From NCBI RefSeq assembly GCF_001412655.1, contig NZ_CP012996.1, positions 4,216,001-4,280,000 of the forward strand: a DNA stretch of 64,000 nucleotides, read 5' to 3'. This document shows positions 1 through 64,000 of the stretch, piece after piece. The notes beneath the pieces were generated by a model. That model ran no database searches and had not been told where the DNA came from. It saw nothing but the letters and a program-made list of their open reading frames with translations. The translations under genes and the position numbers were made by a program. This DNA is from Pedobacter sp. PACM 27299 (GTDB lineage: Bacteria > Bacteroidota > Bacteroidia > Sphingobacteriales > Sphingobacteriaceae). Each line of letters begins with the position of its first letter. Position 1 is the stretch's first letter.

Positions 1-65
1 ATACCCAGCATTTCAGCTACCGATGTCCAGCCCATCCACAACATTAACCAACCAGCCTGCCACAT
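1..65 (-). CDS. Possible start of a gene running off the left edge
   Basis: An ATG at 63-65 on the minus strand opens a frame that stays open to the window edge (21 codons). The peptide is rich in Trp, Met and Leu and looks like a membrane segment. It would begin 12 bases after the stop of the M56 peptidase gene, as a third gene of that operon. No ribosome binding site decides the start, and with so few codons no family can be named. It may simply be chance open frame. Confidence 0.25.
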   Translation of the reverse strand, partial: MWQAGWLMLWMGWTSVAEMLG

Positions 66-77
66 CCCAACAAACAA

Positions 78-1304
78 TCAACGTTTAAAATTCAGTCTAA
101 TATCATGCTTAATCCTAACAGGAGTACCATTTTGCTTTCCAGGAATCCAATTTGGAGAGTTGCTGATCACCCGTATTGCTTCTTTATCTAACGCAGGACT
201 GATCCCCTTTTTTACTACAACTTCCGTAATGGCCCCATCTTTTTCCACTACAAAAGAGACGATTACGCTACCTTCCAATCCTTTGTTAAACTCCGCTTTC
301 GGGTATTTGGTCTCTGCAATCAGATATCCTGTAAATTTGGATAATCCACCTGGAAATTCCGCTCCATAATTATCTGCATCTTTTCCTTTCTGCTCATTTT
401 CCTTTTCTCCATCATCTTGTTTTACATTATCTTCTTTTCCAAATTCAGCAGGAGCAGTTTTCTCTTTCAGCCGACTCGCAATCTTAACCTGGCTTTTAGT
501 CTCTTTTATGGCGGAAGAAAAGAATAGCAAACTGGAAAGCAAGGGAACCAGCCATAGGTATTTCCATAAAGCTCGTTTGTCAGATCTTTCTCTCTGCAGC
601 ATGAGTAGTCTCTTTTTAATCTCCGACTGGCGGAGAAAAGAGTTTGTCAGATCCGGACTTAAGCCCATCGCTTTATGCAGTAACAGCAATGCGTAATTCC
701 TTTTACTGCCTTCAAACTCGGCCGCAGCCTCATCTGCCAGGTACTCATGGATATTTTTAATGCTTGACTTGTATAAATAAATAACCGGGTTAAACCATAG
801 CAGCACTGCTGCAAGCTCCATCAATAAAACATCTATGCTATGAAATTGCCGAATATGAACTTCTTCATGTCGGTTAATCATTTCAAAATCCGGGAGCGCA
901 GAATCTATCCGCTTAAAACCGAAAAAAGAAAAGGCCTGCCCTGTTTGAGGATTCTCCAACCTACTTTTCAGGATCCACAATTTATACAGGAACCATAGCA
1001 TCGAAAGCATTGCCCCAAGAAAATACAGTCTATAAGTCCATTGCATCCAGTCGAAATCTGTGCCTGCTCCAACCCTGCCTTGTACTACTACATCCAACAT
1101 TTTTGATTGCAGCTCCCTACTGACCGAACTTCTGCTCAGCCATTCAAAACGAAGAATTGCTGAGAAAAGCGCAAAACACAGGGTACTGATCAGGTATACC
1201 CTATTCCATAAGAAAAATGTTTCCTTGTAAAGGAACAGTCTATAAAATGAATAAAAAACAAGGAGGCAAAAATTGCTTTGGAACAAGAAGACGGCTAAAC
1301 TCAT
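78..1304 (-). CDS. BlaR1-like M56 peptidase with TonB C-terminal domain
   Basis: Membrane metallopeptidase of the M56 (BlaR1/MecR1) family, 408 residues. Hydrophobic segments occupy the N-terminal third, followed by the zinc motif HEEVH at residues 146-150 and a second short motif HEYLADE about 40 residues later. A further transmembrane segment near residue 250 leads into a charged linker and a TonB-type C-terminal domain (about 325-408). It lacks the penicillin-binding sensor domain of true BlaR1, so beta-lactam sensing should not be assumed. It starts 4 bases after the BlaI-type gene and is clearly co-transcribed with it. By family analogy it would cleave that repressor in response to an envelope signal; the TonB domain suggests contact with an outer-membrane partner, which is inference. 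Confidence 0.9.
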   Translation of the reverse strand: MSLAVFLFQSNFCLLVFYSFYRLFLYKETFFLWNRVYLISTLCFALFSAILRFEWLSRSSVSRELQSKMLDVVVQGRVGAGTDFDWMQWTYRLYFLGAMLSMLWFLYKLWILKSRLENPQTGQAFSFFGFKRIDSALPDFEMINRHEEVHIRQFHSIDVLLMELAAVLLWFNPVIYLYKSSIKNIHEYLADEAAAEFEGSKRNYALLLLHKAMGLSPDLTNSFLRQSEIKKRLLMLQRERSDKRALWKYLWLVPLLSSLLFFSSAIKETKSQVKIASRLKEKTAPAEFGKEDNVKQDDGEKENEQKGKDADNYGAEFPGGLSKFTGYLIAETKYPKAEFNKGLEGSVIVSFVVEKDGAITEVVVKKGISPALDKEAIRVISNSPNWIPGKQNGTPVRIKHDIRLNFKR

Positions 1305-1308
1305 CAGG

Positions 1309-1677
1309 CTAATCTTTGATATGGTCTATAATTTTCAGGAGTTCATCTACTTCCTTCTTATTCATTTTCTGCTCCTTCATGAAAAAAGAAAACATATCCT
1401 GAATAGAATTCTCAAAATAATCCGTCAGCAATTTCTGGGCTTGATAGCGGGTATAGTCGACTTTACTAATGAGTGGAAAATATCGGTGTGTTCTACCGAA
1501 AGCTTCATAACCAATTAAACCTTTTCCTTCCAGAATCCTGATGATGGTAGATGTGGTGTTATAAGCAGGCTTAGGCTCTGGCAATTCCGCAATCAACTCT
1601 TTTACAAATGCTTTATCCAGCTTCCAAAGCAGCTGCATCAGCTGTTCTTCTGCTTTTGTCAAGTCCTTAACTTCCAT
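1309..1677 (-). CDS. BlaI/MecI/CopY-family repressor
   Basis: Winged-helix repressor of 122 residues, normal length for BlaI/MecI. The N-terminal part carries the typical KAEEQLMQLLWKLDKAFV helix and the YNTTSTIIRILEGKGLI recognition region; the C-terminal half is the dimerisation helix region. It is followed at once by the M56 peptidase gene, the standard arrangement in which the peptidase inactivates the repressor. It is a paralogue of the repressor at 61312-61680 and has exactly the same length. AT-rich upstream sequence at 1687-1722 contains imperfect dyads that could be its operator. Confidence 0.92.
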   Translation of the reverse strand: MEVKDLTKAEEQLMQLLWKLDKAFVKELIAELPEPKPAYNTTSTIIRILEGKGLIGYEAFGRTHRYFPLISKVDYTRYQAQKLLTDYFENSIQDMFSFFMKEQKMNKKEVDELLKIIDHIKD

Positions 1678-1723
1678 TTTGATGAATTAGCAAACGAGTA
1701 AACTTATGTTTAAAGTTATAACT

Positions 1724-1758
1724 AATTTCTTAGGTACAAGATATATCCCTAAGAAATT
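1724..1758. repeat. 11-bp perfect inverted repeat upstream of the BlaI-type gene
   Basis: Arms AATTTCTTAGG (1724-1734) and CCTAAGAAATT (1748-1758) are perfectly complementary with a 13-base spacer. It lies between the 3' end of the metallophosphoesterase gene and the BlaI-type start. There is no T-run on either side, so it is either an operator or a U-tract-less terminator. A 10-bp palindrome, CGCTTAAGCG, follows at 1761-1770. Confidence 0.6.
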
Positions 1759-1763
1759 TTCGC

Positions 1764-2516
1764 TTAAGCGTGTTCTTTTTCAAAGAAATCTGCATAAAAA
1801 TCAGGGATCGGGCTATTGCGAATTCCTACAATGGTTTCTTCCATTGGGTAGGCTACTTTTCGAATCACAGGTTTCAAAGCCTGAATTCCAGAAATACCGG
1901 CGATACTTTCTAATTGCAGGTAAGCTGCTTTTCTGTCTTTTTCTTTTGAACGGCCTACAGATCCTGCATTGATCATTAATTTCGGTTGCTGGTTATTGGA
2001 TCCTGGCAGATACCGGAGGTAAGAAAGGTGGGTATGTCCTGATAGGATGACATCCACCTGCTCCTGCTCAAACAGCTGGCGAAGCCTGCTTTCATCGGCA
2101 TCTTCATAAAGATACTCTTCATTGCTATTAGGGCTGCCGTGAACCAATAAAATATGCAAACCTTGCAGTTCAATTTTCAGTGTGGCAGGTAATGTGGACA
2201 AAAAAGCTTTGTTGGCGGCTGTAATGTCCTGCTTTGTAAAATTAATTGCGGCTAAACGTGCTTTTTGTTCTGCTAAACTGTGTTTGGAGAGTGAATGAAC
2301 TGGATGATCAAAAGCGATGCGCTCATCGTGGTTCCCCATAATGGTAGGAATATTCAGTTCTTGAATCAATTCAATTACTTCATTATGCCATGGTGCAGCA
2401 TCGGTTAAATCTCCAAGGCAATAGACCTGATCTGGTTTAAATGAGCCTATATCTTCTAATACTGCTTTTAGGGCTGGTAAGTTGGCATGTATGTCGCTAA
2501 TGATGGCTATTTTCAT
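1764..2516 (-). CDS. Calcineurin-like metallophosphoesterase (YfcE/MJ0936 type)
   Basis: Cytosolic phosphodiesterase of 250 residues. All metal-binding motifs are visible: D8-x-H10 in SDIHANLPAL, GDL, GNHDE and a C-terminal GHTH. The ATG at 2516 is chosen because the frame further upstream begins only with TTG and adds 22 unrelated residues. The conserved strand MKIAIISDIHAN starts exactly at this ATG. The substrate cannot be read from the sequence; relatives act on cyclic nucleotides or phosphodiesters. It appears to stand alone between the BlaI pair and the PAS protein. Confidence 0.88.
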   Translation of the reverse strand: MKIAIISDIHANLPALKAVLEDIGSFKPDQVYCLGDLTDAAPWHNEVIELIQELNIPTIMGNHDERIAFDHPVHSLSKHSLAEQKARLAAINFTKQDITAANKAFLSTLPATLKIELQGLHILLVHGSPNSNEEYLYEDADESRLRQLFEQEQVDVILSGHTHLSYLRYLPGSNNQQPKLMINAGSVGRSKEKDRKAAYLQLESIAGISGIQALKPVIRKVAYPMEETIVGIRNSPIPDFYADFFEKEHA

Positions 2517-2619
2517 TGGAGTACTGTAGCTGATTTCTATTGAATTGCAATAGCATAAAGATCGTCTTGAAGGGCAATTCAATTGTTGTACTATTCAGGG
2601 AAAAGTTGGTATAAATGAA

Positions 2620-3294
2620 TTAACCTGCGTCTAAATCCTGTTCATTGCGGATTTTATGTACAAAACCCGCAAGTTCCCTTGTATAGTTATCCAGCATAAT
2701 TGCCGATTCCTTGATCCCTTCGACAATAATTTTCAGGTCTTCGGGAGAATTACGGGAATCGTCAATCAAATCAGATAAACCCAGAATTTTCACCACTGGC
2801 TGCCTTAATTCATGAGAAATTTTAAACAGCATCTCTTCCATAGCATTGACTTGACCTTCTCTATCTTTTTCTTCTTTTTCTTTTCGTTCAGAAATGAGTG
2901 TCCTTAAAGAAAGGTATTGCACCGGTTTGCCCACTGAGTCTTTAATGGGTACAATCACACTGTCTACCCAGTAATAGCTGCCGTCTTTGGCTTGATTTTT
3001 TATCTCTCCATGCCATACTTGTCCTTTTCCGATTGTAGTCCACATCTTTTTAAGGAATTCTTTGGGATGAAAGCCGGAATTGATGATGCGGTGATTTTGA
3101 CCTAACAACTCTTGTCTGCTAAATTTGGAAACCTCACAAAACCGTTGATTCACATGTATAATCGTCCCCTTCACATCTGTAATAGAGGAAATTATACTGG
3201 TATCTACAGCTTGCTGATACGCCATCAGTAGCGGAATCAATCGTTCCTGAGCACCATTTACCGTATAAACTTCATTCCTCTTTATTATTCCCAT
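2620..3294 (-). CDS. PAS-HisKA protein without a kinase domain
   Basis: A 224-residue cytosolic protein. Residues about 30-135 form a PAS domain of the Aer type (NSGFHPKEFLKKMW, then a WVDSV strand). A coiled linker leads to a HisKA dimerisation/phosphoacceptor segment, ISHELRQPVV, with His161. The protein ends about 60 residues later, and no ATP-binding (HATPase) motifs (N, G1, F, G2 boxes) follow. The ORF is intact and ends normally, so this is a complete short protein rather than an obvious frameshift. It could accept phosphate from another kinase or act as a dominant partner; the role is inference. Confidence 0.8.
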   Translation of the reverse strand: MGIIKRNEVYTVNGAQERLIPLLMAYQQAVDTSIISSITDVKGTIIHVNQRFCEVSKFSRQELLGQNHRIINSGFHPKEFLKKMWTTIGKGQVWHGEIKNQAKDGSYYWVDSVIVPIKDSVGKPVQYLSLRTLISERKEKEEKDREGQVNAMEEMLFKISHELRQPVVKILGLSDLIDDSRNSPEDLKIIVEGIKESAIMLDNYTRELAGFVHKIRNEQDLDAG

Positions 3295-3375
3295 AAGCGC
3301 TCAAATTTACGGTTTACCCCTGTTTTCCGGGCAATAAAAAGTAAATTAAGCACACTCAGTTAAATTCCGATCGCC

Positions 3376-4254
3376 CTAAAGTACAGTATGCGTTTCTGGT
3401 GGAAATACCAATAAAGGTAATTTTGTATCAACAGCCATTCTTTGTGTATGACTACCTTCAAATAACCTCTTGATAAAATTATGTTTGCGATGAACCATAG
3501 CCAGCATGTCTATATCTACATGATCAGTTAGCCAGTTTAAACCTTCATCGATTCCCATATCTTTCACATGACGGTAATATACTTTATGGTAATGTACTTT
3601 ACAGGTTACTTCATTTAGAAAGTCGTCAATTTTCTTTTGATCAACGTCAGGATTAAAATCATCCTTACTGATATGCACAATTAGAATTTCCGCATTAAAA
3701 GGTCGGGCAAAGATGGCCAGCGAATGAATTAATTCCAGGTCTCCTGCTGTTAAATCTGTCGCAAATGCGATTCTTTTAAAGGGTTTAAACTCCGTTCCCG
3801 GTGGAATTAATAAAATGGGCAGGCTACTGTTGGCGATTAAATCCCTGCTGGTACTTCCCAGGAACAATTTATTCAGGCCACTTGCGCCAGAGGTCCCCAT
3901 CACCACCAGATTAATTTCCTCTTTTTCTGTTATCATCCTGATCACCTCAGGTACAGTTCCTACTTCGGACAGCACCTCTAATGGCGGACATATCCCGGAA
4001 GCAATTCCGGCATCTTTAACTGGTTTCTGCAGTTTTTCCGAAAGTTTTTTCAGTTCCCGATCGGCGTCTTTTTTCAAAGTACCCAGGTCCATTAGAGGCC
4101 AGGCTACCTGCGGCGACATTCGCGCTGCTGCCGGCACCATAATAGCATTACAAAGTTTAAGACCTGCTTTTATATGCTTTCCAAGTTCAAAAGCATAAAA
4201 TGCAGCATGATCTGCATTAGGAGAAAAATCAGTAGGAATCAAAATAGTTTTCAT
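3376..4254 (-). CDS. Tandem-domain universal stress protein
   Basis: A 292-residue protein with two UspA domains (about 1-150 and 155-290). The first begins MKTILIPTDFSPNADHA and contains the nucleotide-binding stretch VMGTSGASGLNKLFLGSTS, the usual ATP-binding G-2x-G-9x-G(S/T) signature. The second repeat (FKRIAFATDL onward) has a degenerate signature, so only the first half is likely to bind ATP. It is a soluble stress protein; no partner gene is evident nearby. Confidence 0.9.
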   Translation of the reverse strand: MKTILIPTDFSPNADHAAFYAFELGKHIKAGLKLCNAIMVPAAARMSPQVAWPLMDLGTLKKDADRELKKLSEKLQKPVKDAGIASGICPPLEVLSEVGTVPEVIRMITEKEEINLVVMGTSGASGLNKLFLGSTSRDLIANSSLPILLIPPGTEFKPFKRIAFATDLTAGDLELIHSLAIFARPFNAEILIVHISKDDFNPDVDQKKIDDFLNEVTCKVHYHKVYYRHVKDMGIDEGLNWLTDHVDIDMLAMVHRKHNFIKRLFEGSHTQRMAVDTKLPLLVFPPETHTVL

Positions 4255-4351
4255 CGCGCTTATTTTAGTTGATCTTTAACTAAGGTCTGAAATCCTTTCT
4301 TAAAGAAATATGATATCTATCATACTAAACACTGATACTGAGCCTATTTGT

Positions 4352-4406
4352 TTTAAAAAAGAAATCCTGTCTTCGTCAGGTCGTTAAAAACCAACAAAGA
4401 CAGGAT
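4352..4406 (-). terminator. Terminator of the nrd operon
   Basis: Perfect 10-bp arms ATCCTGTCTT (4364-4373) and AAGACAGGAT (4397-4406), followed on the minus strand by a T-rich run (4354-4361). It lies 46 bases beyond the stop of nrdF. Confidence 0.7.
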
Positions 4407-4451
4407 CGTATTTTGTATAAAAAACGGGGATATTTCCCTTTGAGCAATGGT

Positions 4452-5435
4452 TTAGAAAACCGGTTCTGCTGCTACCTGGAAATCTTCATCTCTCAGGTGG
4501 ACCACTTCCATACTTTTTTCATAGTTTGTTGACTTCTTAGAGAAGAAATCATGCTGTGTAGTTTCGCCGTTCAATCCATTTAATACTATAGAATTTACTG
4601 CTTTCACTTCAAACAGCTCTTCAAAACCAAGGTTCATCATTGCTTTATTGGCATTATACCGCACATATTCTTTTACATCCGCAGTTAATCCAACTTCGGT
4701 ATACAACTCATCCGTATACTTCAATTCATTTTCATAAAGCTCCATCAAAAGATCAATCAGTTCTTGTTTACTTTTTTCCGGATTTGGTAGTTTTTTATAA
4801 AGATCCTGTGCCAGCAGACCTACAAATACACCGTGGATAGACTCATCGGCTACAATTTTTTTAATGATATCTGCACTGGCTACCATCTGACCTTGTCCTG
4901 CCAACCATAATGGCATAAAGAATCCACTATAGAATAAGAAAGATTCCAGCAATACCGATGCAGCAAGTCCCATAAATAAGGTTTCATCACTTACTTTGTT
5001 TGCATCCAGATTCCTGTAATATTTGTCAATAGTGGAAGCTTTATATTGTAACAGCTTGTTATTTTCCACCCATTCAAACAGTTCATTGATTTCTGCGGTA
5101 CTATTTACTGTGGTAAAAATCGTTGAGTAAGATTTGGCATGAATGGCCTCCATCATACACATAAAGGACAATACCGCTTTATTTTGCAATCCGTCGATAT
5201 GGTCTAACAATTTAGGCATTCCAGTATGGCTTTGCAGGGTATCTAACAAAGTAAGGCCACCCAATGCTTTTTTATAAGCCTCCTGGATTTCAGGGCTCAA
5301 AGACTTCCAGCTGTCAATATCTTTAGAAGGAATATATTCAGTATCCACCCAAAACTGACGAAGATTTTGCTCCCAGAACATTCCTGCGTAATCATTTTCA
5401 GGTGTATTCCAGTTTACTGCTTTATATGAACTCAT
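4452..5435 (-). CDS. nrdF: Class Ib ribonucleotide reductase small subunit NrdF
   Basis: Radical-generating beta subunit of ribonucleotide reductase, 327 residues. Metal-ligand motifs are visible: MEAIHAKSYSTIF (E-x-x-H plus the radical tyrosine region) and ADESIHGVFVG. With NrdE it reduces ribonucleoside diphosphates in the cytosol. Assignment to class Ib rests on the adjacent nrdI and nrdH-like genes and on the 37-base spacing to nrdE in one operon. NrdI normally activates a dimanganese-tyrosyl cofactor in NrdF. Confidence 0.94.
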   Translation of the reverse strand: MSSYKAVNWNTPENDYAGMFWEQNLRQFWVDTEYIPSKDIDSWKSLSPEIQEAYKKALGGLTLLDTLQSHTGMPKLLDHIDGLQNKAVLSFMCMMEAIHAKSYSTIFTTVNSTAEINELFEWVENNKLLQYKASTIDKYYRNLDANKVSDETLFMGLAASVLLESFLFYSGFFMPLWLAGQGQMVASADIIKKIVADESIHGVFVGLLAQDLYKKLPNPEKSKQELIDLLMELYENELKYTDELYTEVGLTADVKEYVRYNANKAMMNLGFEELFEVKAVNSIVLNGLNGETTQHDFFSKKSTNYEKSMEVVHLRDEDFQVAAEPVF

Positions 5436-5472
5436 TTATATAATTTAATAAGGTAATTAATTAAGTCGGGGG

Positions 5473-7563
5473 TTAAACCGAGCAGGAAACACATTCATCA
5501 ATAGAGGCTTTACGCGTCCTGGTATAATACAGGGATTTCAGTCCCATTTTATGCGCATAGATATAGTATTTAGCGATATCACGCGTACTGTCTTTCGTAT
5601 TGGTATGCAAAATCGTTGAAATCCCCTGATCCACATGCTTTTGAATGACCGAAATCAGGCGCAACACGTTCTTCTGATCCATATCATAAGCAGATTTATA
5701 GAAGAAATAATTGTCGTTATCCAGGTAAGGCATTGGGTAATAGGTGGTACTATCACCATACTCTCTTACTTCAATCACATCCACTACCGGCATTACAGAC
5801 GCGGTTGCATTCATGATATAAGAGGTAGATTGATTCGGTGCAATGGCCAGACGGTAAGCATGGTAAAGACCATGGATTTTCACCTGGTTCATCAGTTCCG
5901 TCCAATCTGCAACCGTAGGAATCGCCATTCCTTCGAATAAACCAGCAATTTTATCGCTTACCGGTGCAATGTCTTTGCTCAGGTAAGGCTGGAAATAATT
6001 ACCATTTGCATATTCTGATTGCTCAAAGCCTACAAACGTCTCTTTTTTCTCTTTTGCGATTTCCATTGAACTTTGAATAGAATAGAAATTGACCATCATA
6101 AAGAACACATTACAGAAGTCCAGTGCTGCTGCACTTTCATACATAATAAAGTTTTTGGTCAGGAAGCCATGTAAGTTCATCGCACCAAGACCTACGCTGT
6201 GTAGTTCTTTATTTGCTTTCTGTACAGAAGGCACCATGGCAATATTGGTCAGGTCAGAAACTACGGTTAAAGAGCGCATTGCTGTTGCTACTGCTTCTTT
6301 GATTCTTTTATTTTCCATTACCGTGGCAATGTTCAATGAGCCGAGGTTACAGGAAATTCCGTAACGGATGGTATCTTCTTTGCCATAGATCTCGATATCT
6401 GAAACTTCGGAGATCTGCATGATTTCGGTACAAAGGTTAGAGAACTTCACATTTCCAAGTTCCTTTAAAGCATGTCCTCTATTGGCGTTTCCTTTGAAGA
6501 ACAGGTATGGGTAACCGCTTTCTTTTTGGGTCTGAGCAATTTTCACCATCAAATGACGGGCATTGATCTTTTTCTTTTTCACCAAAGGATTGGTCACCAA
6601 CTCCTCATACATCTCGTTCATGTCCAATTCATCCAGATATTTACCATATTGTTTATATACCGTATGAGGATAGAATAAGTAGCATGCTTCATCATTTTCT
6701 GCAAGTTCCATGAACTTATCAGGCACAATCACCCCTATGGAAAGGGATTTGATGCGGACTTTCTCATCCACATTGATTTTTTTACAATCCAGAAACTCTT
6801 CAATATCTGTGTGGAAGATGTTTAAGTATACTGCTCCAGCACCAGGGCGCTGCCCTAATTGGTTGGCATACGAAAAAGTATCTTCCAGAATTTTCATGAT
6901 TGGCAATACACCTCCTGCACGACCTTCAACATCTTTGATCGACTCCCCTCTTGCACGTACTTTAGAGATGTTAAAAGAAACACCGCCACCGATTGAAGAA
7001 AGTTTCATTGCTGAATCAATAGCATATCCGATACCATTCAGGTTGTCACCGATTTCGTCCAAAAAGCAGGAAACCAATTCACCTGAGCGTTTTTTACCTG
7101 AGTTTAAGAAAGTAGGTGTTGCCGGTTGATACTCTTGATTGATCAGCAATTCTGCATATTGTTTGGCTTGAGGTACATCGCCTCTGGCCAGAAATAAAGC
7201 CACTGCGACCACGCGATCTTCATAACGTTCCAGGAATTTCTCCCCGCTATCGTCTCTTAGTGCATAACTTTGAAAAAACTTAAAAGCACTCATGAAGGAT
7301 TGGAACCTGAATTTCTTGGCAAAAACCAGATCGTATACTTCTTCCATCTGTTCAAATGTATACCATTGATAAAAATCAATGTAATACTCCTGTTCTATCA
7401 GATAATCGATCTTCTCTTTTAGCGTATAAAAGAAAACCGTATTTTTATTTACATAGTCCAAAAAGTAAGAACGAACTGCTTCCTTGTCTTTGCTAAGGCT
7501 GAATTCGTCGTCTTTTTTAACCATGATCTCGTTGTTCAACAAGATCCATTTTTTAGTTACCAT
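5473..7563 (-). CDS. nrdE: Class Ib ribonucleotide reductase large subunit NrdE
   Basis: Catalytic alpha subunit of 696 residues. Catalytic features seen are GELVSCFLDEI (first active-site Cys), FSNLCTEIMQISE (N-x-C-x-E radical/acid-base triad) and a C-terminal CVSC pair that takes electrons from NrdH. There is no N-terminal ATP-cone, as expected for NrdE, which lacks the overall activity site of class Ia enzymes. The ATG at 7563 is used, but a second ATG 13 codons in (MVKKDDEF) is equally plausible. It sits between nrdI (5-base gap) and nrdF. Confidence 0.94.
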   Translation of the reverse strand: MVTKKWILLNNEIMVKKDDEFSLSKDKEAVRSYFLDYVNKNTVFFYTLKEKIDYLIEQEYYIDFYQWYTFEQMEEVYDLVFAKKFRFQSFMSAFKFFQSYALRDDSGEKFLERYEDRVVAVALFLARGDVPQAKQYAELLINQEYQPATPTFLNSGKKRSGELVSCFLDEIGDNLNGIGYAIDSAMKLSSIGGGVSFNISKVRARGESIKDVEGRAGGVLPIMKILEDTFSYANQLGQRPGAGAVYLNIFHTDIEEFLDCKKINVDEKVRIKSLSIGVIVPDKFMELAENDEACYLFYPHTVYKQYGKYLDELDMNEMYEELVTNPLVKKKKINARHLMVKIAQTQKESGYPYLFFKGNANRGHALKELGNVKFSNLCTEIMQISEVSDIEIYGKEDTIRYGISCNLGSLNIATVMENKRIKEAVATAMRSLTVVSDLTNIAMVPSVQKANKELHSVGLGAMNLHGFLTKNFIMYESAAALDFCNVFFMMVNFYSIQSSMEIAKEKKETFVGFEQSEYANGNYFQPYLSKDIAPVSDKIAGLFEGMAIPTVADWTELMNQVKIHGLYHAYRLAIAPNQSTSYIMNATASVMPVVDVIEVREYGDSTTYYPMPYLDNDNYFFYKSAYDMDQKNVLRLISVIQKHVDQGISTILHTNTKDSTRDIAKYYIYAHKMGLKSLYYTRTRKASIDECVSCSV

Positions 7564-7568
7564 ATCTT

Positions 7569-7931
7569 TTAGCCTTCTATATTGTCTATAAATTGTTGAA
7601 TATCATCTGCGGTTCCTGAGAGTTCAAACTGCATTAAAACAGGCAGCTGAAACAAGGCAGAGATTTTTTTTGCAGCGAGGGCATAATTAGGGCCCCAGTT
7701 TTTATTCCCGCTGGAGGTAATAGATTTGATCCTGCCGCTATTTTCCTCCAGGAAACGCAACGTGGAGGCTGGGATTTCGCCAAAACCTGTAGTATAGGTA
7801 ATCAGATGTCCTTCCTCTAAGGGGGCAGACACCTGATCAATCTTTTGAATATTCCAGTCGCGCTGTAACTTTAAGCGGTTCACAAACCGTTCTACATTAC
7901 CGGTTTTACTGTCATAATAAATGCAGGTCAT
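7569..7931 (-). CDS. nrdI: NrdI flavodoxin-like RNR activator
   Basis: Small flavodoxin-fold protein of 120 residues. The FMN-phosphate loop YYDSKTGNVERFV is at the N-terminus, and ITYTTGFGEIPAS and SSGNKNWGPNYA match the NrdI flavin-binding loops. It supplies the oxidant for assembling the manganese-tyrosyl cofactor of NrdF. It lies 5 bases upstream of nrdE and 13 bases downstream of the redoxin gene, so all four genes form one operon. Confidence 0.9.
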   Translation of the reverse strand: MTCIYYDSKTGNVERFVNRLKLQRDWNIQKIDQVSAPLEEGHLITYTTGFGEIPASTLRFLEENSGRIKSITSSGNKNWGPNYALAAKKISALFQLPVLMQFELSGTADDIQQFIDNIEG

Positions 7932-7944
7932 CGCAGCAGCAAGA

Positions 7945-8184
7945 TTAAACGGCTAATGCGGCTAATTCTTCCGGTTTATAACCGATCACTCTTGCCATTT
8001 CCTGTTCTGCTTCCATTAGAATCACCGTAGGTACAGAACGTACTCTGAATTGCATGGCCAGTTCAGGTTGATTGAAAGGATTAATGGTTTCGTATACCAC
8101 TCCTTTTCTATCCAGATATTCCGAGACCATATTACATGGGCTACAATCTTCTTTTTCGAATTTGATGATTCTTTTAGTACTCAT
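7945..8184 (-). CDS. nrdH: NrdH-like glutaredoxin/thioredoxin
   Basis: A 79-residue redoxin with the active-site motif CSPC and the cis-proline strand VRSVPTVILM. It reduces NrdE's C-terminal cysteine pair. The ATG at 8184 is chosen because the redoxin fold begins there (MSTKRIIKFEKEDC); the longer upstream frame adds 33 unrelated residues. NrdH proteins usually have CxxC with Val or Met/Gln-Cys; CSPC is a little unusual, so a thioredoxin-like alternative remains. Its place as first gene of the nrd operon supports the NrdH role. Confidence 0.82.
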   Translation of the reverse strand: MSTKRIIKFEKEDCSPCNMVSEYLDRKGVVYETINPFNQPELAMQFRVRSVPTVILMEAEQEMARVIGYKPEELAALAV

Positions 8185-8347
8185 TTCGTAGGATTTTGTT
8201 TGTAAAACAGGCCTCATGCAGGCCTGATGATCGAATTCAAAAATGGCAAATATTATCTGGAAAGACTCTAAACTGTTATCCACATTCGGTGGAAAAACAA
8301 CTGAAATTTATGACAGATGAGGTACTGATAAAGTCGCAAAAATGATT

Positions 8348-8363
8348 ACACTATATAGGGGTT
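8348..8363. promoter_or_regulatory. Possible NrdR box upstream of the nrd operon
   Basis: The sequence ACACTATATAGGGG agrees well with the left half of the NrdR operator consensus (ACACWATATATWGTGT) and poorly with the right half. It lies about 165 bases upstream of the nrdH start, where a repressor site would be expected. I see no second box at the usual spacing. Confidence 0.35.
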
Positions 8364-8431
8364 ATTCCGTAACCCATTCTTATCAAGTTTATTGAGTAAA
8401 ATAATAGGATAAAGGAAAGCGTTTCGGCTAT

Positions 8432-8473
8432 AAAAAAAGCTATACATTGAGCGAGATGGCCCTGTGTATAGCT
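8432..8473 (-). terminator. Terminator of the small acidic protein gene
   Basis: 9-bp arms AGCTATACA (8438-8446) and TGTATAGCT (8465-8473), followed on the minus strand by seven Ts (8432-8438). It lies just below the stop of the gene at 8506-8781 and separates it from the nrd operon. Confidence 0.7.
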
Positions 8474-8505
8474 GATCTGGAAATGACAAAATTCTGTCTT
8501 GAAAA

Positions 8506-8781
8506 CTATTCTGTTTCTTCTTCCTCTTCTAAATAGATTTCATGAACCAGGAATTTAACTTTTTCCATAGTTTCTAGTAAATCTTCTATGTCTTCAGAAA
8601 GGATATGATGGATAAGGTCGCCGGTTTCTGGAATTTCCGAATTTGGAATTAATTCAAAAGCTTCGATACTGCCGCTCAAATTAAGGTTTACAATTTTCAC
8701 ATAATTAACCCCGTTATCGATCCAATCTTTCAGAATATTGGCGTCGAACTCTACATATCCTTCTATGTTTACCTTTTTCAT
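8506..8781 (-). CDS. Small acidic protein of unknown function
   Basis: A 91-residue protein I do not recognise. It has no signal peptide or membrane segment, alternates beta-like segments in the first half (VNIEGYVEF, VNYVKIVNLNL) with a helix (EDIEDLLETMEKVKFLV), and ends in an acidic tail EEEEETE. A terminator follows it, so it is transcribed alone upstream of the nrd operon. It could be a small binding or folding-partner protein; nothing in the sequence decides this. Confidence 0.6.
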   Translation of the reverse strand: MKKVNIEGYVEFDANILKDWIDNGVNYVKIVNLNLSGSIEAFELIPNSEIPETGDLIHHILSEDIEDLLETMEKVKFLVHEIYLEEEEETE

Positions 8782-8885
8782 AATGGTAAAGCTAAGGATA
8801 ATTCGGGATTATCCTTTTAAAGGAAGTTTCATCACTCCTATTCCGGGCTTAATATTGACGAAAAGCAACATTCATTATTATGAAC

Positions 8886-9073
8886 ACCTGATTTAGATTT
8901 AGATTTAGAAAAAAAACCAGGAAGTGGTCGGGAAGTGGTCGGGAAGAGAAGGGCCTTATAATAGGGACTCCGTAGGGTTCCGATAGGGTCCACGTAGAAT
9001 TGCCATAGTCTCTGCTATCCAGACCCTATCCGAACTCCTTCCTCCGGCTAAAAAAAATCAGGTCTCTTCCCGA
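8886..9073. repeat. Intergenic element with nested inverted and tandem repeats
   Basis: The 450-base gap at 8782-9230 has no gene but holds dense repeats. Seen directly: ACCTGATTT (8886-8894) pairs with AAATCAGGT (9055-9063); TCGGGAAGAGA (8939-8949) pairs with TCTCTTCCCGA (9063-9073); GATAGGGTC (8982-8990) pairs with GACCCTATC (9022-9030), with near-matching flanks. A GGAAGTGGTCG unit is repeated in tandem at 8930-8950, and TAGGG occurs three times within about 30 bases at 8962-8987. It is consistent with a structured RNA, a MITE-like remnant or a protein-binding array. Confidence 0.6.
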
Positions 9074-9141
9074 GCACATCCTAGCCCCAACCGGAAGGAA
9101 ATTATCAATATAAATACATCCAGCAGCCAAGATACGGACCT

Positions 9142-9167
9142 AAAAAAAGCCGACCATTCGGTCAGCT
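9142..9167 (-). terminator. Probable terminator of the ChaA-type gene
   Basis: A short hairpin, GCCGACC / GGTCAGC with one mismatch, is followed on the minus strand by seven Ts (9142-9148). It lies about 65 bases beyond the antiporter stop codon. The stem is short, so support is moderate. Confidence 0.5.
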
Positions 9168-9230
9168 TCAGAACAAAGTAATTTTAAACCATTGCGGAAA
9201 TTAAATCCGCTTTGCTGGTATTTAGTTAAA

Positions 9231-10313
9231 CTAAGGTGCAACGATGGTAAATAGGTATACTGCAAAAATTACCAGCAATACAATTCCCTGCAGAATATTT
9301 GTTCGGCCGGTAGCTAATGACATCATAATCGTAAACAAAGACAGGAGTAATAATACGGTTGATTTCATATCGACTCCCAGAGTGATGGTCATTCCGGTGA
9401 CCATTGAAACGATCGCAACTGCAGGAATAGTTAAACCAATACTGGCTAATGCAGAACCCATTGCCAGGTTCAGACTGGTTTGTAAACGGTTCTTTTTTGC
9501 GGCACGATAGGCGGCAAGACCTTCTGGCAAAAGCACCACTGCGGCAATAATTACGCCCACCAGAGATTTAGGTGCTCCTGCATTGACTACTGCCAGCTCA
9601 ATATCTGGAGCAAGCGCTTTAGCCAGGAGTACCACGATACCTAAGCAGACTAATAATAACAGCGCACTCCATAGGGCTACACTTTTAGTTGGCGGCTCCG
9701 CATGTACATCTTCATCTCCATCGGCTTCCGGAGGAAGGAAAAAGTCGCGGTGTCTAACCGTCTGCACCAAGACAAAAGTGCCATATAAAACCAGGGAAAC
9801 GATCGCTACAAAACCTAGCTGTGCCGAGGTATACACCGGACCAACGGTACTAGTTGTATAATTAGGAAGGATCAGGGTAAGGACTAAAATCGCGGTAAGG
9901 GCGATTAACGCGGCACTTACGCCTTGTGCACTAAAAACCTGCTCTTTAAATCGGGCACCGCCCACCACTAAACAGAGTCCAATCATTCCGGTTAAAATAA
10001 TCATTACTGCAGCTAGCACCGTATCACGGGCTAAGGCAGTAGTTTCGGGACCTCCCGTTAACATGAGGGATACAATCAGGGCAACTTCTATGACCGTAAT
10101 GGCCAGCGCCAATAATAATGTTCCATAAGGTTCACCAACTCTGTGGGCAACTACTTCGGCATGATGTACCGCAGCAAGCACACTACCGATTAATACTGCA
10201 GCAAGTACAAAAGAATATAGGTTTCCCAATTCTAATGACATTCCAAAATAAGCAATCCAGGCTAGAATGGGAATAACAATGGTCCATAAAGGAAGAGGTA
10301 ACTTTTTTTTCAT
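9231..10313 (-). CDS. chaA: ChaA-type calcium(sodium)/proton antiporter
   Basis: Inner-membrane cation/proton exchanger of the CaCA superfamily, 360 residues with about ten or eleven hydrophobic segments. The two inverted alpha repeats are recognisable: HHAEVVAHRVGEPYGTLLLA with ITVIEVALIVSLM in the first, and LPEGLAAYRAAKKNRLQTSLN with GSALASIGLTIPA in the second, including the acidic residues that bind the cation. The loop near residue 200 is acidic (EADGDEDVHAE). It should export calcium or sodium in exchange for protons; ion preference cannot be read from sequence. Confidence 0.9.
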   Translation of the reverse strand: MKKKLPLPLWTIVIPILAWIAYFGMSLELGNLYSFVLAAVLIGSVLAAVHHAEVVAHRVGEPYGTLLLALAITVIEVALIVSLMLTGGPETTALARDTVLAAVMIILTGMIGLCLVVGGARFKEQVFSAQGVSAALIALTAILVLTLILPNYTTSTVGPVYTSAQLGFVAIVSLVLYGTFVLVQTVRHRDFFLPPEADGDEDVHAEPPTKSVALWSALLLLVCLGIVVLLAKALAPDIELAVVNAGAPKSLVGVIIAAVVLLPEGLAAYRAAKKNRLQTSLNLAMGSALASIGLTIPAVAIVSMVTGMTITLGVDMKSTVLLLLSLFTIMMSLATGRTNILQGIVLLVIFAVYLFTIVAP

Positions 10314-10490
10314 AGTAAAAGATATTTATTTAGAACCAAAAAAATCAATAATTGTTTAAATTAGCTGCATTTAGTCGTTCTATTTAAATTAGAACCGGGT
10401 ATTTATACCTGTTTTTTCATTAGGGTATTTACACGCTTATAGAAACTGCAAAGTACAGGTACTTTAGAGGTATACAAATATCAACCTCCA

Positions 10491-10934
10491 ATGATAGCCG
10501 AAACAGTACCTTTCGAACCCCTAAATTTACGAATCCTCAGTGAAGGGTTATTCCAACCTGTGCTTCATTTAAATCTGCAGCACCAAGCCAGCGGCAGGAT
10601 TTCCGGGACGGCAATCATCACTATAAAAGAACTGACCGGCCCACTTAACCTCAGCTTTAAAGTGGTTGGAAATTACCAGCAGCAACTTGCAAACGTATCT
10701 ATACAGCTCAAAGGTCATAAGTTGATGGATAGCGCCCAGAATCCCTGCTTATTTTTGAATTTAGAGATGAATTCTGAATATACCACAGGAATTTGCAATT
10801 ATCAGTATCACAGTGAAATCAGCAAAAATGTGAGTAACGCAACCGTATCCAGTATACTATTTGCCACTACCCCATCAAAAAAACCTTTTAGAATGGCTGA
10901 TCTTCCTCAAAATAATCATTACGCTCTATTGTGA
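10491..10934 (+). CDS. Conserved-looking protein of unknown function
   Basis: A 147-residue soluble protein. The first 105 residues look all-beta (GRISGTAIITIKELTGPLNLSF, then alternating strands), and the C-terminal part is less ordered. There is no signal peptide. It is divergent from the antiporter gene and has a strong terminator just downstream, so it is probably monocistronic. I do not recognise a family with confidence. Confidence 0.6.
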   Translation: MIAETVPFEPLNLRILSEGLFQPVLHLNLQHQASGRISGTAIITIKELTGPLNLSFKVVGNYQQQLANVSIQLKGHKLMDSAQNPCLFLNLEMNSEYTTGICNYQYHSEISKNVSNATVSSILFATTPSKKPFRMADLPQNNHYALL

Positions 10935-10966
10935 TCAAATACTGTTCAAATAGTAATTGATTTGAT

Positions 10967-10998
10967 AACTGGCAGTCCCCCACCTGCCAGTTTTTTTT
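10967..10998 (+). terminator. Rho-independent terminator
   Basis: Perfect 9-bp stem AACTGGCAG (10967-10975) with CTGCCAGTT (10984-10992), an 8-base loop and a run of eight Ts. It lies 33 bases after the stop of the gene at 10491-10934. Confidence 0.9.
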
Positions 10999-11143
10999 AA
11001 AAAAACAATTGACCTGCTATATTCTATAGAGAAAAATAGGTCATTAAATTCCCGAAAATGTATATTTTTTGTATAATTTCATTATAAAGCCCCACTAGAA
11101 TTATATATATTTAAGTTTTTGCAGCCCCCTTAATCATTTTTAT

Positions 11144-13123
11144 ATGCTTCCAGATCCAAGCCCAAAATCGAACTATACTCATTATTTAGAAGGTGGAGGA
11201 GAAATGGGGCAGTTGATTCGGGATTATGACTGGTCAAAAACTGCTATAGGCGCTCCGGAACAATGGTCGCAAAGTTTATTAACCACCATTAGTCTGATCA
11301 TCAGCTCCCGTTTTCCGATGTTTTTATGGTGGGGAGACGAGTTGCTGCAGTTTTATAATGATGCTTACCGGAAAAGTCTGGGCAATGATGGGAAACATCC
11401 CGCCGCCCTCGGACAATGTGGTGCAGATTGCTGGCCGGAAATCTGGCCTACCGTTCAGCCGATGATTGATCAGGCGCTTGCTGGTGGTGCTGCCACCTGG
11501 TGTGAAGATATATTGCTTCCAATTTTCAGAAATAACCAGATAGAGAACGTATACTGGACCTTTAGTTTTAGCAAAGTGAAAGATGCACCAGGAAAAACCG
11601 GCGGTGTACTGGTCATCTGCTCAGAAACTACAGAAAAAGTTAATGCCGATCAGAAGATGGAAAAGACACTGGCAGAACTCGCTGATCGTGAATCAAAAAT
11701 CAGGTATATGCTGCAGGATGCCCCCGTTTCCATTGCGATGTTTACAGGTTACAATTTCATTATTGAATCGGCAAATAAACAGGCTCTGAAAGAATGGGGT
11801 AAAGGTGAAGAGGTTATTGGCAAGCCATTGGTACATGTTTCGCCAGAACTAAACGGGCAGCCATTTCTTAAATTATTGAAAGATGTAATGGACACCGGAA
11901 TACCTTATTATGGAAATGAAGTTCGTGGCTTATTGAAGCAGCAGTATAAACTGGAAGAGTTTTATGCCAATTTCGTTTATCAGCCGATGAAGGATGAAAA
12001 TGGTAAAACCAAAAGCATTTTAATGGTGGCCAATGTGATTACTGAGCAGGTAGCTGCAAGAAAAAAAGTGGAACAAGCAGAAGAAATGCTGCGTTTATCT
12101 ATCGAATCTGCAAATGTAGGCACCTGGAGGCTGGATATTGAAAGCAATACTTTTATTGCTTCTCCGCGGATGAAAGAGTTGTTTGGTTATTCTGCCGAAG
12201 AGGAAGTGACATTGGCTGATACACTTAACCAGGTGCATGAAGATTACCGTCAGCAAGTTGCTGATGCGATCATCAAATCTATAGCAAGCGGAAAAGATTT
12301 TAGTGTGGAGCACCCGGTTTTGGGTCGGGACCATCAAAATATCCGATGGGTTAGGGCTTTGGGTCGAATTTATTCTATGGAAGCTGGTCATCCTGCTCAT
12401 TTTTCAGGTATGATGTTAGATATTACGGAACAAAAGCAGGACGAGATCCGAAAAAACGACTTCATTGGAATGGTGAGTCATGAGTTGAAAACCCCGCTGA
12501 CTTCTTTAAATGGATATCTTCAATTGATGATGCTCAAGTTAAAAGAGCCAAATGGTGATTTTATGGCTTCCTGTTTAAAAAAAGCGAATGTACAGGTCAA
12601 AAAAATGAGCAGCATGATCAATGGCTTCCTGAATTTATCGAGGTTGGAATCCGGAAAAATACATTTGAATATGGAACATTTTGACCTTGGTCAATTGATC
12701 AGAGAAACAATTGAAGAGACAAATCCGACCTTGCACCAGCATACCATTTCCTTAAATACTTGTGCTGAAATTACTGTGCATGCGGATCGTGATAAAATCG
12801 GATCTGTGGTTTCCAATTTATTGAGTAATGCGGTGAAATATTCGCCAAAAGGAAAAAAAATAGAGGTGAATTGCCAGGTGACGGATTTAGCCGCTCAAAT
12901 TAGCATTAGGGATGAAGGGATGGGAATTAAACCCCAATCTTTAGAGAAGCTATTTGAACGTTTCTTTCGGGTAGAAACGAAACATACGGAAAACATTTCC
13001 GGCTTTGGCATTGGATTGTACCTCTGTTCGGAGATATTGGAGCACCACAAGGGTAAAATATGGGTGGAGAGTGAGGTTGGTGTGGGCTCTACTTTTCATT
13101 TCAGCCTTCCACGAGGGACCTAA
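11144..13123 (+). CDS. Multi-PAS sensor histidine kinase
   Basis: Cytosolic hybrid-free sensor kinase of 659 residues with no clear transmembrane segment. Residues about 30-160 form an N-terminal PAS/GAF-like sensor (the DYDWSKTAIGAPEQWSQSL start typical of this kinase class). PAS domains follow at about 185-300 and 310-430, then HisKA with His446 in MVSHELKTPLTSLNGYLQ. The HATPase domain carries SNLLSNAVKYSPKG, DEGMGI and GFGIGLYL. No response regulator lies next to it, so its partner is elsewhere. It ends 27 bases before the convergent OmpA-lipoprotein gene. Confidence 0.92.
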   Translation: MLPDPSPKSNYTHYLEGGGEMGQLIRDYDWSKTAIGAPEQWSQSLLTTISLIISSRFPMFLWWGDELLQFYNDAYRKSLGNDGKHPAALGQCGADCWPEIWPTVQPMIDQALAGGAATWCEDILLPIFRNNQIENVYWTFSFSKVKDAPGKTGGVLVICSETTEKVNADQKMEKTLAELADRESKIRYMLQDAPVSIAMFTGYNFIIESANKQALKEWGKGEEVIGKPLVHVSPELNGQPFLKLLKDVMDTGIPYYGNEVRGLLKQQYKLEEFYANFVYQPMKDENGKTKSILMVANVITEQVAARKKVEQAEEMLRLSIESANVGTWRLDIESNTFIASPRMKELFGYSAEEEVTLADTLNQVHEDYRQQVADAIIKSIASGKDFSVEHPVLGRDHQNIRWVRALGRIYSMEAGHPAHFSGMMLDITEQKQDEIRKNDFIGMVSHELKTPLTSLNGYLQLMMLKLKEPNGDFMASCLKKANVQVKKMSSMINGFLNLSRLESGKIHLNMEHFDLGQLIRETIEETNPTLHQHTISLNTCAEITVHADRDKIGSVVSNLLSNAVKYSPKGKKIEVNCQVTDLAAQISIRDEGMGIKPQSLEKLFERFFRVETKHTENISGFGIGLYLCSEILEHHKGKIWVESEVGVGSTFHFSLPRGT

Positions 13124-13149
13124 CTCACGCTCCTACCCTTAAAAAAAAA

Positions 13150-13674
13150 CTATTTTGTTTTAAATTCTACGCGACGGTTTAACGCTCTTCCTTCTTCAGT
13201 AGCATTTGAAGTTACTGGATTTGTTGCGCCATGTCCTTTGATTTTTAATTTACTACCACTGATACCTGCATTCACCAAATAAGATTTTACTGCATTGGCA
13301 CGGTCTACTGATAGAGACATGTTGTGTGCAGCAGATCCTTCAGTAGAGGAGTTACCGTGGATAGTTAGCACCACATCTGGTGATTTTTTCATTTGACTCA
13401 CTACCTGATCCAGAATCTCAAAAGAAGCCGTTTTTAATACATCTGAATTGAATTCAAACTGTACATTACTGAAATTAAAACTTGCTTTTTCTTCAGGAGC
13501 AGGTGCTTCTTTTTCTTCTACTGGCGCAGGAGCCGGTTTTTCTACAGGTGCAGGAGCTGGTTTTTCTACAGGTGCAGTCGGTTTTGCGACTAATTTTTTA
13601 GTCTTACAAGCTTGCATCGAAAGGGTCAACAACCCAATCGCAACGATTAGTGTGCGTGTTCTTAAAATTTTCAT
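13150..13674 (-). CDS. OmpA-family peptidoglycan-binding lipoprotein
   Basis: A 174-residue outer-membrane lipoprotein. The signal peptide ends in lipobox LSMQAC with Cys23. A Pro/Ala/Glu-rich spacer (about 33-62) repeats the unit APVEKPAP. The C-terminal OmpA domain (about 68-174) shows the typical VQFEFNSDVL strand, the DRANAVKSYLVNAGI helix and GHGATNPV, with the final NRRVEF segment. It likely tethers the outer membrane to peptidoglycan. A large open frame on the other strand here is a shadow of the repeat. Confidence 0.93.
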   Translation of the reverse strand: MKILRTRTLIVAIGLLTLSMQACKTKKLVAKPTAPVEKPAPAPVEKPAPAPVEEKEAPAPEEKASFNFSNVQFEFNSDVLKTASFEILDQVVSQMKKSPDVVLTIHGNSSTEGSAAHNMSLSVDRANAVKSYLVNAGISGSKLKIKGHGATNPVTSNATEEGRALNRRVEFKTK

Positions 13675-13856
13675 TTGTGTTTTTATGTTTGTTAAAAATA
13701 AAAATTATTATCCAATGATTAAGGAATAAAACGAATTAGTTACGGTAATAGTGTTAGGCGCAACAATTTCCGGGATCAAATGGTATGGATCAGCGGCTGA
13801 AGCAGGTGGTCAGTCCATCAGAGAAAGTCATGGGGGCTGGCCCACTGAACAAATAA

Positions 13857-14750
13857 CTACTTTTTCCCGCGTAAAATCCCACTGGAAATACCAAAACGAA
13901 GGTAGCTATACTTATCCCTATAATATATATTATAGGGATCTTCGCCATAATACCCTGCAGCCATCATAAGGTAGGCATTGTTCATAAAGGGAAAACTATA
14001 ATGGAAAGAAAGCTCTGAGTTGAGTCTTTTTTTGATGGCAGTAAATTGATATGCTGTCATCGGGTTCAGTGCGTAATTAATTTCTGCATTTAGCCTCCAC
14101 TGTTCTTTTGCGGGTTGATAATTCCTTAAAGAGAAGTTGTAGATCAACCTGCTAAATCCATAGTCGTGCTCCAGAGCCTTTTCGTAGCTAAACCATTTAT
14201 GCCATTCAAAACCGACTTCATGATTTAAGGAATAATATCCCTTTGCTTTTTGCTTATTGACATCTCTTCCGAAATGATAGGCTAAGGTCAGGTAGTTCGT
14301 TGTAAAATTACCATTAATTGTATTGATGCTGCCATCCGGGTTTAGGGCCTCTCCGTCTTGTCCGTTAGAATGATGGGTAAACTTTAAAGTGGCATATTTA
14401 TAATCGGGGATAGACCTGTCCAGCCTCACAAACAAGGTTCCTCCAAGTCTGAAACTGGGTGTCCGCACTCCTGCCGATTTTTCATCTCTGACCCGAACGG
14501 TGAAATCGGGCACTACAGCAAAGGCAATAGGCAGTTTTTCTGTAGCGAGCAGCATATAGGTGGTGGTCACCCTTCCGTTGATCACATATTTACTTGGAGC
14601 TCCTATTTCTCCTTTTGGAGAGATATAAGAAAGTTCCGCATTCTCCTTGTAGAGCTGTATAAAATCGTTATTTATTTCCTGTTGATTTTGAGCCTTAGCA
14701 GATGCGATACTAAAGCCATATACCAGTAAGATGATGCGTAGAATTTTCAT
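13857..14750 (-). CDS. Outer-membrane beta-barrel protein with a PldA-like HxSNG motif
   Basis: A 297-residue secreted protein with a cleavable signal peptide (ending near SAKAQ) and many alternating hydrophobic/aromatic strands, ending in YLRFGISSG. Strands include LKFTHHSNGQDG, which resembles the HxSNG catalytic motif of outer-membrane phospholipase A (PldA, His-Ser-Asn). The following RSWNR block of PldA is not preserved; an Asn-rich stretch, SINTINGNFTTNY, is found there instead. A phospholipase role is therefore only suggested, and a plain porin-like barrel is the alternative. Confidence 0.65.
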   Translation of the reverse strand: MKILRIILLVYGFSIASAKAQNQQEINNDFIQLYKENAELSYISPKGEIGAPSKYVINGRVTTTYMLLATEKLPIAFAVVPDFTVRVRDEKSAGVRTPSFRLGGTLFVRLDRSIPDYKYATLKFTHHSNGQDGEALNPDGSINTINGNFTTNYLTLAYHFGRDVNKQKAKGYYSLNHEVGFEWHKWFSYEKALEHDYGFSRLIYNFSLRNYQPAKEQWRLNAEINYALNPMTAYQFTAIKKRLNSELSFHYSFPFMNNAYLMMAAGYYGEDPYNIYYRDKYSYLRFGISSGILRGKK

Positions 14751-14855
14751 TTGGAGCCTTTAGCATAGATACGCATCGAGCCTTTAAAAAGTTTCATTCT
14801 CCGAAAAAAAACAAATAGGATCAGTACCTGAATATTAATCCGGTTTCAGCCTCGA

Positions 14856-15167
14856 TTAGTCTCGGTTAAAAGCATTGAGTGTGGCGGTTTTCCACCTCAC
14901 ATAGCCTAGTTTATCGCATTGTCTGGCTACTTCAGCGATGGCTGATTCCGGTACATCATTGACGATTTTCCAGCGAACCCCCTGCTTGCTATTGTAACCG
15001 ATATAGATCACAATATCTTCAAATAAGGGCTCCATGAGCTCAAGATCTTTGAGGTGTAAATCCTGAAGTTCCCTGGCTAGCAGCACCAGCTGGTCATTCA
15101 TTACTTTTACTAAAGGGTCTGCCGGTTTAATTTCCGGTTCTGCAATTGGAAGTACGGTTATGGTCAT
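14856..15167 (-). CDS. Small conserved protein of unknown function
   Basis: A 103-residue protein I do not recognise. The ATG at 15167 is preferred over an upstream TTG that adds four residues. It has no signal peptide. Predicted helices (MNDQLVLLARELQDL, SAIAEVARQCDKLG) flank beta segments containing VIYIGYNSKQGVRWKIV. It lies 105 bases beyond the start of the outer-membrane protein gene on the same strand, so co-transcription is possible. Confidence 0.55.
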   Translation of the reverse strand: MTITVLPIAEPEIKPADPLVKVMNDQLVLLARELQDLHLKDLELMEPLFEDIVIYIGYNSKQGVRWKIVNDVPESAIAEVARQCDKLGYVRWKTATLNAFNRD

Positions 15168-15282
15168 ACGCTTGTTCAATCTAGGATCCTCTCTATTATC
15201 TGCCAGTCATAAATTCTGCAGACAAATGAAATACTACAAATATTAGCAAATATAAAAATTATTAAGCATTAAAAGAAGTGCT

Positions 15283-15900
15283 TTACTTATCTCCGCGCAA
15301 AAAGCCCATAGATAATGCGGAGCCTGTGCCTAAAACTGCTCCCGCAGCCACATCTGTAGGATAATGAACTCCAAGATATAAACGGGAAAAACCGACCGAA
15401 CCTGCCCAAAGGTATGCTGGCGCGATTACGTACCATTTCTGATAACTATGTGACAGCGCTGTTGCCGTAGTAAAAGCAGTAGAAGTATGGCCTGATGGAA
15501 AAGAATAATGGGAAGGCTGATAAACGGCATTGATTTTCACGACCCCATTAAAGGGCCTGGGACGTTTTACAAGTTTTTTAATGAGCATAGTTGCCAGTAC
15601 ATTGACAGCAGAACTACTGGCTATGTAGGCTGCATTCTGACGCATCTCTTTGTCATTTGAAATGACTCCTGCTGCCATCAGGCCGACTGGAACCCCCACA
15701 TTGACCACATCATTATATTTAGAAAGGAACATAAAGAAGCCGGTTTTTTCTGGCGTTCTCCGCTCGGAAAGGCTAATCAGGATCCGGTCGTCCAGCTGCT
15801 GCAGCTGATGCTGGCCAAAAACCTGCGATGGAATGGCTAGACCTACAGTCAACTGAAATATTAGAATATATTTGAGAAATGTGCTTTTCCTGCCAATCAT
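15283..15900 (-). CDS. PAP2-superfamily phosphatase
   Basis: Membrane-associated lipid-phosphate phosphatase of 205 residues with an N-terminal signal/anchor. The three PAP2 motifs are present: KKLVKRPRP, PSGHTSTAF and SRLYLGVHYPTD, containing the conserved Arg, His and Asp residues. Likely substrates are undecaprenyl pyrophosphate or phosphatidic/phosphatidylglycerol phosphates at the outer face of the inner membrane. It is divergent from the aminotransferase gene with a 54-base shared promoter region, which hints at a role in envelope or glycan synthesis. Confidence 0.9.
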   Translation of the reverse strand: MIGRKSTFLKYILIFQLTVGLAIPSQVFGQHQLQQLDDRILISLSERRTPEKTGFFMFLSKYNDVVNVGVPVGLMAAGVISNDKEMRQNAAYIASSSAVNVLATMLIKKLVKRPRPFNGVVKINAVYQPSHYSFPSGHTSTAFTTATALSHSYQKWYVIAPAYLWAGSVGFSRLYLGVHYPTDVAAGAVLGTGSALSMGFLRGDK

Positions 15901-15954
15901 GGTGTAAAGCTACAGTTTATTTTTTTAAACTTATCTTCGGAAGAAAATAAGCAA

Positions 15955-17166
15955 ATGATCCCCAGAGGCAAATTAGACCTTAGTTTTTCAGATACTTTTG
16001 CCGGCATTTGCTACTGCCTTGCTGGCTATTTTCGCAAAAACAAAACGGCAGCAGACTTTCCAAAAGAAGAAAACCGTATGGTGACGCTCTCTGTGCGTAC
16101 TGGTTTGGACCTCATCCTGACTGCTTTAAATTTCCCTCCCGGCACGGAAATCCTGGTCAGCGACATTAATATTCCAGATATGTTCCAAATTATCCGGGCA
16201 CACCGGCTGATTCCTATCCCTTTATCTGTTAACAAAGACACGCTCAGCATTGATCTGGAAGCACTTAAAGCAGCAATAAATCCGGCCAGCAAAATGTTAT
16301 TACTGAGCCATCTTTTCGGGGCCGTGATGGATATGGAGGCCATTATACCGATTGCAAAAGCACATCAGATTTTAGTGATGGAAGATGCCGCACAAGCTTT
16401 TATGGGCAACATTGAAAGTCCGCAGTTTTCAGCAGTCTCTCCTTATCCAGCATTTCCAGGGCACTCCGAAACCGATGTACTACTTTATAGTTTTGGCTTG
16501 ATCAAAACAAATACTGCCCTTTCCGGTGCTGTTGTTCGCATAAAAGACCCTTCGCTTTATTTAAAAGTCTACTCACTGAACAAAGGTTTAACGAGGCAAA
16601 AAACAAGTGTATACCTAAAAAAATTGCTGAAGGTTTTATTCATGCAGATATTGACGACTCCTCCCATTTATACTTTATTTTATCATTTAATTACGAAGAG
16701 TGGAAGAGATTTCGATGAAGCGCTCGCTGGTTTTACCCGTGGATTTCCAGGTCAGGATGTCCTAAGCAAAATCAGGTTCAGACCTTGTACGGCCAATCAT
16801 CAGTTGTTGAAAAGAAAATGGATGAATTTCTCTCCAGATGGGATTAGTGAAAGGAAGAAACTAGCTGCCACTATTTTAACCCGGTTGCCTGAGGCAATGA
16901 AAATCGGCTCTTTAAATAAAAACCATAGTTATTGGGTATTGCCCATTTACACTGCGTATCCAGATTCACTGATCAAACACCTCCGCAGCAATGGATTTGA
17001 TGCCACTTCAAAAGCATCCAGCCTGGTCAGATTGGAGCCGCAAACAGCGGTCAACGATTTGTGTTCCACGCTTTGTTTGACACACATCATTTATCTGCCC
17101 ATGGATATTAAGATGAAAAGTTCAAAGCGGGAGCAAATCTCTTCACTCCTGCTAAACTATCCTTAA
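15955..17166 (+). CDS. DegT/DnrJ/EryC1/StrS-family aminotransferase
   Basis: PLP-dependent enzyme of 403 residues. The region MEDAAQAFMG matches the Asp that pairs with the PLP ring nitrogen, and LLYSFGLIKTNTALSGAVV contains the lysine expected to bind PLP. Family members transfer an amino group to keto sugars for surface glycans. It differs from typical sugar aminotransferases in the middle, so its substrate is uncertain. It overlaps the end of the convergent DUF2490 gene by 4 bases. Confidence 0.85.
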   Translation: MIPRGKLDLSFSDTFAGICYCLAGYFRKNKTAADFPKEENRMVTLSVRTGLDLILTALNFPPGTEILVSDINIPDMFQIIRAHRLIPIPLSVNKDTLSIDLEALKAAINPASKMLLLSHLFGAVMDMEAIIPIAKAHQILVMEDAAQAFMGNIESPQFSAVSPYPAFPGHSETDVLLYSFGLIKTNTALSGAVVRIKDPSLYLKVYSLNKGLTRQKTSVYLKKLLKVLFMQILTTPPIYTLFYHLITKSGRDFDEALAGFTRGFPGQDVLSKIRFRPCTANHQLLKRKWMNFSPDGISERKKLAATILTRLPEAMKIGSLNKNHSYWVLPIYTAYPDSLIKHLRSNGFDATSKASSLVRLEPQTAVNDLCSTLCLTHIIYLPMDIKMKSSKREQISSLLLNYP

Positions 17167-17870
17167 AATCTGGTGTATAAAGCGAGCTGGATGGCATGAT
17201 TAATTGTTTGCCCTTTACGCATTTTCTGCGCCTGGTTCAGGTAGCCCGCTTCCAGGTCAAATTGCTTGCTAAAGCGGAATCCTCCTGCAAGGTAAGCCCT
17301 GTTTTGATCAAAAAAATGACCATTTACATTGTCATTGTGCTGCACATTGAACATCAGTTCATTTTGTAATGCCGCAAATGCACCTCTTTCAAACTTCTGC
17401 TGACCTTTTCCCAGAGGAAGTATCACGCGGGCAAAGTACCTGATGCGCTGTGCAAATACATCTGTTCCATTCTGCTGTTCTATAAATCGTTGTTCTAACC
17501 TAAATCTATGGCTAAAGTTCAAGGTATTCAGCTTATGTCTGTAGATATATTGCTGCCAGATCCGATGTTCTGTGAGCTGAATATCAGCATTACTTTCCTG
17601 TGGGATGTACGTCTGATTTAACAAATAACCCAGAGTCAGGTCACTTTTATCATTTAGAAAATAAGTCAGACCTGGTCGGAACATAAAGTTTCTCAAATGA
17701 CTAAACTGATCACCGGTTCTCAATTGAACATCCAGGTGGGTCCCCCATTTTTTTGATAATTTATTGTTGTTCATTAAGAACAGCCAACCAGTGCTTTGCA
17801 CTGAAGTCTGGGCAATGGCCATGCTGCTGTACAAGCATAGGAAGGCCAGCAAAAAATAGTAAACACGCAT
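17163..17870 (-). CDS. DUF2490 outer-membrane protein
   Basis: A 235-residue exported protein. The signal peptide ends near SMAIAQ, and the sequence beyond it is all beta, with the DUF2490 features LFLMNNNKLSKKWGTHLDVQ, FRPGLTYFLN, LTLGYLLNQTY and a final LALYTRF that suits a barrel end. Members are predicted outer-membrane barrels of unknown function common in Bacteroidota. Confidence 0.82.
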   Translation of the reverse strand: MRVYYFLLAFLCLYSSMAIAQTSVQSTGWLFLMNNNKLSKKWGTHLDVQLRTGDQFSHLRNFMFRPGLTYFLNDKSDLTLGYLLNQTYIPQESNADIQLTEHRIWQQYIYRHKLNTLNFSHRFRLEQRFIEQQNGTDVFAQRIRYFARVILPLGKGQQKFERGAFAALQNELMFNVQHNDNVNGHFFDQNRAYLAGGFRFSKQFDLEAGYLNQAQKMRKGQTINHAIQLALYTRF

Positions 17871-17974
17871 TGTTAATAAGGTTTCAAATTGTTTTGCCCA
17901 AAATAAAACAATTATTTAAACAAATGGGATAAAAATTGGGATGCGAGTTATATTGCCTATGTTCGTAAAAAAAC

Positions 17975-18238
17975 ATGGGTGTAAAAAAGCATTTATTAGA
18001 TGTGGAAGTGAAATTATCGGGTGGTAGAATTGTTAAAGGGCCAGTAACGACTTCAGACGACAAGACTTATCATTTCAAAAGCCAGTCCGGAGGCTCAGGT
18101 TTTTATCTTTATCTGATTAAAGACGACAATGGCTGGTACGAGTCTGGTGGAAATGAAGCGGAACATCCACAGGAAATCGTGGATCAGGTTGGTCTGCAGA
18201 TTGACACTCATTTAAAAGAAAATCAAAAATCCTTATAA
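17975..18238 (+). CDS. Small soluble protein of unknown function
   Basis: An 87-residue protein with Gly/Ser-rich turns and beta-like segments (HLLDVEVKLSGGRIVKGPV, SGFYLYLIKDDNGWYESGG). It has no signal peptide or recognised domain. It is transcribed alone, with a perfect 17-bp hairpin just downstream. I can name no function. Confidence 0.6.
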   Translation: MGVKKHLLDVEVKLSGGRIVKGPVTTSDDKTYHFKSQSGGSGFYLYLIKDDNGWYESGGNEAEHPQEIVDQVGLQIDTHLKENQKSL

Positions 18239-18274
18239 AGCAAAGGGCCGTATTTTTAAATACGGCCCTTTGCT
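18239..18274. terminator. Perfect 17-bp hairpin, bidirectional terminator
   Basis: Arms AGCAAAGGGCCGTATTT (18239-18255) and AAATACGGCCCTTTGCT (18258-18274) are perfectly complementary with a two-base centre. It lies between the convergent genes at 17975-18238 and 18292-19398, so it can serve both. Confidence 0.85.
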
Positions 18275-18291
18275 ATGATTTCAACTATTGC

Positions 18292-19398
18292 TTAGTCCAT
18301 TACCAACTGTCCTAATGCTGCTTTGGTAAAGCCTTTCAGTTCTCCCAAACGGTTTTCTTTAATTTTCTTTACCCAGTTTGGATCTGCCAATAATGGTCTG
18401 CCCACGGCTACTAAATCAAAATCTCCACGCTCCATACGGCGCATCAATTCATCTAAAGAGCTTGGCTGAGCACTTTCTCCTGCAAAAGCTTTCAAGAACT
18501 CTCCGTCCAGTCCAACAGAACCTACGGTAATTGTTGCTTTTCCAGTGATTTTTTTAGCCCATCCTGCGAAGTTTAAATCTGAACCTTCAAATTCCGGCTC
18601 CCAGAATCTACGCTGTGAACAATGAAAAACATCTACACCAGCCTCAGCCATAGGAATTAACCATTCTTCCATTTCCTGGGGTGTTTTTGCCAATTGATAA
18701 GTATAATCTGCAGGTTTCCATTGAGATAAACGAAGAATAATGGTAAAATCTTCGCCTACTTGCCTGCGCACTTCTTTGATCACTTCTATGGCAAAGCGGC
18801 TGCGTTCCGCTAAGGTTTTACCTCCGTAACTATCGGTACGCAGGTTCGTGCCTTCCCAGAAAAACTGGTCGATCAGGTAACCATGTGCACCATGAATCTC
18901 TACCGTATCAAATCCCATTCTTTTTGCCTCTGCTGCCGCAGCACCATAAGCAAGAATCGCGGCTTTTATATCGGCTTCTGTCATGGTATTCCCATTGTTA
19001 AAACCCGGTCTGTTTAAACCAGAAGGGCCTTCAAATGGTGTGGAAGGCAGCCAGCCTGAAGCGTGGTTGTCCATGATTCCCATGTGCCAGATCTGAGGAC
19101 CCATTGCACCGCCATTTGCATGCACTTCATTGATCACATTTTGCCATCCTGCCAATGCTTCCGTTCCATAAAAATGAGGAACATTTCCATCATTTGAAGA
19201 GGCTGGGCGATCAATTACGGTTCCTTCAGAAAGGATTAAGCCAACTTCTCCAGCTGCTCTTTTACTATAATAAGCAGCTACATCTGCACCTGGGATACCA
19301 TTTGGCGAGAAAGATCTCGTCATTGGCGCCATCACTATTCTGTTTTTTATATTTAAAGATTTCAGACTAAATGGTCTGAACAAGCTATCTGTATTCAT
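18292..19398 (-). CDS. Old Yellow Enzyme-family alkene reductase
   Basis: FMN-dependent NAD(P)H oxidoreductase of 368 residues. Recognisable parts are the N-terminal LFRPFSLKSLNIKNRIVMAP motif, the HGAHGYLIDQFFWEGTNLR active-site region and the VAVGRPLLADPNW phosphate-binding end of the TIM barrel. It reduces activated C=C bonds of alpha,beta-unsaturated carbonyls. It sits 11 bases downstream of an ArsR-type regulator in the same operon, so expression is probably controlled by that regulator; a role against reactive electrophiles is inference. Confidence 0.93.
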   Translation of the reverse strand: MNTDSLFRPFSLKSLNIKNRIVMAPMTRSFSPNGIPGADVAAYYSKRAAGEVGLILSEGTVIDRPASSNDGNVPHFYGTEALAGWQNVINEVHANGGAMGPQIWHMGIMDNHASGWLPSTPFEGPSGLNRPGFNNGNTMTEADIKAAILAYGAAAAEAKRMGFDTVEIHGAHGYLIDQFFWEGTNLRTDSYGGKTLAERSRFAIEVIKEVRRQVGEDFTIILRLSQWKPADYTYQLAKTPQEMEEWLIPMAEAGVDVFHCSQRRFWEPEFEGSDLNFAGWAKKITGKATITVGSVGLDGEFLKAFAGESAQPSSLDELMRRMERGDFDLVAVGRPLLADPNWVKKIKENRLGELKGFTKAALGQLVMD

Positions 19399-19409
19399 GA
19401 TTATATGAT

Positions 19410-19709
19410 TTATATATCGGATTCAATAATTTTACTCAATTCAATAAATGTTTCTTCATTTCTTTTATAATATGTCCACTGCCCTACTCTTGTAGAAGAA
19501 ACCAGGCCAGCACGCTGAAGAATGGATAAATATTCTGAAACAGTAGATTGTGTCAATCCTGACTTCCTCTGAATTTCTCCTACACAAACCCCTACTTCAA
19601 ATCCAGCGTGAATTTGCTCCGGAAAACTCACAGCAGGATCTTTTAACCACTGTAAAATTTCCAGTCGGGTCTTGTTAGACAGGGCTTTAAAAATTTCTAA
19701 CTGTTTCAT
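19410..19709 (-). CDS. ArsR-family winged-helix regulator
   Basis: A 99-residue repressor with the ArsR fold: ALSNKTRLEILQWL at the start and SGLTQSTVSEYLSILQRAGLV as the recognition helix, then the wing GQWTYYKRN. A lone Cys occurs in EVGVCVGEI, which could sense electrophiles or thiols. It is the first gene of an operon with the alkene reductase. Two near-identical dyads lie 12 and 65 bases upstream of its start codon and are the obvious operators, implying autoregulation. Confidence 0.92.
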   Translation of the reverse strand: MKQLEIFKALSNKTRLEILQWLKDPAVSFPEQIHAGFEVGVCVGEIQRKSGLTQSTVSEYLSILQRAGLVSSTRVGQWTYYKRNEETFIELSKIIESDI

Positions 19710-19720
19710 GTCACAAATAT

Positions 19721-19799
19721 ATATCGACTTTTTCCGATATACCTATTAAAGAAAAAGAGATGACATTATCCTGATGATATCGGGTTTTTCCGATATCAT
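19721..19799. promoter_or_regulatory. Pair of ArsR operator-like dyads
   Basis: Site 1 at 19721-19740 is ATATCGA-cttttt-CCGATAT. Site 2 at 19774-19799 is ATGATATCGG-gttttt-CCGATATCAT, a perfect 10-bp inverted repeat with a 6-base spacer. Their centres are 56 bases apart, and site 1 is immediately upstream of the arsR-type start. Confidence 0.8.
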
Positions 19800-19915
19800 T
19801 AAGGCAGGATTGACAATTAAATTACTTAGAAAGCCAATAGTTTTCAATAAAATCAGATATTTGATTGCTATTTAGCTGCTCCGCATTAAACCACAGCTGC
19901 ATTCATTTATAAAAG

Positions 19916-20680
19916 ATGGGGCTAAACTCGCTTTATGAAAAAAGAGAAAAACTGGCGATTATACGTCAACACTACCCAAATGCTATTTCTACGATTGATA
20001 GCATCAACCGTTTAATTGATTTTGTAGAGGAAAACCTAGACCTGGAACCTTCTCAAATTATGATGGCCGATAGCATTTGCAGTGATGATGTAAATAGCAT
20101 ACAGTTTCCGGTGAGGTCGAATGAATTTCTAGGCCCATTCAAATTGGGCGGCCTGGATGGTTTTCCTTTCGCTGGATTGAGCGGTATGTGTGCTTTTGCC
20201 AGCCATGTCCCGGATGACGGTGCTGTTCTTGTCTATTATGGACCTCATATTGGCATTTCAAAAGCAGGGGTCCTTGGTGAAATCCATCGTTACGGGCAGC
20301 AGAATAGTACCGATTGCTGTGGTGCTGCAAAGGGTGCTTTAAAAAAGCTTTATTCCAATTCGATTATAGAAGGCCATCTGGAGGATATTGATTATCAGAT
20401 GAATACGATAGAACAGATTATACTGAAAGAAAAAGAAAGGATTCTCGCCGCAGTTCATCCCATAAAGGAGACTACAGAGGTCATCTATGAGGCCATTGAT
20501 GCGCGCATCAACACCTTGGTCAATCAAACAAAGTACACCTGTAAATATGTGATTCTATTGGGTACAATTCATATCAACAGCGATACTGACATGGGCTCTT
20601 TTACTTCTGCTAAACGCTTTGAGCTCATCAATCTTGCAACAAATGAGCGACAAAACCTAATGGAAGAATTTTTCAATTAA
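19916..20680 (+). CDS. LCIB-type (theta/beta-like) carbonic anhydrase candidate
   Basis: A 254-residue soluble protein resembling the LCIB/C carbonic-anhydrase domain. The key residues expected for zinc and its Asp-Arg dyad are present: Cys55 and Asp57/58 in SICSDDVN, Arg67, His97 or His111 (GPHIGI) and Cys134/135 (DCCGA). The conserved FLGPFKLGGLDGFPFAGLSG block also fits. The family reversibly hydrates CO2 in algae. In a heterotroph the role could be CO2/bicarbonate supply or another reaction. It leads a possible three-gene plus-strand run with a DUF1080 protein and a lipoprotein. Confidence 0.7.
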   Translation: MGLNSLYEKREKLAIIRQHYPNAISTIDSINRLIDFVEENLDLEPSQIMMADSICSDDVNSIQFPVRSNEFLGPFKLGGLDGFPFAGLSGMCAFASHVPDDGAVLVYYGPHIGISKAGVLGEIHRYGQQNSTDCCGAAKGALKKLYSNSIIEGHLEDIDYQMNTIEQIILKEKERILAAVHPIKETTEVIYEAIDARINTLVNQTKYTCKYVILLGTIHINSDTDMGSFTSAKRFELINLATNERQNLMEEFFN

Positions 20681-20733
20681 AACTGTCTTCAATAATAGTA
20701 TATTAGAAAAAAATATCACGTTAAATATCAGCT

Positions 20734-21510
20734 ATGAACTTAAATAGAGCCATCTTAACTACTACTTTGATCCTTGGAACAATCAGTATCAGCAACGCAC
20801 AGGAAGCTAAGCATGAGGACACCGAATTTTACACCCCTGTTCCACCCATAGTTAGTCCTGCAAAAGTAATCGGAAATGCTCCTGGGGATGCCATTGTCCT
20901 TTTTGACGGAAAGAATATGGACCAATGGGTGATGACCGACGATCGCAGTAAACCTGCTACCTGGAAAGTTAGCAAAGGGGCATTTACCGTGGACAAGCAC
21001 AGTGGAAACATTGAAACCAAGCAATCTTTCAACAATTACCAGCTGCATTTAGAATGGCAGGTTCCAGCGAATATCTCTGGTGAAGGACAAGCGCGCGGGA
21101 ATAGCGGTCTTTTCCTGGCCTCTATTGGAAAGGGAGATTTGGGTTATGAACTGCAGATATTAGATGCTTATAACAACCCAACGTATACAAATGGAATGGC
21201 AGGCAGCATTTACAAGCAAACTACTCCATTGGTTAATCCTTCAAAAAAACCAGGAGAATGGCAAACTTATGATGTCATCTGGACTGCGCCGGTATTTGAA
21301 ACTGACGGTACATTGAAAAGCCCGGCAAAGGTAACTGTGCTATTTAATGGTGTACTTGTCCAAAATAATTTTGAGCTAAAAGGACCTACTCAATATGTAG
21401 GATTACCTGCTTACCGTAAAGCACATGGTGCCTCTCCTATAAAATTACAGGCACATGGTGATAAAAGTGAGCCTTTAAGTTTCCGTAACATCTGGATCAG
21501 AGAACTATAA
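20734..21510 (+). CDS. DUF1080 (3-keto-disaccharide hydrolase-like) secreted protein
   Basis: A 258-residue exported protein with signal peptide ending near SISNAQ. The mature part is a DUF1080 beta-sandwich: IVLFDGKNMDQWV near the start, RGNSGLFL, ELQILDAY and PIKLQAHGD, which are typical family motifs. Members have lectin/glucanase-like folds and are linked to sugar processing, and some hydrolyse 3-keto sugars; the substrate here is unknown. It starts 53 bases after the LCIB-type gene. Confidence 0.88.
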   Translation: MNLNRAILTTTLILGTISISNAQEAKHEDTEFYTPVPPIVSPAKVIGNAPGDAIVLFDGKNMDQWVMTDDRSKPATWKVSKGAFTVDKHSGNIETKQSFNNYQLHLEWQVPANISGEGQARGNSGLFLASIGKGDLGYELQILDAYNNPTYTNGMAGSIYKQTTPLVNPSKKPGEWQTYDVIWTAPVFETDGTLKSPAKVTVLFNGVLVQNNFELKGPTQYVGLPAYRKAHGASPIKLQAHGDKSEPLSFRNIWIREL

Positions 21511-21533
21511 ATTAAAGGTATAAAATCAAATCT

Positions 21534-21839
21534 ATGAAAAAGTTAATTCTTCTTTTAGCCCTCGGCCTCAGCTTTGCAGGGTGCGGCAGTATGAAACGCT
21601 CTAAAGGTGGGCATACGGTGAGCCTGACTGGCAAGATTGAAATAATAGGAATGACTACCTATCAATATGGTACCCATACCATCCAATCTGACCATAAAAC
21701 TTATGCCTTGAAGAGCAGCAGTGTAGACCTGAACAGTTATGAAAACAAAGAGGTTGAAGTGATTGGGACAAAAGTTCCGGGTTATCCTGTAGAGAATGGA
21801 CCAGAACTGATCGAAGTCAGTGCTGTAAAAGTAAAATAA
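21534..21839 (+). CDS. Small lipoprotein of unknown function
   Basis: A 101-residue predicted lipoprotein with lipobox LSFAGC (Cys17). The rest is a small beta-rich domain (VSLTGKIEIIG, EVEVIGTKVPG, ELIEVSAVKV) similar in pattern to OB-fold or carbonic-anhydrase-unrelated stress lipoproteins. It starts 23 bases after the DUF1080 gene and so is probably in the same operon. Confidence 0.68.
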   Translation: MKKLILLLALGLSFAGCGSMKRSKGGHTVSLTGKIEIIGMTTYQYGTHTIQSDHKTYALKSSSVDLNSYENKEVEVIGTKVPGYPVENGPELIEVSAVKVK

Positions 21840-21843
21840 ACTA

Positions 21844-21885
21844 TAAAAAAATACTGGTCTCCCATTTTTTCATCAATGGGAGACC
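21844..21885 (-). terminator. Terminator of the ECF sigma gene
   Basis: Perfect 11-bp arms GGTCTCCCATT (21856-21866) and AATGGGAGACC (21875-21885), followed on the minus strand, after five bases, by a run of Ts (21845-21851). It lies between convergent genes and points to the minus-strand sigma gene. Confidence 0.7.
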
Positions 21886-21908
21886 CTGTAATGGAAAGGG
21901 CTGCTAAA

Positions 21909-22448
21909 TCAGACCGGCGTACCATTACTAAAAAACTGATCCTGATATGATTTCAGCTCATTTTTCAACAGACCTCTAGCCACGTGAATTCTTGTTTTCA
22001 CGGTTCCTATCGGAATATTTAATTCCTTTGCAATTTCATGGTATTTATAACCTTCAAAGTATTTTACGAAAGGTGTGTAGTATTGAGGCTGCAATTTTCC
22101 AAGTGCACTGTGAATATCGTTCATGATACACTTCCCTACCCCGGTATTGTGGGACGCACCTAACGCTGCGCCAGTGGTCGTGATGTCGACCCCAAAATTC
22201 ATAAAAGTTTTAGCCAGGTTTCTACGCCTGTAGCTGTTAATAAAGGTATTCCGTAGAATCATGTATAACCAACCTTTCAAATTCGTACCGTGCTTAAAGT
22301 TCTTTTCATAACGAATTGCTTTAAGCATGGTGTCCTGAACCAAGTCGTCGGCATCATCATCATTCTGTGTAAATGCCAGAGCGAAAGATCTTAAATTATC
22401 CTTATAGCTCCATAGTTGAAAGTTAAAATCGATTGTGGTTGTGCTCAT
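21909..22448 (-). CDS. ECF sigma-70 family RNA polymerase sigma factor
   Basis: A 179-residue ECF sigma factor. Region 2 is recognisable in DADDLVQDTMLKAIRYEKNF, with GWLYMILRNTFINSYRRR, and region 4 in YKYHEIAKELNIPIGTVKTR (helix-turn-helix). A long linker of about 45 residues separates them. No FecR-type anti-sigma gene is adjacent, so it may be regulated at the transcription level or by an unlinked partner. Confidence 0.92.
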   Translation of the reverse strand: MSTTTIDFNFQLWSYKDNLRSFALAFTQNDDDADDLVQDTMLKAIRYEKNFKHGTNLKGWLYMILRNTFINSYRRRNLAKTFMNFGVDITTTGAALGASHNTGVGKCIMNDIHSALGKLQPQYYTPFVKYFEGYKYHEIAKELNIPIGTVKTRIHVARGLLKNELKSYQDQFFSNGTPV

Positions 22449-22578
22449 GGTATTTGTTGATTAGTATACCATGGAAATATCAAATGCTATGCCTCAGACC
22501 GTGCCAAATTTCTAATCCGTATATATCATACATAAAACACGTATTAAGCATTTGTTTTTACGTATTTAACGCAGAAAG

Positions 22579-22612
22579 CCATTTTAAACCGTTTAAAGCC
22601 GATTTAAAATGG
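22579..22612. repeat. 10-bp inverted repeat between regulatory genes
   Basis: Arms CCATTTTAAA (22579-22588) and TTTAAAATGG (22603-22612) with a 14-base spacer that itself contains GTTTAAA. It lies just downstream of the NarL-type regulator stop and upstream of the sigma gene. There is no T-run, so an operator is as likely as a terminator. Confidence 0.5.
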
Positions 22613-22627
22613 AGATAAAGCTTTTTC

Positions 22628-23278
22628 TTAGTGAATCAATCCATTCAATATGGCATAATGAATCAAGGCTGCAGTATTTCTAGATCCAGTTTTTTCTATT
22701 AAGCCTTGGCGGTGTCCTTCTACTGTTCTTTTACTAATGAATAATTTTTCAGATATTTCACTGTTAGTCAACCCTTCAGCGATCAAAGTCAGTATTTCAA
22801 TTTCCCGATCAGAAAAATCATGACTTACTTCGGGAAAGTCCATACTTCTTGTTGCATTTTGACTACATTTCTCCAGCATTCTCATGGCTAATTCTGAACA
22901 CAGGTATTTTCCTCCGGAATTGACATGCTTTAAAGAAAATATCAATTCTTCTGCACTCACATTCTTTAATAAATACCCCATAGCACCTGCTTCAAAAGCT
23001 TGTATCACATATTTTTCATTGTCATGCATAGAAAGCATGACCATCGATGAGGTAATATTCATGCTCTTCAACTCCTTCAGCAACATCATTCCATCTAATT
23101 CCGGCATATTGATGTCGGCGAGTATAATGTCTACTTTCTTTCCCGTAGCCAGAAATGCCAATGCTTCTACCCCATTTTCAGCTTCTGCAACGACATTGAT
23201 GTCTTTATCCGTCTCTAACAGCATTTTAATGCCATTTCTAACAATATTGTGATCCTCTACTAATAATACCTGTAACAT
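22628..23278 (-). CDS. NarL/LuxR-family response regulator
   Basis: A 216-residue regulator. The receiver domain (1-120) carries the acidic pair VEDH, the phospho-acceptor Asp55 in ILADINMPELDG and the later switch Thr/Ser and Lys (LLKNVSAEE). A linker leads to a LuxR helix-turn-helix (REIEILTLIAEGLTNSEISE, LFISKRTVEGHR). A HisKA_3-type kinase of the matching class lies nearby at 24512-26686, which could be its partner; the remains of another such regulator lie between the two. Confidence 0.93.
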   Translation of the reverse strand: MLQVLLVEDHNIVRNGIKMLLETDKDINVVAEAENGVEALAFLATGKKVDIILADINMPELDGMMLLKELKSMNITSSMVMLSMHDNEKYVIQAFEAGAMGYLLKNVSAEELIFSLKHVNSGGKYLCSELAMRMLEKCSQNATRSMDFPEVSHDFSDREIEILTLIAEGLTNSEISEKLFISKRTVEGHRQGLIEKTGSRNTAALIHYAILNGLIH

Positions 23279-23306
23279 CTTCTAAATTTATTTTAATATG
23301 TGCTTC

Positions 23307-23810
23307 CTACCCCTTGTTCTCCAGGTTTTCATTTAAATCTAATAACATTTTTTTTAGGCGGTCAATATGGATTTTCATTTGACCTGCCCGTTCTATTGTG
23401 TTCTGAGGATGATTTTCCATCATGGTTTCAAGAAGGTTTTTTCTTTCCTCCATCATCCGGATGGCCACCCATAATGATTCTTCTCTTCTTTTAATCTTTT
23501 CAGCTTCAAGTACTTTTTCTGTATAGGTATGTGCGGTATAACAGCGATAAGGGGCGATCTGATCGTTTTCAACTTTTGCTAATATTCCACCGCAATCCGG
23601 GCAGGTGAAAGGAGTTAAGGGACCCAATTTTTCCTGGTCTTTTACAATGCTGCTCATTCTCATGGTAATTTCCGCTTCCAGTTTTACATCGGCAGGAACT
23701 TTTCCTCCTTTAAAAGGATTCTTAGCAAAGTTATCTGAAAATATATATCCCATCTCATTAATGGGAACTTTATAATCCACTTCCATATTATTCAGCACAC
23801 TATTTGGCAT
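23307..23810 (-). pseudogene. CheB-like C-terminal fragment
   Basis: A 167-residue open frame that matches only the end of a CheB-type methylesterase. MPNSVLNNMEVDYKVPINEM corresponds to the last strand and helix of the catalytic domain, followed by the zinc-ribbon-like FTCPDCGGILA, Cys, His segment and a helical tail seen in CheB-family proteins. The receiver and catalytic Ser-His-Asp parts are missing. The frame is open upstream to 23895 with unrelated sequence, then blocked by stops in a perfect palindrome. It is best read as a 5'-truncated remnant, although a standalone helical protein is possible. Confidence 0.6.
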
Positions 23811-23892
23811 GTCGGAAAATCGGCTTCCTGATGTTTCTGAACCATACAGCGGCCGCCACTCCTTTTTATAGCCGACATACCAGAAGTACCAT

Positions 23893-23922
23893 CATGCAGA
23901 TCATCATATGATGATCTGCATG
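23893..23922. repeat. Perfect 30-bp palindrome
   Basis: CATGCAGATCATCAT and its exact reverse complement meet with no spacer, so all 30 bases pair. It lies upstream of the CheB-like fragment and carries three in-frame stop codons for the minus-strand frame that joins the small ORF at 23904-24050 to that fragment. Confidence 0.85.
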
Positions 23923-24050
23923 GGCCAGATAAAAAACTTTCTTATTGGAAAAAACTTTCTTTGATTACTCTTCTCCGTCAGCTCGTCAGTAAGTTCAGAA
24001 AAATCATCCATTTGTAATTGCTGATTGGAACTATTTTGGTCTATATCCAT
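23904..24050 (-). CDS. Short ORF upstream of the CheB-like fragment
   Basis: A 48-residue frame starting MDIDQNSSNQ, with AAGGA five bases upstream of the ATG, a good ribosome binding site for this genome. It ends inside the 30-bp palindrome and is in the same frame as the downstream CheB-like fragment. It has no recognisable domain and a basic, aromatic C-terminus (RKFFPIRKFFIW). It could be the N-terminus of a gene interrupted by the palindrome or a separate small peptide. Confidence 0.35.
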   Translation of the reverse strand: MDIDQNSSNQQLQMDDFSELTDELTEKSNQRKFFPIRKFFIWPMQIII

Positions 24051-24185
24051 ATCCTTTCGGTATTTAAAGCTAATGTATGGTTAATATCGAAGTGATAAAA
24101 GTTTATTCAACAACGAAAATAGTTCAAATCAGGAAGATCTCCAGTCAAATTACTGTCCAGGAACAAATTGGCAAAGAAAATAAGG

Positions 24186-24364
24186 TTATTTTAAATAGCC
24201 GTTGACTACTGCATATAGGATTAATGAAGCGGTGTTGCGTACCCTGGTTTTCTCAATCAGCGTTTGCCGGACTTGTCGCCTCCCCCACCACTTTAATGCT
24301 TTTCTCCTGCCCTAATAATAAGCGAATACCATCCTTCGGCTAGCACAACTCTTAAAGCTTCCAT
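24186..24364 (-). pseudogene. Decayed LuxR/NarL-type response regulator
   Basis: Translation of the minus strand gives MEALRVVLAE (start codon at 24364), then after a frame change DGIRLLLGQEKSIKVVGEAT, the start of a receiver domain, and after a further change LIEKTRVRNTASLILYAVV to a stop at 24186-24188, the end of a LuxR helix-turn-helix. The middle of the protein, about 130-150 residues, is missing. The N-terminal half also has lost about six residues. It lies directly downstream of the HisKA_3 kinase gene, the usual place for its partner. Confidence 0.85.
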
Positions 24365-24511
24365 GAAATGGATTTCGAAAAAAAACACAACATTTAACTC
24401 TAAAAGAAGAAATATTTCATCATCAATCTATGAAATCCAGTACAAATACGCGGCCATAGCAATCACTTACCAATTATCAAACAATAATTAAAATAAATTA
24501 TCCTCAATTAA

Positions 24512-26686
24512 TTAATTTATTACATTCGGAAGTAGGACCGAAATTACCGTTCCTTTTCCTATAACCGAATTAACAGCCATACAACCGTTTAAGAGATTTG
24601 CCTTGTTTCTAATTGCTTTCAGCCCAATTCCCTTATTCAATACCAATTCCTGATCAAATCCTTTTCCATTATCATCCACCTGGATAAGGATTACCTCCTC
24701 ATTGGCATTAATGGTTAGGTTAATTCGCGTAGCTTCTGCATGCTTGATTACATTCATCATCAATTCCTGAACCACTCTATATATCGCAACTTCTATATAG
24801 TTATCCCATTTTTTTTCTAATCCGGTATAAGTGGTACGAATAACAATTGCCAGTTGAAATTGATTGCAGATATCATCCAATGCGGCTTTTAATCCAAAAT
24901 CTTCGAGTATCGATGGCATGAGTTTATGAGATAGCTTTCGGCTCTCTCTAATGGCATCAGACAATAAATGATCGGTTTGCTGCATTTCTTTTAAAAGATC
25001 CGTCGGACTTAAATTAAAGAGATTGAGCATATTTTTAGCTAAGCTTAGCTTTACACCATACAACAGCTGCCCAAGTCCATTATGCAGATCCTCGGCTATC
25101 CGCTTACGCTCTGCCTGCTGTGTCCCTAGAATCGTCCTGAAAATTTCCTTTTGCAGCAATTCATTCTTTCTGAAAAGCTCAACTTGCATCGTCATGTCTA
25201 TATCTACCCCTAACACCTTCAATGGCCTTCCATTTTCATCACGGTGTATGGAAGCTTTTATTTTCAGGACCTTCGGGATCTTTCCTACTAAAATCTCAAG
25301 ACTTTCTTCAAAACCAGAGGTACCAGCCTTCATGAGTTCAATAATTTTCTCTGCTGCATCAGTATGTTCTGGTGCCGCATATTGAAGGTAAATTTCCGGT
25401 ACTGGAACGTCCGTATGCTCCAGCTTAAAAAGCTGGTACATTCCTTCAGACCAGCTAAAGGCTCCAGAGCTCAAGTCGTATTCCCAACTTCCAATTTTAG
25501 CCAGTTCTTCAGATTGTTCCAGAATCATCAGATTTTTCGACTGCTCCTGTTCGGCAATTTTACGGGTAGTAATATTTACATTGGTCACAACTAACCCGTC
25601 TTCCATTTTCACAAACATACTGGAGAACCAGGCATCAAACCCATCATAGTTGTAATGATATTCGGTTTGCTGAGGAATGGAAGTCTCCATTACCTTTAAC
25701 ATCACATCAAACAATCCTGAGGGCTTTACACCAGGAAATTCAGTTAAATAATGTCTACCAATCAAATCTCCCCGTCCTGCTTCCTTTTCCAATTCCCGGC
25801 TCATCATTTCGATTCGAAAATCGACAATATCTCCATCAGTATTCCTAATTGGTTTTAACAAGGATACGCCCAGCAAACTAGCGTTGAACACAGATTCAAT
25901 CAAGTCTTTACTTTCTTTCAGTTCTGCTTTTGTAAGATGATGTACAGTAACATCTTGAATTACCCCATAAAAACGAGTCAGGCCGGTAGTAATGTCCAGC
26001 AAAAATTCCATTTTCATGTGGATCATCTTCGTTTCCTTCTGCGCAGTAATTATACGGCAGCTATGCTCAAAAGCACATTTTTCCTGTCGATGTTCTTCAA
26101 ATGTTTGCCTCACTAGGTTTTGGTCGTCTGGATGAAAATAGGAACAGAGCAGTTCAAAATCAAACAGCTTCTCTTTTGGCTGATAACCATAGATCCGGTA
26201 CAGTTCGTCACTTAAATAAAGGGGATCGGTTTTACTGAGGCCTTCAAAGTAGCCGATATTACCCAGTTCCTGAGCCAATTTCAAACGGCGCTGTTCTTCC
26301 AGTAGCTGCAGTCTGGCTTTGGTAATTTCATTGATCTCGGTAAACATTAAAACTACTCCGGTTTCAGAAGGGATGGCATGAAGTGAAATCCATATTTCAG
26401 CCTGATTGCAGAAATATTCTGTAATTGTTACTTCTCTTTTTAAAATTGCTTTTTGAATGGCCTGAAAAGCTTCTTCACAAGCGTTTTTATCGAAAAAAGT
26501 CCAGGCGTTTGTACCTAAAAACGCGGCATCTCCCATTTTAAAAAGTGAAACCGCCTTTTTATTCCCATATAAAAAAACACTATTAACATCTAACTGAAAA
26601 CAAGCTACATCGATTAAATTCAAAATATATTCTGGGCTGGAAACACCAGATAAGCTAAGGTCTTTTGATGGAGAAGTACTGATCAT
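24512..26686 (-). CDS. Multi-PAS NarX-type histidine kinase
   Basis: A 724-residue kinase without clear transmembrane segments. Four PAS domains occupy about 1-130, 135-265, 268-385 and 390-505. HisKA_3 follows with His535 in RKRIAEDLHNGLGQLLYG. The HATPase domain carries ELMMNVIKHA (N box), DDNGKGF and GIGLKAIRNKANL. Such kinases phosphorylate NarL-type regulators; the adjacent regulator is a pseudogene, and an intact one lies at 22628-23278. The signal is unknown. Confidence 0.93.
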   Translation of the reverse strand: MISTSPSKDLSLSGVSSPEYILNLIDVACFQLDVNSVFLYGNKKAVSLFKMGDAAFLGTNAWTFFDKNACEEAFQAIQKAILKREVTITEYFCNQAEIWISLHAIPSETGVVLMFTEINEITKARLQLLEEQRRLKLAQELGNIGYFEGLSKTDPLYLSDELYRIYGYQPKEKLFDFELLCSYFHPDDQNLVRQTFEEHRQEKCAFEHSCRIITAQKETKMIHMKMEFLLDITTGLTRFYGVIQDVTVHHLTKAELKESKDLIESVFNASLLGVSLLKPIRNTDGDIVDFRIEMMSRELEKEAGRGDLIGRHYLTEFPGVKPSGLFDVMLKVMETSIPQQTEYHYNYDGFDAWFSSMFVKMEDGLVVTNVNITTRKIAEQEQSKNLMILEQSEELAKIGSWEYDLSSGAFSWSEGMYQLFKLEHTDVPVPEIYLQYAAPEHTDAAEKIIELMKAGTSGFEESLEILVGKIPKVLKIKASIHRDENGRPLKVLGVDIDMTMQVELFRKNELLQKEIFRTILGTQQAERKRIAEDLHNGLGQLLYGVKLSLAKNMLNLFNLSPTDLLKEMQQTDHLLSDAIRESRKLSHKLMPSILEDFGLKAALDDICNQFQLAIVIRTTYTGLEKKWDNYIEVAIYRVVQELMMNVIKHAEATRINLTINANEEVILIQVDDNGKGFDQELVLNKGIGLKAIRNKANLLNGCMAVNSVIGKGTVISVLLPNVIN

Positions 26687-26943
26687 AAATAAGCGGAAAC
26701 AATGTCATTAAATATATAACAAATATGCGTTAAAAGTGTTTTTTTTGCCCATCTGGCCAGCATTCTTGTCCTTAATATCCAGGATGTTTAAGAGAGATCA
26801 AGGCATTAAAAACAAGTATTTATACGTAAAAAAAACTCAGGAAAAACACGTACAATCACAACATAAAACACCTTAAATCAACCACTTAAATTATAAATCA
26901 CTTATAAACTATAAACATTTTTATACATTGCTTGTTCCGGTGA

Positions 26944-27264
26944 CATAACAAAATCGCTATAGAAAACAACAAGCTAAACCCAGAAACTATAAACGACCTG
27001 ATTGAGATACACAAAGACCGCATTCTCGGTTATGAGAAGGCAATAGATGAATTAGAAGAAAAAGACAGTAACTTGATTGAGTGCTTCAATGCAAGGATTC
27101 AGGAAAGTCAGCAGTTCAAAGCGGCGCTAGTCAGAACCAGTATTTCATTGGGCGGGTAGCCGGCAGAAGACAGTACTGTTTCTGGAAAGATCTATCGCGC
27201 ACGGATGAATGTTAAAACCGCCTTGGATACGGAAGATTTATCTACTGAATTGCGAATCTATTAA
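26944..27264 (+). pseudogene. DUF2383 (PA2169-type four-helix bundle) pseudogene
   Basis: The plus-strand frame reads LNPETINDLIEIHKDRILGY, then EESQQFK-like sequence and, after a TAG at 27157-27159, PAEDSTVSGKIYRARMNVKT, the conserved DUF2383 signature. A second stop follows at 27262. There is no ATG, GTG or TTG in the short open stretch upstream, which begins after a TGA at 26941. Intact members are about 150 residues and are stress-linked ferritin-like bundles. Two stops and the missing start show this copy is dead. Confidence 0.82.
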
Positions 27265-27356
27265 CAGACCAGTAAGTACAGCTACAAAATCCGCATCAAC
27301 ATATCAGAATTTTAAGAGCTCAAATTGCCTAATCAAAAAACCACAAACATTACACC

Positions 27357-27548
27357 ATGCAAAGAGGAACAGTAAAATTTTTTAATGCGACTAAAGGATT
27401 CGGGTTTATTGTTCCTGAAGATGGAAGTGCCGAAGTATTCGTACACTCTTCAGGGCTAAAAGAACCTATCCGTGAAAATGACAGCGTAAGTTACGAGGTC
27501 GCTCAAGGTAAAAAAGGCTTGAATGCTATCAATGTAAGAAAAAGTTAA
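27357..27548 (+). CDS. Cold-shock domain protein (CspA family)
   Basis: A 63-residue single cold-shock domain. RNP-1 KGFGFIVP and RNP-2 VFVHSSGL are intact. It is an RNA/single-stranded DNA chaperone acting in the cytosol. It is slightly shorter than the usual 66-70 residues but complete. A terminator follows, so it is monocistronic. Confidence 0.95.
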   Translation: MQRGTVKFFNATKGFGFIVPEDGSAEVFVHSSGLKEPIRENDSVSYEVAQGKKGLNAINVRKS

Positions 27549-27572
27549 TTCATTTACTCCCTTCCCTAAATC

Positions 27573-27610
27573 AGGCCTACTGCAATCGATCGATTACGGT
27601 AGGCCTTTTA
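27573..27610 (+). terminator. Terminator of the cold-shock gene
   Basis: A 16-bp imperfect stem from AGGCCTAC (27573-27580) to GTAGGCCT (27599-27606), with one wobble and one mismatch, followed by TTTTA. The rest of the 27549-27910 gap shows only AT-rich sequence, with no further gene or clear site. Confidence 0.8.
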
Positions 27611-27910
27611 TTGCTATTGTTATATTTCCCGCTTACCGTATCGTACGTATCATCAGAAAGCACATAGTTCATAATGTTGTTTTATATCTTCATTTAATTA
27701 GTTAACTTTAATTATGAATTAAATGAAAATTGAGTCATAGCATTGGCCTAACCACCTAAAGCGACTTGAATTACCTAAAATAACCTATAAACCACATAAG
27801 AATTAACACAATCAACCAATTAAACCACAAACTACTCAAAAGATAAATAAGCCTATTGATGCTTTGCAAAAAGCAGTTATAATTTGTTTTTCTTTTTTAC
27901 CGCCCTCCAC

Positions 27911-28159
27911 ATGAATACAAAATCGAAATTTGAATTGGAAATTGTCCGTAAAGTACGGACGATCAGAAAAGAAAGAAACAAAGGGCAAACCTATATTGCC
28001 ATGGTTTTGAAAGTTTCCGATGGCTACATAGGACAAATAGAAGGAGAAAGGTGGCCAGCGATGTACACCTATGATCAACTCAACAAAATCGCGATAGATT
28101 TCGGATGTAGTCCCCAGGATTTTATCCCCAATGAAAGTATCATTGAAAACTATAGCTGA
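27911..28159 (+). CDS. XRE-family helix-turn-helix regulator
   Basis: An 82-residue single-domain regulator. The Cro/CI-type helix-turn-helix is seen in GQTYIAMVLKVSDGYIGQIE (about 30-50). The ATG at 27911 is preferred to a frame-extending upstream codon that adds nine hydrophobic residues. The C-terminal part is acidic and helical. It lies tail to tail with the sigma2-FecR fusion, with a terminator between. Confidence 0.85.
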   Translation: MNTKSKFELEIVRKVRTIRKERNKGQTYIAMVLKVSDGYIGQIEGERWPAMYTYDQLNKIAIDFGCSPQDFIPNESIIENYS

Positions 28160-28190
28160 GCCTTCTATACCTTGCTGGTAACCACTTATC

Positions 28191-28217
28191 AAGCACCTCG
28201 ATGGAGGTGCTTTTTTT
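28191..28217 (+). terminator. Rho-independent terminator
   Basis: 9-bp stem AAGCACCTC (28191-28199) with GAGGTGCTT (28204-28212), a four-base loop and a run of Ts. It lies after the XRE-type gene, 11 bases before the stop of the convergent fusion gene. Confidence 0.88.
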
Positions 28218-28227
28218 GTCTATCTCC

Positions 28228-29640
28228 CTATTTCAATACCAGAATACGTGTCGCTTCCAGCTTAAAATGAACGGCTCCAGAAAGCTCCAGCAGGCTCAAA
28301 AGTTTAGAGAGTTCGTCAAACCTGGAAGCTTCTAAACTAAGTAATGGCTGATCTGGATTAACCCCTTCATACACTACAGGAACATCATACCAGCGACTTA
28401 TTTTTTCCATGATACTGCTCAATGGCTCCGATTTAAAGATAAACATTCCATTTTTCCAGGAAGTTGCAGCCGCTATGTCTACATTTTTCAGTTGAGCCAT
28501 TGTTTCCGTCAGGATCAGCTGCTCACCAGGTTTCAGGATTGTTTCTTTGTTTCCTATTCCGGGATGGTCAACCAGCACACTACCAGTGACCAAAGTACTG
28601 CTCACAGCGGCATCTTCCGGATAACTGCTGACTTGAAAATGAGTGCCTAAAACTTTCAGTTCCTGTCTGGTCGATTTTACCATAAAAGGAGCAGCTGCAT
28701 TGGTCGCTACCTCAAAATAAGCCTCCCCGCTGAGTTGTACTTTACGTACTTTCTCCGCTGAAAAAACACCAGGAAACTTAAGGGAAGAAGCTGCATTTAA
28801 CCAAACTTTGGTACCATCAGCTAAAGTGAGCATATACTGACCGCCATTTGGAGTTTTGAGCGTTAAATCCATTCCATCTACCGAAACGGGCAATTGGGTT
28901 CCATCATTGTAAGTTATCCCAGATTCGGTAATCCTTAAGCCACTTTTAACCTCGCTTAAACTCAGCTCTTGTCCATCGGGCAATACTAGTGCAGCTTTAT
29001 TACTACCAGGTACAATACCATAAGACGCTGATCCAGTAATCGGATCATCAAACTTAGAAGCCCTGAATTCCCGGTAAAACATAGACATAAAACCCGTTAC
29101 CATTAAAGCCAGGCAAGCAATAGCGAGGTAGGCGAAGGACCTTTGTTTATAAAAAGGGATGAGCTTGATCTTTTGATCAGCAGATTTGATGACTGTACTT
29201 AATAAGGGATATAGTTCAGCGATATGTTTTTTTAAGCGTACATCTATGAATTTCGGAGGTAGCTCATCAACTAGTGCTTTGCGGATCAGCAAACGTAATT
29301 CCTTTTCAGAAAGCGTCCCGAAATGCGCGATCAAAAGTTCTGTTTCCTCCTCGGCGACAAACTTTCTAAAATAATCAAACACCAGGTTTTCAGCCATGGT
29401 ATTCAGCTGAATTACAAAAGCAATTTTTAAAGACAGTTTTCCCCTACTGTCCCAAACGGTAAGGAATAAGTCCTGAATCAATTTATCTACCAGATTCTGA
29501 TCCTTTAGGAGATGCAGCAGCTGCCCGTATATTTTTTCACTGAAATGTGCATAGAGTTTTCCGAAAGCAGTTTCTTCTCCTGCTTTCAGTTTGATCAGTT
29601 CTTCTTTTTCATTCCAGTGCTCTGGTGCTTTAATCCCCAT
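28228..29640 (-). CDS. ECF sigma region 2 fused to a FecR anti-sigma protein
   Basis: A single 470-residue frame that joins two normally separate proteins. Residues about 11-93 look like sigma region 2 (LKAGEETAFGKLYAHFSEKI, then LIQDLFLTVWDSRGKL and LNTMAENLVFDYFRK). Residues about 97-165 resemble the FecR N-terminal cytosolic domain (FGTLSEKELRLLIRKALVDE). A transmembrane segment is at about 168-187, the periplasmic FecR domain at about 265-360 (LADGTKVWLNAASSLKFPG) and a DUF4974 end. There is no sigma region 4. No SusC or TonB receptor is adjacent. The start ATG is the only good one. Confidence 0.85.
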   Translation of the reverse strand: MGIKAPEHWNEKEELIKLKAGEETAFGKLYAHFSEKIYGQLLHLLKDQNLVDKLIQDLFLTVWDSRGKLSLKIAFVIQLNTMAENLVFDYFRKFVAEEETELLIAHFGTLSEKELRLLIRKALVDELPPKFIDVRLKKHIAELYPLLSTVIKSADQKIKLIPFYKQRSFAYLAIACLALMVTGFMSMFYREFRASKFDDPITGSASYGIVPGSNKAALVLPDGQELSLSEVKSGLRITESGITYNDGTQLPVSVDGMDLTLKTPNGGQYMLTLADGTKVWLNAASSLKFPGVFSAEKVRKVQLSGEAYFEVATNAAAPFMVKSTRQELKVLGTHFQVSSYPEDAAVSSTLVTGSVLVDHPGIGNKETILKPGEQLILTETMAQLKNVDIAAATSWKNGMFIFKSEPLSSIMEKISRWYDVPVVYEGVNPDQPLLSLEASRFDELSKLLSLLELSGAVHFKLEATRILVLK

Positions 29641-29749
29641 ATATTTTTAGCGTTGCCCCGATTATTTAAGCTTCATCCTTATTTTAAGAAAGCATCCAGC
29701 TCCGCAGTTTTCTTAATCAAGAATTAAGCAATTATTACTTATAACAATA

Positions 29750-29775
29750 TTTTAATACAAACGTTTGTATTAAAA
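29750..29775. promoter_or_regulatory. Perfect 26-bp palindrome, LacI-type operator candidate
   Basis: TTTTAATACAAAC followed by its exact reverse complement, with the AAACGTTT core typical of LacI/PurR-family operators. It lies 110 bases upstream of the fusion gene start and 20 bases below the aminopeptidase stop. No LacI-family gene is visible in the window. Confidence 0.5.
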
Positions 29776-29795
29776 ACAATTTCGCCTTTTGTTAT

Positions 29796-31193
29796 TTAAT
29801 AAGCAGTGCTTCTGATTTCTTCTATGGCTTCTACAGAAATAGCCAGGTCTTTCCCCAGTTTTTTATAGCCATCCGCGGTAATCACGTAATCATCTTCCAC
29901 CCTAATGCCACCAAAATTGCGGTAAGCCTGGACTTTATCATAATTGATATAAGCTGAAAACTCATTGCTTGCCTGCCATTGATCGATTAGTTCAGGAATA
30001 AAATACAGTCCGGGCTCAACCGTAACGACATATCCTTCTTCCAATGCTTTTCCTAATCTCAGAGATTTTAAGCCAAATTGAGTGGTGTTTTTTTGAAGTT
30101 CATCCGTATAGCCTACATATTGTTCTCCTAAATTTTCCATATCATGCACATCCAGTCCCATCATGTGCCCAGTACCACATTGGAAAAATAAAGCATGTGC
30201 GCCCTGAGCTACTGCATCTTCCAGATTACCTTTCATCAAGCCAAGTGTTTTTAAACCTTCTGCAAGGCTCAAACAAGATTGATAATGCACATCAATATAC
30301 CTTCGCCCAGGTTTCAACGTCTGTACGGCCTCCTGATAGGAATGAAGTACAATATTATAGGCATCTCTTTGTTCTGGGAGGAATTTTTTACCAGCAGGAA
30401 AAGTGCGTGTCAGGTCACCTGCATAACCCATTGGCGTTTCTGCACCTGAATCATTCAGAATCATATCTCCTTCTTTTAAAATATTACCATGGTAATGGTT
30501 GTGTAAGATCTGTCCATTTACCGTTAATATGATTGGGTATGAGAGCTGCCCTCCTGCTGTTAATGCGACTTGATGAACAGCTGCTGCCAATTCATTTTCC
30601 GACATCCCTGGTCTGGCCAGTTGCATTGCTTTCAGGTGCATATCCGCTGAAATCACTGAAGCTTTATCCAATTCTGTGATTTCCAATGCTGATTTTACCG
30701 ACCGTTGTGCAACGACCGCTTTAATCAAGGAAACAGCAGCTTTTTCTTTTACTTGCGCCGGCTTGATATCCAGCAGTTCTGCCAGTTTAATTTTATGCTC
30801 CGCGCGATAAGGGGGAAGGAAATGTATGGCCCTTCCCTGTGCTTTTGCTTTAGCAAGATACTGATCCAAATGCTGAAAAGGCACTAATTTAGTGATTCCC
30901 GCTTCTTCTGCTTTTGCTGAAAGTGTTTTTTGTCTGCCCATCCATACGATGGCATCTATACTCATTTCATCTCCAAAAAGAGTCACCTGATTTTCATCCA
31001 GATCAATCACCGCAGCAAGCTGAGGTTCCGGTATCCCAAAATAATATAAAAATGTGCTGTCTTGGCGGAAATGGTAGGCATTGTCCAGAAAATTCATTGG
31101 GCTTTCCTCATTTCCCAGAAAAAGTAAAATTCCAGACTGGAACGCTGCTGAGAGCTGCTTTCTTCTTGCTATATATTCGTCTTTATGAAACAT
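29796..31193 (-). CDS. Xaa-Pro aminopeptidase (M24B, aminopeptidase P)
   Basis: A 465-residue cytosolic dimetal peptidase that removes N-terminal residues before proline. An AMP_N domain occupies about 1-150 and the M24 pita-bread domain the rest. Metal ligands are visible in LNDSGAETPMGYAGDLTRTF (two Asp), CGTGHMMGLDVHDME (His), VTVEPGLYF (Glu) and GGIRVEDDYVI (Glu). The length is normal for the family. Confidence 0.94.
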   Translation of the reverse strand: MFHKDEYIARRKQLSAAFQSGILLFLGNEESPMNFLDNAYHFRQDSTFLYYFGIPEPQLAAVIDLDENQVTLFGDEMSIDAIVWMGRQKTLSAKAEEAGITKLVPFQHLDQYLAKAKAQGRAIHFLPPYRAEHKIKLAELLDIKPAQVKEKAAVSLIKAVVAQRSVKSALEITELDKASVISADMHLKAMQLARPGMSENELAAAVHQVALTAGGQLSYPIILTVNGQILHNHYHGNILKEGDMILNDSGAETPMGYAGDLTRTFPAGKKFLPEQRDAYNIVLHSYQEAVQTLKPGRRYIDVHYQSCLSLAEGLKTLGLMKGNLEDAVAQGAHALFFQCGTGHMMGLDVHDMENLGEQYVGYTDELQKNTTQFGLKSLRLGKALEEGYVVTVEPGLYFIPELIDQWQASNEFSAYINYDKVQAYRNFGGIRVEDDYVITADGYKKLGKDLAISVEAIEEIRSTAY

Positions 31194-31340
31194 ATCTGAT
31201 CGTTTTTAACTGAATCTTCAAAGTTAGCGCTTAGCTTTAGAATTCTATCTTTTTCAACGAAATAATGAATACAGGAATATCAAAGGAGCGTCTATCAATT
31301 AGAGGAAGAAATTGGCAGGATGAGCAGAAGCTACTGCTTC

Positions 31341-31370
31341 AATAAAAAGGCTATCTCTTTGAGATAGCCT
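31341..31370 (-). terminator. Terminator of the PH-domain gene operon
   Basis: Perfect 10-bp stem AGGCTATCTC (31348-31357) with GAGATAGCCT (31361-31370) and a three-base loop, followed on the minus strand by TTTTTATT. It lies 13 bases beyond the stop of the PH-domain gene. Confidence 0.85.
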
Positions 31371-31382
31371 GCAAAAAATTGT

Positions 31383-31763
31383 TTATTTTAATACGTGAAA
31401 AGCCAGTACATTTTGTACATCGAACACATTGACTGACTTGTTAAATTTCTTTCTGACACTTGGTTGAGCTTCTCCGGAGATCCAGATTTTAAGTTCCGCA
31501 TCCAAATCAAAAGTACCTGCGGTTTCCACACTAAAGCGTGAGATACTTTTATAAGAAATAGACATATATTCTGTTTTACTACCTGTAAGACCCTGAATAT
31601 CCACCAGGATCAACCGTTTTGAAGTAAAAATAAATGTATCTCTAAGCAGTTTGAATCCCAATTCAATTTCCTCTCCATCAGTTAAAAGTTTATGAAAATC
31701 CTTATTCAACTGATCGTTGTTTACAATGCCTGCATTGCCCATCAGGGCAGAAAATAATCCCAT
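31383..31763 (-). CDS. Bacterial PH-domain protein
   Basis: A 126-residue soluble protein matching the bacterial pleckstrin-homology domain: LTDGEEIELGFKLLRDTFIF then TSKRLILVDIQGLTGSKTEY and the amphipathic end helix. The function of these domains in bacteria is unclear. It starts one base after the stop of the exported cysteine protein upstream, so the two genes are co-transcribed. Confidence 0.85.
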   Translation of the reverse strand: MGLFSALMGNAGIVNNDQLNKDFHKLLTDGEEIELGFKLLRDTFIFTSKRLILVDIQGLTGSKTEYMSISYKSISRFSVETAGTFDLDAELKIWISGEAQPSVRKKFNKSVNVFDVQNVLAFHVLK

Positions 31764-31764
31764 A

Positions 31765-32127
31765 TTATATTTTAGTGTTTGATTTTAAGGTATCCTCTTT
31801 CAATAGTTTAAACGATGTAGCTTTGAATCTGCCGTTTACAACTTTTCCTGTTACTTCCGCTTTTCTCACTTTATTACAGAAACCATCTTTAGCATGGGCG
31901 TCGCCGTGGTCATCAATATCAGAGCCATCTACAAAATAAGCCTGACCATCGATTCTTACCGCTAAGTCACATTCTTTTCCTTTCAAATCGAATTTACACT
32001 CACCGCAAGCAGTTTCTACAACATGTGGTGTTTTAAAATCAATAACTGGTTCTTTTTTTGCTTTTTGCTGCGCCTGAACTCCAATAGCCATCAAGGCGAA
32101 AAGCATAAGGGTAATCAACTTTTTCAT
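31765..32127 (-). CDS. Small exported four-cysteine protein (DUF6370-like)
   Basis: A 120-residue protein with a signal peptide ending near GVQAQ. The mature part has Cys41 and Cys44 in ACGEC, Cys53 and Cys84 with His74 and His78 (IDDHGDAHAKDGFC), which suggests metal binding or disulfides. The pattern matches what I recall of DUF6370 proteins. Beta-rich with a YFVDG turn. It is translationally close to the downstream PH-domain gene. The role is unknown. Confidence 0.72.
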   Translation of the reverse strand: MKKLITLMLFALMAIGVQAQQKAKKEPVIDFKTPHVVETACGECKFDLKGKECDLAVRIDGQAYFVDGSDIDDHGDAHAKDGFCNKVRKAEVTGKVVNGRFKATSFKLLKEDTLKSNTKI

Positions 32128-32188
32128 GTTCGTTTAAATTTGTATAAAATTAGCACAAAAACCGGAGAATTGGATCCCCTTATAAAGG

Positions 32189-33124
32189 CTACCTAAAAGA
32201 TTTAGGTGTACACTGCATGTGTTTTTTGAAAAATATGTTAAAATTGGCCGGATACTCAAAGCCAAGACAGTAGGCAATCTGCGCCACATTCCATTCTGTA
32301 TGTTTCAATAGCGCAACGGCTTCCGTTGCAATTCTTCTAGCCAGATGGTCAGATGTGGTTCTTCCAGTGACCTCCTTCACACTATGATTCAAATGATTCA
32401 CGTGTACAGATAGTTTATGCGCAAAATCATGTGCCGTCCGCAGTTCCAAAACATGATCTGAAGAACCAATTGGAAACTGGCGTTCCAACAGTTCCAAAAA
32501 TAGAGAAGTCAGTCTAACAGACGCATTGTTTTCTTTGAAATAAGTACTTGCTGGCCTTACTTTCAAAGCTTCATGTACAATCAGATGGATATAATTACGC
32601 AAAAGGTCATATTTATGAACATATTCCCCTTCCATTTCTTCCATCATTTTGATCATAATTTCTTTGAAGGTTTCTTCCTGCTGTTCATTGATTAAGATGA
32701 CAGGACAATCCTGGATTCTCCACAGCAAGGACTCCCGCAGACTTTCATTTCTCTTATGGATAAAATTCTCGGTAAAAAGGCAGAAATAGCCAGACTGAGA
32801 TTCGGAAGTCGACTCCCAGGCATAAGGAATATTAGGATTGGTAAACAACAAAGCCCTTCCATTCACTTCTATCTTTTCATTGGGATAATGAAGTACACCA
32901 TGACCAATAATCAGAGAGATTTTATAAAAATCCCTCCGGTTATAAGGAGTCGGATTCAAATGACAATAAGCCGATCTTTTGAAAACACCAAAATGACCGA
33001 TATCACTGACCATCTCAAAACTTGGAACCGTAATTTCCGGGCGCTGAGTCTTTAAATGATCATAGTACTCCTTTAAGCTTTCGCTTTTATTCACTTGATA
33101 AAGATCCTGATTTTTAAACAACAT
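32189..33124 (-). CDS. AraC-family transcriptional regulator
   Basis: A 311-residue regulator with an N-terminal cupin-like ligand domain (about 20-170) and a C-terminal double helix-turn-helix AraC domain (about 215-311), ending EYPANFNIFFKKHMQCTPKSF. It begins 21 bases below the stop of the MFP gene and is last in the order tolC-RND-MFP-araC. It probably controls the efflux operon in response to an exported compound; this is inference from position. Confidence 0.92.
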   Translation of the reverse strand: MLFKNQDLYQVNKSESLKEYYDHLKTQRPEITVPSFEMVSDIGHFGVFKRSAYCHLNPTPYNRRDFYKISLIIGHGVLHYPNEKIEVNGRALLFTNPNIPYAWESTSESQSGYFCLFTENFIHKRNESLRESLLWRIQDCPVILINEQQEETFKEIMIKMMEEMEGEYVHKYDLLRNYIHLIVHEALKVRPASTYFKENNASVRLTSLFLELLERQFPIGSSDHVLELRTAHDFAHKLSVHVNHLNHSVKEVTGRTTSDHLARRIATEAVALLKHTEWNVAQIAYCLGFEYPANFNIFFKKHMQCTPKSFR

Positions 33125-33145
33125 ACAATCAATCTTTAGGCAAAT

Positions 33146-34249
33146 TTAGGGTTTGATTGGCGTTCCTGCACGTAATTCTTCAGACGGACTTGTAACAAGT
33201 TCATCACCAATACTCAACGTGCCGAAAATCTCTGTCTGATCGTCCGTTTCTCTGCCTTTCTTTATATTTACTTTTTCTGTTTTATTTCCTACTACCTTCC
33301 ATACATAGGTCCCTTCCGCTGTTTCTATAACCGCTTTTTTAGGCACAATAAAGGTGCTGGCATTAGCCGGAAGTGGGATATGGACTTCTGCAACCATTCC
33401 TGGCAATAGCTGTTTGTTTTCATTTGGCACATCCATTTCTACCTTTTCAGAACGCAGACGTAAATCCAGGGCACCAGATAAACGCTTAACTTTTGCCACA
33501 AACAGCTGTTCCGGCAATGACCTTACGGTGAAACTGATTTCATCCCCGGCCTTCAAATATCCAGTATAAACCTCTGGAATAGAGATCGCCAGACGGAGGT
33601 GTCTTTGCTCCTGCAGCGTGAACAATGGAAATTCAGAACCCTTTCCTGAAGGACCTACATAGGCGCCTAAATTCACGTTTCTTGCGGTAATTTTCCCATT
33701 AAAAGGTGCACGAATCTCCAGGTAATCTCTCAGCGAGCCCACTTCCTGATAAGATGCTTTAGCGGCTTCAAATTGTGCCAGATCAGAGTTTTTACGTGCT
33801 ACAGCCTGATCCAGGTCATTTTTAGAGATAGTACCCGGTGTCTTACTGGTTTCATAAAGACGGTCGTAATTTGCTTTACTAGCCAGATATAGTGCTTCCT
33901 GGGCTTTCAATCTGCTTTTTGCCGCTGCAAGCTGAGAATTGGTTTCCGGTGCTTCCAGCGTCATTAATAGCTGCCCCTTCTTCACTTCCGAACCAATATC
34001 TACGTTTAAAGTCTTTACAAAACTGCTCACCTTGGCATACAGGTCGACCTGCTGAAAAGCACTCAGTTCACCGGGAAGCTGTAAAGCAGTCGCCAATTTC
34101 TCTTTCTGAAGTTTAAATGTGGCTATTGGGGCCGCTTTTTCAGTGGCAACTGTTTCTTTTTTAGCAGTAGCTGAACAGCCATTCAACAGCGTTAACAGCG
34201 CCATTCCTCCAGTGATACAAATGGTATATGGAAATATATATTTTTTCAT
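33146..34249 (-). CDS. RND efflux periplasmic adaptor (MFP) lipoprotein
   Basis: A 367-residue adaptor linking the inner-membrane pump to TolC. It has a lipobox LLNGC (Cys25), a barrel-sandwich hybrid (VKTLNVDIGSEVKKGQLLMT and its partner APFNGKITARNVNLGAYVG), a helical hairpin of about 100 residues and a beta-barrel/MP domain. It is the third gene of the efflux operon, 53 bases after the pump gene. Confidence 0.95.
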   Translation of the reverse strand: MKKYIFPYTICITGGMALLTLLNGCSATAKKETVATEKAAPIATFKLQKEKLATALQLPGELSAFQQVDLYAKVSSFVKTLNVDIGSEVKKGQLLMTLEAPETNSQLAAAKSRLKAQEALYLASKANYDRLYETSKTPGTISKNDLDQAVARKNSDLAQFEAAKASYQEVGSLRDYLEIRAPFNGKITARNVNLGAYVGPSGKGSEFPLFTLQEQRHLRLAISIPEVYTGYLKAGDEISFTVRSLPEQLFVAKVKRLSGALDLRLRSEKVEMDVPNENKQLLPGMVAEVHIPLPANASTFIVPKKAVIETAEGTYVWKVVGNKTEKVNIKKGRETDDQTEIFGTLSIGDELVTSPSEELRAGTPIKP

Positions 34250-34302
34250 CTATGTATGTTTATATCTTAATATCTAAGCTTAAAATCGGTATTATTTATC
34301 AA

Positions 34303-37300
34303 TTATTCGGACAAGCCTTTGATGTAATGTTTACTTTCTTCATCTTCAGGATCCAGAGAAATCGACTCCGTAGAAACTTTTCCTTGCACCCAGGCGAATA
34401 CCAGCGGTAAAATGACTAACACGGCAAAGGTAGAAGCAATTAAACCACCAATTACGGCTCTTCCCAATGGGGATACCTGATCGCCACCTTCTCCGTGTCC
34501 TATTGCCATTGGCAGCATTCCTGCAATCATGGCCACCGTGGTCATAATAATAGGACGAATCCTTAATGCAGCGGCCTCTCTTGCCGACTGTAACGCATTT
34601 CCATTATGCTTACGCAGCTGCTCCGCATTGGTAATGAGGAGTACTGCATTCGCTATAGACACACCCACGGACATAATAATTCCCATGTAGGACTGTAAGT
34701 TCAAGGTAGAACCTGTTAACATCAACAACAATAACGCACCCAATACCACCGCTGGAACCGTCGCTAAAATCACCAAAGGAACTTTGAAAGATTGAAAGTT
34801 TGCCGATAGCATCAAAAAGATCACCACAATGGCCACCAATAGCCCGGATTGCAGACTGCCCAAGGTATCATCCAGCACCTTAATCATCCCTACTGGCTGT
34901 ACAATCAGCCCTCTTGGCAGTTCTCCCAAAGATTTGATGGCTTGTGTGACATCTTTTGAAGCTGTTCCAAGGTCTTTTTTATTCAGATTGGCCGTTACCG
35001 ATAAATAAGGTGTTGCTCCAACATTATCATTTTCCCCGTAGGTGGTATCTGTACTGATGCTCGCCACATCACTCAATATCGGTCGGTTTGAATTCTTCAA
35101 CAGCGGAATTTCTCCAAGGTTATCCTTACTGCTCATTTTATTGAAAGGAACCTGAACCTGAACTCCGTAAGCTAGACCAATCCTTTCGTCTACCCAGACA
35201 TTTTTATCCGTATATCGGGATGAAGAAGTAGAAGCTACCAAAGACCTGGATACATCATTTAAATCTACACCTACCTGTGCCGCTTTAATCCGGTCGATGT
35301 TGATGTTGAGGGAAGGATATTTAATGGGCTGCGCAATCTGCACATCCCTCAGATAACTAATTCCATTCAATTCTTTCATGATCTTATTCGCGTATACTTC
35401 GTTTTCTTTCTTATTCTTCCCTGCGATGCGCACTTCCACTGGAGTAGAAGAACCCTGACTCAACACTTTATCCGTAAGTTCTATCGGTTCAAACGACAAT
35501 TTAACATCGGGCTCCAATGCTTTAACACGAGCCCTCAGGAGATCTTTAAACTCTTCCATATCCACATGATAATCTTTCAATCCCACCTGGAATACAGCTT
35601 CATGAGGCCCTGCCATAAACAAATATATTGGATTTACAGAAAACAAAGCTGGATGCTGCCCTACATATACGGAGGTAATATCCAGGTGTTCCGGACCCAC
35701 CATTTTTTTTAACTCCGCCAGGATGACCTGCACTTTTTCTTCTGTGCGCTCCAGACGAGTTCCATCCGGCGCCCGCATTCTCAATTGAAACTGACTGGAA
35801 TTTACTTTCGGCAGTACATCTCTTCCGATGTTGGCCAATAAAATAGCGGCGATAGAAATGATGACTACCAGATAGCCCAGCACTACTTGTTTCCGGTAAG
35901 GCATGATCCGGTCCAGGAAACGCATAAAGCGGTTTCTAAAGCGTTCAAATGGCCCCAATTTTCCATTATTATTAAAATCTTCCCTTTCTACCAGTATCTT
36001 TTTTTGATTTAAGGTATCCTTTTCAGATTCCAGAGTTAATCCTGTTTCCAAAAATACAGCTTCATCATCTGTAATATCATCCGAATGCTTTTTTGCTTTC
36101 TTTGGATGCGCTACCATCAGCCAGTTGGCCATAATGGGCACGAAAGTTTGAGATAAAAAGAAAGAAACCACCATAGAAAAACCAATAGCCAGGGCAAGCG
36201 GTAAAAACAATGCACCAGGTATTCCTGTCATCGTAAATGCAGGAGCAAATACAGCCAGGATACAGAATAAGATCAGCAATTTCGGAAAAGCAATCTCTTT
36301 ACAGGCATCCCAGATCGCTAAAGCCTTCGGTTTTCCCATATCAAAATGCTGGTGTATATTTTCAATGGTTACGGTCGACTCATCTACCAAAATTCCGATC
36401 GCCAAGGCCAGTCCACTCAAGGACATGATATTGATCGTTTGTCCGAAAAGTTTTAAAAACAACACCCCGGCTATGATAGAAGTAGGAATAGTCAGAATAA
36501 CAATTAATGCGGCACGTTTATCACCAAGGAATAACAGCACCATTAAACCTGTTAACAAAGCGCCAATTACGCCCTCGCTGATCAAACTTTTTACCGCATT
36601 GATCACATATACGGATTGGTCAAACTCATAAGAAAGTTTCACATCTTCCGGTAATGTATTCTGGATCATCGGAAGGTTCTCTTTCAGTTTACTCACCACA
36701 TCCCAGGTAGAGGCATCGCCAGACTTGGCAATACTCAGGTACACGGATCGTTTTCCATTGATCAGTGCATAACCCACGGTCGCATCCGCCCCATCCTTCA
36801 CTACCGCTACATCACGGAGGTACAGGTTCTGGACACCTCCTTTAAACAAGGGGATACTCTCAAATTCTTTTACTTTTTTTATAGTGTAATTGGTTGGTGT
36901 CAGGTAGTTTTTATCCCCAATCCTGACGTTACCGGAAGGTGCAGTTTGGTTATTCACTTTAATTGCCTCTACCACCTGATCTACGGTAAGCTGATGTGCA
37001 CGCAGCAATTCTGGATCTACGTTGATCTCAATGGTTCGCACACTCCCGCCAAAAGGTGCAGGAGCCAGTAAACCTGGAATGGCTGTAAATGATGCCCTCA
37101 CATAGGTATTTGCAAAATCCTGCAATTCATTATTACTGCGGATTGGACTGCTCAATACCAGTTGTCCGACTGGCAGGGAGGAAGCGTCGAAACGAATGAT
37201 AAATGGAGGCTGTGAACCCGGCGGAAAAATCGCTTGTGCCCTATTGGAAAGCGAACTGAGCTCAGCAGCGGCCTGCGCCATATTTGTCCCTTCATAATAA

Positions 37301-37581
37301 GTCAGTTTCATTAGCATCAATCCCTGTACATTCTTCGTTTCTATGGTTTTAATCCCATTGGCAAAAAGCAGGATATTGATGTATTGTTTTCCAAAATAGG
37401 CTTCCATTTGAGAAGGAGTATAGCCACCAAAAGGATGCGCAATATAGATGACAGGAAGGTTCATTTTCGGTAGGATATCTACCTTGATATCTTTAATGGC
37501 ACCGATCCCAAAGAAGAACAAACCGGCAACAAGCACCAGGATGGAGATGGGTTTACGAAGTGCAAAACGTATTAAATTCAT
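34303..37581 (-). CDS. RND-family efflux pump permease
   Basis: Inner-membrane proton-driven exporter of 1092 residues, with twelve transmembrane segments and two large periplasmic loops. Family signatures include ALAIGILVDESTVTIENIHQ in TM4, containing acidic proton-relay residues, and NAVLLITNAEQLRKHNGNALQ near TM10-11. It resembles the heavy-metal or multidrug (HAE-1) class; substrate cannot be decided. A hydrophilic insert at about 495-560 (DITDDEAVFLETG onward) is longer than usual and holds an EF-hand-like loop, DFNNNGKLGPFE, at residues 535-546. Confidence 0.94.
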   Translation of the reverse strand: MNLIRFALRKPISILVLVAGLFFFGIGAIKDIKVDILPKMNLPVIYIAHPFGGYTPSQMEAYFGKQYINILLFANGIKTIETKNVQGLMLMKLTYYEGTNMAQAAAELSSLSNRAQAIFPPGSQPPFIIRFDASSLPVGQLVLSSPIRSNNELQDFANTYVRASFTAIPGLLAPAPFGGSVRTIEINVDPELLRAHQLTVDQVVEAIKVNNQTAPSGNVRIGDKNYLTPTNYTIKKVKEFESIPLFKGGVQNLYLRDVAVVKDGADATVGYALINGKRSVYLSIAKSGDASTWDVVSKLKENLPMIQNTLPEDVKLSYEFDQSVYVINAVKSLISEGVIGALLTGLMVLLFLGDKRAALIVILTIPTSIIAGVLFLKLFGQTINIMSLSGLALAIGILVDESTVTIENIHQHFDMGKPKALAIWDACKEIAFPKLLILFCILAVFAPAFTMTGIPGALFLPLALAIGFSMVVSFFLSQTFVPIMANWLMVAHPKKAKKHSDDITDDEAVFLETGLTLESEKDTLNQKKILVEREDFNNNGKLGPFERFRNRFMRFLDRIMPYRKQVVLGYLVVIISIAAILLANIGRDVLPKVNSSQFQLRMRAPDGTRLERTEEKVQVILAELKKMVGPEHLDITSVYVGQHPALFSVNPIYLFMAGPHEAVFQVGLKDYHVDMEEFKDLLRARVKALEPDVKLSFEPIELTDKVLSQGSSTPVEVRIAGKNKKENEVYANKIMKELNGISYLRDVQIAQPIKYPSLNINIDRIKAAQVGVDLNDVSRSLVASTSSSRYTDKNVWVDERIGLAYGVQVQVPFNKMSSKDNLGEIPLLKNSNRPILSDVASISTDTTYGENDNVGATPYLSVTANLNKKDLGTASKDVTQAIKSLGELPRGLIVQPVGMIKVLDDTLGSLQSGLLVAIVVIFLMLSANFQSFKVPLVILATVPAVVLGALLLLMLTGSTLNLQSYMGIIMSVGVSIANAVLLITNAEQLRKHNGNALQSAREAAALRIRPIIMTTVAMIAGMLPMAIGHGEGGDQVSPLGRAVIGGLIASTFAVLVILPLVFAWVQGKVSTESISLDPEDEESKHYIKGLSE

Positions 37582-37593
37582 GGAGGTGGCTAA

Positions 37594-38991
37594 TTAAAAT
37601 TCGTTGATAAACAGGTCAAAATTTCCAAGGGCAGCTGATTTTAACAAGAGCGCCTGCCAGACATTATTATAGGCGATGTCCCGATCGGTCTCTGCCCTAT
37701 TGAGCACAAAAAGTGCTTGGGTAAGGTCTACAATAGTGCTGAGCCCGTTTTTATACAAAGTGTTTTTTTGTAAATAAGCGGCGGCAGCGGCTTTAACCTG
37801 AATCGGTGCTTCTTTATAATTGTCAAGAGCATTTTTCAATTTGGCATCTGCAATAGCCACCTGCGCCTGTAACTGCTGCTCGGCAAGGTCGTATTCATCT
37901 TGAAGGCCTTTAGAAACAAATTCCTGAGCCCTCACCTGGGGATGTGTTTTCAGGATAGTGGTCAGGTTCCAGACCATCCCTACCCCGAGCAGATAATTCC
38001 CACGTACCGGATTAATGCCATCTGCGTAATTCCTGGTAAAAGCGCTTTGCTGCTGCGCATAATTGGCACTGAATCCAGAGCCCCTGCCCTGCATTACCCC
38101 AAACAATGAGAATGTTGGATAATAGGATTTTCTGAACAAATGTGCTTGCTCTTTACTCAGATCCACTTTACTGCGGTAAAACTGCAGCAATGGATGTGAT
38201 TTTTCCTGGAGCACACTATCGGTAAATAAATGCTGTGGAATTCGGGTAATGGAAGCCGTATCCAATTCCAGACTCGTTACGGTTTCGCCCATCAATACCC
38301 CTAGTCTGTTGGCTTGTTCCTGCTCCAAATCTTTTGCTTTTGTTAAAGCAATCTTTGCACTGGACAATTCCGCTTTAGCCAGAGAGGAATCTACACCGGC
38401 AATCAAACCGTTACTTGCCCTGATTACAGCGGTATTTTTAAAGGTAATTGCTCTTTGAAGATTATTCTCCTGTGTTCTCCTCAACCTTTGTGCGGCCAAT
38501 AAGTTCAGGTAAGCGGCAGAAACACGGATTTTTTGCTGGAACTGCTCCTGAACCAAGTCTTGCTCATCCCGTTTCAGAATGCCTGCAGATACTTTTACCC
38601 GTTCCTTAATCTTTCCGAAGCTGAAAAAATCCCAGTTGACATTCGCCAGGTATAAAGCGCCGAAAGCAGCATTCCAATTCTGCTGATCAAAGGCTGGACC
38701 ACTGGAAGCGACGCCAAGACCACCCAAACCATAAGAAGGTCCGTTTTGTCCGTTAATCGTTCCATAATCCTGCTGAGCAGATAAATTGAGGTTGGGTAGG
38801 TAATCTTTCCTCGCCTGCTGAAGGCCCGCTTCTGAGGCATTGACGTAATTCTTTTTGGCCTTAATACTGCCATAATTACTCAAAGCAGTGTTGATCGCAT
38901 CTTTTAAGTAGAGCGTTTGTGCATAGGTACTAGTCGTACTTAGGATTAAAAATCCTGTAACTACGACCATAAACAATAAAGGTTTAGGCAT
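37594..38991 (-). CDS. TolC-family outer-membrane efflux protein
   Basis: A 465-residue outer-membrane channel. A signal peptide (ending near STYAQ) is followed by two coiled-coil OEP repeats, with the LYLKDAINTALSNYGSIKAK motif near the start. The ATG at 38991 is preferred; the upstream in-frame codon at 39012 is TTG and adds seven residues before the signal peptide. It begins the operon with the pump, adaptor and AraC regulator. Confidence 0.93.
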   Translation of the reverse strand: MPKPLLFMVVVTGFLILSTTSTYAQTLYLKDAINTALSNYGSIKAKKNYVNASEAGLQQARKDYLPNLNLSAQQDYGTINGQNGPSYGLGGLGVASSGPAFDQQNWNAAFGALYLANVNWDFFSFGKIKERVKVSAGILKRDEQDLVQEQFQQKIRVSAAYLNLLAAQRLRRTQENNLQRAITFKNTAVIRASNGLIAGVDSSLAKAELSSAKIALTKAKDLEQEQANRLGVLMGETVTSLELDTASITRIPQHLFTDSVLQEKSHPLLQFYRSKVDLSKEQAHLFRKSYYPTFSLFGVMQGRGSGFSANYAQQQSAFTRNYADGINPVRGNYLLGVGMVWNLTTILKTHPQVRAQEFVSKGLQDEYDLAEQQLQAQVAIADAKLKNALDNYKEAPIQVKAAAAAYLQKNTLYKNGLSTIVDLTQALFVLNRAETDRDIAYNNVWQALLLKSAALGNFDLFINEF

Positions 38992-39107
38992 GGTGTGTAT
39001 ATTACACCGCAAATTTATCTGCTGACTATAAAATCAAAGTATTCCGTTCAAACCATTAGTTATGAAAATCAAATAATTTCCGAGATTGCTTCTTAATGAC
39101 ATTTAGC

Positions 39108-40583
39108 TTACAAAAAGTTCCAATCCTTCACATGACTGTCCTGATGTTCTTTTTTCACGATAGCTTCGAATTGTGTCACTAATTCCGGATGGCTTGATGC
39201 CAGGTCTTTAGTTTCATTACGATCAGTTTTCAGATGATAAACCTGCCATAGGCTATTGGGGTCTTTCCTCACATTGGTTCGTACGCCTTTCCAGTCTCCC
39301 ATTCTAATCGCTAATTGTCCGCCCTTTTCAGGAAATTCAAAGTAAAGGTATGGATGAGTTTTCTGTGCTTTGTTTTTACCTGTTAAGCTGGGTAGAAAAG
39401 AAATTCCATCTGTATTTTCCAGCTTCTGACCTGTTAAATCGGCCATTGTGGCTAAAAGATCATATTGTGCAGAGATCAGGTGACTGGTAGATCCAGGTTT
39501 GATTTTCCCTGGCCATCTGGCCAGAAATGGCTCTCTGATCCCGCCTTCATAAACATCTGTTTTCAATCCTCTCAGACCATCCACACTATTGAAGTATTTT
39601 GCATTGACACCTCCATTGAAAGTGGTTCCGTTGTCGCTGGAAAACATAATGATCGTATTTTCATCTAAGCCCAGCGCCTTAATTTTTTCCATAATGATCC
39701 CAACCTGTGCATCTAAAAAGGTAATCATCGCAGCATAGGTAGCATATGGATACCGATTTGGCGCATACCCTTGCTGACCATAATAGGGCTGCTCTTCAAA
39801 TTTCCCTATATAAGGTTTCACAAAGTCATCTGGTGCCTGTAAAGAAACATGTGGCAAAGGGTATGGAAGATATAGAAAGAAAGGATTTTCTTTGTTTTGA
39901 TCGATAAAGGCCAGTGCTTTTTCCGTCATTTTCTCAGGCGCGTAAACTTTACCTTTATAATAGTCGAAATCTTTAGGACTTGCTTTTTGGGGATCCAATG
40001 CGCGGTGAACATTGATAAAGGTGTTGTCCAATGTATCCTGTTTGTCATTTTCCCATAAATGTGTCGGGTAAAAACTATGCGCCTGTTTCTGATCCAGCAA
40101 GCCGTAATAATAATCAAAACCTTGCTTCAATGGAGAACCTGAAGTACCGTTCATACCCAATCCCCATTTCCCAACAAGCGCAGTTTTATAACCTGCCTGC
40201 TGCATCAAATGACCAAGGGTAAAGGTGCCTTCCTTCAAAGGCATCTGGCCACGCTCTTCACTATCCGGAAAACCTCCAAGTTCATAATTTCCTCGAATAT
40301 AAGCATGTCCGCCATGTTTACCAGTCATGAGCATGGCTCTGGCAGGTGCACAAACTGGCGTCCCCGTATAGTGATCGGTAAATTTTATTCCCTCTTTTGC
40401 CAGGCGATCCAGGTTGGGAGTCTTGATTTTCTCTTGTCCATAAGCACCAATTTCTGCATAGCCAAGATCGTCTGCATAAATATAAATGACATTTGGCTTC
40501 TTTTGAGCAAAGCCATCATTAACTGAGATCCATCCTAAAAAAAGTTGAGCAATAACCCCTATAAACACCGCGCGTTTTTCCAT
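39108..40583 (-). CDS. Type I sulfatase (arylsulfatase family)
   Basis: A 491-residue exported sulfatase with a signal peptide (residues 1-26). The formylglycine site CAPAR at Cys78 follows the C-x-P-x-R rule for aerobic maturation by a sulfatase-modifying enzyme. Metal ligands are in IYADDLGYAEIG (Asp38/39) and SSDNGTTFNG. It hydrolyses sulfate esters of carbohydrates or aromatics in the periplasm. No SusCD pair or glycoside hydrolase is adjacent, so it does not look like part of a polysaccharide locus. A maturase gene is not in this window. Confidence 0.93.
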   Translation of the reverse strand: MEKRAVFIGVIAQLFLGWISVNDGFAQKKPNVIYIYADDLGYAEIGAYGQEKIKTPNLDRLAKEGIKFTDHYTGTPVCAPARAMLMTGKHGGHAYIRGNYELGGFPDSEERGQMPLKEGTFTLGHLMQQAGYKTALVGKWGLGMNGTSGSPLKQGFDYYYGLLDQKQAHSFYPTHLWENDKQDTLDNTFINVHRALDPQKASPKDFDYYKGKVYAPEKMTEKALAFIDQNKENPFFLYLPYPLPHVSLQAPDDFVKPYIGKFEEQPYYGQQGYAPNRYPYATYAAMITFLDAQVGIIMEKIKALGLDENTIIMFSSDNGTTFNGGVNAKYFNSVDGLRGLKTDVYEGGIREPFLARWPGKIKPGSTSHLISAQYDLLATMADLTGQKLENTDGISFLPSLTGKNKAQKTHPYLYFEFPEKGGQLAIRMGDWKGVRTNVRKDPNSLWQVYHLKTDRNETKDLASSHPELVTQFEAIVKKEHQDSHVKDWNFL

Positions 40584-40674
40584 TGCTGTCTAAGATATAG
40601 AAAGATCCATATAATATTGTCGTCTGCTTTTCGTAATTTTGCGCTCCCAAATCGGGAAGACGTTTTTTACTTGA

Positions 40675-40688
40675 TATCAAACGTTTGA
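40675..40688. promoter_or_regulatory. 14-bp palindrome with AAACGTTT core
   Basis: ATCAAACGTTTGAT is a perfect palindrome 27 bases upstream of the EamA transporter start, between it and the divergent sulfatase gene. It shares the core of the 26-bp palindrome at 29750-29775. Confidence 0.45.
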
Positions 40689-40715
40689 TTTACCTCCATT
40701 TAATACCGCTGCATT

Positions 40716-41573
40716 ATGAAAAAAAATATCCTGCTTAATATCCCACCATTACCCGCAGTGTTATTGGCCATCATAAGTGTACAAGCGGGCGCGGCAATTG
40801 CAAAAGGACTTTTCCCAGCTATTGGGCCTACAGCTACTGCTTCTCTTCGCATCGGATTATCTGCCATCATTCTATTGGTTGCAAATCGCCCAAATCTGTT
40901 CAAACTGACCGGAGCTCAATGGAAAGCCGTGATTCCTTATGGTCTTGCATTGGGTGCGATGAATGTGATTTTTTACATGGCGATTAAACGCATTCCTCTG
41001 GGATTAGGTGTGACGCTTGAATTTATCGGTCCTTTATTATTGGCGGTATGTAACTCTAAACGCGCACTGGATTACCTTTGGGTATTGCTTGCCGCAGCTG
41101 GAATTGCCTTAATTGCCCCCTGGTCTAACGAAGGTCTGGACTTGATCGGCGTACTGCTAGCGCTATTGGCGGGAGGATTCTGGGCTGCATACATTGTATT
41201 GGGCAGTCGGATTTCTAAAATTATGAAAGGTGGTGATGCGGTTTCCGTAGGCATGATCTTCGCCACATTACTCGTAGTTCCATTTGGATTCTTCGGTGGT
41301 GGTTTCAGCCAAATTACCCCAACCTTATTATTACTTGGCGGCGCATTGGCACTTTTATCCAGTGCCATTCCATTTACTTTAGAAATGAGTGCATTAGGGC
41401 AAATGCCTGCACGTACTTTCAGTATTCTGATGAGTATGGAGCCTGCAGTTGCCTCATTAGCTGGAATCGTATTCTTATCGGAACACCTTTCTTTTTTCGA
41501 ATACCTTGCCGTAGCCTTAGTCGTGATTGCTAGTGCCGGTGCAACGCTGACTTCGAAAAAAGAAACTTTATAA
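40716..41573 (+). CDS. EamA-family (DMT) transporter
   Basis: A 285-residue inner-membrane exporter with about ten transmembrane segments in two EamA repeats, the second starting near residue 145 (GLDLIGVLLALLAGGFWAAY). It resembles RhtA-type amino-acid exporters, notably ALGAMNVIFYMAIKRIPLGL and MSMEPAVASLAGIVFLSEHL. The substrate is not evident. It is divergent from the sulfatase gene. Confidence 0.92.
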   Translation: MKKNILLNIPPLPAVLLAIISVQAGAAIAKGLFPAIGPTATASLRIGLSAIILLVANRPNLFKLTGAQWKAVIPYGLALGAMNVIFYMAIKRIPLGLGVTLEFIGPLLLAVCNSKRALDYLWVLLAAAGIALIAPWSNEGLDLIGVLLALLAGGFWAAYIVLGSRISKIMKGGDAVSVGMIFATLLVVPFGFFGGGFSQITPTLLLLGGALALLSSAIPFTLEMSALGQMPARTFSILMSMEPAVASLAGIVFLSEHLSFFEYLAVALVVIASAGATLTSKKETL

Positions 41574-41577
41574 AGAT

Positions 41578-42843
41578 TTAGCCCGCTAAAAAGCTCATCA
41601 ATTCTTCTTTTTCTTCCGCTTCCAGTTCTACGATCCCTTCGATCACCTGAAACAGCTGCGCTCTTTGATTCGAATTGAGCAATACATGAGTAAACCTGAC
41701 AAAAGCTTTCTTTTGATCAATACTTAAACCACTAAATAGTTTAGGCTGCAACTCATACATCACTTTTAAAGTTTCGATCAAGTCAGTTTTTTGGCTGACC
41801 TCCTCTTCTTTAAACGAGGGCAACACCCCTTCCAACGCATACTTTTCCATCAGCTTGTTAGAAAATTCTTTTAAAAAAGGTTTTCTTTTGGCCCTCAATA
41901 ACTCGTTCACCTTTTTGATCAGGAACTTATATTCAGGAGAAGATTTGGTACGCGCATAGAGCTTTACCTGCGCTTCATAATCGGTTCTGCTGAAATCAAA
42001 CTCATCAAAGAATTCACTTTCAATGAAAACACTATGATAATATTCATCTGCTTTCTTGTTCAGCGTAGTATAGTCTTTATAAACTTCCTGACCCTTATGA
42101 TTTATAAAATAGTTCTTCGATAATTCTTTGTGTAGTGATTCCTTCCATTGGATGAATTTCACTTTAAATGTGGTGTTACTTTCCGGATATCTAAAGACCA
42201 GGTCATCTTCCTGATCAATGATATTATCCTGATAAACTAAAGGTTCCCCATTGATCACAATGGAAAAACCACGGTTTTTATGGAGCTCCAGAAACCAGCA
42301 GAATTCCGCCTGCAAATAAGGGATGATACCCAATTCCATGGCTTCTTTTGACAACTGCACATTTGAAAAAGAAACCGTAGTTCCTGCCTTTTTCTCCTGT
42401 ACATTTTCATTCAAAAGCTTAGCTTCATAATTGTTCAATTCCCCAACTGCGACTTTTATGCTGCCATTTTTGAACTGTCCGTTTTCCTCGTAGGTGGTGT
42501 TCCATTCCGCAGCATGCGCAAAAGTAAAAAAGGTGAGTCTCCCTACCCCATTCTTTCCGTGCATGGTAGACTTATGCAGATGGATGCTTTGTTCCAAGGC
42601 TTTTTCAGATTCATAAAATGGATTAAACTTATCTTTTAATAAAGAGAAATTGATGCCATAACCATTGTCTGCCACCTTCAAACTTTCTATACTTCCTAGC
42701 GCATTGAAAGTATAATCTATTAAAATGGTATTTGCTTTTGCGTCAAAACCATTCCAGATGTACTCTGCCAGTGCTTGTTTTTCGTTGTAAAGACGCAAGA
42801 CTTTTCTAATTCCTTTGGAAGTGATATTTACGTTATTGGCCAT
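41578..42843 (-). CDS. GHKL (HSP90/MutL-like) ATPase of unknown role
   Basis: A 421-residue soluble protein. The N-terminal ATPase has the ATP-binding boxes ALAEYIWNGFDA (Glu27, Asn31), DNGYGI (59-64) and GKNGVGRLTFF (96 onward). The central part is beta-rich, and the C-terminal 100 residues are helical (FSGLSIDQKKAFVRF). No HisKA, toprim or zinc domain is present, so it is not a usual kinase, MutL or gyrase. The ATG at 42843 is preferred over a TTG at 42870. A DNA-repair, chaperone or defence role is open; neighbours give no hint. Confidence 0.85.
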   Translation of the reverse strand: MANNVNITSKGIRKVLRLYNEKQALAEYIWNGFDAKANTILIDYTFNALGSIESLKVADNGYGINFSLLKDKFNPFYESEKALEQSIHLHKSTMHGKNGVGRLTFFTFAHAAEWNTTYEENGQFKNGSIKVAVGELNNYEAKLLNENVQEKKAGTTVSFSNVQLSKEAMELGIIPYLQAEFCWFLELHKNRGFSIVINGEPLVYQDNIIDQEDDLVFRYPESNTTFKVKFIQWKESLHKELSKNYFINHKGQEVYKDYTTLNKKADEYYHSVFIESEFFDEFDFSRTDYEAQVKLYARTKSSPEYKFLIKKVNELLRAKRKPFLKEFSNKLMEKYALEGVLPSFKEEEVSQKTDLIETLKVMYELQPKLFSGLSIDQKKAFVRFTHVLLNSNQRAQLFQVIEGIVELEAEEKEELMSFLAG

Positions 42844-42912
42844 GGTGAAGGGGTTGTTTTTGGAATTCAAATTTAAGCTTTTTGTCTATTCTTTAAGCTA
42901 TCGACAAAGATT

Positions 42913-43266
42913 CTACTGCTGATTATCGTTGGATTTCTGGCTTACCGCCACAGGAGCAATATCAGCAGCTGTGCTGGAATACACCAGCTCATAATGCGCT
43001 ACCGTAGGAAAGGGATCATAATATTTATGCAGTAATGATTTCCAGTCCTGATAACCCGCTGACTGTCTAAAGCCGATGGTATGGTCTTCCAGTTCTTCCC
43101 AGTTCACCAATAAAATATAGCGGTTGGGAACCTCCAGACATCTTTGCAACTGATGGTCACGATAACCTTTGATACTGCTGATGATACTGGACGCTTTTTC
43201 AAAATCTCTCTCAAAAGAGCGCGTTTCCTGAGGAATTACGTCTAATATAGCTACTTCTAAAATCAT
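42913..43266 (-). CDS. Antibiotic biosynthesis monooxygenase (ABM) domain protein
   Basis: A 117-residue dimeric ferredoxin-like-fold protein. Characteristic is SIISSIKGYRDHQLQRCLE followed by RYILLVNWEELEDHTIGFRQ. Family members oxidise quinols or act on small reactive molecules; the substrate is unknown. It overlaps the DinB gene by four bases, so they form a transcription unit. Confidence 0.85.
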   Translation of the reverse strand: MILEVAILDVIPQETRSFERDFEKASSIISSIKGYRDHQLQRCLEVPNRYILLVNWEELEDHTIGFRQSAGYQDWKSLLHKYYDPFPTVAHYELVYSSTAADIAPVAVSQKSNDNQQ

Positions 43267-43721
43267 TTCTTTTCGCGGGTATAAGTGATGTACATCAGGT
43301 CTGGATAGGTACTGAGAAACGGTTTCATCAGGCTAACGATTTGTCCCTGGTGGTATCCTGAATGAACAATAAGGTGGGTTAAAATATCTGACACAATGGT
43401 CTCATAAGCAACTCCTTTTGTATTATAATAGCGTATTTTACGATGAAGGTCTTCTACTTGCAGCTGCTCCATAAAACCCTTCATTAATTGATAATTCTGA
43501 TCCAGTAGTTCCTGCCATTCCTGCTCATCAAATTTCTCCCAGACTTCCACATCCTGCATTTCTCCTGCCATCCTACTCCTCCATACCCTTGTGGTAGCGA
43601 GTAAATGGTTAAAAAGATCTTTCGCACGCTGTGGAATATCCGTAGCGGTTTGCATAGATTGAATCAGCCTCACATTGGTCCAATGGTCAAAAGCCAGGAG
43701 GTTAAAAAAATAGTCCTTCAT
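43263..43721 (-). CDS. DinB-family protein
   Basis: A 152-residue four-helix bundle of the DinB/YfiT type. The metal-binding histidines appear in FDHWTN near the N-terminus, the second helix region, and HLIVHSGYHQGQIV at the C-terminal end. Members bind a divalent metal and may be thiol-dependent transferases. It is co-transcribed with the ABM protein downstream. Confidence 0.88.
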   Translation of the reverse strand: MKDYFFNLLAFDHWTNVRLIQSMQTATDIPQRAKDLFNHLLATTRVWRSRMAGEMQDVEVWEKFDEQEWQELLDQNYQLMKGFMEQLQVEDLHRKIRYYNTKGVAYETIVSDILTHLIVHSGYHQGQIVSLMKPFLSTYPDLMYITYTREKK

Positions 43722-43779
43722 AAATTTGAATCTATGAAGGACAAGTTATAAAAATTCCTGAAAATAATTCTTTAAAGGA

Positions 43780-44292
43780 TTAAAGTACAGTCAGGCTATT
43801 TGCGTCATAAACTAATGCCGCTTTACCGTCTGTTTTATAGAGCTTTCCTGCCATCACCACTTTCTTAGCCACTAATCCTTTAGCCTGCTCTATTTTCATT
43901 TGATGATTCACTTTCAGTAAGCTTCCATCTTCAAGAATCATTTCTAACTGACCATTAGCCGCCACTGCAGAAACCAATCCTTTAATTTTCAATTCTGACT
44001 CTGTTCTCTTTTTCATGAAAGGTTTCACTGCCGCCAGATCGATCAGGTCTACATTTTTCAAAGGCTCACCATAAATAGATTGACCGGCCACCTGCTCCAC
44101 CGGGCGTACCTGGATCAGTTCTGAATCCGCTGAATAAAATTGCTTAACTCCAAGGAAGGCAATTAGCAAAACCGCAGCAACCTTTAGGATGCGGACTGTC
44201 TTGTCCGTATACACGAAATATGTTTTTTCGCTGTTTACCCTTTTTAGTATTTCATTAACAGCCAATGAATCTTTTCTGGTCAAATGTCCCAT
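43780..44292 (-). CDS. Membrane-anchored protein of unknown function
   Basis: A 170-residue protein with one transmembrane segment at about 36-52 (ILKVAAVLLIAFLGVKQFY). The N-terminal 35 residues are cytosolic and charged; the rest would be periplasmic with a small beta-rich domain ending NSLTVL. It faces the GIN-domain gene across a region with several dyads. The layout is reminiscent of small anti-sigma-like proteins, but there is no sigma gene next to it. Confidence 0.62.
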   Translation of the reverse strand: MGHLTRKDSLAVNEILKRVNSEKTYFVYTDKTVRILKVAAVLLIAFLGVKQFYSADSELIQVRPVEQVAGQSIYGEPLKNVDLIDLAAVKPFMKKRTESELKIKGLVSAVAANGQLEMILEDGSLLKVNHQMKIEQAKGLVAKKVVMAGKLYKTDGKAALVYDANSLTVL

Positions 44293-44384
44293 GTCATCTA
44301 TGATTTATGATGGTTCAAATTTCCTGTTTATTTCCATCTGAATTGTTGACCTATGGTAAGTAATAGTCAAACCGACAAAAAGAT

Positions 44385-44452
44385 GACGAAATCCTGAAAA
44401 ACATCGACGAAAATAATTTCGTCGATTGGTCGAGAAGTTCAGGCGATTCGTC
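44385..44452. repeat. Nested dyads with repeated TCGTCGA/TCGACGA motif
   Basis: ATCGACGAAA (44403-44412) and TTTCGTCGAT (44417-44426) form a perfect 10-bp dyad with a four-base loop. It is enclosed by imperfect arms GACGAAATCCTGAA (44385-44398) and TTCAGGCGATTCGTC (44438-44452). It lies between divergent genes, about 130 bases before the GIN-domain gene. Confidence 0.6.
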
Positions 44453-44557
44453 GAGCCATATTTTAACCTGGTCTAAAGCGCCGAAAAACGCCGTAACCTT
44501 TCCCATCTGAGGCGGTCTTAACTACAAAAAACCTTAAAAAACTTAAAACATAAAGAC

Positions 44558-45097
44558 ATGAAAACTTCCATCAAAACATTATTCGCCTCAGCTTTAACTG
44601 CTATCATTTTAACTTCTTCAGCTTTCACAACTATCGCTAAAGACAAATCCCCAGCCAGCAAAAATGCCGCCGTAAAATTCAATAAAGTAGTGGTTACAGG
44701 AAATGCAAATGTGATCCTGATCCAGGGAAATACAGAAGGTGTCAACAGTTATGATGAAGTACAGGCGAGCAGCAATAGCATTCAGCAAAAAGGATATACA
44801 TTATATATCAACTCAACCGACAAAAGCACCATCTATGTTCATGTGAAAGACCTGCAAAGAATTGATGCTGCAGAAACTGCCACCATCAAAACCCGTGGTT
44901 CCTTTGACCTGGCTGTACTTCAGATCTTCTTAAAAGACGGTGCAAAAGCAAACGTGAATGCAACTATAGGTAGTCTATATACAGAAATGAGCGGAAAATC
45001 AGACTTAAAATTAAGTGGATCATCAACTGAACACCACCTAGTAAGAAATGATGTATCTCAACTTAATCAAACAGATTTCGTGATTGCAAAATTATAA
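44558..45097 (+). CDS. GIN-domain (DUF2807-like) exported protein
   Basis: A 179-residue exported protein with a signal peptide ending near TTIAK. The mature part is a beta-helix-like domain typical of the GIN/DUF2807 family (FNKVVVTGNANVILIQGNTE, IDAAETATIKTRGSF, EMSGKSDLKLSGSS). It is shorter than usual family members (about 200-250). Members occur in Bacteroidota near regulators of the cell envelope; the function is unknown. Confidence 0.82.
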   Translation: MKTSIKTLFASALTAIILTSSAFTTIAKDKSPASKNAAVKFNKVVVTGNANVILIQGNTEGVNSYDEVQASSNSIQQKGYTLYINSTDKSTIYVHVKDLQRIDAAETATIKTRGSFDLAVLQIFLKDGAKANVNATIGSLYTEMSGKSDLKLSGSSTEHHLVRNDVSQLNQTDFVIAKL

Positions 45098-45203
45098 AAC
45101 AAGATGATTGGGTACAATAATTCATGACCCCTCAGTAAGAAAGATCCTCAGACCCGTAGAAAGCGATAGGATACAGGAGCCAGCGTTAAGCTAGTTAACA
45201 ACG

Positions 45204-45234
45204 AAAAACCGTTCAGATGCTGAGCGGTTTTTTT
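45204..45234 (+). terminator. Rho-independent terminator
   Basis: A 10-bp stem AACCGTTCAG / CTGAGCGGTT with one wobble, a three-base loop and a run of seven Ts after it, and a run of As before it. It can serve the GIN gene on the plus strand and is close enough to the minus-strand PhoH gene to act both ways. Short direct repeats of CATCCTGAA (three at 45245-45290) follow. Confidence 0.8.
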
Positions 45235-45307
45235 GTTAAGAAAGCATCCTGAAATAAGAAAACATCCTGAACAGGCAGCCATCCTGAAAGAAAGAATGCT
45301 GAAAAAC

Positions 45308-46660
45308 CTAGAGTAAATCATTGGCCAAATTGGCGAGCTCACTGCGCTCCCCTTTATCCAGCGTAATGTGTGCATAGAGCGGATGGTTTTTCGCACTTTC
45401 AATCAAGTAAGACAAACCATTACTTTCTGCATCCAGATAAGGGGTATCAATCTGATAAATATCCCCTGTAAAAACAATCTTTGTTTCTTCCCCTGCACGT
45501 GAAATGATGGTTTTTATTTCATGAGGAGTCAGGTTCTGTGCTTCATCTACAATGAAAAAGATCTTCGTCAGTGTTCTGCCCCTGATATAAGCGAGCGGAG
45601 CGATCAGGATCTTTTCTGTCTGTACAAATTCTTCAATCCTGGCCTGAGTTTTCGGATCATGCTGATACTGCTCTTTAATAAACCGGAGGTTATCCCAAAT
45701 GGGTGCCATATAAGGATCAATCTTTGATTTCGCATCCCCAGGTAAAAACCCAATATCCTTATTACTTAAGGCCACAATTGGCCGGGTCACATAAATCTGA
45801 CGGTACTCTTTGCGCATTTCTAAAGCACTGGCAATCGCGAGTAAGGTTTTTCCTGTCCCTGCTTTCCCCTGAATAGTGACCAATTTTACTGCCGGATTAA
45901 GTAAGGCATTGATGGCCATGCTCTGCTCCTCATTTCTAGGAGAAATATTGAAAACCTTTTGTGGCTTCACACGGAGCAACTGATCACTGCGCACATCATG
46001 ATAAGCAGTTTGAGTTTTTCTTTTACTTTTCAGGATATAAAAATGATTCCCTGGGCTGGCATCCAGCAGCAGGGCTGAGGCAGCAATATGACCTTCATTT
46101 TTCAAGGTTTCAAAAAGCTGCGCATCTACATTGGAAAGAATTGTTTTCCCTGTGTACAGTGCATCCACATTTTTTACTTTCCCAGTTTCATAATCTTCCG
46201 CATGAAGATCCAGCGATTTAGCCTTTAACCTTAAACAGATGTCTTTGGAGACCAGTACCACCTTCTTTTCCGGAAACTCTTCCTGTAAACTCAGTGCTGC
46301 ATTTAGAATGCGATGGTCGAATTTACCTGGTCCAAAAACCAGTTCCGCATCAAAAATCGTCGGCTTGTGATCCATTACCACCTTAAAATGCCCCTGTTTA
46401 ATCCCTTTCAGTGGAATCCATTGATTCATAATTTTCTCTCCCGAAGCCTGGTCTATTAAACGGATAAAACTTCTGGCCTCTGCATTTCGGGTTTCATTCC
46501 CATTTTTCATGTTGTCTAGCTCCTCCAATACCTGGATGGGGATAGCCACATCATGTTCCTGAAAATTATTAAAGGCATTATGATCATATAGAATAACTGA
46601 AGTATCCAGCACAAAGATCTTTTTTTTCGCAGAATTACGCTTTTGGGAAGGTTGACTCAT
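45308..46660 (-). CDS. PIN-PhoH fusion protein
   Basis: A 450-residue cytosolic protein. The PIN nuclease domain (about 10-150) has acidic residues in FVLDTSVILYD, LEELDNMK and FDAELVFG. The PhoH ATPase follows, with Walker A GKAGTGKT and Walker B FFIVDEAQN. PIN-PhoH proteins unwind and cleave RNA. The name should not be read as a link to phosphate control, despite the neighbouring phosphatase. Confidence 0.93.
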   Translation of the reverse strand: MSQPSQKRNSAKKKIFVLDTSVILYDHNAFNNFQEHDVAIPIQVLEELDNMKNGNETRNAEARSFIRLIDQASGEKIMNQWIPLKGIKQGHFKVVMDHKPTIFDAELVFGPGKFDHRILNAALSLQEEFPEKKVVLVSKDICLRLKAKSLDLHAEDYETGKVKNVDALYTGKTILSNVDAQLFETLKNEGHIAASALLLDASPGNHFYILKSKRKTQTAYHDVRSDQLLRVKPQKVFNISPRNEEQSMAINALLNPAVKLVTIQGKAGTGKTLLAIASALEMRKEYRQIYVTRPIVALSNKDIGFLPGDAKSKIDPYMAPIWDNLRFIKEQYQHDPKTQARIEEFVQTEKILIAPLAYIRGRTLTKIFFIVDEAQNLTPHEIKTIISRAGEETKIVFTGDIYQIDTPYLDAESNGLSYLIESAKNHPLYAHITLDKGERSELANLANDLL

Positions 46661-46723
46661 CCTTATAAAATTAATGAATTTTAAGAGATCTTCCAGCTAT
46701 TCCTGCTCAAAAAATGGATCCGA

Positions 46724-48598
46724 TTATTTGAGTTTCTTTTTATTCTTCAACTCCATTACTTTAAGTATTTTATGAAACAGTTCATGATTTGGATAAGTTC
46801 CTTTAAAATCTGCGGATCCTGGGCCATAAGCAAATACCGGCACCATAATATTGGTATGGTCATTTGTGCTAAATGAGCCTGTGATCATTCCTTTTTCCGC
46901 GGAAGCGTCTAATAAAGTTAAGCCACCTGTCTCATGATCGGCAGTGATCAACACCAAGGTTTCTTTATTCTGATCTGCAAATTGTAACGCAGCGGCAACC
47001 GCTTTATCGAAATCATGCAGTTCTGTCACCACATAAGGTAAATCATTCACATGACCTCCATAATCAATCTGTGCACCTTCAGCCATGATGAAAAATCCAG
47101 GTTTATTTGCCGATAATAGCTTCAAAGTATGCTGCAAACTTGCTTTCAGTAAATCTCCACGTCCATCTTTTACCGGTCTGGTGGCACTATCTGATAATAC
47201 AACCAATTGTTTTCCCTGTGTCTGCTGGAAGAAATCTCCGGCACTGGTACTCAATTGAAACCCTTGACTTTTCAGTTTGCTGATCAATGCTGTATCCTTA
47301 TTTTTCAAAAAGCTCTTTTGATTGGAACCCAGTAAGATCTCTGCTTTGCTCTGCAGCAAATCTGCGGCAATCTCTTCCGACATTGCCCTATCCAGTTGAT
47401 GTGCATAAAAAGCCGCAGGAGTTGCATCAGTCAGGTCTCCGACACTGATGACCCCACTTTTAATGCCATAACCCGCCAATGTATCTACCAAATTAGTGAC
47501 TTTCCGTCCATCTGGACCAACACCAATATAACGGTTGTTGGTTTTCTCGCCAATGGCCATTGCAGAAGCACCGGCAGCAGAATCTGTATTCCCAGCATCA
47601 GCAGCAGCGGTTTGAGAAAAACCAACATTGGCAACATTGCTCATATTTAGCTTTCCATGATTGGCAATGGAACCCGCGTGAATCTGTGCCAGCCCCATCC
47701 CATCACCGATCAGCAGGATTACGTTTTTAACCGGTTTATTCAGTCCATCAACTTTGTATTCCGGTGTATATACCGGATAAGCCACTGGATTGGTATAGGT
47801 CAATTTATCCTTATGGATATAAAAATCTTTTAGTTTTCCTGGCTGATCGGTATTGATCCAATCTACACCTAATCTTTCTAAAACGATCCAGGTATTAGGA
47901 CTGTCTTGTGTGGCCCAAAATCTGAAAGGCTTATTTTGTGCATGTGCGGCATCGATCAACGTTTTCATTTTCAGCAGATCGCCAGGCGTTGGATTTCCCT
48001 TTCCATTCCAGGAAGTATAATTTTTCAGGTCATCACTGATCATTGCTACTCTTTTCAATTGATCAGCAGCATAATTGACATAAGGTCGGCCATCAAAAGA
48101 TAAGTAAACTGGATAATTCTGAAAATCAGCCGGTTTAGGAACATCTCCGCTAATCACAATTCGAATGGCATTTGAGTTGAGCTGATCGTTGAAAACTCCC
48201 GGATAAGCAGCCAGATCTTTAATCAGCTGTGCCAATACTGATGGGTAATCCTCTTTAATATCCACTACCAATTGCAGTTTCATCTTTGCATCCGCATAAG
48301 GCTGATTTCCGTTCTTGCGGTAAAATCTTGCTAAAGGCTCCAGATAAAGTGCCTTTAATGTCGCTTCTGGTGTAATTTCTGAGGCATCATGTGCCACATA
48401 CAAAACTCCATTTTTCAGAAACACATCTGCTTCAATAGCACCCATCCCTGCATAATAAGCGGTTAACAGGGGTATATTTTGATGATAATCGTTGTGGCTA
48501 TGGCCAGAATTAAAGCCTAAACCATGCTGGGCCTTTGCTTCCATCGCAAATAAAGCAGTTGCAAAAACTGCCGAGCGAATGATATTTTTTATATCCAT
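46724..48598 (-). CDS. GDPD-alkaline phosphatase fusion, secreted
   Basis: A 624-residue exported enzyme with a signal peptide (1-23). Residues about 30-265 form a glycerophosphodiester-phosphodiesterase-like domain (GHSHNDYHQNIPLLTAY, ADVFLKNGVLYVAHD). Residues about 288-610 are an alkaline phosphatase: metal-binding Asp298 in LLIGDGMG, nucleophile Ser340 in NTDSAAGASAMA and TADHETGGLTL. Together they would open phosphodiesters and release phosphate in the periplasm. It lies downstream of susC/susD in the same direction, separated by a possible attenuator. Confidence 0.92.
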   Translation of the reverse strand: MDIKNIIRSAVFATALFAMEAKAQHGLGFNSGHSHNDYHQNIPLLTAYYAGMGAIEADVFLKNGVLYVAHDASEITPEATLKALYLEPLARFYRKNGNQPYADAKMKLQLVVDIKEDYPSVLAQLIKDLAAYPGVFNDQLNSNAIRIVISGDVPKPADFQNYPVYLSFDGRPYVNYAADQLKRVAMISDDLKNYTSWNGKGNPTPGDLLKMKTLIDAAHAQNKPFRFWATQDSPNTWIVLERLGVDWINTDQPGKLKDFYIHKDKLTYTNPVAYPVYTPEYKVDGLNKPVKNVILLIGDGMGLAQIHAGSIANHGKLNMSNVANVGFSQTAAADAGNTDSAAGASAMAIGEKTNNRYIGVGPDGRKVTNLVDTLAGYGIKSGVISVGDLTDATPAAFYAHQLDRAMSEEIAADLLQSKAEILLGSNQKSFLKNKDTALISKLKSQGFQLSTSAGDFFQQTQGKQLVVLSDSATRPVKDGRGDLLKASLQHTLKLLSANKPGFFIMAEGAQIDYGGHVNDLPYVVTELHDFDKAVAAALQFADQNKETLVLITADHETGGLTLLDASAEKGMITGSFSTNDHTNIMVPVFAYGPGSADFKGTYPNHELFHKILKVMELKNKKKLK

Positions 48599-48628
48599 AT
48601 TGTATTTTGAAAGAAATCTGAGTTAAAA

Positions 48629-48682
48629 AAAGAACCTGTAAAAGTACCATCAGCAGGTTTTTTCACCTAACCAATGGTACTT
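48629..48682 (-). promoter_or_regulatory. Interlocking hairpins between susD and the phosphatase gene
   Basis: AAGTACCAT (48642-48650) pairs with ATGGTACTT (48674-48682). AACCTG (48633-48638) pairs with CAGGTT (48654-48659), and its stem is extended by A/T pairs and followed on the minus strand by a T-run. The two pairings interleave, so they form a pseudoknot or alternatives, as in an attenuator. Confidence 0.5.
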
Positions 48683-48701
48683 GAAGTTTTATAAAAATGA
48701 A

Positions 48702-50225
48702 CTACCAGCCTGGATTCTGAGTAATTACTCCAGCACTATTGTCGATTTCTCTTTGTGGTACTGCCCAGACATCATGAACCTGAGGATTAAATGCTCTGGA
48801 TGGCCAAATCACATTTCCTTCTGAATCGTGCAGAGGCAGTGCATAGGTGGCCTGTGCATCTCCCCACCTCACTAAATCTCTGTGACGATCTGCCCATTCT
48901 CCAGCAAGCTCACTCCGGCGTTCTCTTTTCAAATCGGTCATATTCATACCTGATTTTGCAGTTAAACCGGCACGAAGCCTGATTTTATTTAGTTCCGTAT
49001 CACCAGCTCCGGCTCCGCTTACCATAATGGCCGCTTCCGCTTTGATCAGCAATACTTCTGCATAACGCATCAAAGGAACATTCAGATCTGTGGTTCCATT
49101 GTCTCCATTAGGATTAACATGTGTTGGGATTGGGTTTTCATAAGAGAAAGGTTCCATGTATTTTTTAAACTGATAATCAGAGGTTGCCCCGCCATCTTTC
49201 GTAAAACTGCGTTCCTTACCGAAGTATAAAAACTTATCATCGGTTTTCAAAATAGTAGCTTCTCTGCGCTGGTCATTAGCCTCATAAGCATCATACAATT
49301 CTTTAGTAGGCAGAAAATAACCCCAGCCATTGTAAATGCCCCATCCTTTATTGGTCAGCATTACTCCAGGAAGCTTACTTCCCCAACCCGTACCACCTCC
49401 ATTAGGGGTACACACTACCGACCAGATGTATTCTTTAGACCAGTTATTTACCGCTTTGAAAACATCCGAAAACTTAGTCATGATCAGTTCATGCTGACCA
49501 GAATTGATCACCATATCTGCGTATTTTACGGCATTAGGATAGTCCTTTTTATACAGGTAAACCTTTGACAAATATGCCCAGGCGGCTGTTTTATGGGCTT
49601 TTCCATAATCTGTAGCTTTCATATCCTTGAAGTAAGGCAATTGATCTGCTGCTTTCAAAAACAGCTGAATGATATAGTCATAGTTTTCATTCACGTTTTT
49701 TGCTCTCGGAATCGCTTGTGAAGGATCACTATCCAGACCTACAATTGGCACTCCTGCTTTCTCATTTCCATAATTAGCCGCCAATTGAAAATATACCAAT
49801 GCCGAATTAAAATAAGCATCACCAATCACCTGTTTCTTCAGGTTTTCATCCATTGGAATAGCTGGTACTTTGTTAATGATATCGTTGGCACGTTTAATCA
49901 CTGCATAACGCATTGACCATTGCGTTTCTGTATATCCACCACCAACATAAGTTTTATTGAAGTTTTTAATGTTATCACCTTCCGGCTTATTCCTGCCAGT
50001 CACCATATCATCACTGGCATTGATAAACCAGAACATCCCTCTTCCATAAAAATTCTCATCATTGTATTTTTCATACAAGCCACTTTCTGCTTTTAAGGCA
50101 TCTTCAGGTGTTTTCCAGAAATTCTGGGCAGAGGGTGCACCTTCTGGACTAAGGTTCAGTTGTTGTTTACAGGAACTTAAAATTGCCAGTGCTGCAATGG
50201 CTACATACGTTATATTTCGTTTCAT
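48702..50225 (-). CDS. SusD/RagB-family nutrient-binding lipoprotein
   Basis: A 507-residue surface lipoprotein with lipobox LSSC near residue 19. It has a SusD N-terminal motif (SPEGAPSAQNFWKTPEDALKA) and TPR-like helices, including AWAYLSKVYLYKKDYPNAVK, and the C-terminal RAGL and RRSELAGEWADRHRDLVRWG segments. It caps the SusC channel and binds the substrate. It begins 18 bases after the susC-type gene. Confidence 0.95.
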   Translation of the reverse strand: MKRNITYVAIAALAILSSCKQQLNLSPEGAPSAQNFWKTPEDALKAESGLYEKYNDENFYGRGMFWFINASDDMVTGRNKPEGDNIKNFNKTYVGGGYTETQWSMRYAVIKRANDIINKVPAIPMDENLKKQVIGDAYFNSALVYFQLAANYGNEKAGVPIVGLDSDPSQAIPRAKNVNENYDYIIQLFLKAADQLPYFKDMKATDYGKAHKTAAWAYLSKVYLYKKDYPNAVKYADMVINSGQHELIMTKFSDVFKAVNNWSKEYIWSVVCTPNGGGTGWGSKLPGVMLTNKGWGIYNGWGYFLPTKELYDAYEANDQRREATILKTDDKFLYFGKERSFTKDGGATSDYQFKKYMEPFSYENPIPTHVNPNGDNGTTDLNVPLMRYAEVLLIKAEAAIMVSGAGAGDTELNKIRLRAGLTAKSGMNMTDLKRERRSELAGEWADRHRDLVRWGDAQATYALPLHDSEGNVIWPSRAFNPQVHDVWAVPQREIDNSAGVITQNPGW

Positions 50226-50243
50226 CTTTCTTTCTTTTAAAAA

Positions 50244-53200
50244 TTACAAATTCACACTTAGACCCAATAGGAAACTTCTCGCCTGAGGATATCTACCTAC
50301 ATCCAGACCATAGTTGTCCATACCGATTTCCGGATCAAAACCTGAATACTTAGTGATGGTAAATAAGTTATTTGCGGTGCCATAAACACGGATTGCACCT
50401 GTTTTTAGCTTATTGGTCAGGAATTTAGGAAGGGTATAACCCAGCGTCACATTGCGAATACGCAGGTAAGAACCGTCTTCAATATAGAAGTCGGAAGCAT
50501 TGAAGTTTCCATTGTCATCTGAAGTAGAAATGATTGGAACTTTTCCACCTGGATTTTCCGGCGACCAGGCATCCAGAATACCTGTCAACTTATTATAGGA
50601 AGGTCCGCTGGCACTGTAAGTAGTCCTTTTCACCGCATTAAACAACTTATTACCATACACCCCTTGTGCAAAGATATTCAGGTCAAAATTCTTGTAAGCT
50701 GCATTAAAACTAAAGCCATAAGAAAAATCAGGATAAGCGCTGCCTGCAAAATAACGGTCGCCACCATCAATAGAGCCACTATTGTCTAGGTCTGCAAACT
50801 TAAAATCTCCAGGTTTTGCTTTTGGCTGGATCTTTTCCCCTTTTGCATTGGTATAGCTATCTACTTCTGCCTGAGTCTGGAAAATCCCTTGTGTTTTCAA
50901 AACATAATAACTGTATAATGGCTGTCCTACCTTTATGAACAAAGGAGCCAACTCATTTCTAAAGTTCTTATCCACTGGAAAACTTTCTGAACCCGGAGCC
51001 AGTTTGATCACTTTATTGTTCACTTTTGTCAGTGTTGCACCGATAGAATAGCTGAAATCTTTGTTTTTATCACTGTTGTAATTGATGCCCAGTTCTATCC
51101 CGTTATCCCTGATCAATCCAGCATTGATGGTTTGCTTTTCTAATCCAGCAGTTCCAGGAAGCTGTTTTGTAAAGATCATTTTATCGGTATTTTTGATAAA
51201 ATAATCAGCAGTTAAAGTGAAGGTATTGAGTAGAATACCCAGATCTAAACCAAAGTTGGTCTGTTTAGATTCCGCCCATGTCAGATTTGGATTTTCCAGT
51301 ACGGTAGATACATAACCATTACTGCTTGCCGGCGTCTGCCCAAAATACGACAAAACACTGGTCAGCAGTGGGTTCACATCCTGAGTCTGTAAACTCCCCA
51401 GGTTACCTAATACCCCATAACTACCACGAAGTTTCAATTCATTTAACCAGGTACTTTCTACAAGGAAATTCTCTTTTGATAATACCCATCCTGCTGAAGC
51501 AGAATAATAGTCGCCATATTTATTTTCAACTTTTGGAACCATAGAAGTTCCATCACGACGTCCAATTAAAGACAACAGGTACTTTTCCTGATAATTGTAA
51601 TTCGCTCTCAGGAACAAGGACGATAGTGCTGTTCTATCCATTTTACTGACAGCCGGCTCGAACACCGAAGCATTCACCAGGTATCTTTTTGATGGTGCTT
51701 CATCGTCAAAACCTTTACCAACTACATAAAACTCATCAAATCTTGTTTTCTGGAAAGAAAATCCTCCTGTAAAATCTAACTGATGGCTTCCAAAGGCTGT
51801 TTTATAATTAAGAACCTGTTCTGCAAGAAAGTCGTTTTTCCTGGAATTACCTTCTTCCAATGAATTGATCAGCACAGGCTTTCCAACTTCAGGGCGCTTT
51901 GGTGTAAATATTTTTCTATTGTTAAATTCTTTAGTTAAGCTAAAATTAGATTTAAAAGTCAGGCCTTTAGCAAGGTCTAAGATGATATAAGGATTGATCA
52001 AGAGCACATTTTTTGGCTTTTTAATGTCTATCCTTTTCAATTCTGCTACCGGATTCACGATATCACCATAATCGCCCGCATAAGCACCACCTGGTAAACC
52101 TGCGAAACTGCCATCTGGATTGTATGGCGTACCATTAGCAGGATAATAAATCGCCGACAATAAAGCACCAGTGTAATCACTGCTGGTATTTGCGCCCCGA
52201 CCATTCGTGCTGCTAAAAGAAAGGTTTTCACCGATTTTCAACCAGGAATTCAATTTATGTTCAGAATTGATCCTGAAGTTATAGCGTTCCACCTCGGTAT
52301 TCAAGACAATACCTTCCGCTTTACGGTAATTAAAACTCAAATACATAGCAGATTTTTCAGAACCACCGGAAGCAGCCAGGTTATAATCCTGAGTCTTTCC
52401 AGTTCTGAACACCTCATCCATCCAGTTGCTGCGGGTAATTCTGCCCTCCGGATATTTTGTAACATCAAAAGCAGGGAGCAAGTTCGTTTTACCATTCTTC
52501 GCAGCAGTTTCTGCTACTGTCGCCCTTTGTTCTGCATTTAGCGGCGTTAGCTTTTTCCAGGCACTCTGCGCACCGGCTTTTGCATCAAAGCTGATTTCCA
52601 TCTTACCTGTCTTTCCTTTTTTCGTAGTGATCAATACCACCCCTCCGGATGCCCTTGCTCCATAAATAGCGGCAGCACCATCTTTCAGCACAGAAATTGA
52701 TTCAATATCATTTGGATTGAGTACCGGTGTTCCAGGAAAAATTGAACCGTCCACTACATAAAGTACATTTTCTCCATTGATTCCACCAGAACCGCGAATG
52801 TTGACGCGCGGAGCAGAAGTAGGGTCACCACCTTCATTAGTGACCATTACACCGGGTGCTTTTCCTGCCAGTACTTCGCCAATACTATTGACTGATCTGG
52901 AAGATACTTTGTCTAAAGCAACTACACTTACTGCACCAGAAAGTGTGGCTTTTTTCTGTGTACCATAACCCACTACCACCACTTCCGACAATAACGAGCG
53001 ATCTTCCATCAACACCACATTCAATTCCTCCTGCTCGGCTGCTTTCAGTGTCTTAGTTTTATAACCCACCATGGAAAAAGATAAGGATGCATTTTCTCCA
53101 ACTGCGATCGTAAACTTTCCGTTTACATCAGTAGTAGTGGTCCTTGGTAATCCAACCACCTTTACTGATACTCCCGGCATGGCCATTCCTAAAGAATCCG

Positions 53201-53603
53201 TCACTTTTCCGGAAACATTAAAATCAGGCTTTGCAGGAGGAACAGGGATTTTTCTCAGGATCACATGACCGCCCTTTTCCTGGAAATCAAAACCCATCAG
53301 GCGAAGTAAAGCGGAAACGCGCTCATTTTTTAAAGCGACATTTTCCTTAATCTGATGTTCGCGGATGCCATCTGCATTGTATACAAAATGAAGTCCGGTA
53401 CTGGCTTCAATTTCTTTAAGCATAGCGATGGTGGCACGTTTTGGACCTACATTAATCGTGACCCTACTTTTTTCCAATACCTGAGCCATTGTAGGCGAGG
53501 CTGACAATCCCGCACAAAAGGTGCAGAGTATAGAAAAAGTTAACAATGAATATTTCATGGCTTTCAAAAGAGCTGGTGACCTCTTTACTGAGGATTTTTT
53601 CAT
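50244..53603 (-). CDS. SusC/RagA TonB-dependent receptor with STN domain
   Basis: A 1119-residue outer-membrane receptor. After a signal peptide it has an STN domain (about 45-115), which can signal to FecR, a carboxypeptidase-D-like domain (about 130-195, NVSGKVTDSLGMAMPGVSV), the TonB box region SEVVVVGYGTQKKATLSG, a plug and a barrel, ending in LLGLSVNL. It transports the substrate captured by SusD. The STN domain together with the upstream FecR and sigma genes shows a transenvelope signalling loop. Confidence 0.95.
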   Translation of the reverse strand: MKKSSVKRSPALLKAMKYSLLTFSILCTFCAGLSASPTMAQVLEKSRVTINVGPKRATIAMLKEIEASTGLHFVYNADGIREHQIKENVALKNERVSALLRLMGFDFQEKGGHVILRKIPVPPAKPDFNVSGKVTDSLGMAMPGVSVKVVGLPRTTTTDVNGKFTIAVGENASLSFSMVGYKTKTLKAAEQEELNVVLMEDRSLLSEVVVVGYGTQKKATLSGAVSVVALDKVSSRSVNSIGEVLAGKAPGVMVTNEGGDPTSAPRVNIRGSGGINGENVLYVVDGSIFPGTPVLNPNDIESISVLKDGAAAIYGARASGGVVLITTKKGKTGKMEISFDAKAGAQSAWKKLTPLNAEQRATVAETAAKNGKTNLLPAFDVTKYPEGRITRSNWMDEVFRTGKTQDYNLAASGGSEKSAMYLSFNYRKAEGIVLNTEVERYNFRINSEHKLNSWLKIGENLSFSSTNGRGANTSSDYTGALLSAIYYPANGTPYNPDGSFAGLPGGAYAGDYGDIVNPVAELKRIDIKKPKNVLLINPYIILDLAKGLTFKSNFSLTKEFNNRKIFTPKRPEVGKPVLINSLEEGNSRKNDFLAEQVLNYKTAFGSHQLDFTGGFSFQKTRFDEFYVVGKGFDDEAPSKRYLVNASVFEPAVSKMDRTALSSLFLRANYNYQEKYLLSLIGRRDGTSMVPKVENKYGDYYSASAGWVLSKENFLVESTWLNELKLRGSYGVLGNLGSLQTQDVNPLLTSVLSYFGQTPASSNGYVSTVLENPNLTWAESKQTNFGLDLGILLNTFTLTADYFIKNTDKMIFTKQLPGTAGLEKQTINAGLIRDNGIELGINYNSDKNKDFSYSIGATLTKVNNKVIKLAPGSESFPVDKNFRNELAPLFIKVGQPLYSYYVLKTQGIFQTQAEVDSYTNAKGEKIQPKAKPGDFKFADLDNSGSIDGGDRYFAGSAYPDFSYGFSFNAAYKNFDLNIFAQGVYGNKLFNAVKRTTYSASGPSYNKLTGILDAWSPENPGGKVPIISTSDDNGNFNASDFYIEDGSYLRIRNVTLGYTLPKFLTNKLKTGAIRVYGTANNLFTITKYSGFDPEIGMDNYGLDVGRYPQARSFLLGLSVNL

Positions 53604-53735
53604 ATTTTTATCTGTTTTATAACTTGAATTGGTTTTAAAATATTCCGGCTTTATAATTTCGACGTTAGCAGGCCGGTTTTAACACTTGCCGGTACTGATC
53701 TGATCAGTACCGGTTTATTGATCCCCTTTATATTC

Positions 53736-54689
53736 TCATTTTCTATACACATTAAAAGTTTTATGATTTTCTGATGCACTGAATTTCAATTGATGGAGTG
53801 CACAAATGATCTCCAAAATCTCTTCAGGGCTTTGTCTGGTGTTAAATATTCCCGTACATTTTAATTTCCCCAGCGCAGGACTGCCAAGGGAGATGCGGAT
53901 ATTATAGGCGTATTCCAGTTTAGGAATTAAATCTGCTATTGCAATATTTTCAAACTTAAGATCAACCAGCAGTTTAACCGGCGTATCCTTGATTTCAACA
54001 CGCTGCTGTACCTTATCATAAGAAAGTTCCTGGCCTTTCACTAAGGTTCCAAATACCTGGTGTGTATTGCCCACAGCAACCTTACCGGTGGCGACTTGTA
54101 TAGAGATCTTAGATTGATTTTTATATGATTTTATCCGAAAAGAAGTACCCAGTACTTTTGTATACAGGTCATTGCTGGTTTTCACAAGGAAAGGTCTGTT
54201 TTCCTCATGCGCCACCTCAAAAAAGGCCTCTCCTTCAGTCAGTGAGATCGTCCTATCCTTAGTATTAAATTTCAAGGGATAGACCAATTGCGCGAGGGGT
54301 GCCATGATCACCTTTGAACCGTCACTAAAAACAATGATTTTTTTCTCGCTGGCACTGGTATGCAGGGTAGCAAACCTTTCTTTAACCAGCTCGTTTTTTT
54401 GAACTGACCAATAGCCAATACCGATAGACAGTACAAAAAATACAGCTGCAGCAATTTTAGCCGCAGGATAAGTTCCAAAAAAACGGTGGCTTTTAGCGCT
54501 CTTCCGCGCCATTTCCTCCTGAAGATTTAAAAGTACCGCCGCAGCGATTTCTGATTTCTTCCCTTTTGCCAGAGGAGTTTGAAATTCATAAGACTGGTAC
54601 CATTGTTCTACCTGTTCCAGTTCCTGCGGACTGGCTTCTCCATTTAAATATTTACTGAGCAGCAATTGTGCCTGTTCTTCCTTTGTCAT
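53736..54689 (-). CDS. FecR-family anti-sigma factor
   Basis: A 317-residue inner-membrane protein. The cytosolic FecR N-terminus (LLLSKYLNGEASPQELEQVE) is followed by a transmembrane segment near 85-105, the periplasmic FecR domain (IVFSDGSKVIMAPLAQLVYP) and DUF4974 C-terminal domain. The ATG at 54689 is preferred to a TTG two codons earlier. It lies between the sigma gene and susC and probably holds the sigma factor until the receptor signals. Confidence 0.93.
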   Translation of the reverse strand: MTKEEQAQLLLSKYLNGEASPQELEQVEQWYQSYEFQTPLAKGKKSEIAAAVLLNLQEEMARKSAKSHRFFGTYPAAKIAAAVFFVLSIGIGYWSVQKNELVKERFATLHTSASEKKIIVFSDGSKVIMAPLAQLVYPLKFNTKDRTISLTEGEAFFEVAHEENRPFLVKTSNDLYTKVLGTSFRIKSYKNQSKISIQVATGKVAVGNTHQVFGTLVKGQELSYDKVQQRVEIKDTPVKLLVDLKFENIAIADLIPKLEYAYNIRISLGSPALGKLKCTGIFNTRQSPEEILEIICALHQLKFSASENHKTFNVYRK

Positions 54690-54752
54690 CTGCAACTATG
54701 TCAAATGAAAAGAAGAATGGTACTAACCAAAGTTGTTACGCTTAGGTTAAGT

Positions 54753-55322
54753 TTAGATGAACAGTATACAAATCGTCATTAATAACAAGTACGACAGCCT
54801 TTTCTTCATTACTTTTAATGCTGAGGATATTTGATTTTTTACCGTTTGCGCAGAAAGATCCAGTTCTTCTGAAATTTCCCTAATGGTTTTTTCTTCCCTT
54901 CTGCTCATAGAAAAAATCAGCCTCATTCTTTCCGGAAGTTCCTGAATCGCCTCTTCCACTTCCAGGTGGAGTTCTTTGAGTATTAACCCCTGAGCGGCTG
55001 AAAGCCCGGTATTTTCTCTCATCAAAAGACGCAGATCTTCCTGATGCTTTTCTTTAACCTGGGAAGAACGGAAATAATTGATCACTCGGTATTTTACGGC
55101 CCCCATAAAATAAGCAGAAAGACTGCCCTTCAGTTCAATGGTTTCCCGGTTTTCCCAAAGGGAGATAAAGATCTCCTGACAGATGTCCTGAGCAATTTCC
55201 TCTTCACGTACGCGTTTATAGGCGGCATCCAAAACCTCCTCCCAATAGTAACGGTAAATGTCCTCCATTGCCTTATGTTCCCCCCGCTGTAGCAGCGAAA
55301 GCAATTCAGTCTCTGCTATCAT
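54753..55322 (-). CDS. ECF sigma factor of the SusCD locus
   Basis: A 189-residue ECF sigma. Region 2 is seen in EEIAQDICQEIFISLWENRE and YFMGAVKYRVINYFR; region 4 in KTIREISEELDLSAQTVKNQ. A hydrophobic C-terminal tail (LSYLLLMTICILFI) is unusual-looking but common in Bacteroidota sigma factors of this class. It is the first gene of the sigma-FecR-SusC-SusD order. Confidence 0.93.
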   Translation of the reverse strand: MIAETELLSLLQRGEHKAMEDIYRYYWEEVLDAAYKRVREEEIAQDICQEIFISLWENRETIELKGSLSAYFMGAVKYRVINYFRSSQVKEKHQEDLRLLMRENTGLSAAQGLILKELHLEVEEAIQELPERMRLIFSMSRREEKTIREISEELDLSAQTVKNQISSALKVMKKRLSYLLLMTICILFI

Positions 55323-55452
55323 CTGATGATCCCTCTGGTAATTTTTCCAAATCTACCTCGGGCATATTCCCTTAACGTTAAGAAATCTTTTAGTTAATAA
55401 TAAGGCTGCTAAAACGAATCAACAGCTGCCCTTTGGAAAAATCAGGCAAAAA

Positions 55453-55494
55453 GAAAACGGAGTCCCTCTTCTAGCGATTTGGTTCTCCGTTTTC
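55453..55494. repeat. Inverted repeat GAAAACGGAG / CTCCGTTTTC
   Basis: Perfect 10-bp arms at 55453-55462 and 55485-55494, with a 22-base loop. It sits in the gap upstream of the sigma gene. A terminator or part of the intergenic origin-like region are the options. Confidence 0.45.
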
Positions 55495-55799
55495 ACCTCT
55501 TCGTTGCCATAGCAGCGAAAAAGCATCAAATTCTCTGTCATTCTAACCTCCTTTGGTACGCTTAGTATTTTTCAACTTTGATACCATTGAAATTTAATGC
55601 TCACATCCTTCCGTAGAATAATGGATCGTTTTAAATGTTTGTCCCGAATTCAGTGAATATACCTTCACTTAACAGCACAGGCATTTTAAGCATCATTTTC
55701 TCTGTCTCCTTTGAATCTGATCTTTTACTAATTCATTGAACGCTTCAGAATCTTCTGCCCTTCGGCACCTATTCTTTTTGAAGTCATTCTTTCAAACGG

Positions 55800-55940
55800 C
55801 TAAAGAACTTCCTTTTTGATATATCTAATTTACGAAGTATAACCTTCTAATCCAAAGATAATTAGAAATTATTTTTAACATTAATTCCACAGGTTATTAA
55901 CGCGTTACCAACAGGTTTTACACATAGTTATCAACAGCGC
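55800..55940. other. Possible replication origin: AT-rich stretch plus phased DnaA-box-like array
   Basis: The 630-base gap 55323-55954 contains no gene. At 55883-55936 five 9-mers resembling DnaA boxes follow one another: AATTCCACA (55883), TTATTAACG (55894), TTACCAACA (55905), TTTTACACA (55916) and TTATCAACA (55928), with starts 11, 11, 11 and 12 bases apart. An AT-rich stretch lies on its left (about 55800-55880). The best copy differs by one base from the E. coli consensus TTATCCACA. Confidence 0.5.
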
Positions 55941-55954
55941 TATTGTTCAGGGAT

Positions 55955-56413
55955 TTATTTTTGAAGCCCCCATTTGGCTTCTATCGCCGCAATTTTGTCC
56001 AGACGTTTAACATGTCGCTGTTCTTCGGAAAATTCTGCCCTTAGAAATGCAAAAACAATGTCCTTTGCCAGTTCCAGACCAATTACCCGCGCACCAAGGC
56101 ATAAAATATTTACATCATCGTGCTCTACGGATTGATGTGCAGAATAAGTATCGTGACATACGCCCGCACGGATCCCTTTAAATTTATTGGCTGCAATGCT
56201 TACCCCCACCGCACTTCCACAAATCAGAATCCCTCTTTCGCCCTCTTTATTCAATACTGCTTCCGCAACTACCGCAGCATAATCAGGGTAATCACTTGGC
56301 GTAACTGTATGTGTACCAAGATCGAGCACCTCATATCCTTCCTCATTTAGTGCCGCAGCTAAAATCGTTTTGTAAGCAAACCCTGCATGGTCTGAACCTA
56401 GAATAATTCTCAT
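55955..56413 (-). CDS. rpiB: Ribose-5-phosphate isomerase B
   Basis: A 152-residue cytosolic isomerase of the LacAB/RpiB family, interconverting ribose 5-phosphate and ribulose 5-phosphate in the pentose phosphate pathway. It begins with the sugar-phosphate-binding strand MRIILGSDHAGF, has the catalytic Cys in GILICGSAVGVSIAANKFKG and ends normally. The ATG at 56413 is preferred to a GTG four codons earlier. It adjoins the origin-like intergenic region. Confidence 0.93.
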   Translation of the reverse strand: MRIILGSDHAGFAYKTILAAALNEEGYEVLDLGTHTVTPSDYPDYAAVVAEAVLNKEGERGILICGSAVGVSIAANKFKGIRAGVCHDTYSAHQSVEHDDVNILCLGARVIGLELAKDIVFAFLRAEFSEEQRHVKRLDKIAAIEAKWGLQK

Positions 56414-56527
56414 ACCGCTAGGCACACAAATTTCATTCCCAATTCCCCGCCTTTTTAATCTAGATAAATTTGTAGCGTTTCAGCGACGAATCTCGTTTTA
56501 GCCATAACAATCTAAAACTTATTCAAT

Positions 56528-57235
56528 ATGATCCTTTCTACAAGACAAATTACCGGAAACTTAACCAAGATAATGACCGGCGCGTTATTTACCCTAAGCA
56601 GCTTATTGATCAGCTCCTGCTCTACAAAAGAGACTCCAATTCCAGAATCAGCCTCTTTAATGATGGTGAATACCTCACCTACTCCTGCTACTTACAATAG
56701 CTATGTGAACAACTCACCGGCTAATCAAGGCGCAATTCCATTTGGTGGTGCATTGCCTTATTTGAGAGTCGGTACTGGAGATCTATCTATTAAATTCACT
56801 ACTGCAAGTAGCACAGAAAGTTTGATCACCAAAAAAGTTTATACTGAAAATAACAGAGCGTACTCTCTTTTTCTAATTGGAAAAGATGATAAACTGGACT
56901 ATTTAGTGATCAAGGATGAAATCACGCAAGCTCCAAAAGAAAAAGCGCTGATCCGTTTCATTAATTTATCTCCAGATGCAGGAGCATTAGATTTGGGCAT
57001 TAAAGACGGTGCCATCTTAATCAGTGATAAAGCTTATAAAGTAAATAGCGCTTTTATTGAAGTAGAGGCTAAAACCCAAACCCTTCAAATCAAAGACAAA
57101 GCCACTGGATTGATGAAATCAGAGTTGGTAGATGCAGAAATTAAAGCTGGTGGTATTTATACCATCTTAAGTATAGGAATGATGGCTCCGACAGGTCTGG
57201 AACAGAAAGCAGTTGCCAAACTAATTACCAACTAG
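56528..57235 (+). CDS. DUF4397-like lipoprotein
   Basis: A 235-residue predicted lipoprotein with lipobox LISSC (about residue 31). The mature part has two similar beta-rich halves (AYSLFLIGKDDKLDYLVI, ALIRFINLSPDAGALDLGI), the pattern of DUF4397 carbohydrate-binding-like domains. It is exported; the function is unknown. A terminator follows. Confidence 0.78.
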   Translation: MILSTRQITGNLTKIMTGALFTLSSLLISSCSTKETPIPESASLMMVNTSPTPATYNSYVNNSPANQGAIPFGGALPYLRVGTGDLSIKFTTASSTESLITKKVYTENNRAYSLFLIGKDDKLDYLVIKDEITQAPKEKALIRFINLSPDAGALDLGIKDGAILISDKAYKVNSAFIEVEAKTQTLQIKDKATGLMKSELVDAEIKAGGIYTILSIGMMAPTGLEQKAVAKLITN

Positions 57236-57251
57236 TCAAAAATTAAATGAT

Positions 57252-57290
57252 AAAAAAATAGGCCTTCCATTTGTGGAGGCCTATTTTTTT
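57252..57290 (+). terminator. Rho-independent terminator
   Basis: A stem built from AAAATAGGCC(T)TCCA and TGGAGGCCTATTTT with one bulged base, followed by a run of Ts. It lies 17 bases after the DUF4397-like gene and also has As on the left, so it may act for the convergent gene. Confidence 0.85.
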
Positions 57291-57321
57291 TATCGTATAC
57301 GGCTGCGGTCAGCAATTCTGC

Positions 57322-57897
57322 TTAACGACCCCTGCCATTCTCATTTCCACGTTTTTCACGTTCATTTCCTCTTTTATTCTGGTCATTTCCACGGTTATCG
57401 CGTTCATTTCCTCTCCCATTGTCCCTAACTTGTGGTCTTTCTACTCTTGCAGGATATTTTTTCGCTTGTCCCGGAGGCATTCCATGTGGATGTCCTTTCA
57501 CGACATAATAACGTTTATCGTTGCTATTTCTGATCACCTGCTGCGTACGTACATTTTTGTACCTCGAATACTGAAGGCGATCCCGGTCGAAATTGCGGTA
57601 AGGATCTCTGGAATTCACTACTACTTTGTATCCGTTATATAAGTCATAATTTCTGTATCTGACAGGTAAAGATCTGGAGAAAATCCATTTTCCTCTTTCC
57701 TGATAGATGAACTGCTGCTTTGATACAGAATAATAACTCTCTACATCAGGCAGGTAATAGTAATCTACATGGTCATAACCTACCGGCCCCCATAATGGCT
57801 GTGAGCCAATATTTATATTTAAACTGATCTGTGCAGCTGCAGGCTGAGCTAAAAAGCCCATAATCCCTAACATGCTCAATATGATTAACTTTTTCAT
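57322..57897 (-). CDS. Secreted protein with Arg/Gly/Asn-rich tail, copy 1
   Basis: A 191-residue exported protein with signal peptide (ending near PAAAQ). The first half has many aromatic strands, GSQPLWGPVGYDHVDYYYLP and YNGYKVVVNSRDPYRNF, while the last 60 residues are low complexity, rich in Arg, Gly, Asn and Asp (DNGRGNERDNRGNDQNKRG). It is a tandem paralogue of the gene at 57925-58539. No known domain is recognised. Confidence 0.75.
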   Translation of the reverse strand: MKKLIILSMLGIMGFLAQPAAAQISLNINIGSQPLWGPVGYDHVDYYYLPDVESYYSVSKQQFIYQERGKWIFSRSLPVRYRNYDLYNGYKVVVNSRDPYRNFDRDRLQYSRYKNVRTQQVIRNSNDKRYYVVKGHPHGMPPGQAKKYPARVERPQVRDNGRGNERDNRGNDQNKRGNEREKRGNENGRGR

Positions 57898-57924
57898 ATG
57901 TGTTTTTATTTGATGATCAAATGA

Positions 57925-58539
57925 TTAACCTCTACCTCTTCCGTGTCTGTTATCGCCGCCACGGTCATTCCCTCTGCCTTCATTTCGGCCTCTTCCATGA
58001 TCTCCGCGGTCATGTCCGCTCCGCTCGTAGCGATGTCCGTTGTCACGATCGTATCTTTTATTACCTTTCCAATTATCATGCCCTCTGTCGCTGCGATTAA
58101 AACCACCACGGTCTCCTCTACCATAATATGGATGCCCTTTCACTACATAATACCTCGAATCATGGCTATGTCTGATCACCTGCTGAGTTCTGATGTTTCT
58201 ATACCTTCCATAAACGACACGGTGGTGGTTAAAATCACGATAAGGATCTCTGGAATTGATCACGACTTTGTATCCACTATATAGGTCATATCCTCTATAT
58301 CTTGATGGTAATGAGGACGAATAAATCCATCTGCCACGCTCCATATAAATAAACTGACGTCTTGGTACACTATAATAGGATTCTATGTCCGGCAAATAAT
58401 AATTATCTACATGATCATAACCTACAGGTCCCCATAATGGTTGAGAACCAATATTCAAACTGACACTGATTTGTGCCGAAGCCTTAAAGGGCGCCCATCC
58501 TATTACTCCAAGTAACCCTAATACTATTAACTTTTTCAT
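57925..58539 (-). CDS. Secreted protein with Arg/Gly/His-rich tail, copy 2
   Basis: A 204-residue paralogue of the preceding gene, with the same signal peptide type, the GSQPLWGPVGYDHVDNYYLP block, and a longer basic Arg/Gly/Asp/His tail (RDRGHR-like repeats). Its separate stop and 27-base gap show the two genes are a tandem duplication. The tails suit binding to RNA, DNA or anionic polymers outside the cytoplasm, which is inference. Confidence 0.75.
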   Translation of the reverse strand: MKKLIVLGLLGVIGWAPFKASAQISVSLNIGSQPLWGPVGYDHVDNYYLPDIESYYSVPRRQFIYMERGRWIYSSSLPSRYRGYDLYSGYKVVINSRDPYRDFNHHRVVYGRYRNIRTQQVIRHSHDSRYYVVKGHPYYGRGDRGGFNRSDRGHDNWKGNKRYDRDNGHRYERSGHDRGDHGRGRNEGRGNDRGGDNRHGRGRG

Positions 58540-58733
58540 AACCCTATGTTTAATGTTTCATTTGTGTGTTTGTTGATTCAAATGTCTATAGCGAACATGA
58601 AATGAACATGAAATTTCAGATTTATTTATTTTAATTTTCTTTTTCATCTTAATTTCATCTTCGGCCCGCATCTTCGTATTCAATACAAGTGGCGCAGATA
58701 ATAAAACACACACAATGTTTTAAGGAGAGGGAG

Positions 58734-58763
58734 GAAAGTTTGCCTCGCAAGAGGCAAACTTTC
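58734..58763. promoter_or_regulatory. Perfect 13-bp hairpin with GCAA tetraloop in a 5' leader
   Basis: GAAAGTTTGCCTC (58734-58746), the loop GCAA, and GAGGCAAACTTTC (58751-58763). It lies 14 bases before the start codon of the gene at 58778. The GCAA loop is a stable GNRA type. A purine-rich, SD-like stretch precedes the stem. No T-run follows, so it is not a classical terminator. Confidence 0.75.
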
Positions 58764-58777
58764 TATATATTTACATC

Positions 58778-59086
58778 ATGAGCACTAATAAATCCTTACG
58801 TTCATATACCGCAGCCCTACTTTTCCTAGGACTCCCGATTGGTTCTTTCGCCAGCGAAAAGATCACTACAGCCCTGTTTTCCAAGGAGAATACCATCAGT
58901 TCAAATGAAAACTTTTATCAGGATAGAAGAGATAAAAGACAAGAACGCGGCAAGGAAAAGAAAAAGCCAGATGTCAAAGAAGTTCCTCAATCCAGGAGAC
59001 AGGAAAAACCAGGAGAAGTAAAACCTGAAAAAGAGAGCGACCAAGCCGGGACGATAAAAGAAGAAGAGACTAAAACCCCATTATGA
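58778..59086 (+). CDS. Small exported protein of a two-component operon
   Basis: A 102-residue protein with an N-terminal signal peptide (ending near SFASE). The rest is charged and low complexity, rich in Lys, Arg and Glu (DRRDKRQERGKEKKKPD). It overlaps the response regulator start by four bases, so it is translated together with it. It may be a periplasmic partner of the kinase; this is inference. Confidence 0.7.
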   Translation: MSTNKSLRSYTAALLFLGLPIGSFASEKITTALFSKENTISSNENFYQDRRDKRQERGKEKKKPDVKEVPQSRRQEKPGEVKPEKESDQAGTIKEEETKTPL

Positions 59087-59757
59087 AAGTCCTGATTGTA
59101 GAAGATGAAAAAACGCTGGCGTATGAAATGGAAGATTTCCTGAAAAAGGCCTTTTATATTTGCGACCTGGCCCATACCATTAAAGATGGCCTGGAAAAGA
59201 TGGAAAGCAATAGCTATGATTTTATCCTGCTGGACCTTGGACTTCCCGATGGCGATGGACTTACATTATTACCAAAAGCGAAAAAGCACAATCCTGATGC
59301 AGCTTATATCATTCTGACTGCCAGAGGCAACCTGGAAGATCGCATTGCCGGATTAGATCTTGGTGCCGATGATTATTTACCGAAGCCCTTTTCTCTATTA
59401 GAACTTCAATCGAGGATGCAAGCCATCGCCCGTCGTAAATTCAACGTCAAAGAAGAACTACTGCCATTAGGCGATTTCCAGGTCGACCTGCAAAAACGAC
59501 TGATCCTCTTCCAGGAAAATCAGATCGAACTTTCCAGAAAAGAATTTGATTTATTGAGTTACCTTTTCCTGCACAACAACCGTGTGCTGACGAGGATGCA
59601 GCTTAGTGAACACATCTGGGGCACTTTTGCAGATGACGACTATGATTCCAACTATATAGACGCACACATTAAGAACATCAGAAAAAAATTGAATGCCTGG
59701 GCACCAGCCGATTTCCTAGAAACCGTGCGAGGTGTAGGTTACAGAATCAGAAAATAA
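59083..59757 (+). CDS. OmpR-family response regulator
   Basis: A 224-residue regulator. The receiver domain has Asp7/Asp8-type acidic residues (IVEDEK), phospho-acceptor Asp51 in FILLDLGLPDGDG and the later KPF. The OmpR winged helix occupies about 130-224, ending FLETVRGVGYRIR. Its stop is one base before the kinase start. It forms an operon with the small exported protein and the kinase. Confidence 0.94.
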   Translation: MKVLIVEDEKTLAYEMEDFLKKAFYICDLAHTIKDGLEKMESNSYDFILLDLGLPDGDGLTLLPKAKKHNPDAAYIILTARGNLEDRIAGLDLGADDYLPKPFSLLELQSRMQAIARRKFNVKEELLPLGDFQVDLQKRLILFQENQIELSRKEFDLLSYLFLHNNRVLTRMQLSEHIWGTFADDDYDSNYIDAHIKNIRKKLNAWAPADFLETVRGVGYRIRK

Positions 59758-61074
59758 ATGAAATTATCATCAAAGCTCATCCTGTTTATCACCAGCTCAA
59801 AACTGGCTGTTGTCTTGCTGTTTGTATTTTCATTGCCTTACCTCGTGAACAGGATTGTCTCAGAATACACCAACTACTCTTTGAGAAATCAGCAAAATAA
59901 GGTCATTGATGTGGTGCAAAAGAACGGGATTGAACATTACCTGCAGGGCGATGATAGTTATGGTAGCTATACCATGCTTAAAGAAGAGTATATAGCACTG
60001 GAGCCCGCAGCCAAAAATATCCACATTGATACGATAAAAACTGCGCAGCGGGTCGTAGAGCGCGATACGCTAACCTATAAAATTCTGATCCATACCTTTA
60101 AATACGACCAGAAGAACTACCTGCTGGAGATTGGAAAAACCATTTCCAGTATCAACCAATACAACAAAACACTGCAAAAAACTGCCCTATATGTGCTGAT
60201 GGGCCTCATCGCCCTCACCCTATTAATTGATTTGATCTTTACCAGAATCCTCATCAGGCCTTTAGGTCAGATCATTAAGAGTAAACTGATCAATAGAAAA
60301 TTTCCTTTTAAAGATTATTCTCCTCCGGTGCCCACTTCCACCCAGGATTTTAAATACCTGGATGAATCCCTGATTCTTTTGATGGACCAGATCAACGAGG
60401 CTTTTGAAAAAGAAAGAGAATTTACCGCCAATGCTTCTCATGAACTCATGACTCCAATCGGCATCCTTCAAAATAAAATGGAAAACTTATTGGGAGATGA
60501 AAATCTTCCGGAAAGTGTGGTGCTGAGAATTATTGAGATGATGAAAACATTAAGCCGCCTCAAGAAGATCTCCAATTCCCTCCTGTTGATCTCCAGAATT
60601 GAGAACCAGCAGTTTGTGAAATCCGCCAGCGTCAAACCTGCTGTGATCATTAATGAAGTATTAGAAGAGATCAATCACCGCCTACTGGAACAGGAAATCG
60701 ACCTTAAAGTAGACCTAACCATAAATCAGACCTTAAAGCAGGTCAATCAGGATTTACTCTTTCAGTTGTTCTACAACCTGATCAATAACGCCATTAAATA
60801 CAATGTTTATCAAGGAAGCATCCTGATCACAGACGGCTATACCCCTGAAAATGCCTATGCCATCACCATTCAGGATACCGGAATTGGTATTGCCGAAGAA
60901 GATCTGGATTTCATCTTTGATCGGTTTAGAAAAGCAAACCTTTCTGAAAATGTAGGTTATGGTCTTGGCCTTTCTATTGTTAAAAGTATTGCCCTTTATC
61001 ATAATATTGAAATCAAGCTGCACTCTAAAGTAAAAGAAGGCAGTACCTTCACGCTTATCTTTCCAGCCAGCTAA
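59758..61074 (+). CDS. Membrane sensor histidine kinase
   Basis: A 438-residue kinase with transmembrane segments at about 12-32 and 143-165 flanking a periplasmic sensor of about 110 residues. HisKA has His228 in FTANASHELMTPIGILQNKM. The HATPase domain carries LINNAIKYN, IQDTGIGI and GYGLGLSIVKS. It should phosphorylate the adjacent OmpR-type regulator. The signal is unknown, possibly cell-envelope stress. Confidence 0.94.
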   Translation: MKLSSKLILFITSSKLAVVLLFVFSLPYLVNRIVSEYTNYSLRNQQNKVIDVVQKNGIEHYLQGDDSYGSYTMLKEEYIALEPAAKNIHIDTIKTAQRVVERDTLTYKILIHTFKYDQKNYLLEIGKTISSINQYNKTLQKTALYVLMGLIALTLLIDLIFTRILIRPLGQIIKSKLINRKFPFKDYSPPVPTSTQDFKYLDESLILLMDQINEAFEKEREFTANASHELMTPIGILQNKMENLLGDENLPESVVLRIIEMMKTLSRLKKISNSLLLISRIENQQFVKSASVKPAVIINEVLEEINHRLLEQEIDLKVDLTINQTLKQVNQDLLFQLFYNLINNAIKYNVYQGSILITDGYTPENAYAITIQDTGIGIAEEDLDFIFDRFRKANLSENVGYGLGLSIVKSIALYHNIEIKLHSKVKEGSTFTLIFPAS

Positions 61075-61219
61075 CTTACGATAACGCCGCTTCAACTGCA
61101 CTTATCAATGGCATCATTGTTCCTGATAGCTGATAAAAAACAACCCGCTTTAGTTTTCCCTGAATACATCCGCTTCTTGTTTTATTTTTAACACCTGAAT
61201 ATCAGCAGATTAAACAATT

Positions 61220-61276
61220 AAACTACATAAATAGTTAGTAAACTACATAAATAGTTTGCTAACTATAAAAATAGTA
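61220..61276. promoter_or_regulatory. Three phased BlaI-type operator dyads
   Basis: AACTA-N6-TAGTT occurs at 61221-61236 and 61241-61256, and AACTA-N6-TAGTA at 61261-61276. Starts are exactly 20 bases apart, about two helical turns. They lie 36 bases upstream of the BlaI-type start codon. Confidence 0.82.
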
Positions 61277-61311
61277 GTATCTTTAATCAACAATCGTAAT
61301 TAAAGCATACA

Positions 61312-61680
61312 ATGAGAGAACTTACAAAAGCAGAAGAACAGGTCATGTTGATTTTATGGGAAATAAAGGAAGGCTTAACTAAAGACGTGATTGAAAAAAT
61401 GGATCCACCTAAACCCGCTTATAATACGGTATCTACTGTGATCAGGGTATTAGAGGGCAAAGGTTTTATCGATCACAGAGCCGTTGGAAATACACATATT
61501 TATTTCCCGGTCATCACAGAAGACCAATATAAGCACTTTGCATTCGATAAAGTGATGAACAATTACTTTGAAAACTCTTATGAAAGCTTAGTATCCTTTT
61601 TAGTAAAAGAGAAAAACATGGATATGGAGGCGCTTGACGAATTAATTCAAATGGCAGAGCAACTTAAAAACAAGAAATGA
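61312..61680 (+). CDS. BlaI/MecI-family repressor (second copy)
   Basis: A 122-residue winged-helix repressor, paralogous to the one at 1309-1677. The recognition helix is in PKPAYNTVSTVIRVLEGKGF. Its stop overlaps the start of the M56 peptidase by four bases. Three phased dyads upstream strongly suggest autoregulation. Confidence 0.93.
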   Translation: MRELTKAEEQVMLILWEIKEGLTKDVIEKMDPPKPAYNTVSTVIRVLEGKGFIDHRAVGNTHIYFPVITEDQYKHFAFDKVMNNYFENSYESLVSFLVKEKNMDMEALDELIQMAEQLKNKK

Positions 61681-62903
61681 TGAACTGGTTCTATTATCTT
61701 CTGGAGGCTAATTTATACCTCGCGGTTTTTTACGGAGTTTACCGATTGCTATTGCATAAAGAGACTTTTTATGCTGCCAACAGGTTTTTTCTAATCGGAA
61801 GCAGCCTTCTGGCTTTCAGTCTGCCGCTCCTGCAAATGGGCTATCTGAATCAGCTTTTTGGGCGTGGAATTGATCAGCCAGCGGCCAAAATCATGAAATA
61901 CACCAACAGCAACGACACTGATTTACAGCCATTAAACCTCTTACTCTATACGATTTACGCTGGAATTGCGATCTTCTTCAGCGTAAAACTCATCAGAGAT
62001 ATATACCGAATCTTTGCACTCTCCAAAAGATCCGAGCGCTATCAAAAAAACAAGGTAACTTATGTCAATTTGAACCAGGACAACCCAGCCTTTTCTTTTT
62101 TTAACCTATTGTTCATTCCCTCAGCTATTTCAGGAAAAGAAACGATTCTGAAACACGAATTGGTACACATTCGTCAGTGGCACAGTCTGGATATTATCTT
62201 TTTTGAAATCATTCAGATCTTGAGCTGGTTCAATCCCATCACCTATCTCCTTAAAAAAGACATCAAACTCCTGCATGAATATATTGCCGATGAACAGACC
62301 ACTTTAAAAGAAATTGGAAAATATGATTACGCCTTATTTCTGATTAAACATTCTTTTGGAATGGAAGCCAATCCTTTGAGTAATCACATATTTAATCAAT
62401 CTATACTTAAACAGAGAATCAACATGTTAAACAAGGAAAAATCAACAGGAAGGGCAAGGCTCAAGTTCCTGTTCGCATTGCCAATCGCAGCTGTCATGCT
62501 GGGCAGCTCCACCATGGCTTTTACCAAAGATTACAGTCTGGTAGACTTATATCCGGAAAAATCAGTCAGCAACACTGCAGAAATACTAAAGCCCTTACAC
62601 TTTTCAACAAATCAGGAGCCCACTAAAATCAGAGCGCCTAAGACCCCTGCTGTACCACCAGCTCCGCCAGCTGCTCCACCGGCACCAGGAATAGCTCCTC
62701 CGCCGCCGCCACAAGAACCCATTAAAAACGGAAAAGTGAAATTCCCAAAACCAATTGTGAAGAAAAATGTCACCAGATTTCCTCCTCCGGTTATCGTACC
62801 TGATGCAAAAGAAAATAACAAAAAATTCCCTCCTCCAATTGTCACAAAAGACAAGGAACCAGTTAAAAAAGACGCAGCATCCAGTAAACCAGTATATCCT
62901 TAA
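61677..62903 (+). CDS. BlaR1-like M56 peptidase with Pro-rich C-terminus (second copy)
   Basis: A 408-residue membrane metallopeptidase, the same length as its paralogue at the left edge. The zinc motif is HELVH (residues 160-164) in LKHELVHIRQWHS, and HEYIADEQ follows. After a transmembrane segment near 260, the periplasmic part is a Pro-rich low-complexity stretch (PPAPPAAPPAPG) rather than a TonB domain. It lacks a penicillin-binding domain. It is cotranscribed with the repressor. Confidence 0.9.
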   Translation: MMNWFYYLLEANLYLAVFYGVYRLLLHKETFYAANRFFLIGSSLLAFSLPLLQMGYLNQLFGRGIDQPAAKIMKYTNSNDTDLQPLNLLLYTIYAGIAIFFSVKLIRDIYRIFALSKRSERYQKNKVTYVNLNQDNPAFSFFNLLFIPSAISGKETILKHELVHIRQWHSLDIIFFEIIQILSWFNPITYLLKKDIKLLHEYIADEQTTLKEIGKYDYALFLIKHSFGMEANPLSNHIFNQSILKQRINMLNKEKSTGRARLKFLFALPIAAVMLGSSTMAFTKDYSLVDLYPEKSVSNTAEILKPLHFSTNQEPTKIRAPKTPAVPPAPPAAPPAPGIAPPPPPQEPIKNGKVKFPKPIVKKNVTRFPPPVIVPDAKENNKKFPPPIVTKDKEPVKKDAASSKPVYP

Positions 62904-62904
62904 A

Positions 62905-62946
62905 CAGCAAACGTCATCAAGAGTGAAATCATGATGACGTTTGCTG
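62905..62946. terminator. Perfect 15-bp hairpin between convergent genes
   Basis: CAGCAAACGTCATCA (62905-62919) and TGATGACGTTTGCTG (62932-62946) pair perfectly with a 12-base loop. It follows the peptidase stop by one base and precedes the convergent PepSY-like gene. There is no U-tract. Confidence 0.75.
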
Positions 62947-62966
62947 CTTGGGTAAATCCCTGTAAA

Positions 62967-63401
62967 CTATATGATTCTATTGACTACATTTCCTTTTGCG
63001 TCAAAAACTACTTTCTTTTCTTCTCCTACTTTTTTAAGCTCCACCTTATAAAGCAGTACTTTTCCTTCTTCAAACTGATCTACATCATCAATTCTATAGC
63101 CACTATAGTTTTTCTTGATGACATTAGATACCGCTACAGGCAGCTCCTTCGCTCTGATTTCTTTTTTATGCCTAACGATTACACCTTTATTATTGAACCA
63201 GACTTCATGATCACGTTTACCGATATCAAAATCTGCATTGTATAAATCTCCTTTCAATTCCCAATCTACCTTCGTGGCATTAGGGAATGCTTTCTTCAAG
63301 GAATTTCGCACCTCTAAAGGGACATCTTTTGCAGGAATATCCTGTGCATAACTGAAGCCTGAAAACAACAGGGCCAGGGCTAGTAATAGTCTATTTTTCA
63401 T
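62967..63401 (-). CDS. PepSY-like domain exported protein
   Basis: A 144-residue exported protein with signal peptide (ending near GFSYAQ). Two PepSY-like repeats follow: KAFPNATKVDWELKGDLYNA with EVWFNNKGVIV, and NYSGYRIDDVDQFEEGKVL with VVFDAKGNVV. Such proteins are common in Bacteroidota and of uncertain function. The ATG at 63401 is preferred because the signal peptide starts there; the frame continues upstream to 63422. Confidence 0.88.
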   Translation of the reverse strand: MKNRLLLALALLFSGFSYAQDIPAKDVPLEVRNSLKKAFPNATKVDWELKGDLYNADFDIGKRDHEVWFNNKGVIVRHKKEIRAKELPVAVSNVIKKNYSGYRIDDVDQFEEGKVLLYKVELKKVGEEKKVVFDAKGNVVNRII

Positions 63402-63574
63402 GGTAAATGATTTATGTTTCATAAGCCTACCACAAAGAAAGCGCCTAAATTTATCAGCAAATCAAATTAAGCAAGAAAACCCTGCTTTTTAGTGCTTAAA
63501 CAAATATCTAAACGTAATTATTTTAGTTTTAGCCGATAATAATAGATTTACAGCGCCTGTAAAAGCATACGATT

Positions 63575-64000
63575 TTATGCCTCAGGACGAAGTTTAGCGG
63601 CCATTTTTCTTTTATGAAGGGAATCGAAGATGATCAATGACATCCCGGCCATAATAGACAAGTCAGCCACATTAAAAATACCGGTCTGAAATACAATGAA
63701 ATCGATATGAAGAAAATCAGTAACGGATCCGTAAATGATCCTGTCGTATAAATTACCTATCCCACCGCCAATCACGCAGCAAATACCAAATATCAATACG
63801 GGGCTGAGGTCTTTCCTGCTCATGACAAAATAAATACCAGCGATTAATACGGCAACCGGCAGCAGCAGTAAAAAGACAAATTTAATTCCGGAATGCAGGG
63901 CATCACCCATACTCAAAAAAGCGCCAGAATTCTCCACTTTAGTCAGGGTCACATAATTACTGAAAACCTTTATATTTTCATAATAATCCACTTGTTCTCT
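63575..64000 (-). CDS. lspA: Signal peptidase II, truncated by the window edge
   Basis: C-terminal part of an aspartic membrane protease that cleaves lipoprotein signal peptides. Visible are the central and C-terminal family motifs: TKVENSGAFLSMG, CCVIGGGIGNLYDRIIYGSV and FNVADLSIMAG, containing the two catalytic Asp residues. The frame remains open at the window edge, and the N-terminal transmembrane segment lies beyond it. The GTG at 63991 is probably an internal codon. Confidence 0.93.
   Translation of the reverse strand, partial: REQVDYYENIKVFSNYVTLTKVENSGAFLSMGDALHSGIKFVFLLLLPVAVLIAGIYFVMSRKDLSPVLIFGICCVIGGGIGNLYDRIIYGSVTDFLHIDFIVFQTGIFNVADLSIMAGMSLIIFDSLHKRKMAAKLRPEA

Follow-up and report, generated by a model that had tools for sequence, protein, structure and literature searches.

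The window analyzed here, a stretch of 64,000 nucleotides from Pedobacter sp. PACM 27299, contains a gene that encodes in a single frame a sigma factor region 2 joined to FecR, without a region 4. This fusion is a genuine, conserved gene and not an artefact, since the same fusion occurs beside the same gene, unbroken and under purifying selection, in five genomes. A first-pass annotation of the window had called such a fusion; the identical unbroken frame in the five genomes bears it out and rules out an artefact or a frameshift as its source. There is good support for its architecture and for the loss of canonical sigma residues, and the sigma half, kept but altered, suggests a regulatory decoy instead of a switch. 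The features are listed below by window coordinates.

28228..29640, minus strand: sigma region 2-FecR fusion gene, 470 amino acids, single frame
29362..29610, minus strand: sigma region 2-like domain, residues 11-93 (AF2 model, Foldseek/VIA)
29482..29493, minus strand: DAED-motif position of region 2.2, residues 50-53 (own alignment; motif as described in PMC8999054)
29401..29421, minus strand: region 2.3 segment, residues 74-80 (Gln at 78 and Asn at 80 in five of five fusions)
29347..29391, minus strand: joint between the region 2.4 helix and FecR, residues 84-98 (gap-free alignment with 74 separate FecR frames)
29167..29349, minus strand: remainder of the FecR anti-sigma domain, helices 2-4, residues 98-158 (FecR alignment, low-confidence model)
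29056..29145, minus strand: predicted transmembrane helix, residues 166-195 in the model (pLDDT about 44-54)
28576..28863, minus strand: periplasmic FecR domain, residues 260-355
28240..28443, minus strand: FecR_C/DUF4974 domain, residues 400-467 (Pfam PF16344)
29757..29768, strand not assigned: palindrome ACAAACGTTTGT upstream of the fusion, present in the five fusion loci

Structure prediction, which the first-pass annotation had suggested as a check, placed a sigma region 2 fold at residues ~11-98 (AF2 model), with support from Foldseek/VIA. The HMM comparison with Sigma70_r2 that it had also suggested gave a divided outcome: the match exists, at 14.4-18.6 bits in the five fusions compared with 57.2 bits in the nearest unfused sigma, but it is below the Pfam cut-off. 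There are 67 region 2 (PF04542) matches in the same genome, 64 of them above the cut-off and not all from FecR pairs, and the fusion is absent from these. No Sigma70_r4 match was listed for the fusion at E ≤ 10, in agreement with the earlier claim that region 4 is lacking, and FecR sequence comes directly after region 2. The FecR and FecR_C periplasmic domains are both present (Pfam, fold search). A single transmembrane helix is predicted from the model, where its pLDDT is low, and from a conserved hydrophobic segment, PFYK..F.YL..AC.AL. The N-terminal anti-sigma domain is incomplete, with region 2.4 residues occupying the position of FecR helix 1. It was modelled at low confidence (blocks of 38-70 in the AF2 model), and a second model, of residues 1-165, had a pLDDT of 56 and still lower confidence for this domain. 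The joint helix spans residues 75-98 in the AF2 model and, at low confidence, 75-107 in the second one. Fold searches with the anti-sigma remnant, about residues 100-165, gave no match that stands out, a result that excludes nothing. Separate translation of FecR from an internal ATG was rejected: there is no conserved Met ahead of the membrane helix, and Met82 is Thr in G142.

When the genus was searched with residues 1-179, the full fusion was found, among the matches listed, in at least five of 145 genomes, up to 23 places being scored in each, so that a very divergent fusion could have escaped. Identity to the window fusion was 97% in G101, 93% in G128, 84% in G142 and 83% in G081. In the 301 genomes of the family (E ≤ 1e-18), the fusion was found in four, including this genome (G101 was unlisted), and a separate sigma in one more. 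One region 2.2 pattern recovered 419 relatives from a collection of species genomes. The best 80 of the 419 include four fusions, while the other 76 have a sigma frame (99-284 amino acids) without a FecR match; at seven of these 76 loci FecR is absent from the whole stretch. The search for relatives that the first-pass annotation had called for thus yielded four other Pedobacter genomes, all with pepP as the neighbour of the fusion. The pepP copies of these four genomes are 90-98% identical to that of the window, compared with at most 81% elsewhere, which points to one origin of the fusion. That the fusion arose locally, out of an operon beside pepP, was considered and rejected: the 13-kb stretches around pepP in the five nearest genomes outside the clade (78.5-80.9% pepP identity) show no FecR. 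Large frames of about 1900-2150 amino acids, some perhaps cut by the stretch, adjoin pepP in these five sister genomes (L099-L103). Domains of lectin-like, Ig-like and type IX secretion signal type were matched in L099, the frame that was scanned.

Besides pepP, the neighbours of the fusion are genes for an HTH protein, a PAS kinase, an AraC protein and efflux functions; no sigma gene and no TonB/SusC transducer gene adjoins it. The nearest SusC is about 20 kb away, as expected from the earlier claim that the fusion has no receptor gene beside it. The genome has at least 27 FecR-like matches (27 of 109 candidates were scored). The HTH protein (27911-28159, plus strand, 82 amino acids) is encoded convergently with the fusion, its HTH_19 match is just below the cut-off, and its listed counterparts (L063, L064 and L065) look almost identical. 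The window also contains, about 19 kb away, a sigma/FecR/SusC/SusD operon (48702-55322, minus strand; Pfam). This operon, whose SusC has no STN match in Pfam, is a possible partner of the fusion.

The five fusion proteins align with no gaps in residues 1-196. Nei-Gojobori dN/dS was 0.05-0.10 for the whole gene and 0.08-0.17 over 10 pairs for the sigma part (residues 1-96). The three pairs with dS under 0.5, in which omega for the sigma part was 0.08, 0.11 and 0.12, are the safest because several of the distant pairs have dS above 1 or are saturated in some regions. Anti-sigma helices 2-4 gave an omega of 0.05-0.13 in the nine of 10 pairs where it was computable. Since it is constrained, the cytoplasmic part does more than anchor the protein, a point that weighs against the reading favored below. 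Upstream of all five fusions, the palindrome ACAAACGTTTGT and much of the next ~30 bases are held in common. The genome has two ACAAACGTTTGT sites (control, 0): the one upstream of the fusion and another inside what we take to be a ribosomal protein gene. The palindrome, which is presumably LacI-like, is a possible candidate operator.

The fusions depart from canonical sigma factors at residues of the core-binding motif and of region 2.3. The DAED motif of region 2.2 is described as serving core binding (PMC8999054). Residues 50-53, which occupy its place, are LVDK in the window fusion and LADK in G142, position 53 being the last DAED residue in our alignment. An acidic DAED residue and a region 2.3 aromatic are both missing, with Lys53 and Gln78 in five of five fusions. 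Among 115 distinct canonical sigmas, position 53 is Glu in 76, Asp in 37 and Ser in two, and position 78 is Tyr in 77, Phe in 33 and Trp in four, with one gap. At position 80, Phe or Tyr occurs in 92 of the 115; all five fusions have Asn there, as does one canonical sigma. These counts left out seven duplicates (six of the fusion, one of the G109 sigma), two divergent 179-amino-acid sigma frames, sigma frames elsewhere in the same loci and sequences identical over the first 150 residues; two cut or split sigma frames (L143, L174) were retained. Because the pattern used to choose the 76 loci constrains positions 56-64, those positions prove nothing there; positions 53, 78 and 80 are outside the pattern. 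The two sigmas with Ser at position 53 (L110, 622-1221, and L111, 5947-6540, both plus strand) are otherwise canonical Bacteroidota sigmas that recall EcfP. With the acidic residue and the region 2.3 aromatics lost, the sigma-2 domain should neither bind core well nor melt DNA, and the sigma half looks dead as a sigma factor. Core binding may nonetheless be weakened and not lost, because the net acid count of residues 47-53, +1 in the fusion, is also +1 in five of the 115 canonical sigmas, and Gln56, Asp57, Phe59 and Trp63 of region 2.2 are retained.

The closest separate genes were found in an operon of G109 (L066) that encodes a sigma of 201 amino acids with regions 2 and 4, a FecR of 411 amino acids, a SusC-like receptor with STN and plug domains and a SusD-like protein. 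In a tree of 138 tips, the fusion's sigma half and the G109 sigma are sisters (support 0.91). By BLAST, the G109 FecR ranks first both for residues 97-165 and for residues 97-470; over the longer stretch it scores 310 bits, ahead of a headless relative (276) and the hit after that (252). It is identical to the fusion at 27 of 61 positions over 97-160. For the periplasmic part alone it is outside the six best hits shown, and in the FecR periplasmic tree the sister group of the fusion has a support of 0.32. The sigma stretch stops near Lys93 and FecR starts near residue 97. The 74 separate FecR frames, aligned from helix 1 onward, have L86 in 70, Tyr or Phe at 90 in 72, E99 in 66 and L103 in 70. 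L86, Y90, E99 and L103 of the fusion fall in register with these positions, even though its residues 86-93 read as sigma, which indicates that the region 2.4 helix replaces anti-sigma helix 1. Compared with the nearest separate genes, the fusion thus consists of region 2 and FecR without region 4 and the first FecR helix, and we infer that it arose by an in-frame deletion in a G109-like sigma/FecR operon.

Relatives of the G109 FecR (E ≤ 1e-95) were found in 13 of 145 genomes. Five of them (G012, G026, G032, G080 and G088) have a headless FecR of 322-344 amino acids, with the membrane segment and the periplasmic module (Pfam) and of the same FecR subfamily. None of these five loci has an anti-sigma domain in its FecR or a sigma gene upstream of it. 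Their coordinates are as follows.

L187, 1498-2532, minus strand: headless FecR gene
L188, 1492-2463, minus strand: headless FecR gene
L189, 1468-2481, plus strand: headless FecR gene
L190, 1486-2454, plus strand: headless FecR gene
L191, 1498-2505, minus strand: headless FecR gene

All five, like the G109 locus, are near and divergent from a gene for a protein of ~160 amino acids that is lipoprotein-like by eye and the G109 copy of which had no Pfam match; in G032 an AraC-like gene lies between the two. The upstream block GAAATTATATATAATATTG is common, with small changes, to the headless FecRs and the G109 sigma. The G012 start matches that of the G109 sigma in 24 of the 36 bases after the ATG, which none of 20,000 shuffles reached, and the G088 start in 18 of 36 (p 0.006); the starts in G026, G032 and G080 resemble it too little to tell. 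Some of the headless FecRs do have receptors close by: another sigma/FecR/SusC set comes immediately downstream in G026, and in G080 about 1.6 kb separates the gene from that of a TonB receptor, which has no STN match. The lipoprotein locus was rejected as a former site of the fusion, there being no FecR at that place in the two fusion genomes examined (G000 and G142). That headless forms exist supports, without proving, that the periplasmic FecR module is the part worth keeping.

Taking these observations together, we tentatively favor, at somewhat below an even chance, a self-capped and transcriptionally inert pseudo-sigma FecR that acts in trans, probably as a decoy on the signal side. In class I anti-sigma domains, among which FecR is placed in a group that aligns poorly with the other groups, helix 1 is reported to bind sigma-4 and helix 4 to bind sigma-2 on its RNAP-binding face (PMC7406223). 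If this rule applies, the fusion has lost both partners of the first interface and kept both partners of the second, which may persist in cis. The sigma-2 domain would then pair with helix 4 of its own anti-sigma domain and cap that domain, an arrangement reached by analogy, and would bind core polymerase poorly without melting DNA. The transmembrane and periplasmic FecR module would stay usable, and the fusion, acting in trans, would compete for one of two targets: SusC/TonB transducers, at their signalling domain, or the FecR-processing proteases. Other sigma/FecR signalling would thereby be damped by a protein with no transcriptional output of its own. Action in trans, which the first-pass annotation had raised, is the most likely mode because no sigma or receptor gene adjoins the fusion. 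The main doubt on capping comes from E. coli, where the N-region of FecR is reported to have been mapped to sigma-4 and not sigma-2 of FecI (PMC9249621), an argument against the family having a strong sigma-2 interface.

A second, unlikely reading is that of a membrane-tethered sigma mimic (an anti-anti-sigma factor), in which the dead sigma-2 would capture the anti-sigma domains of other FecRs on an outside signal and free their sigmas, in the membrane or after RseP-type proteolysis. Core- and DNA-contact residues are lost yet the fold is kept under strong constraint, as this reading would have it. Helix 4 of class I domains binds sigma-2 (PMC7406223), and the sigma-like domain of PhyR (PMC8103513), which acts on NepR, is a precedent. 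The E. coli FecR mapping weighs against a mimic as it does against capping, the fusion's own helix 4 should compete in cis, and the partner of the sigma-2 domain is hypothetical. If the mimic were true, one nutrient signal would be coupled to the sigma factors of other systems.

It is more doubtful that the fusion is, as the first-pass annotation proposed, a competitor at the membrane, its sigma-2 titrating core polymerase or its anti-sigma domain holding other sigmas. The retained Gln56, Asp57, Phe59 and Trp63 and the kept and constrained anti-sigma helices 2-4 are consistent with this. However, the charge is reversed at the core-contact motif, FecR helix 1, the sigma-4 binder of class I domains, is missing, and titration of the abundant core by a membrane-tethered protein seems unlikely. 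A decoy for core polymerase and a latent factor released by proteolysis had been among the roles offered by the first-pass annotation; Lys53 in all five fusions, the lost region 2.3 aromatics and the absence of region 4 disfavor both. A latent sigma, in which a sigma-2/anti-sigma fragment freed by proteolysis would direct polymerase by itself or together with another protein that supplies region 4, has precedents in IutY, activated by Prc and RseP (PMC5411451, PMC9249621), and in SigO-RsoA, where a sigma-2 works with a region 4 in trans (PMC8103513), and Q56, F59 and W63 are retained. We consider it improbable given the same three losses. A split sigma like that of RsoA was rejected, as no clear region 4 partner appeared in the PF08281 and PF04542 lists inspected by eye: the 73 PF08281 matches in the genome include no clear free-standing region 4 protein, and the only short frames are one of 70 amino acids with a stop and one of 148 below the cut-off. 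Equally improbable is a neutral relic of a decaying operon with no role for its product, since the missing receptor gene, the lost sigma residues and the related FecR loci likewise without a sigma are set against a frame unbroken in five genomes, a low overall dN/dS and a conserved upstream block.

Several known proteins share part of this design. The sigma-like domain of PhyR contains both sigma-2 and sigma-4 parts, EcfP has a region 4, and RsoA is soluble and unfused to FecR. PhyR likewise has a sigma-like domain in a non-sigma protein (PMC8103513), though within a response regulator and with NepR as its target, and RsoA of Bacillus subtilis is a sigma-2 without sigma-4 that works with SigO (PMC8103513). 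In EcfP (ECF43) of Vibrio parahaemolyticus, too, region 2.2 is without the DAED motif and the protein is inactive by itself (PMC8999054), but it has STTA in that place and is activated by phosphorylation. Similar in layout is IutY (ECF243) of Pseudomonas putida, described as having a cytoplasmic sigma, one transmembrane helix and a periplasmic FecR-like module in one polypeptide (PMC5411451, PMC9249621). IutY has sigma-2 and sigma-4 joined to its FecR module, drives transcription after cleavage by Prc and RseP, and adjoins the receptor gene iutA. In contrast, the Pedobacter fusion has no region 4 and no adjoining receptor, has lost its sigma-2 contacts and keeps most of a separate anti-sigma domain. 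The G109 operon, whose FecR is the closest homologue located both for the anti-sigma domain and for the FecR part as a whole, differs in encoding two separate proteins, with region 4 present and the anti-sigma domain complete; genes for a SusC that has an STN domain and for SusD come after them. The first-pass annotation correctly states that an ECF sigma and its FecR are as a rule separate proteins, but hybrids of sigma and anti-sigma factors are already known, as the accounts of IutY and of groups ECF48, ECF52, ECF53 and ECF36 indicate; the version of sigma-2 and FecR without region 4 is new. In the literature listings covered, some of them in part, titles and the beginnings of abstracts describe no region 2-FecR fusion lacking region 4 and no fusion from Pedobacter.

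A chimera that apparently keeps one of the two sigma/anti-sigma interfaces in cis, with its sigma half altered, would be a test of which contacts matter. The fusion would also bear on whether orphan FecRs regulate in trans and on how the numerous sigma/FecR systems in one genome stay apart or cross-talk, and the headless FecRs suggest that a periplasmic module can merit keeping without its cytoplasmic part.
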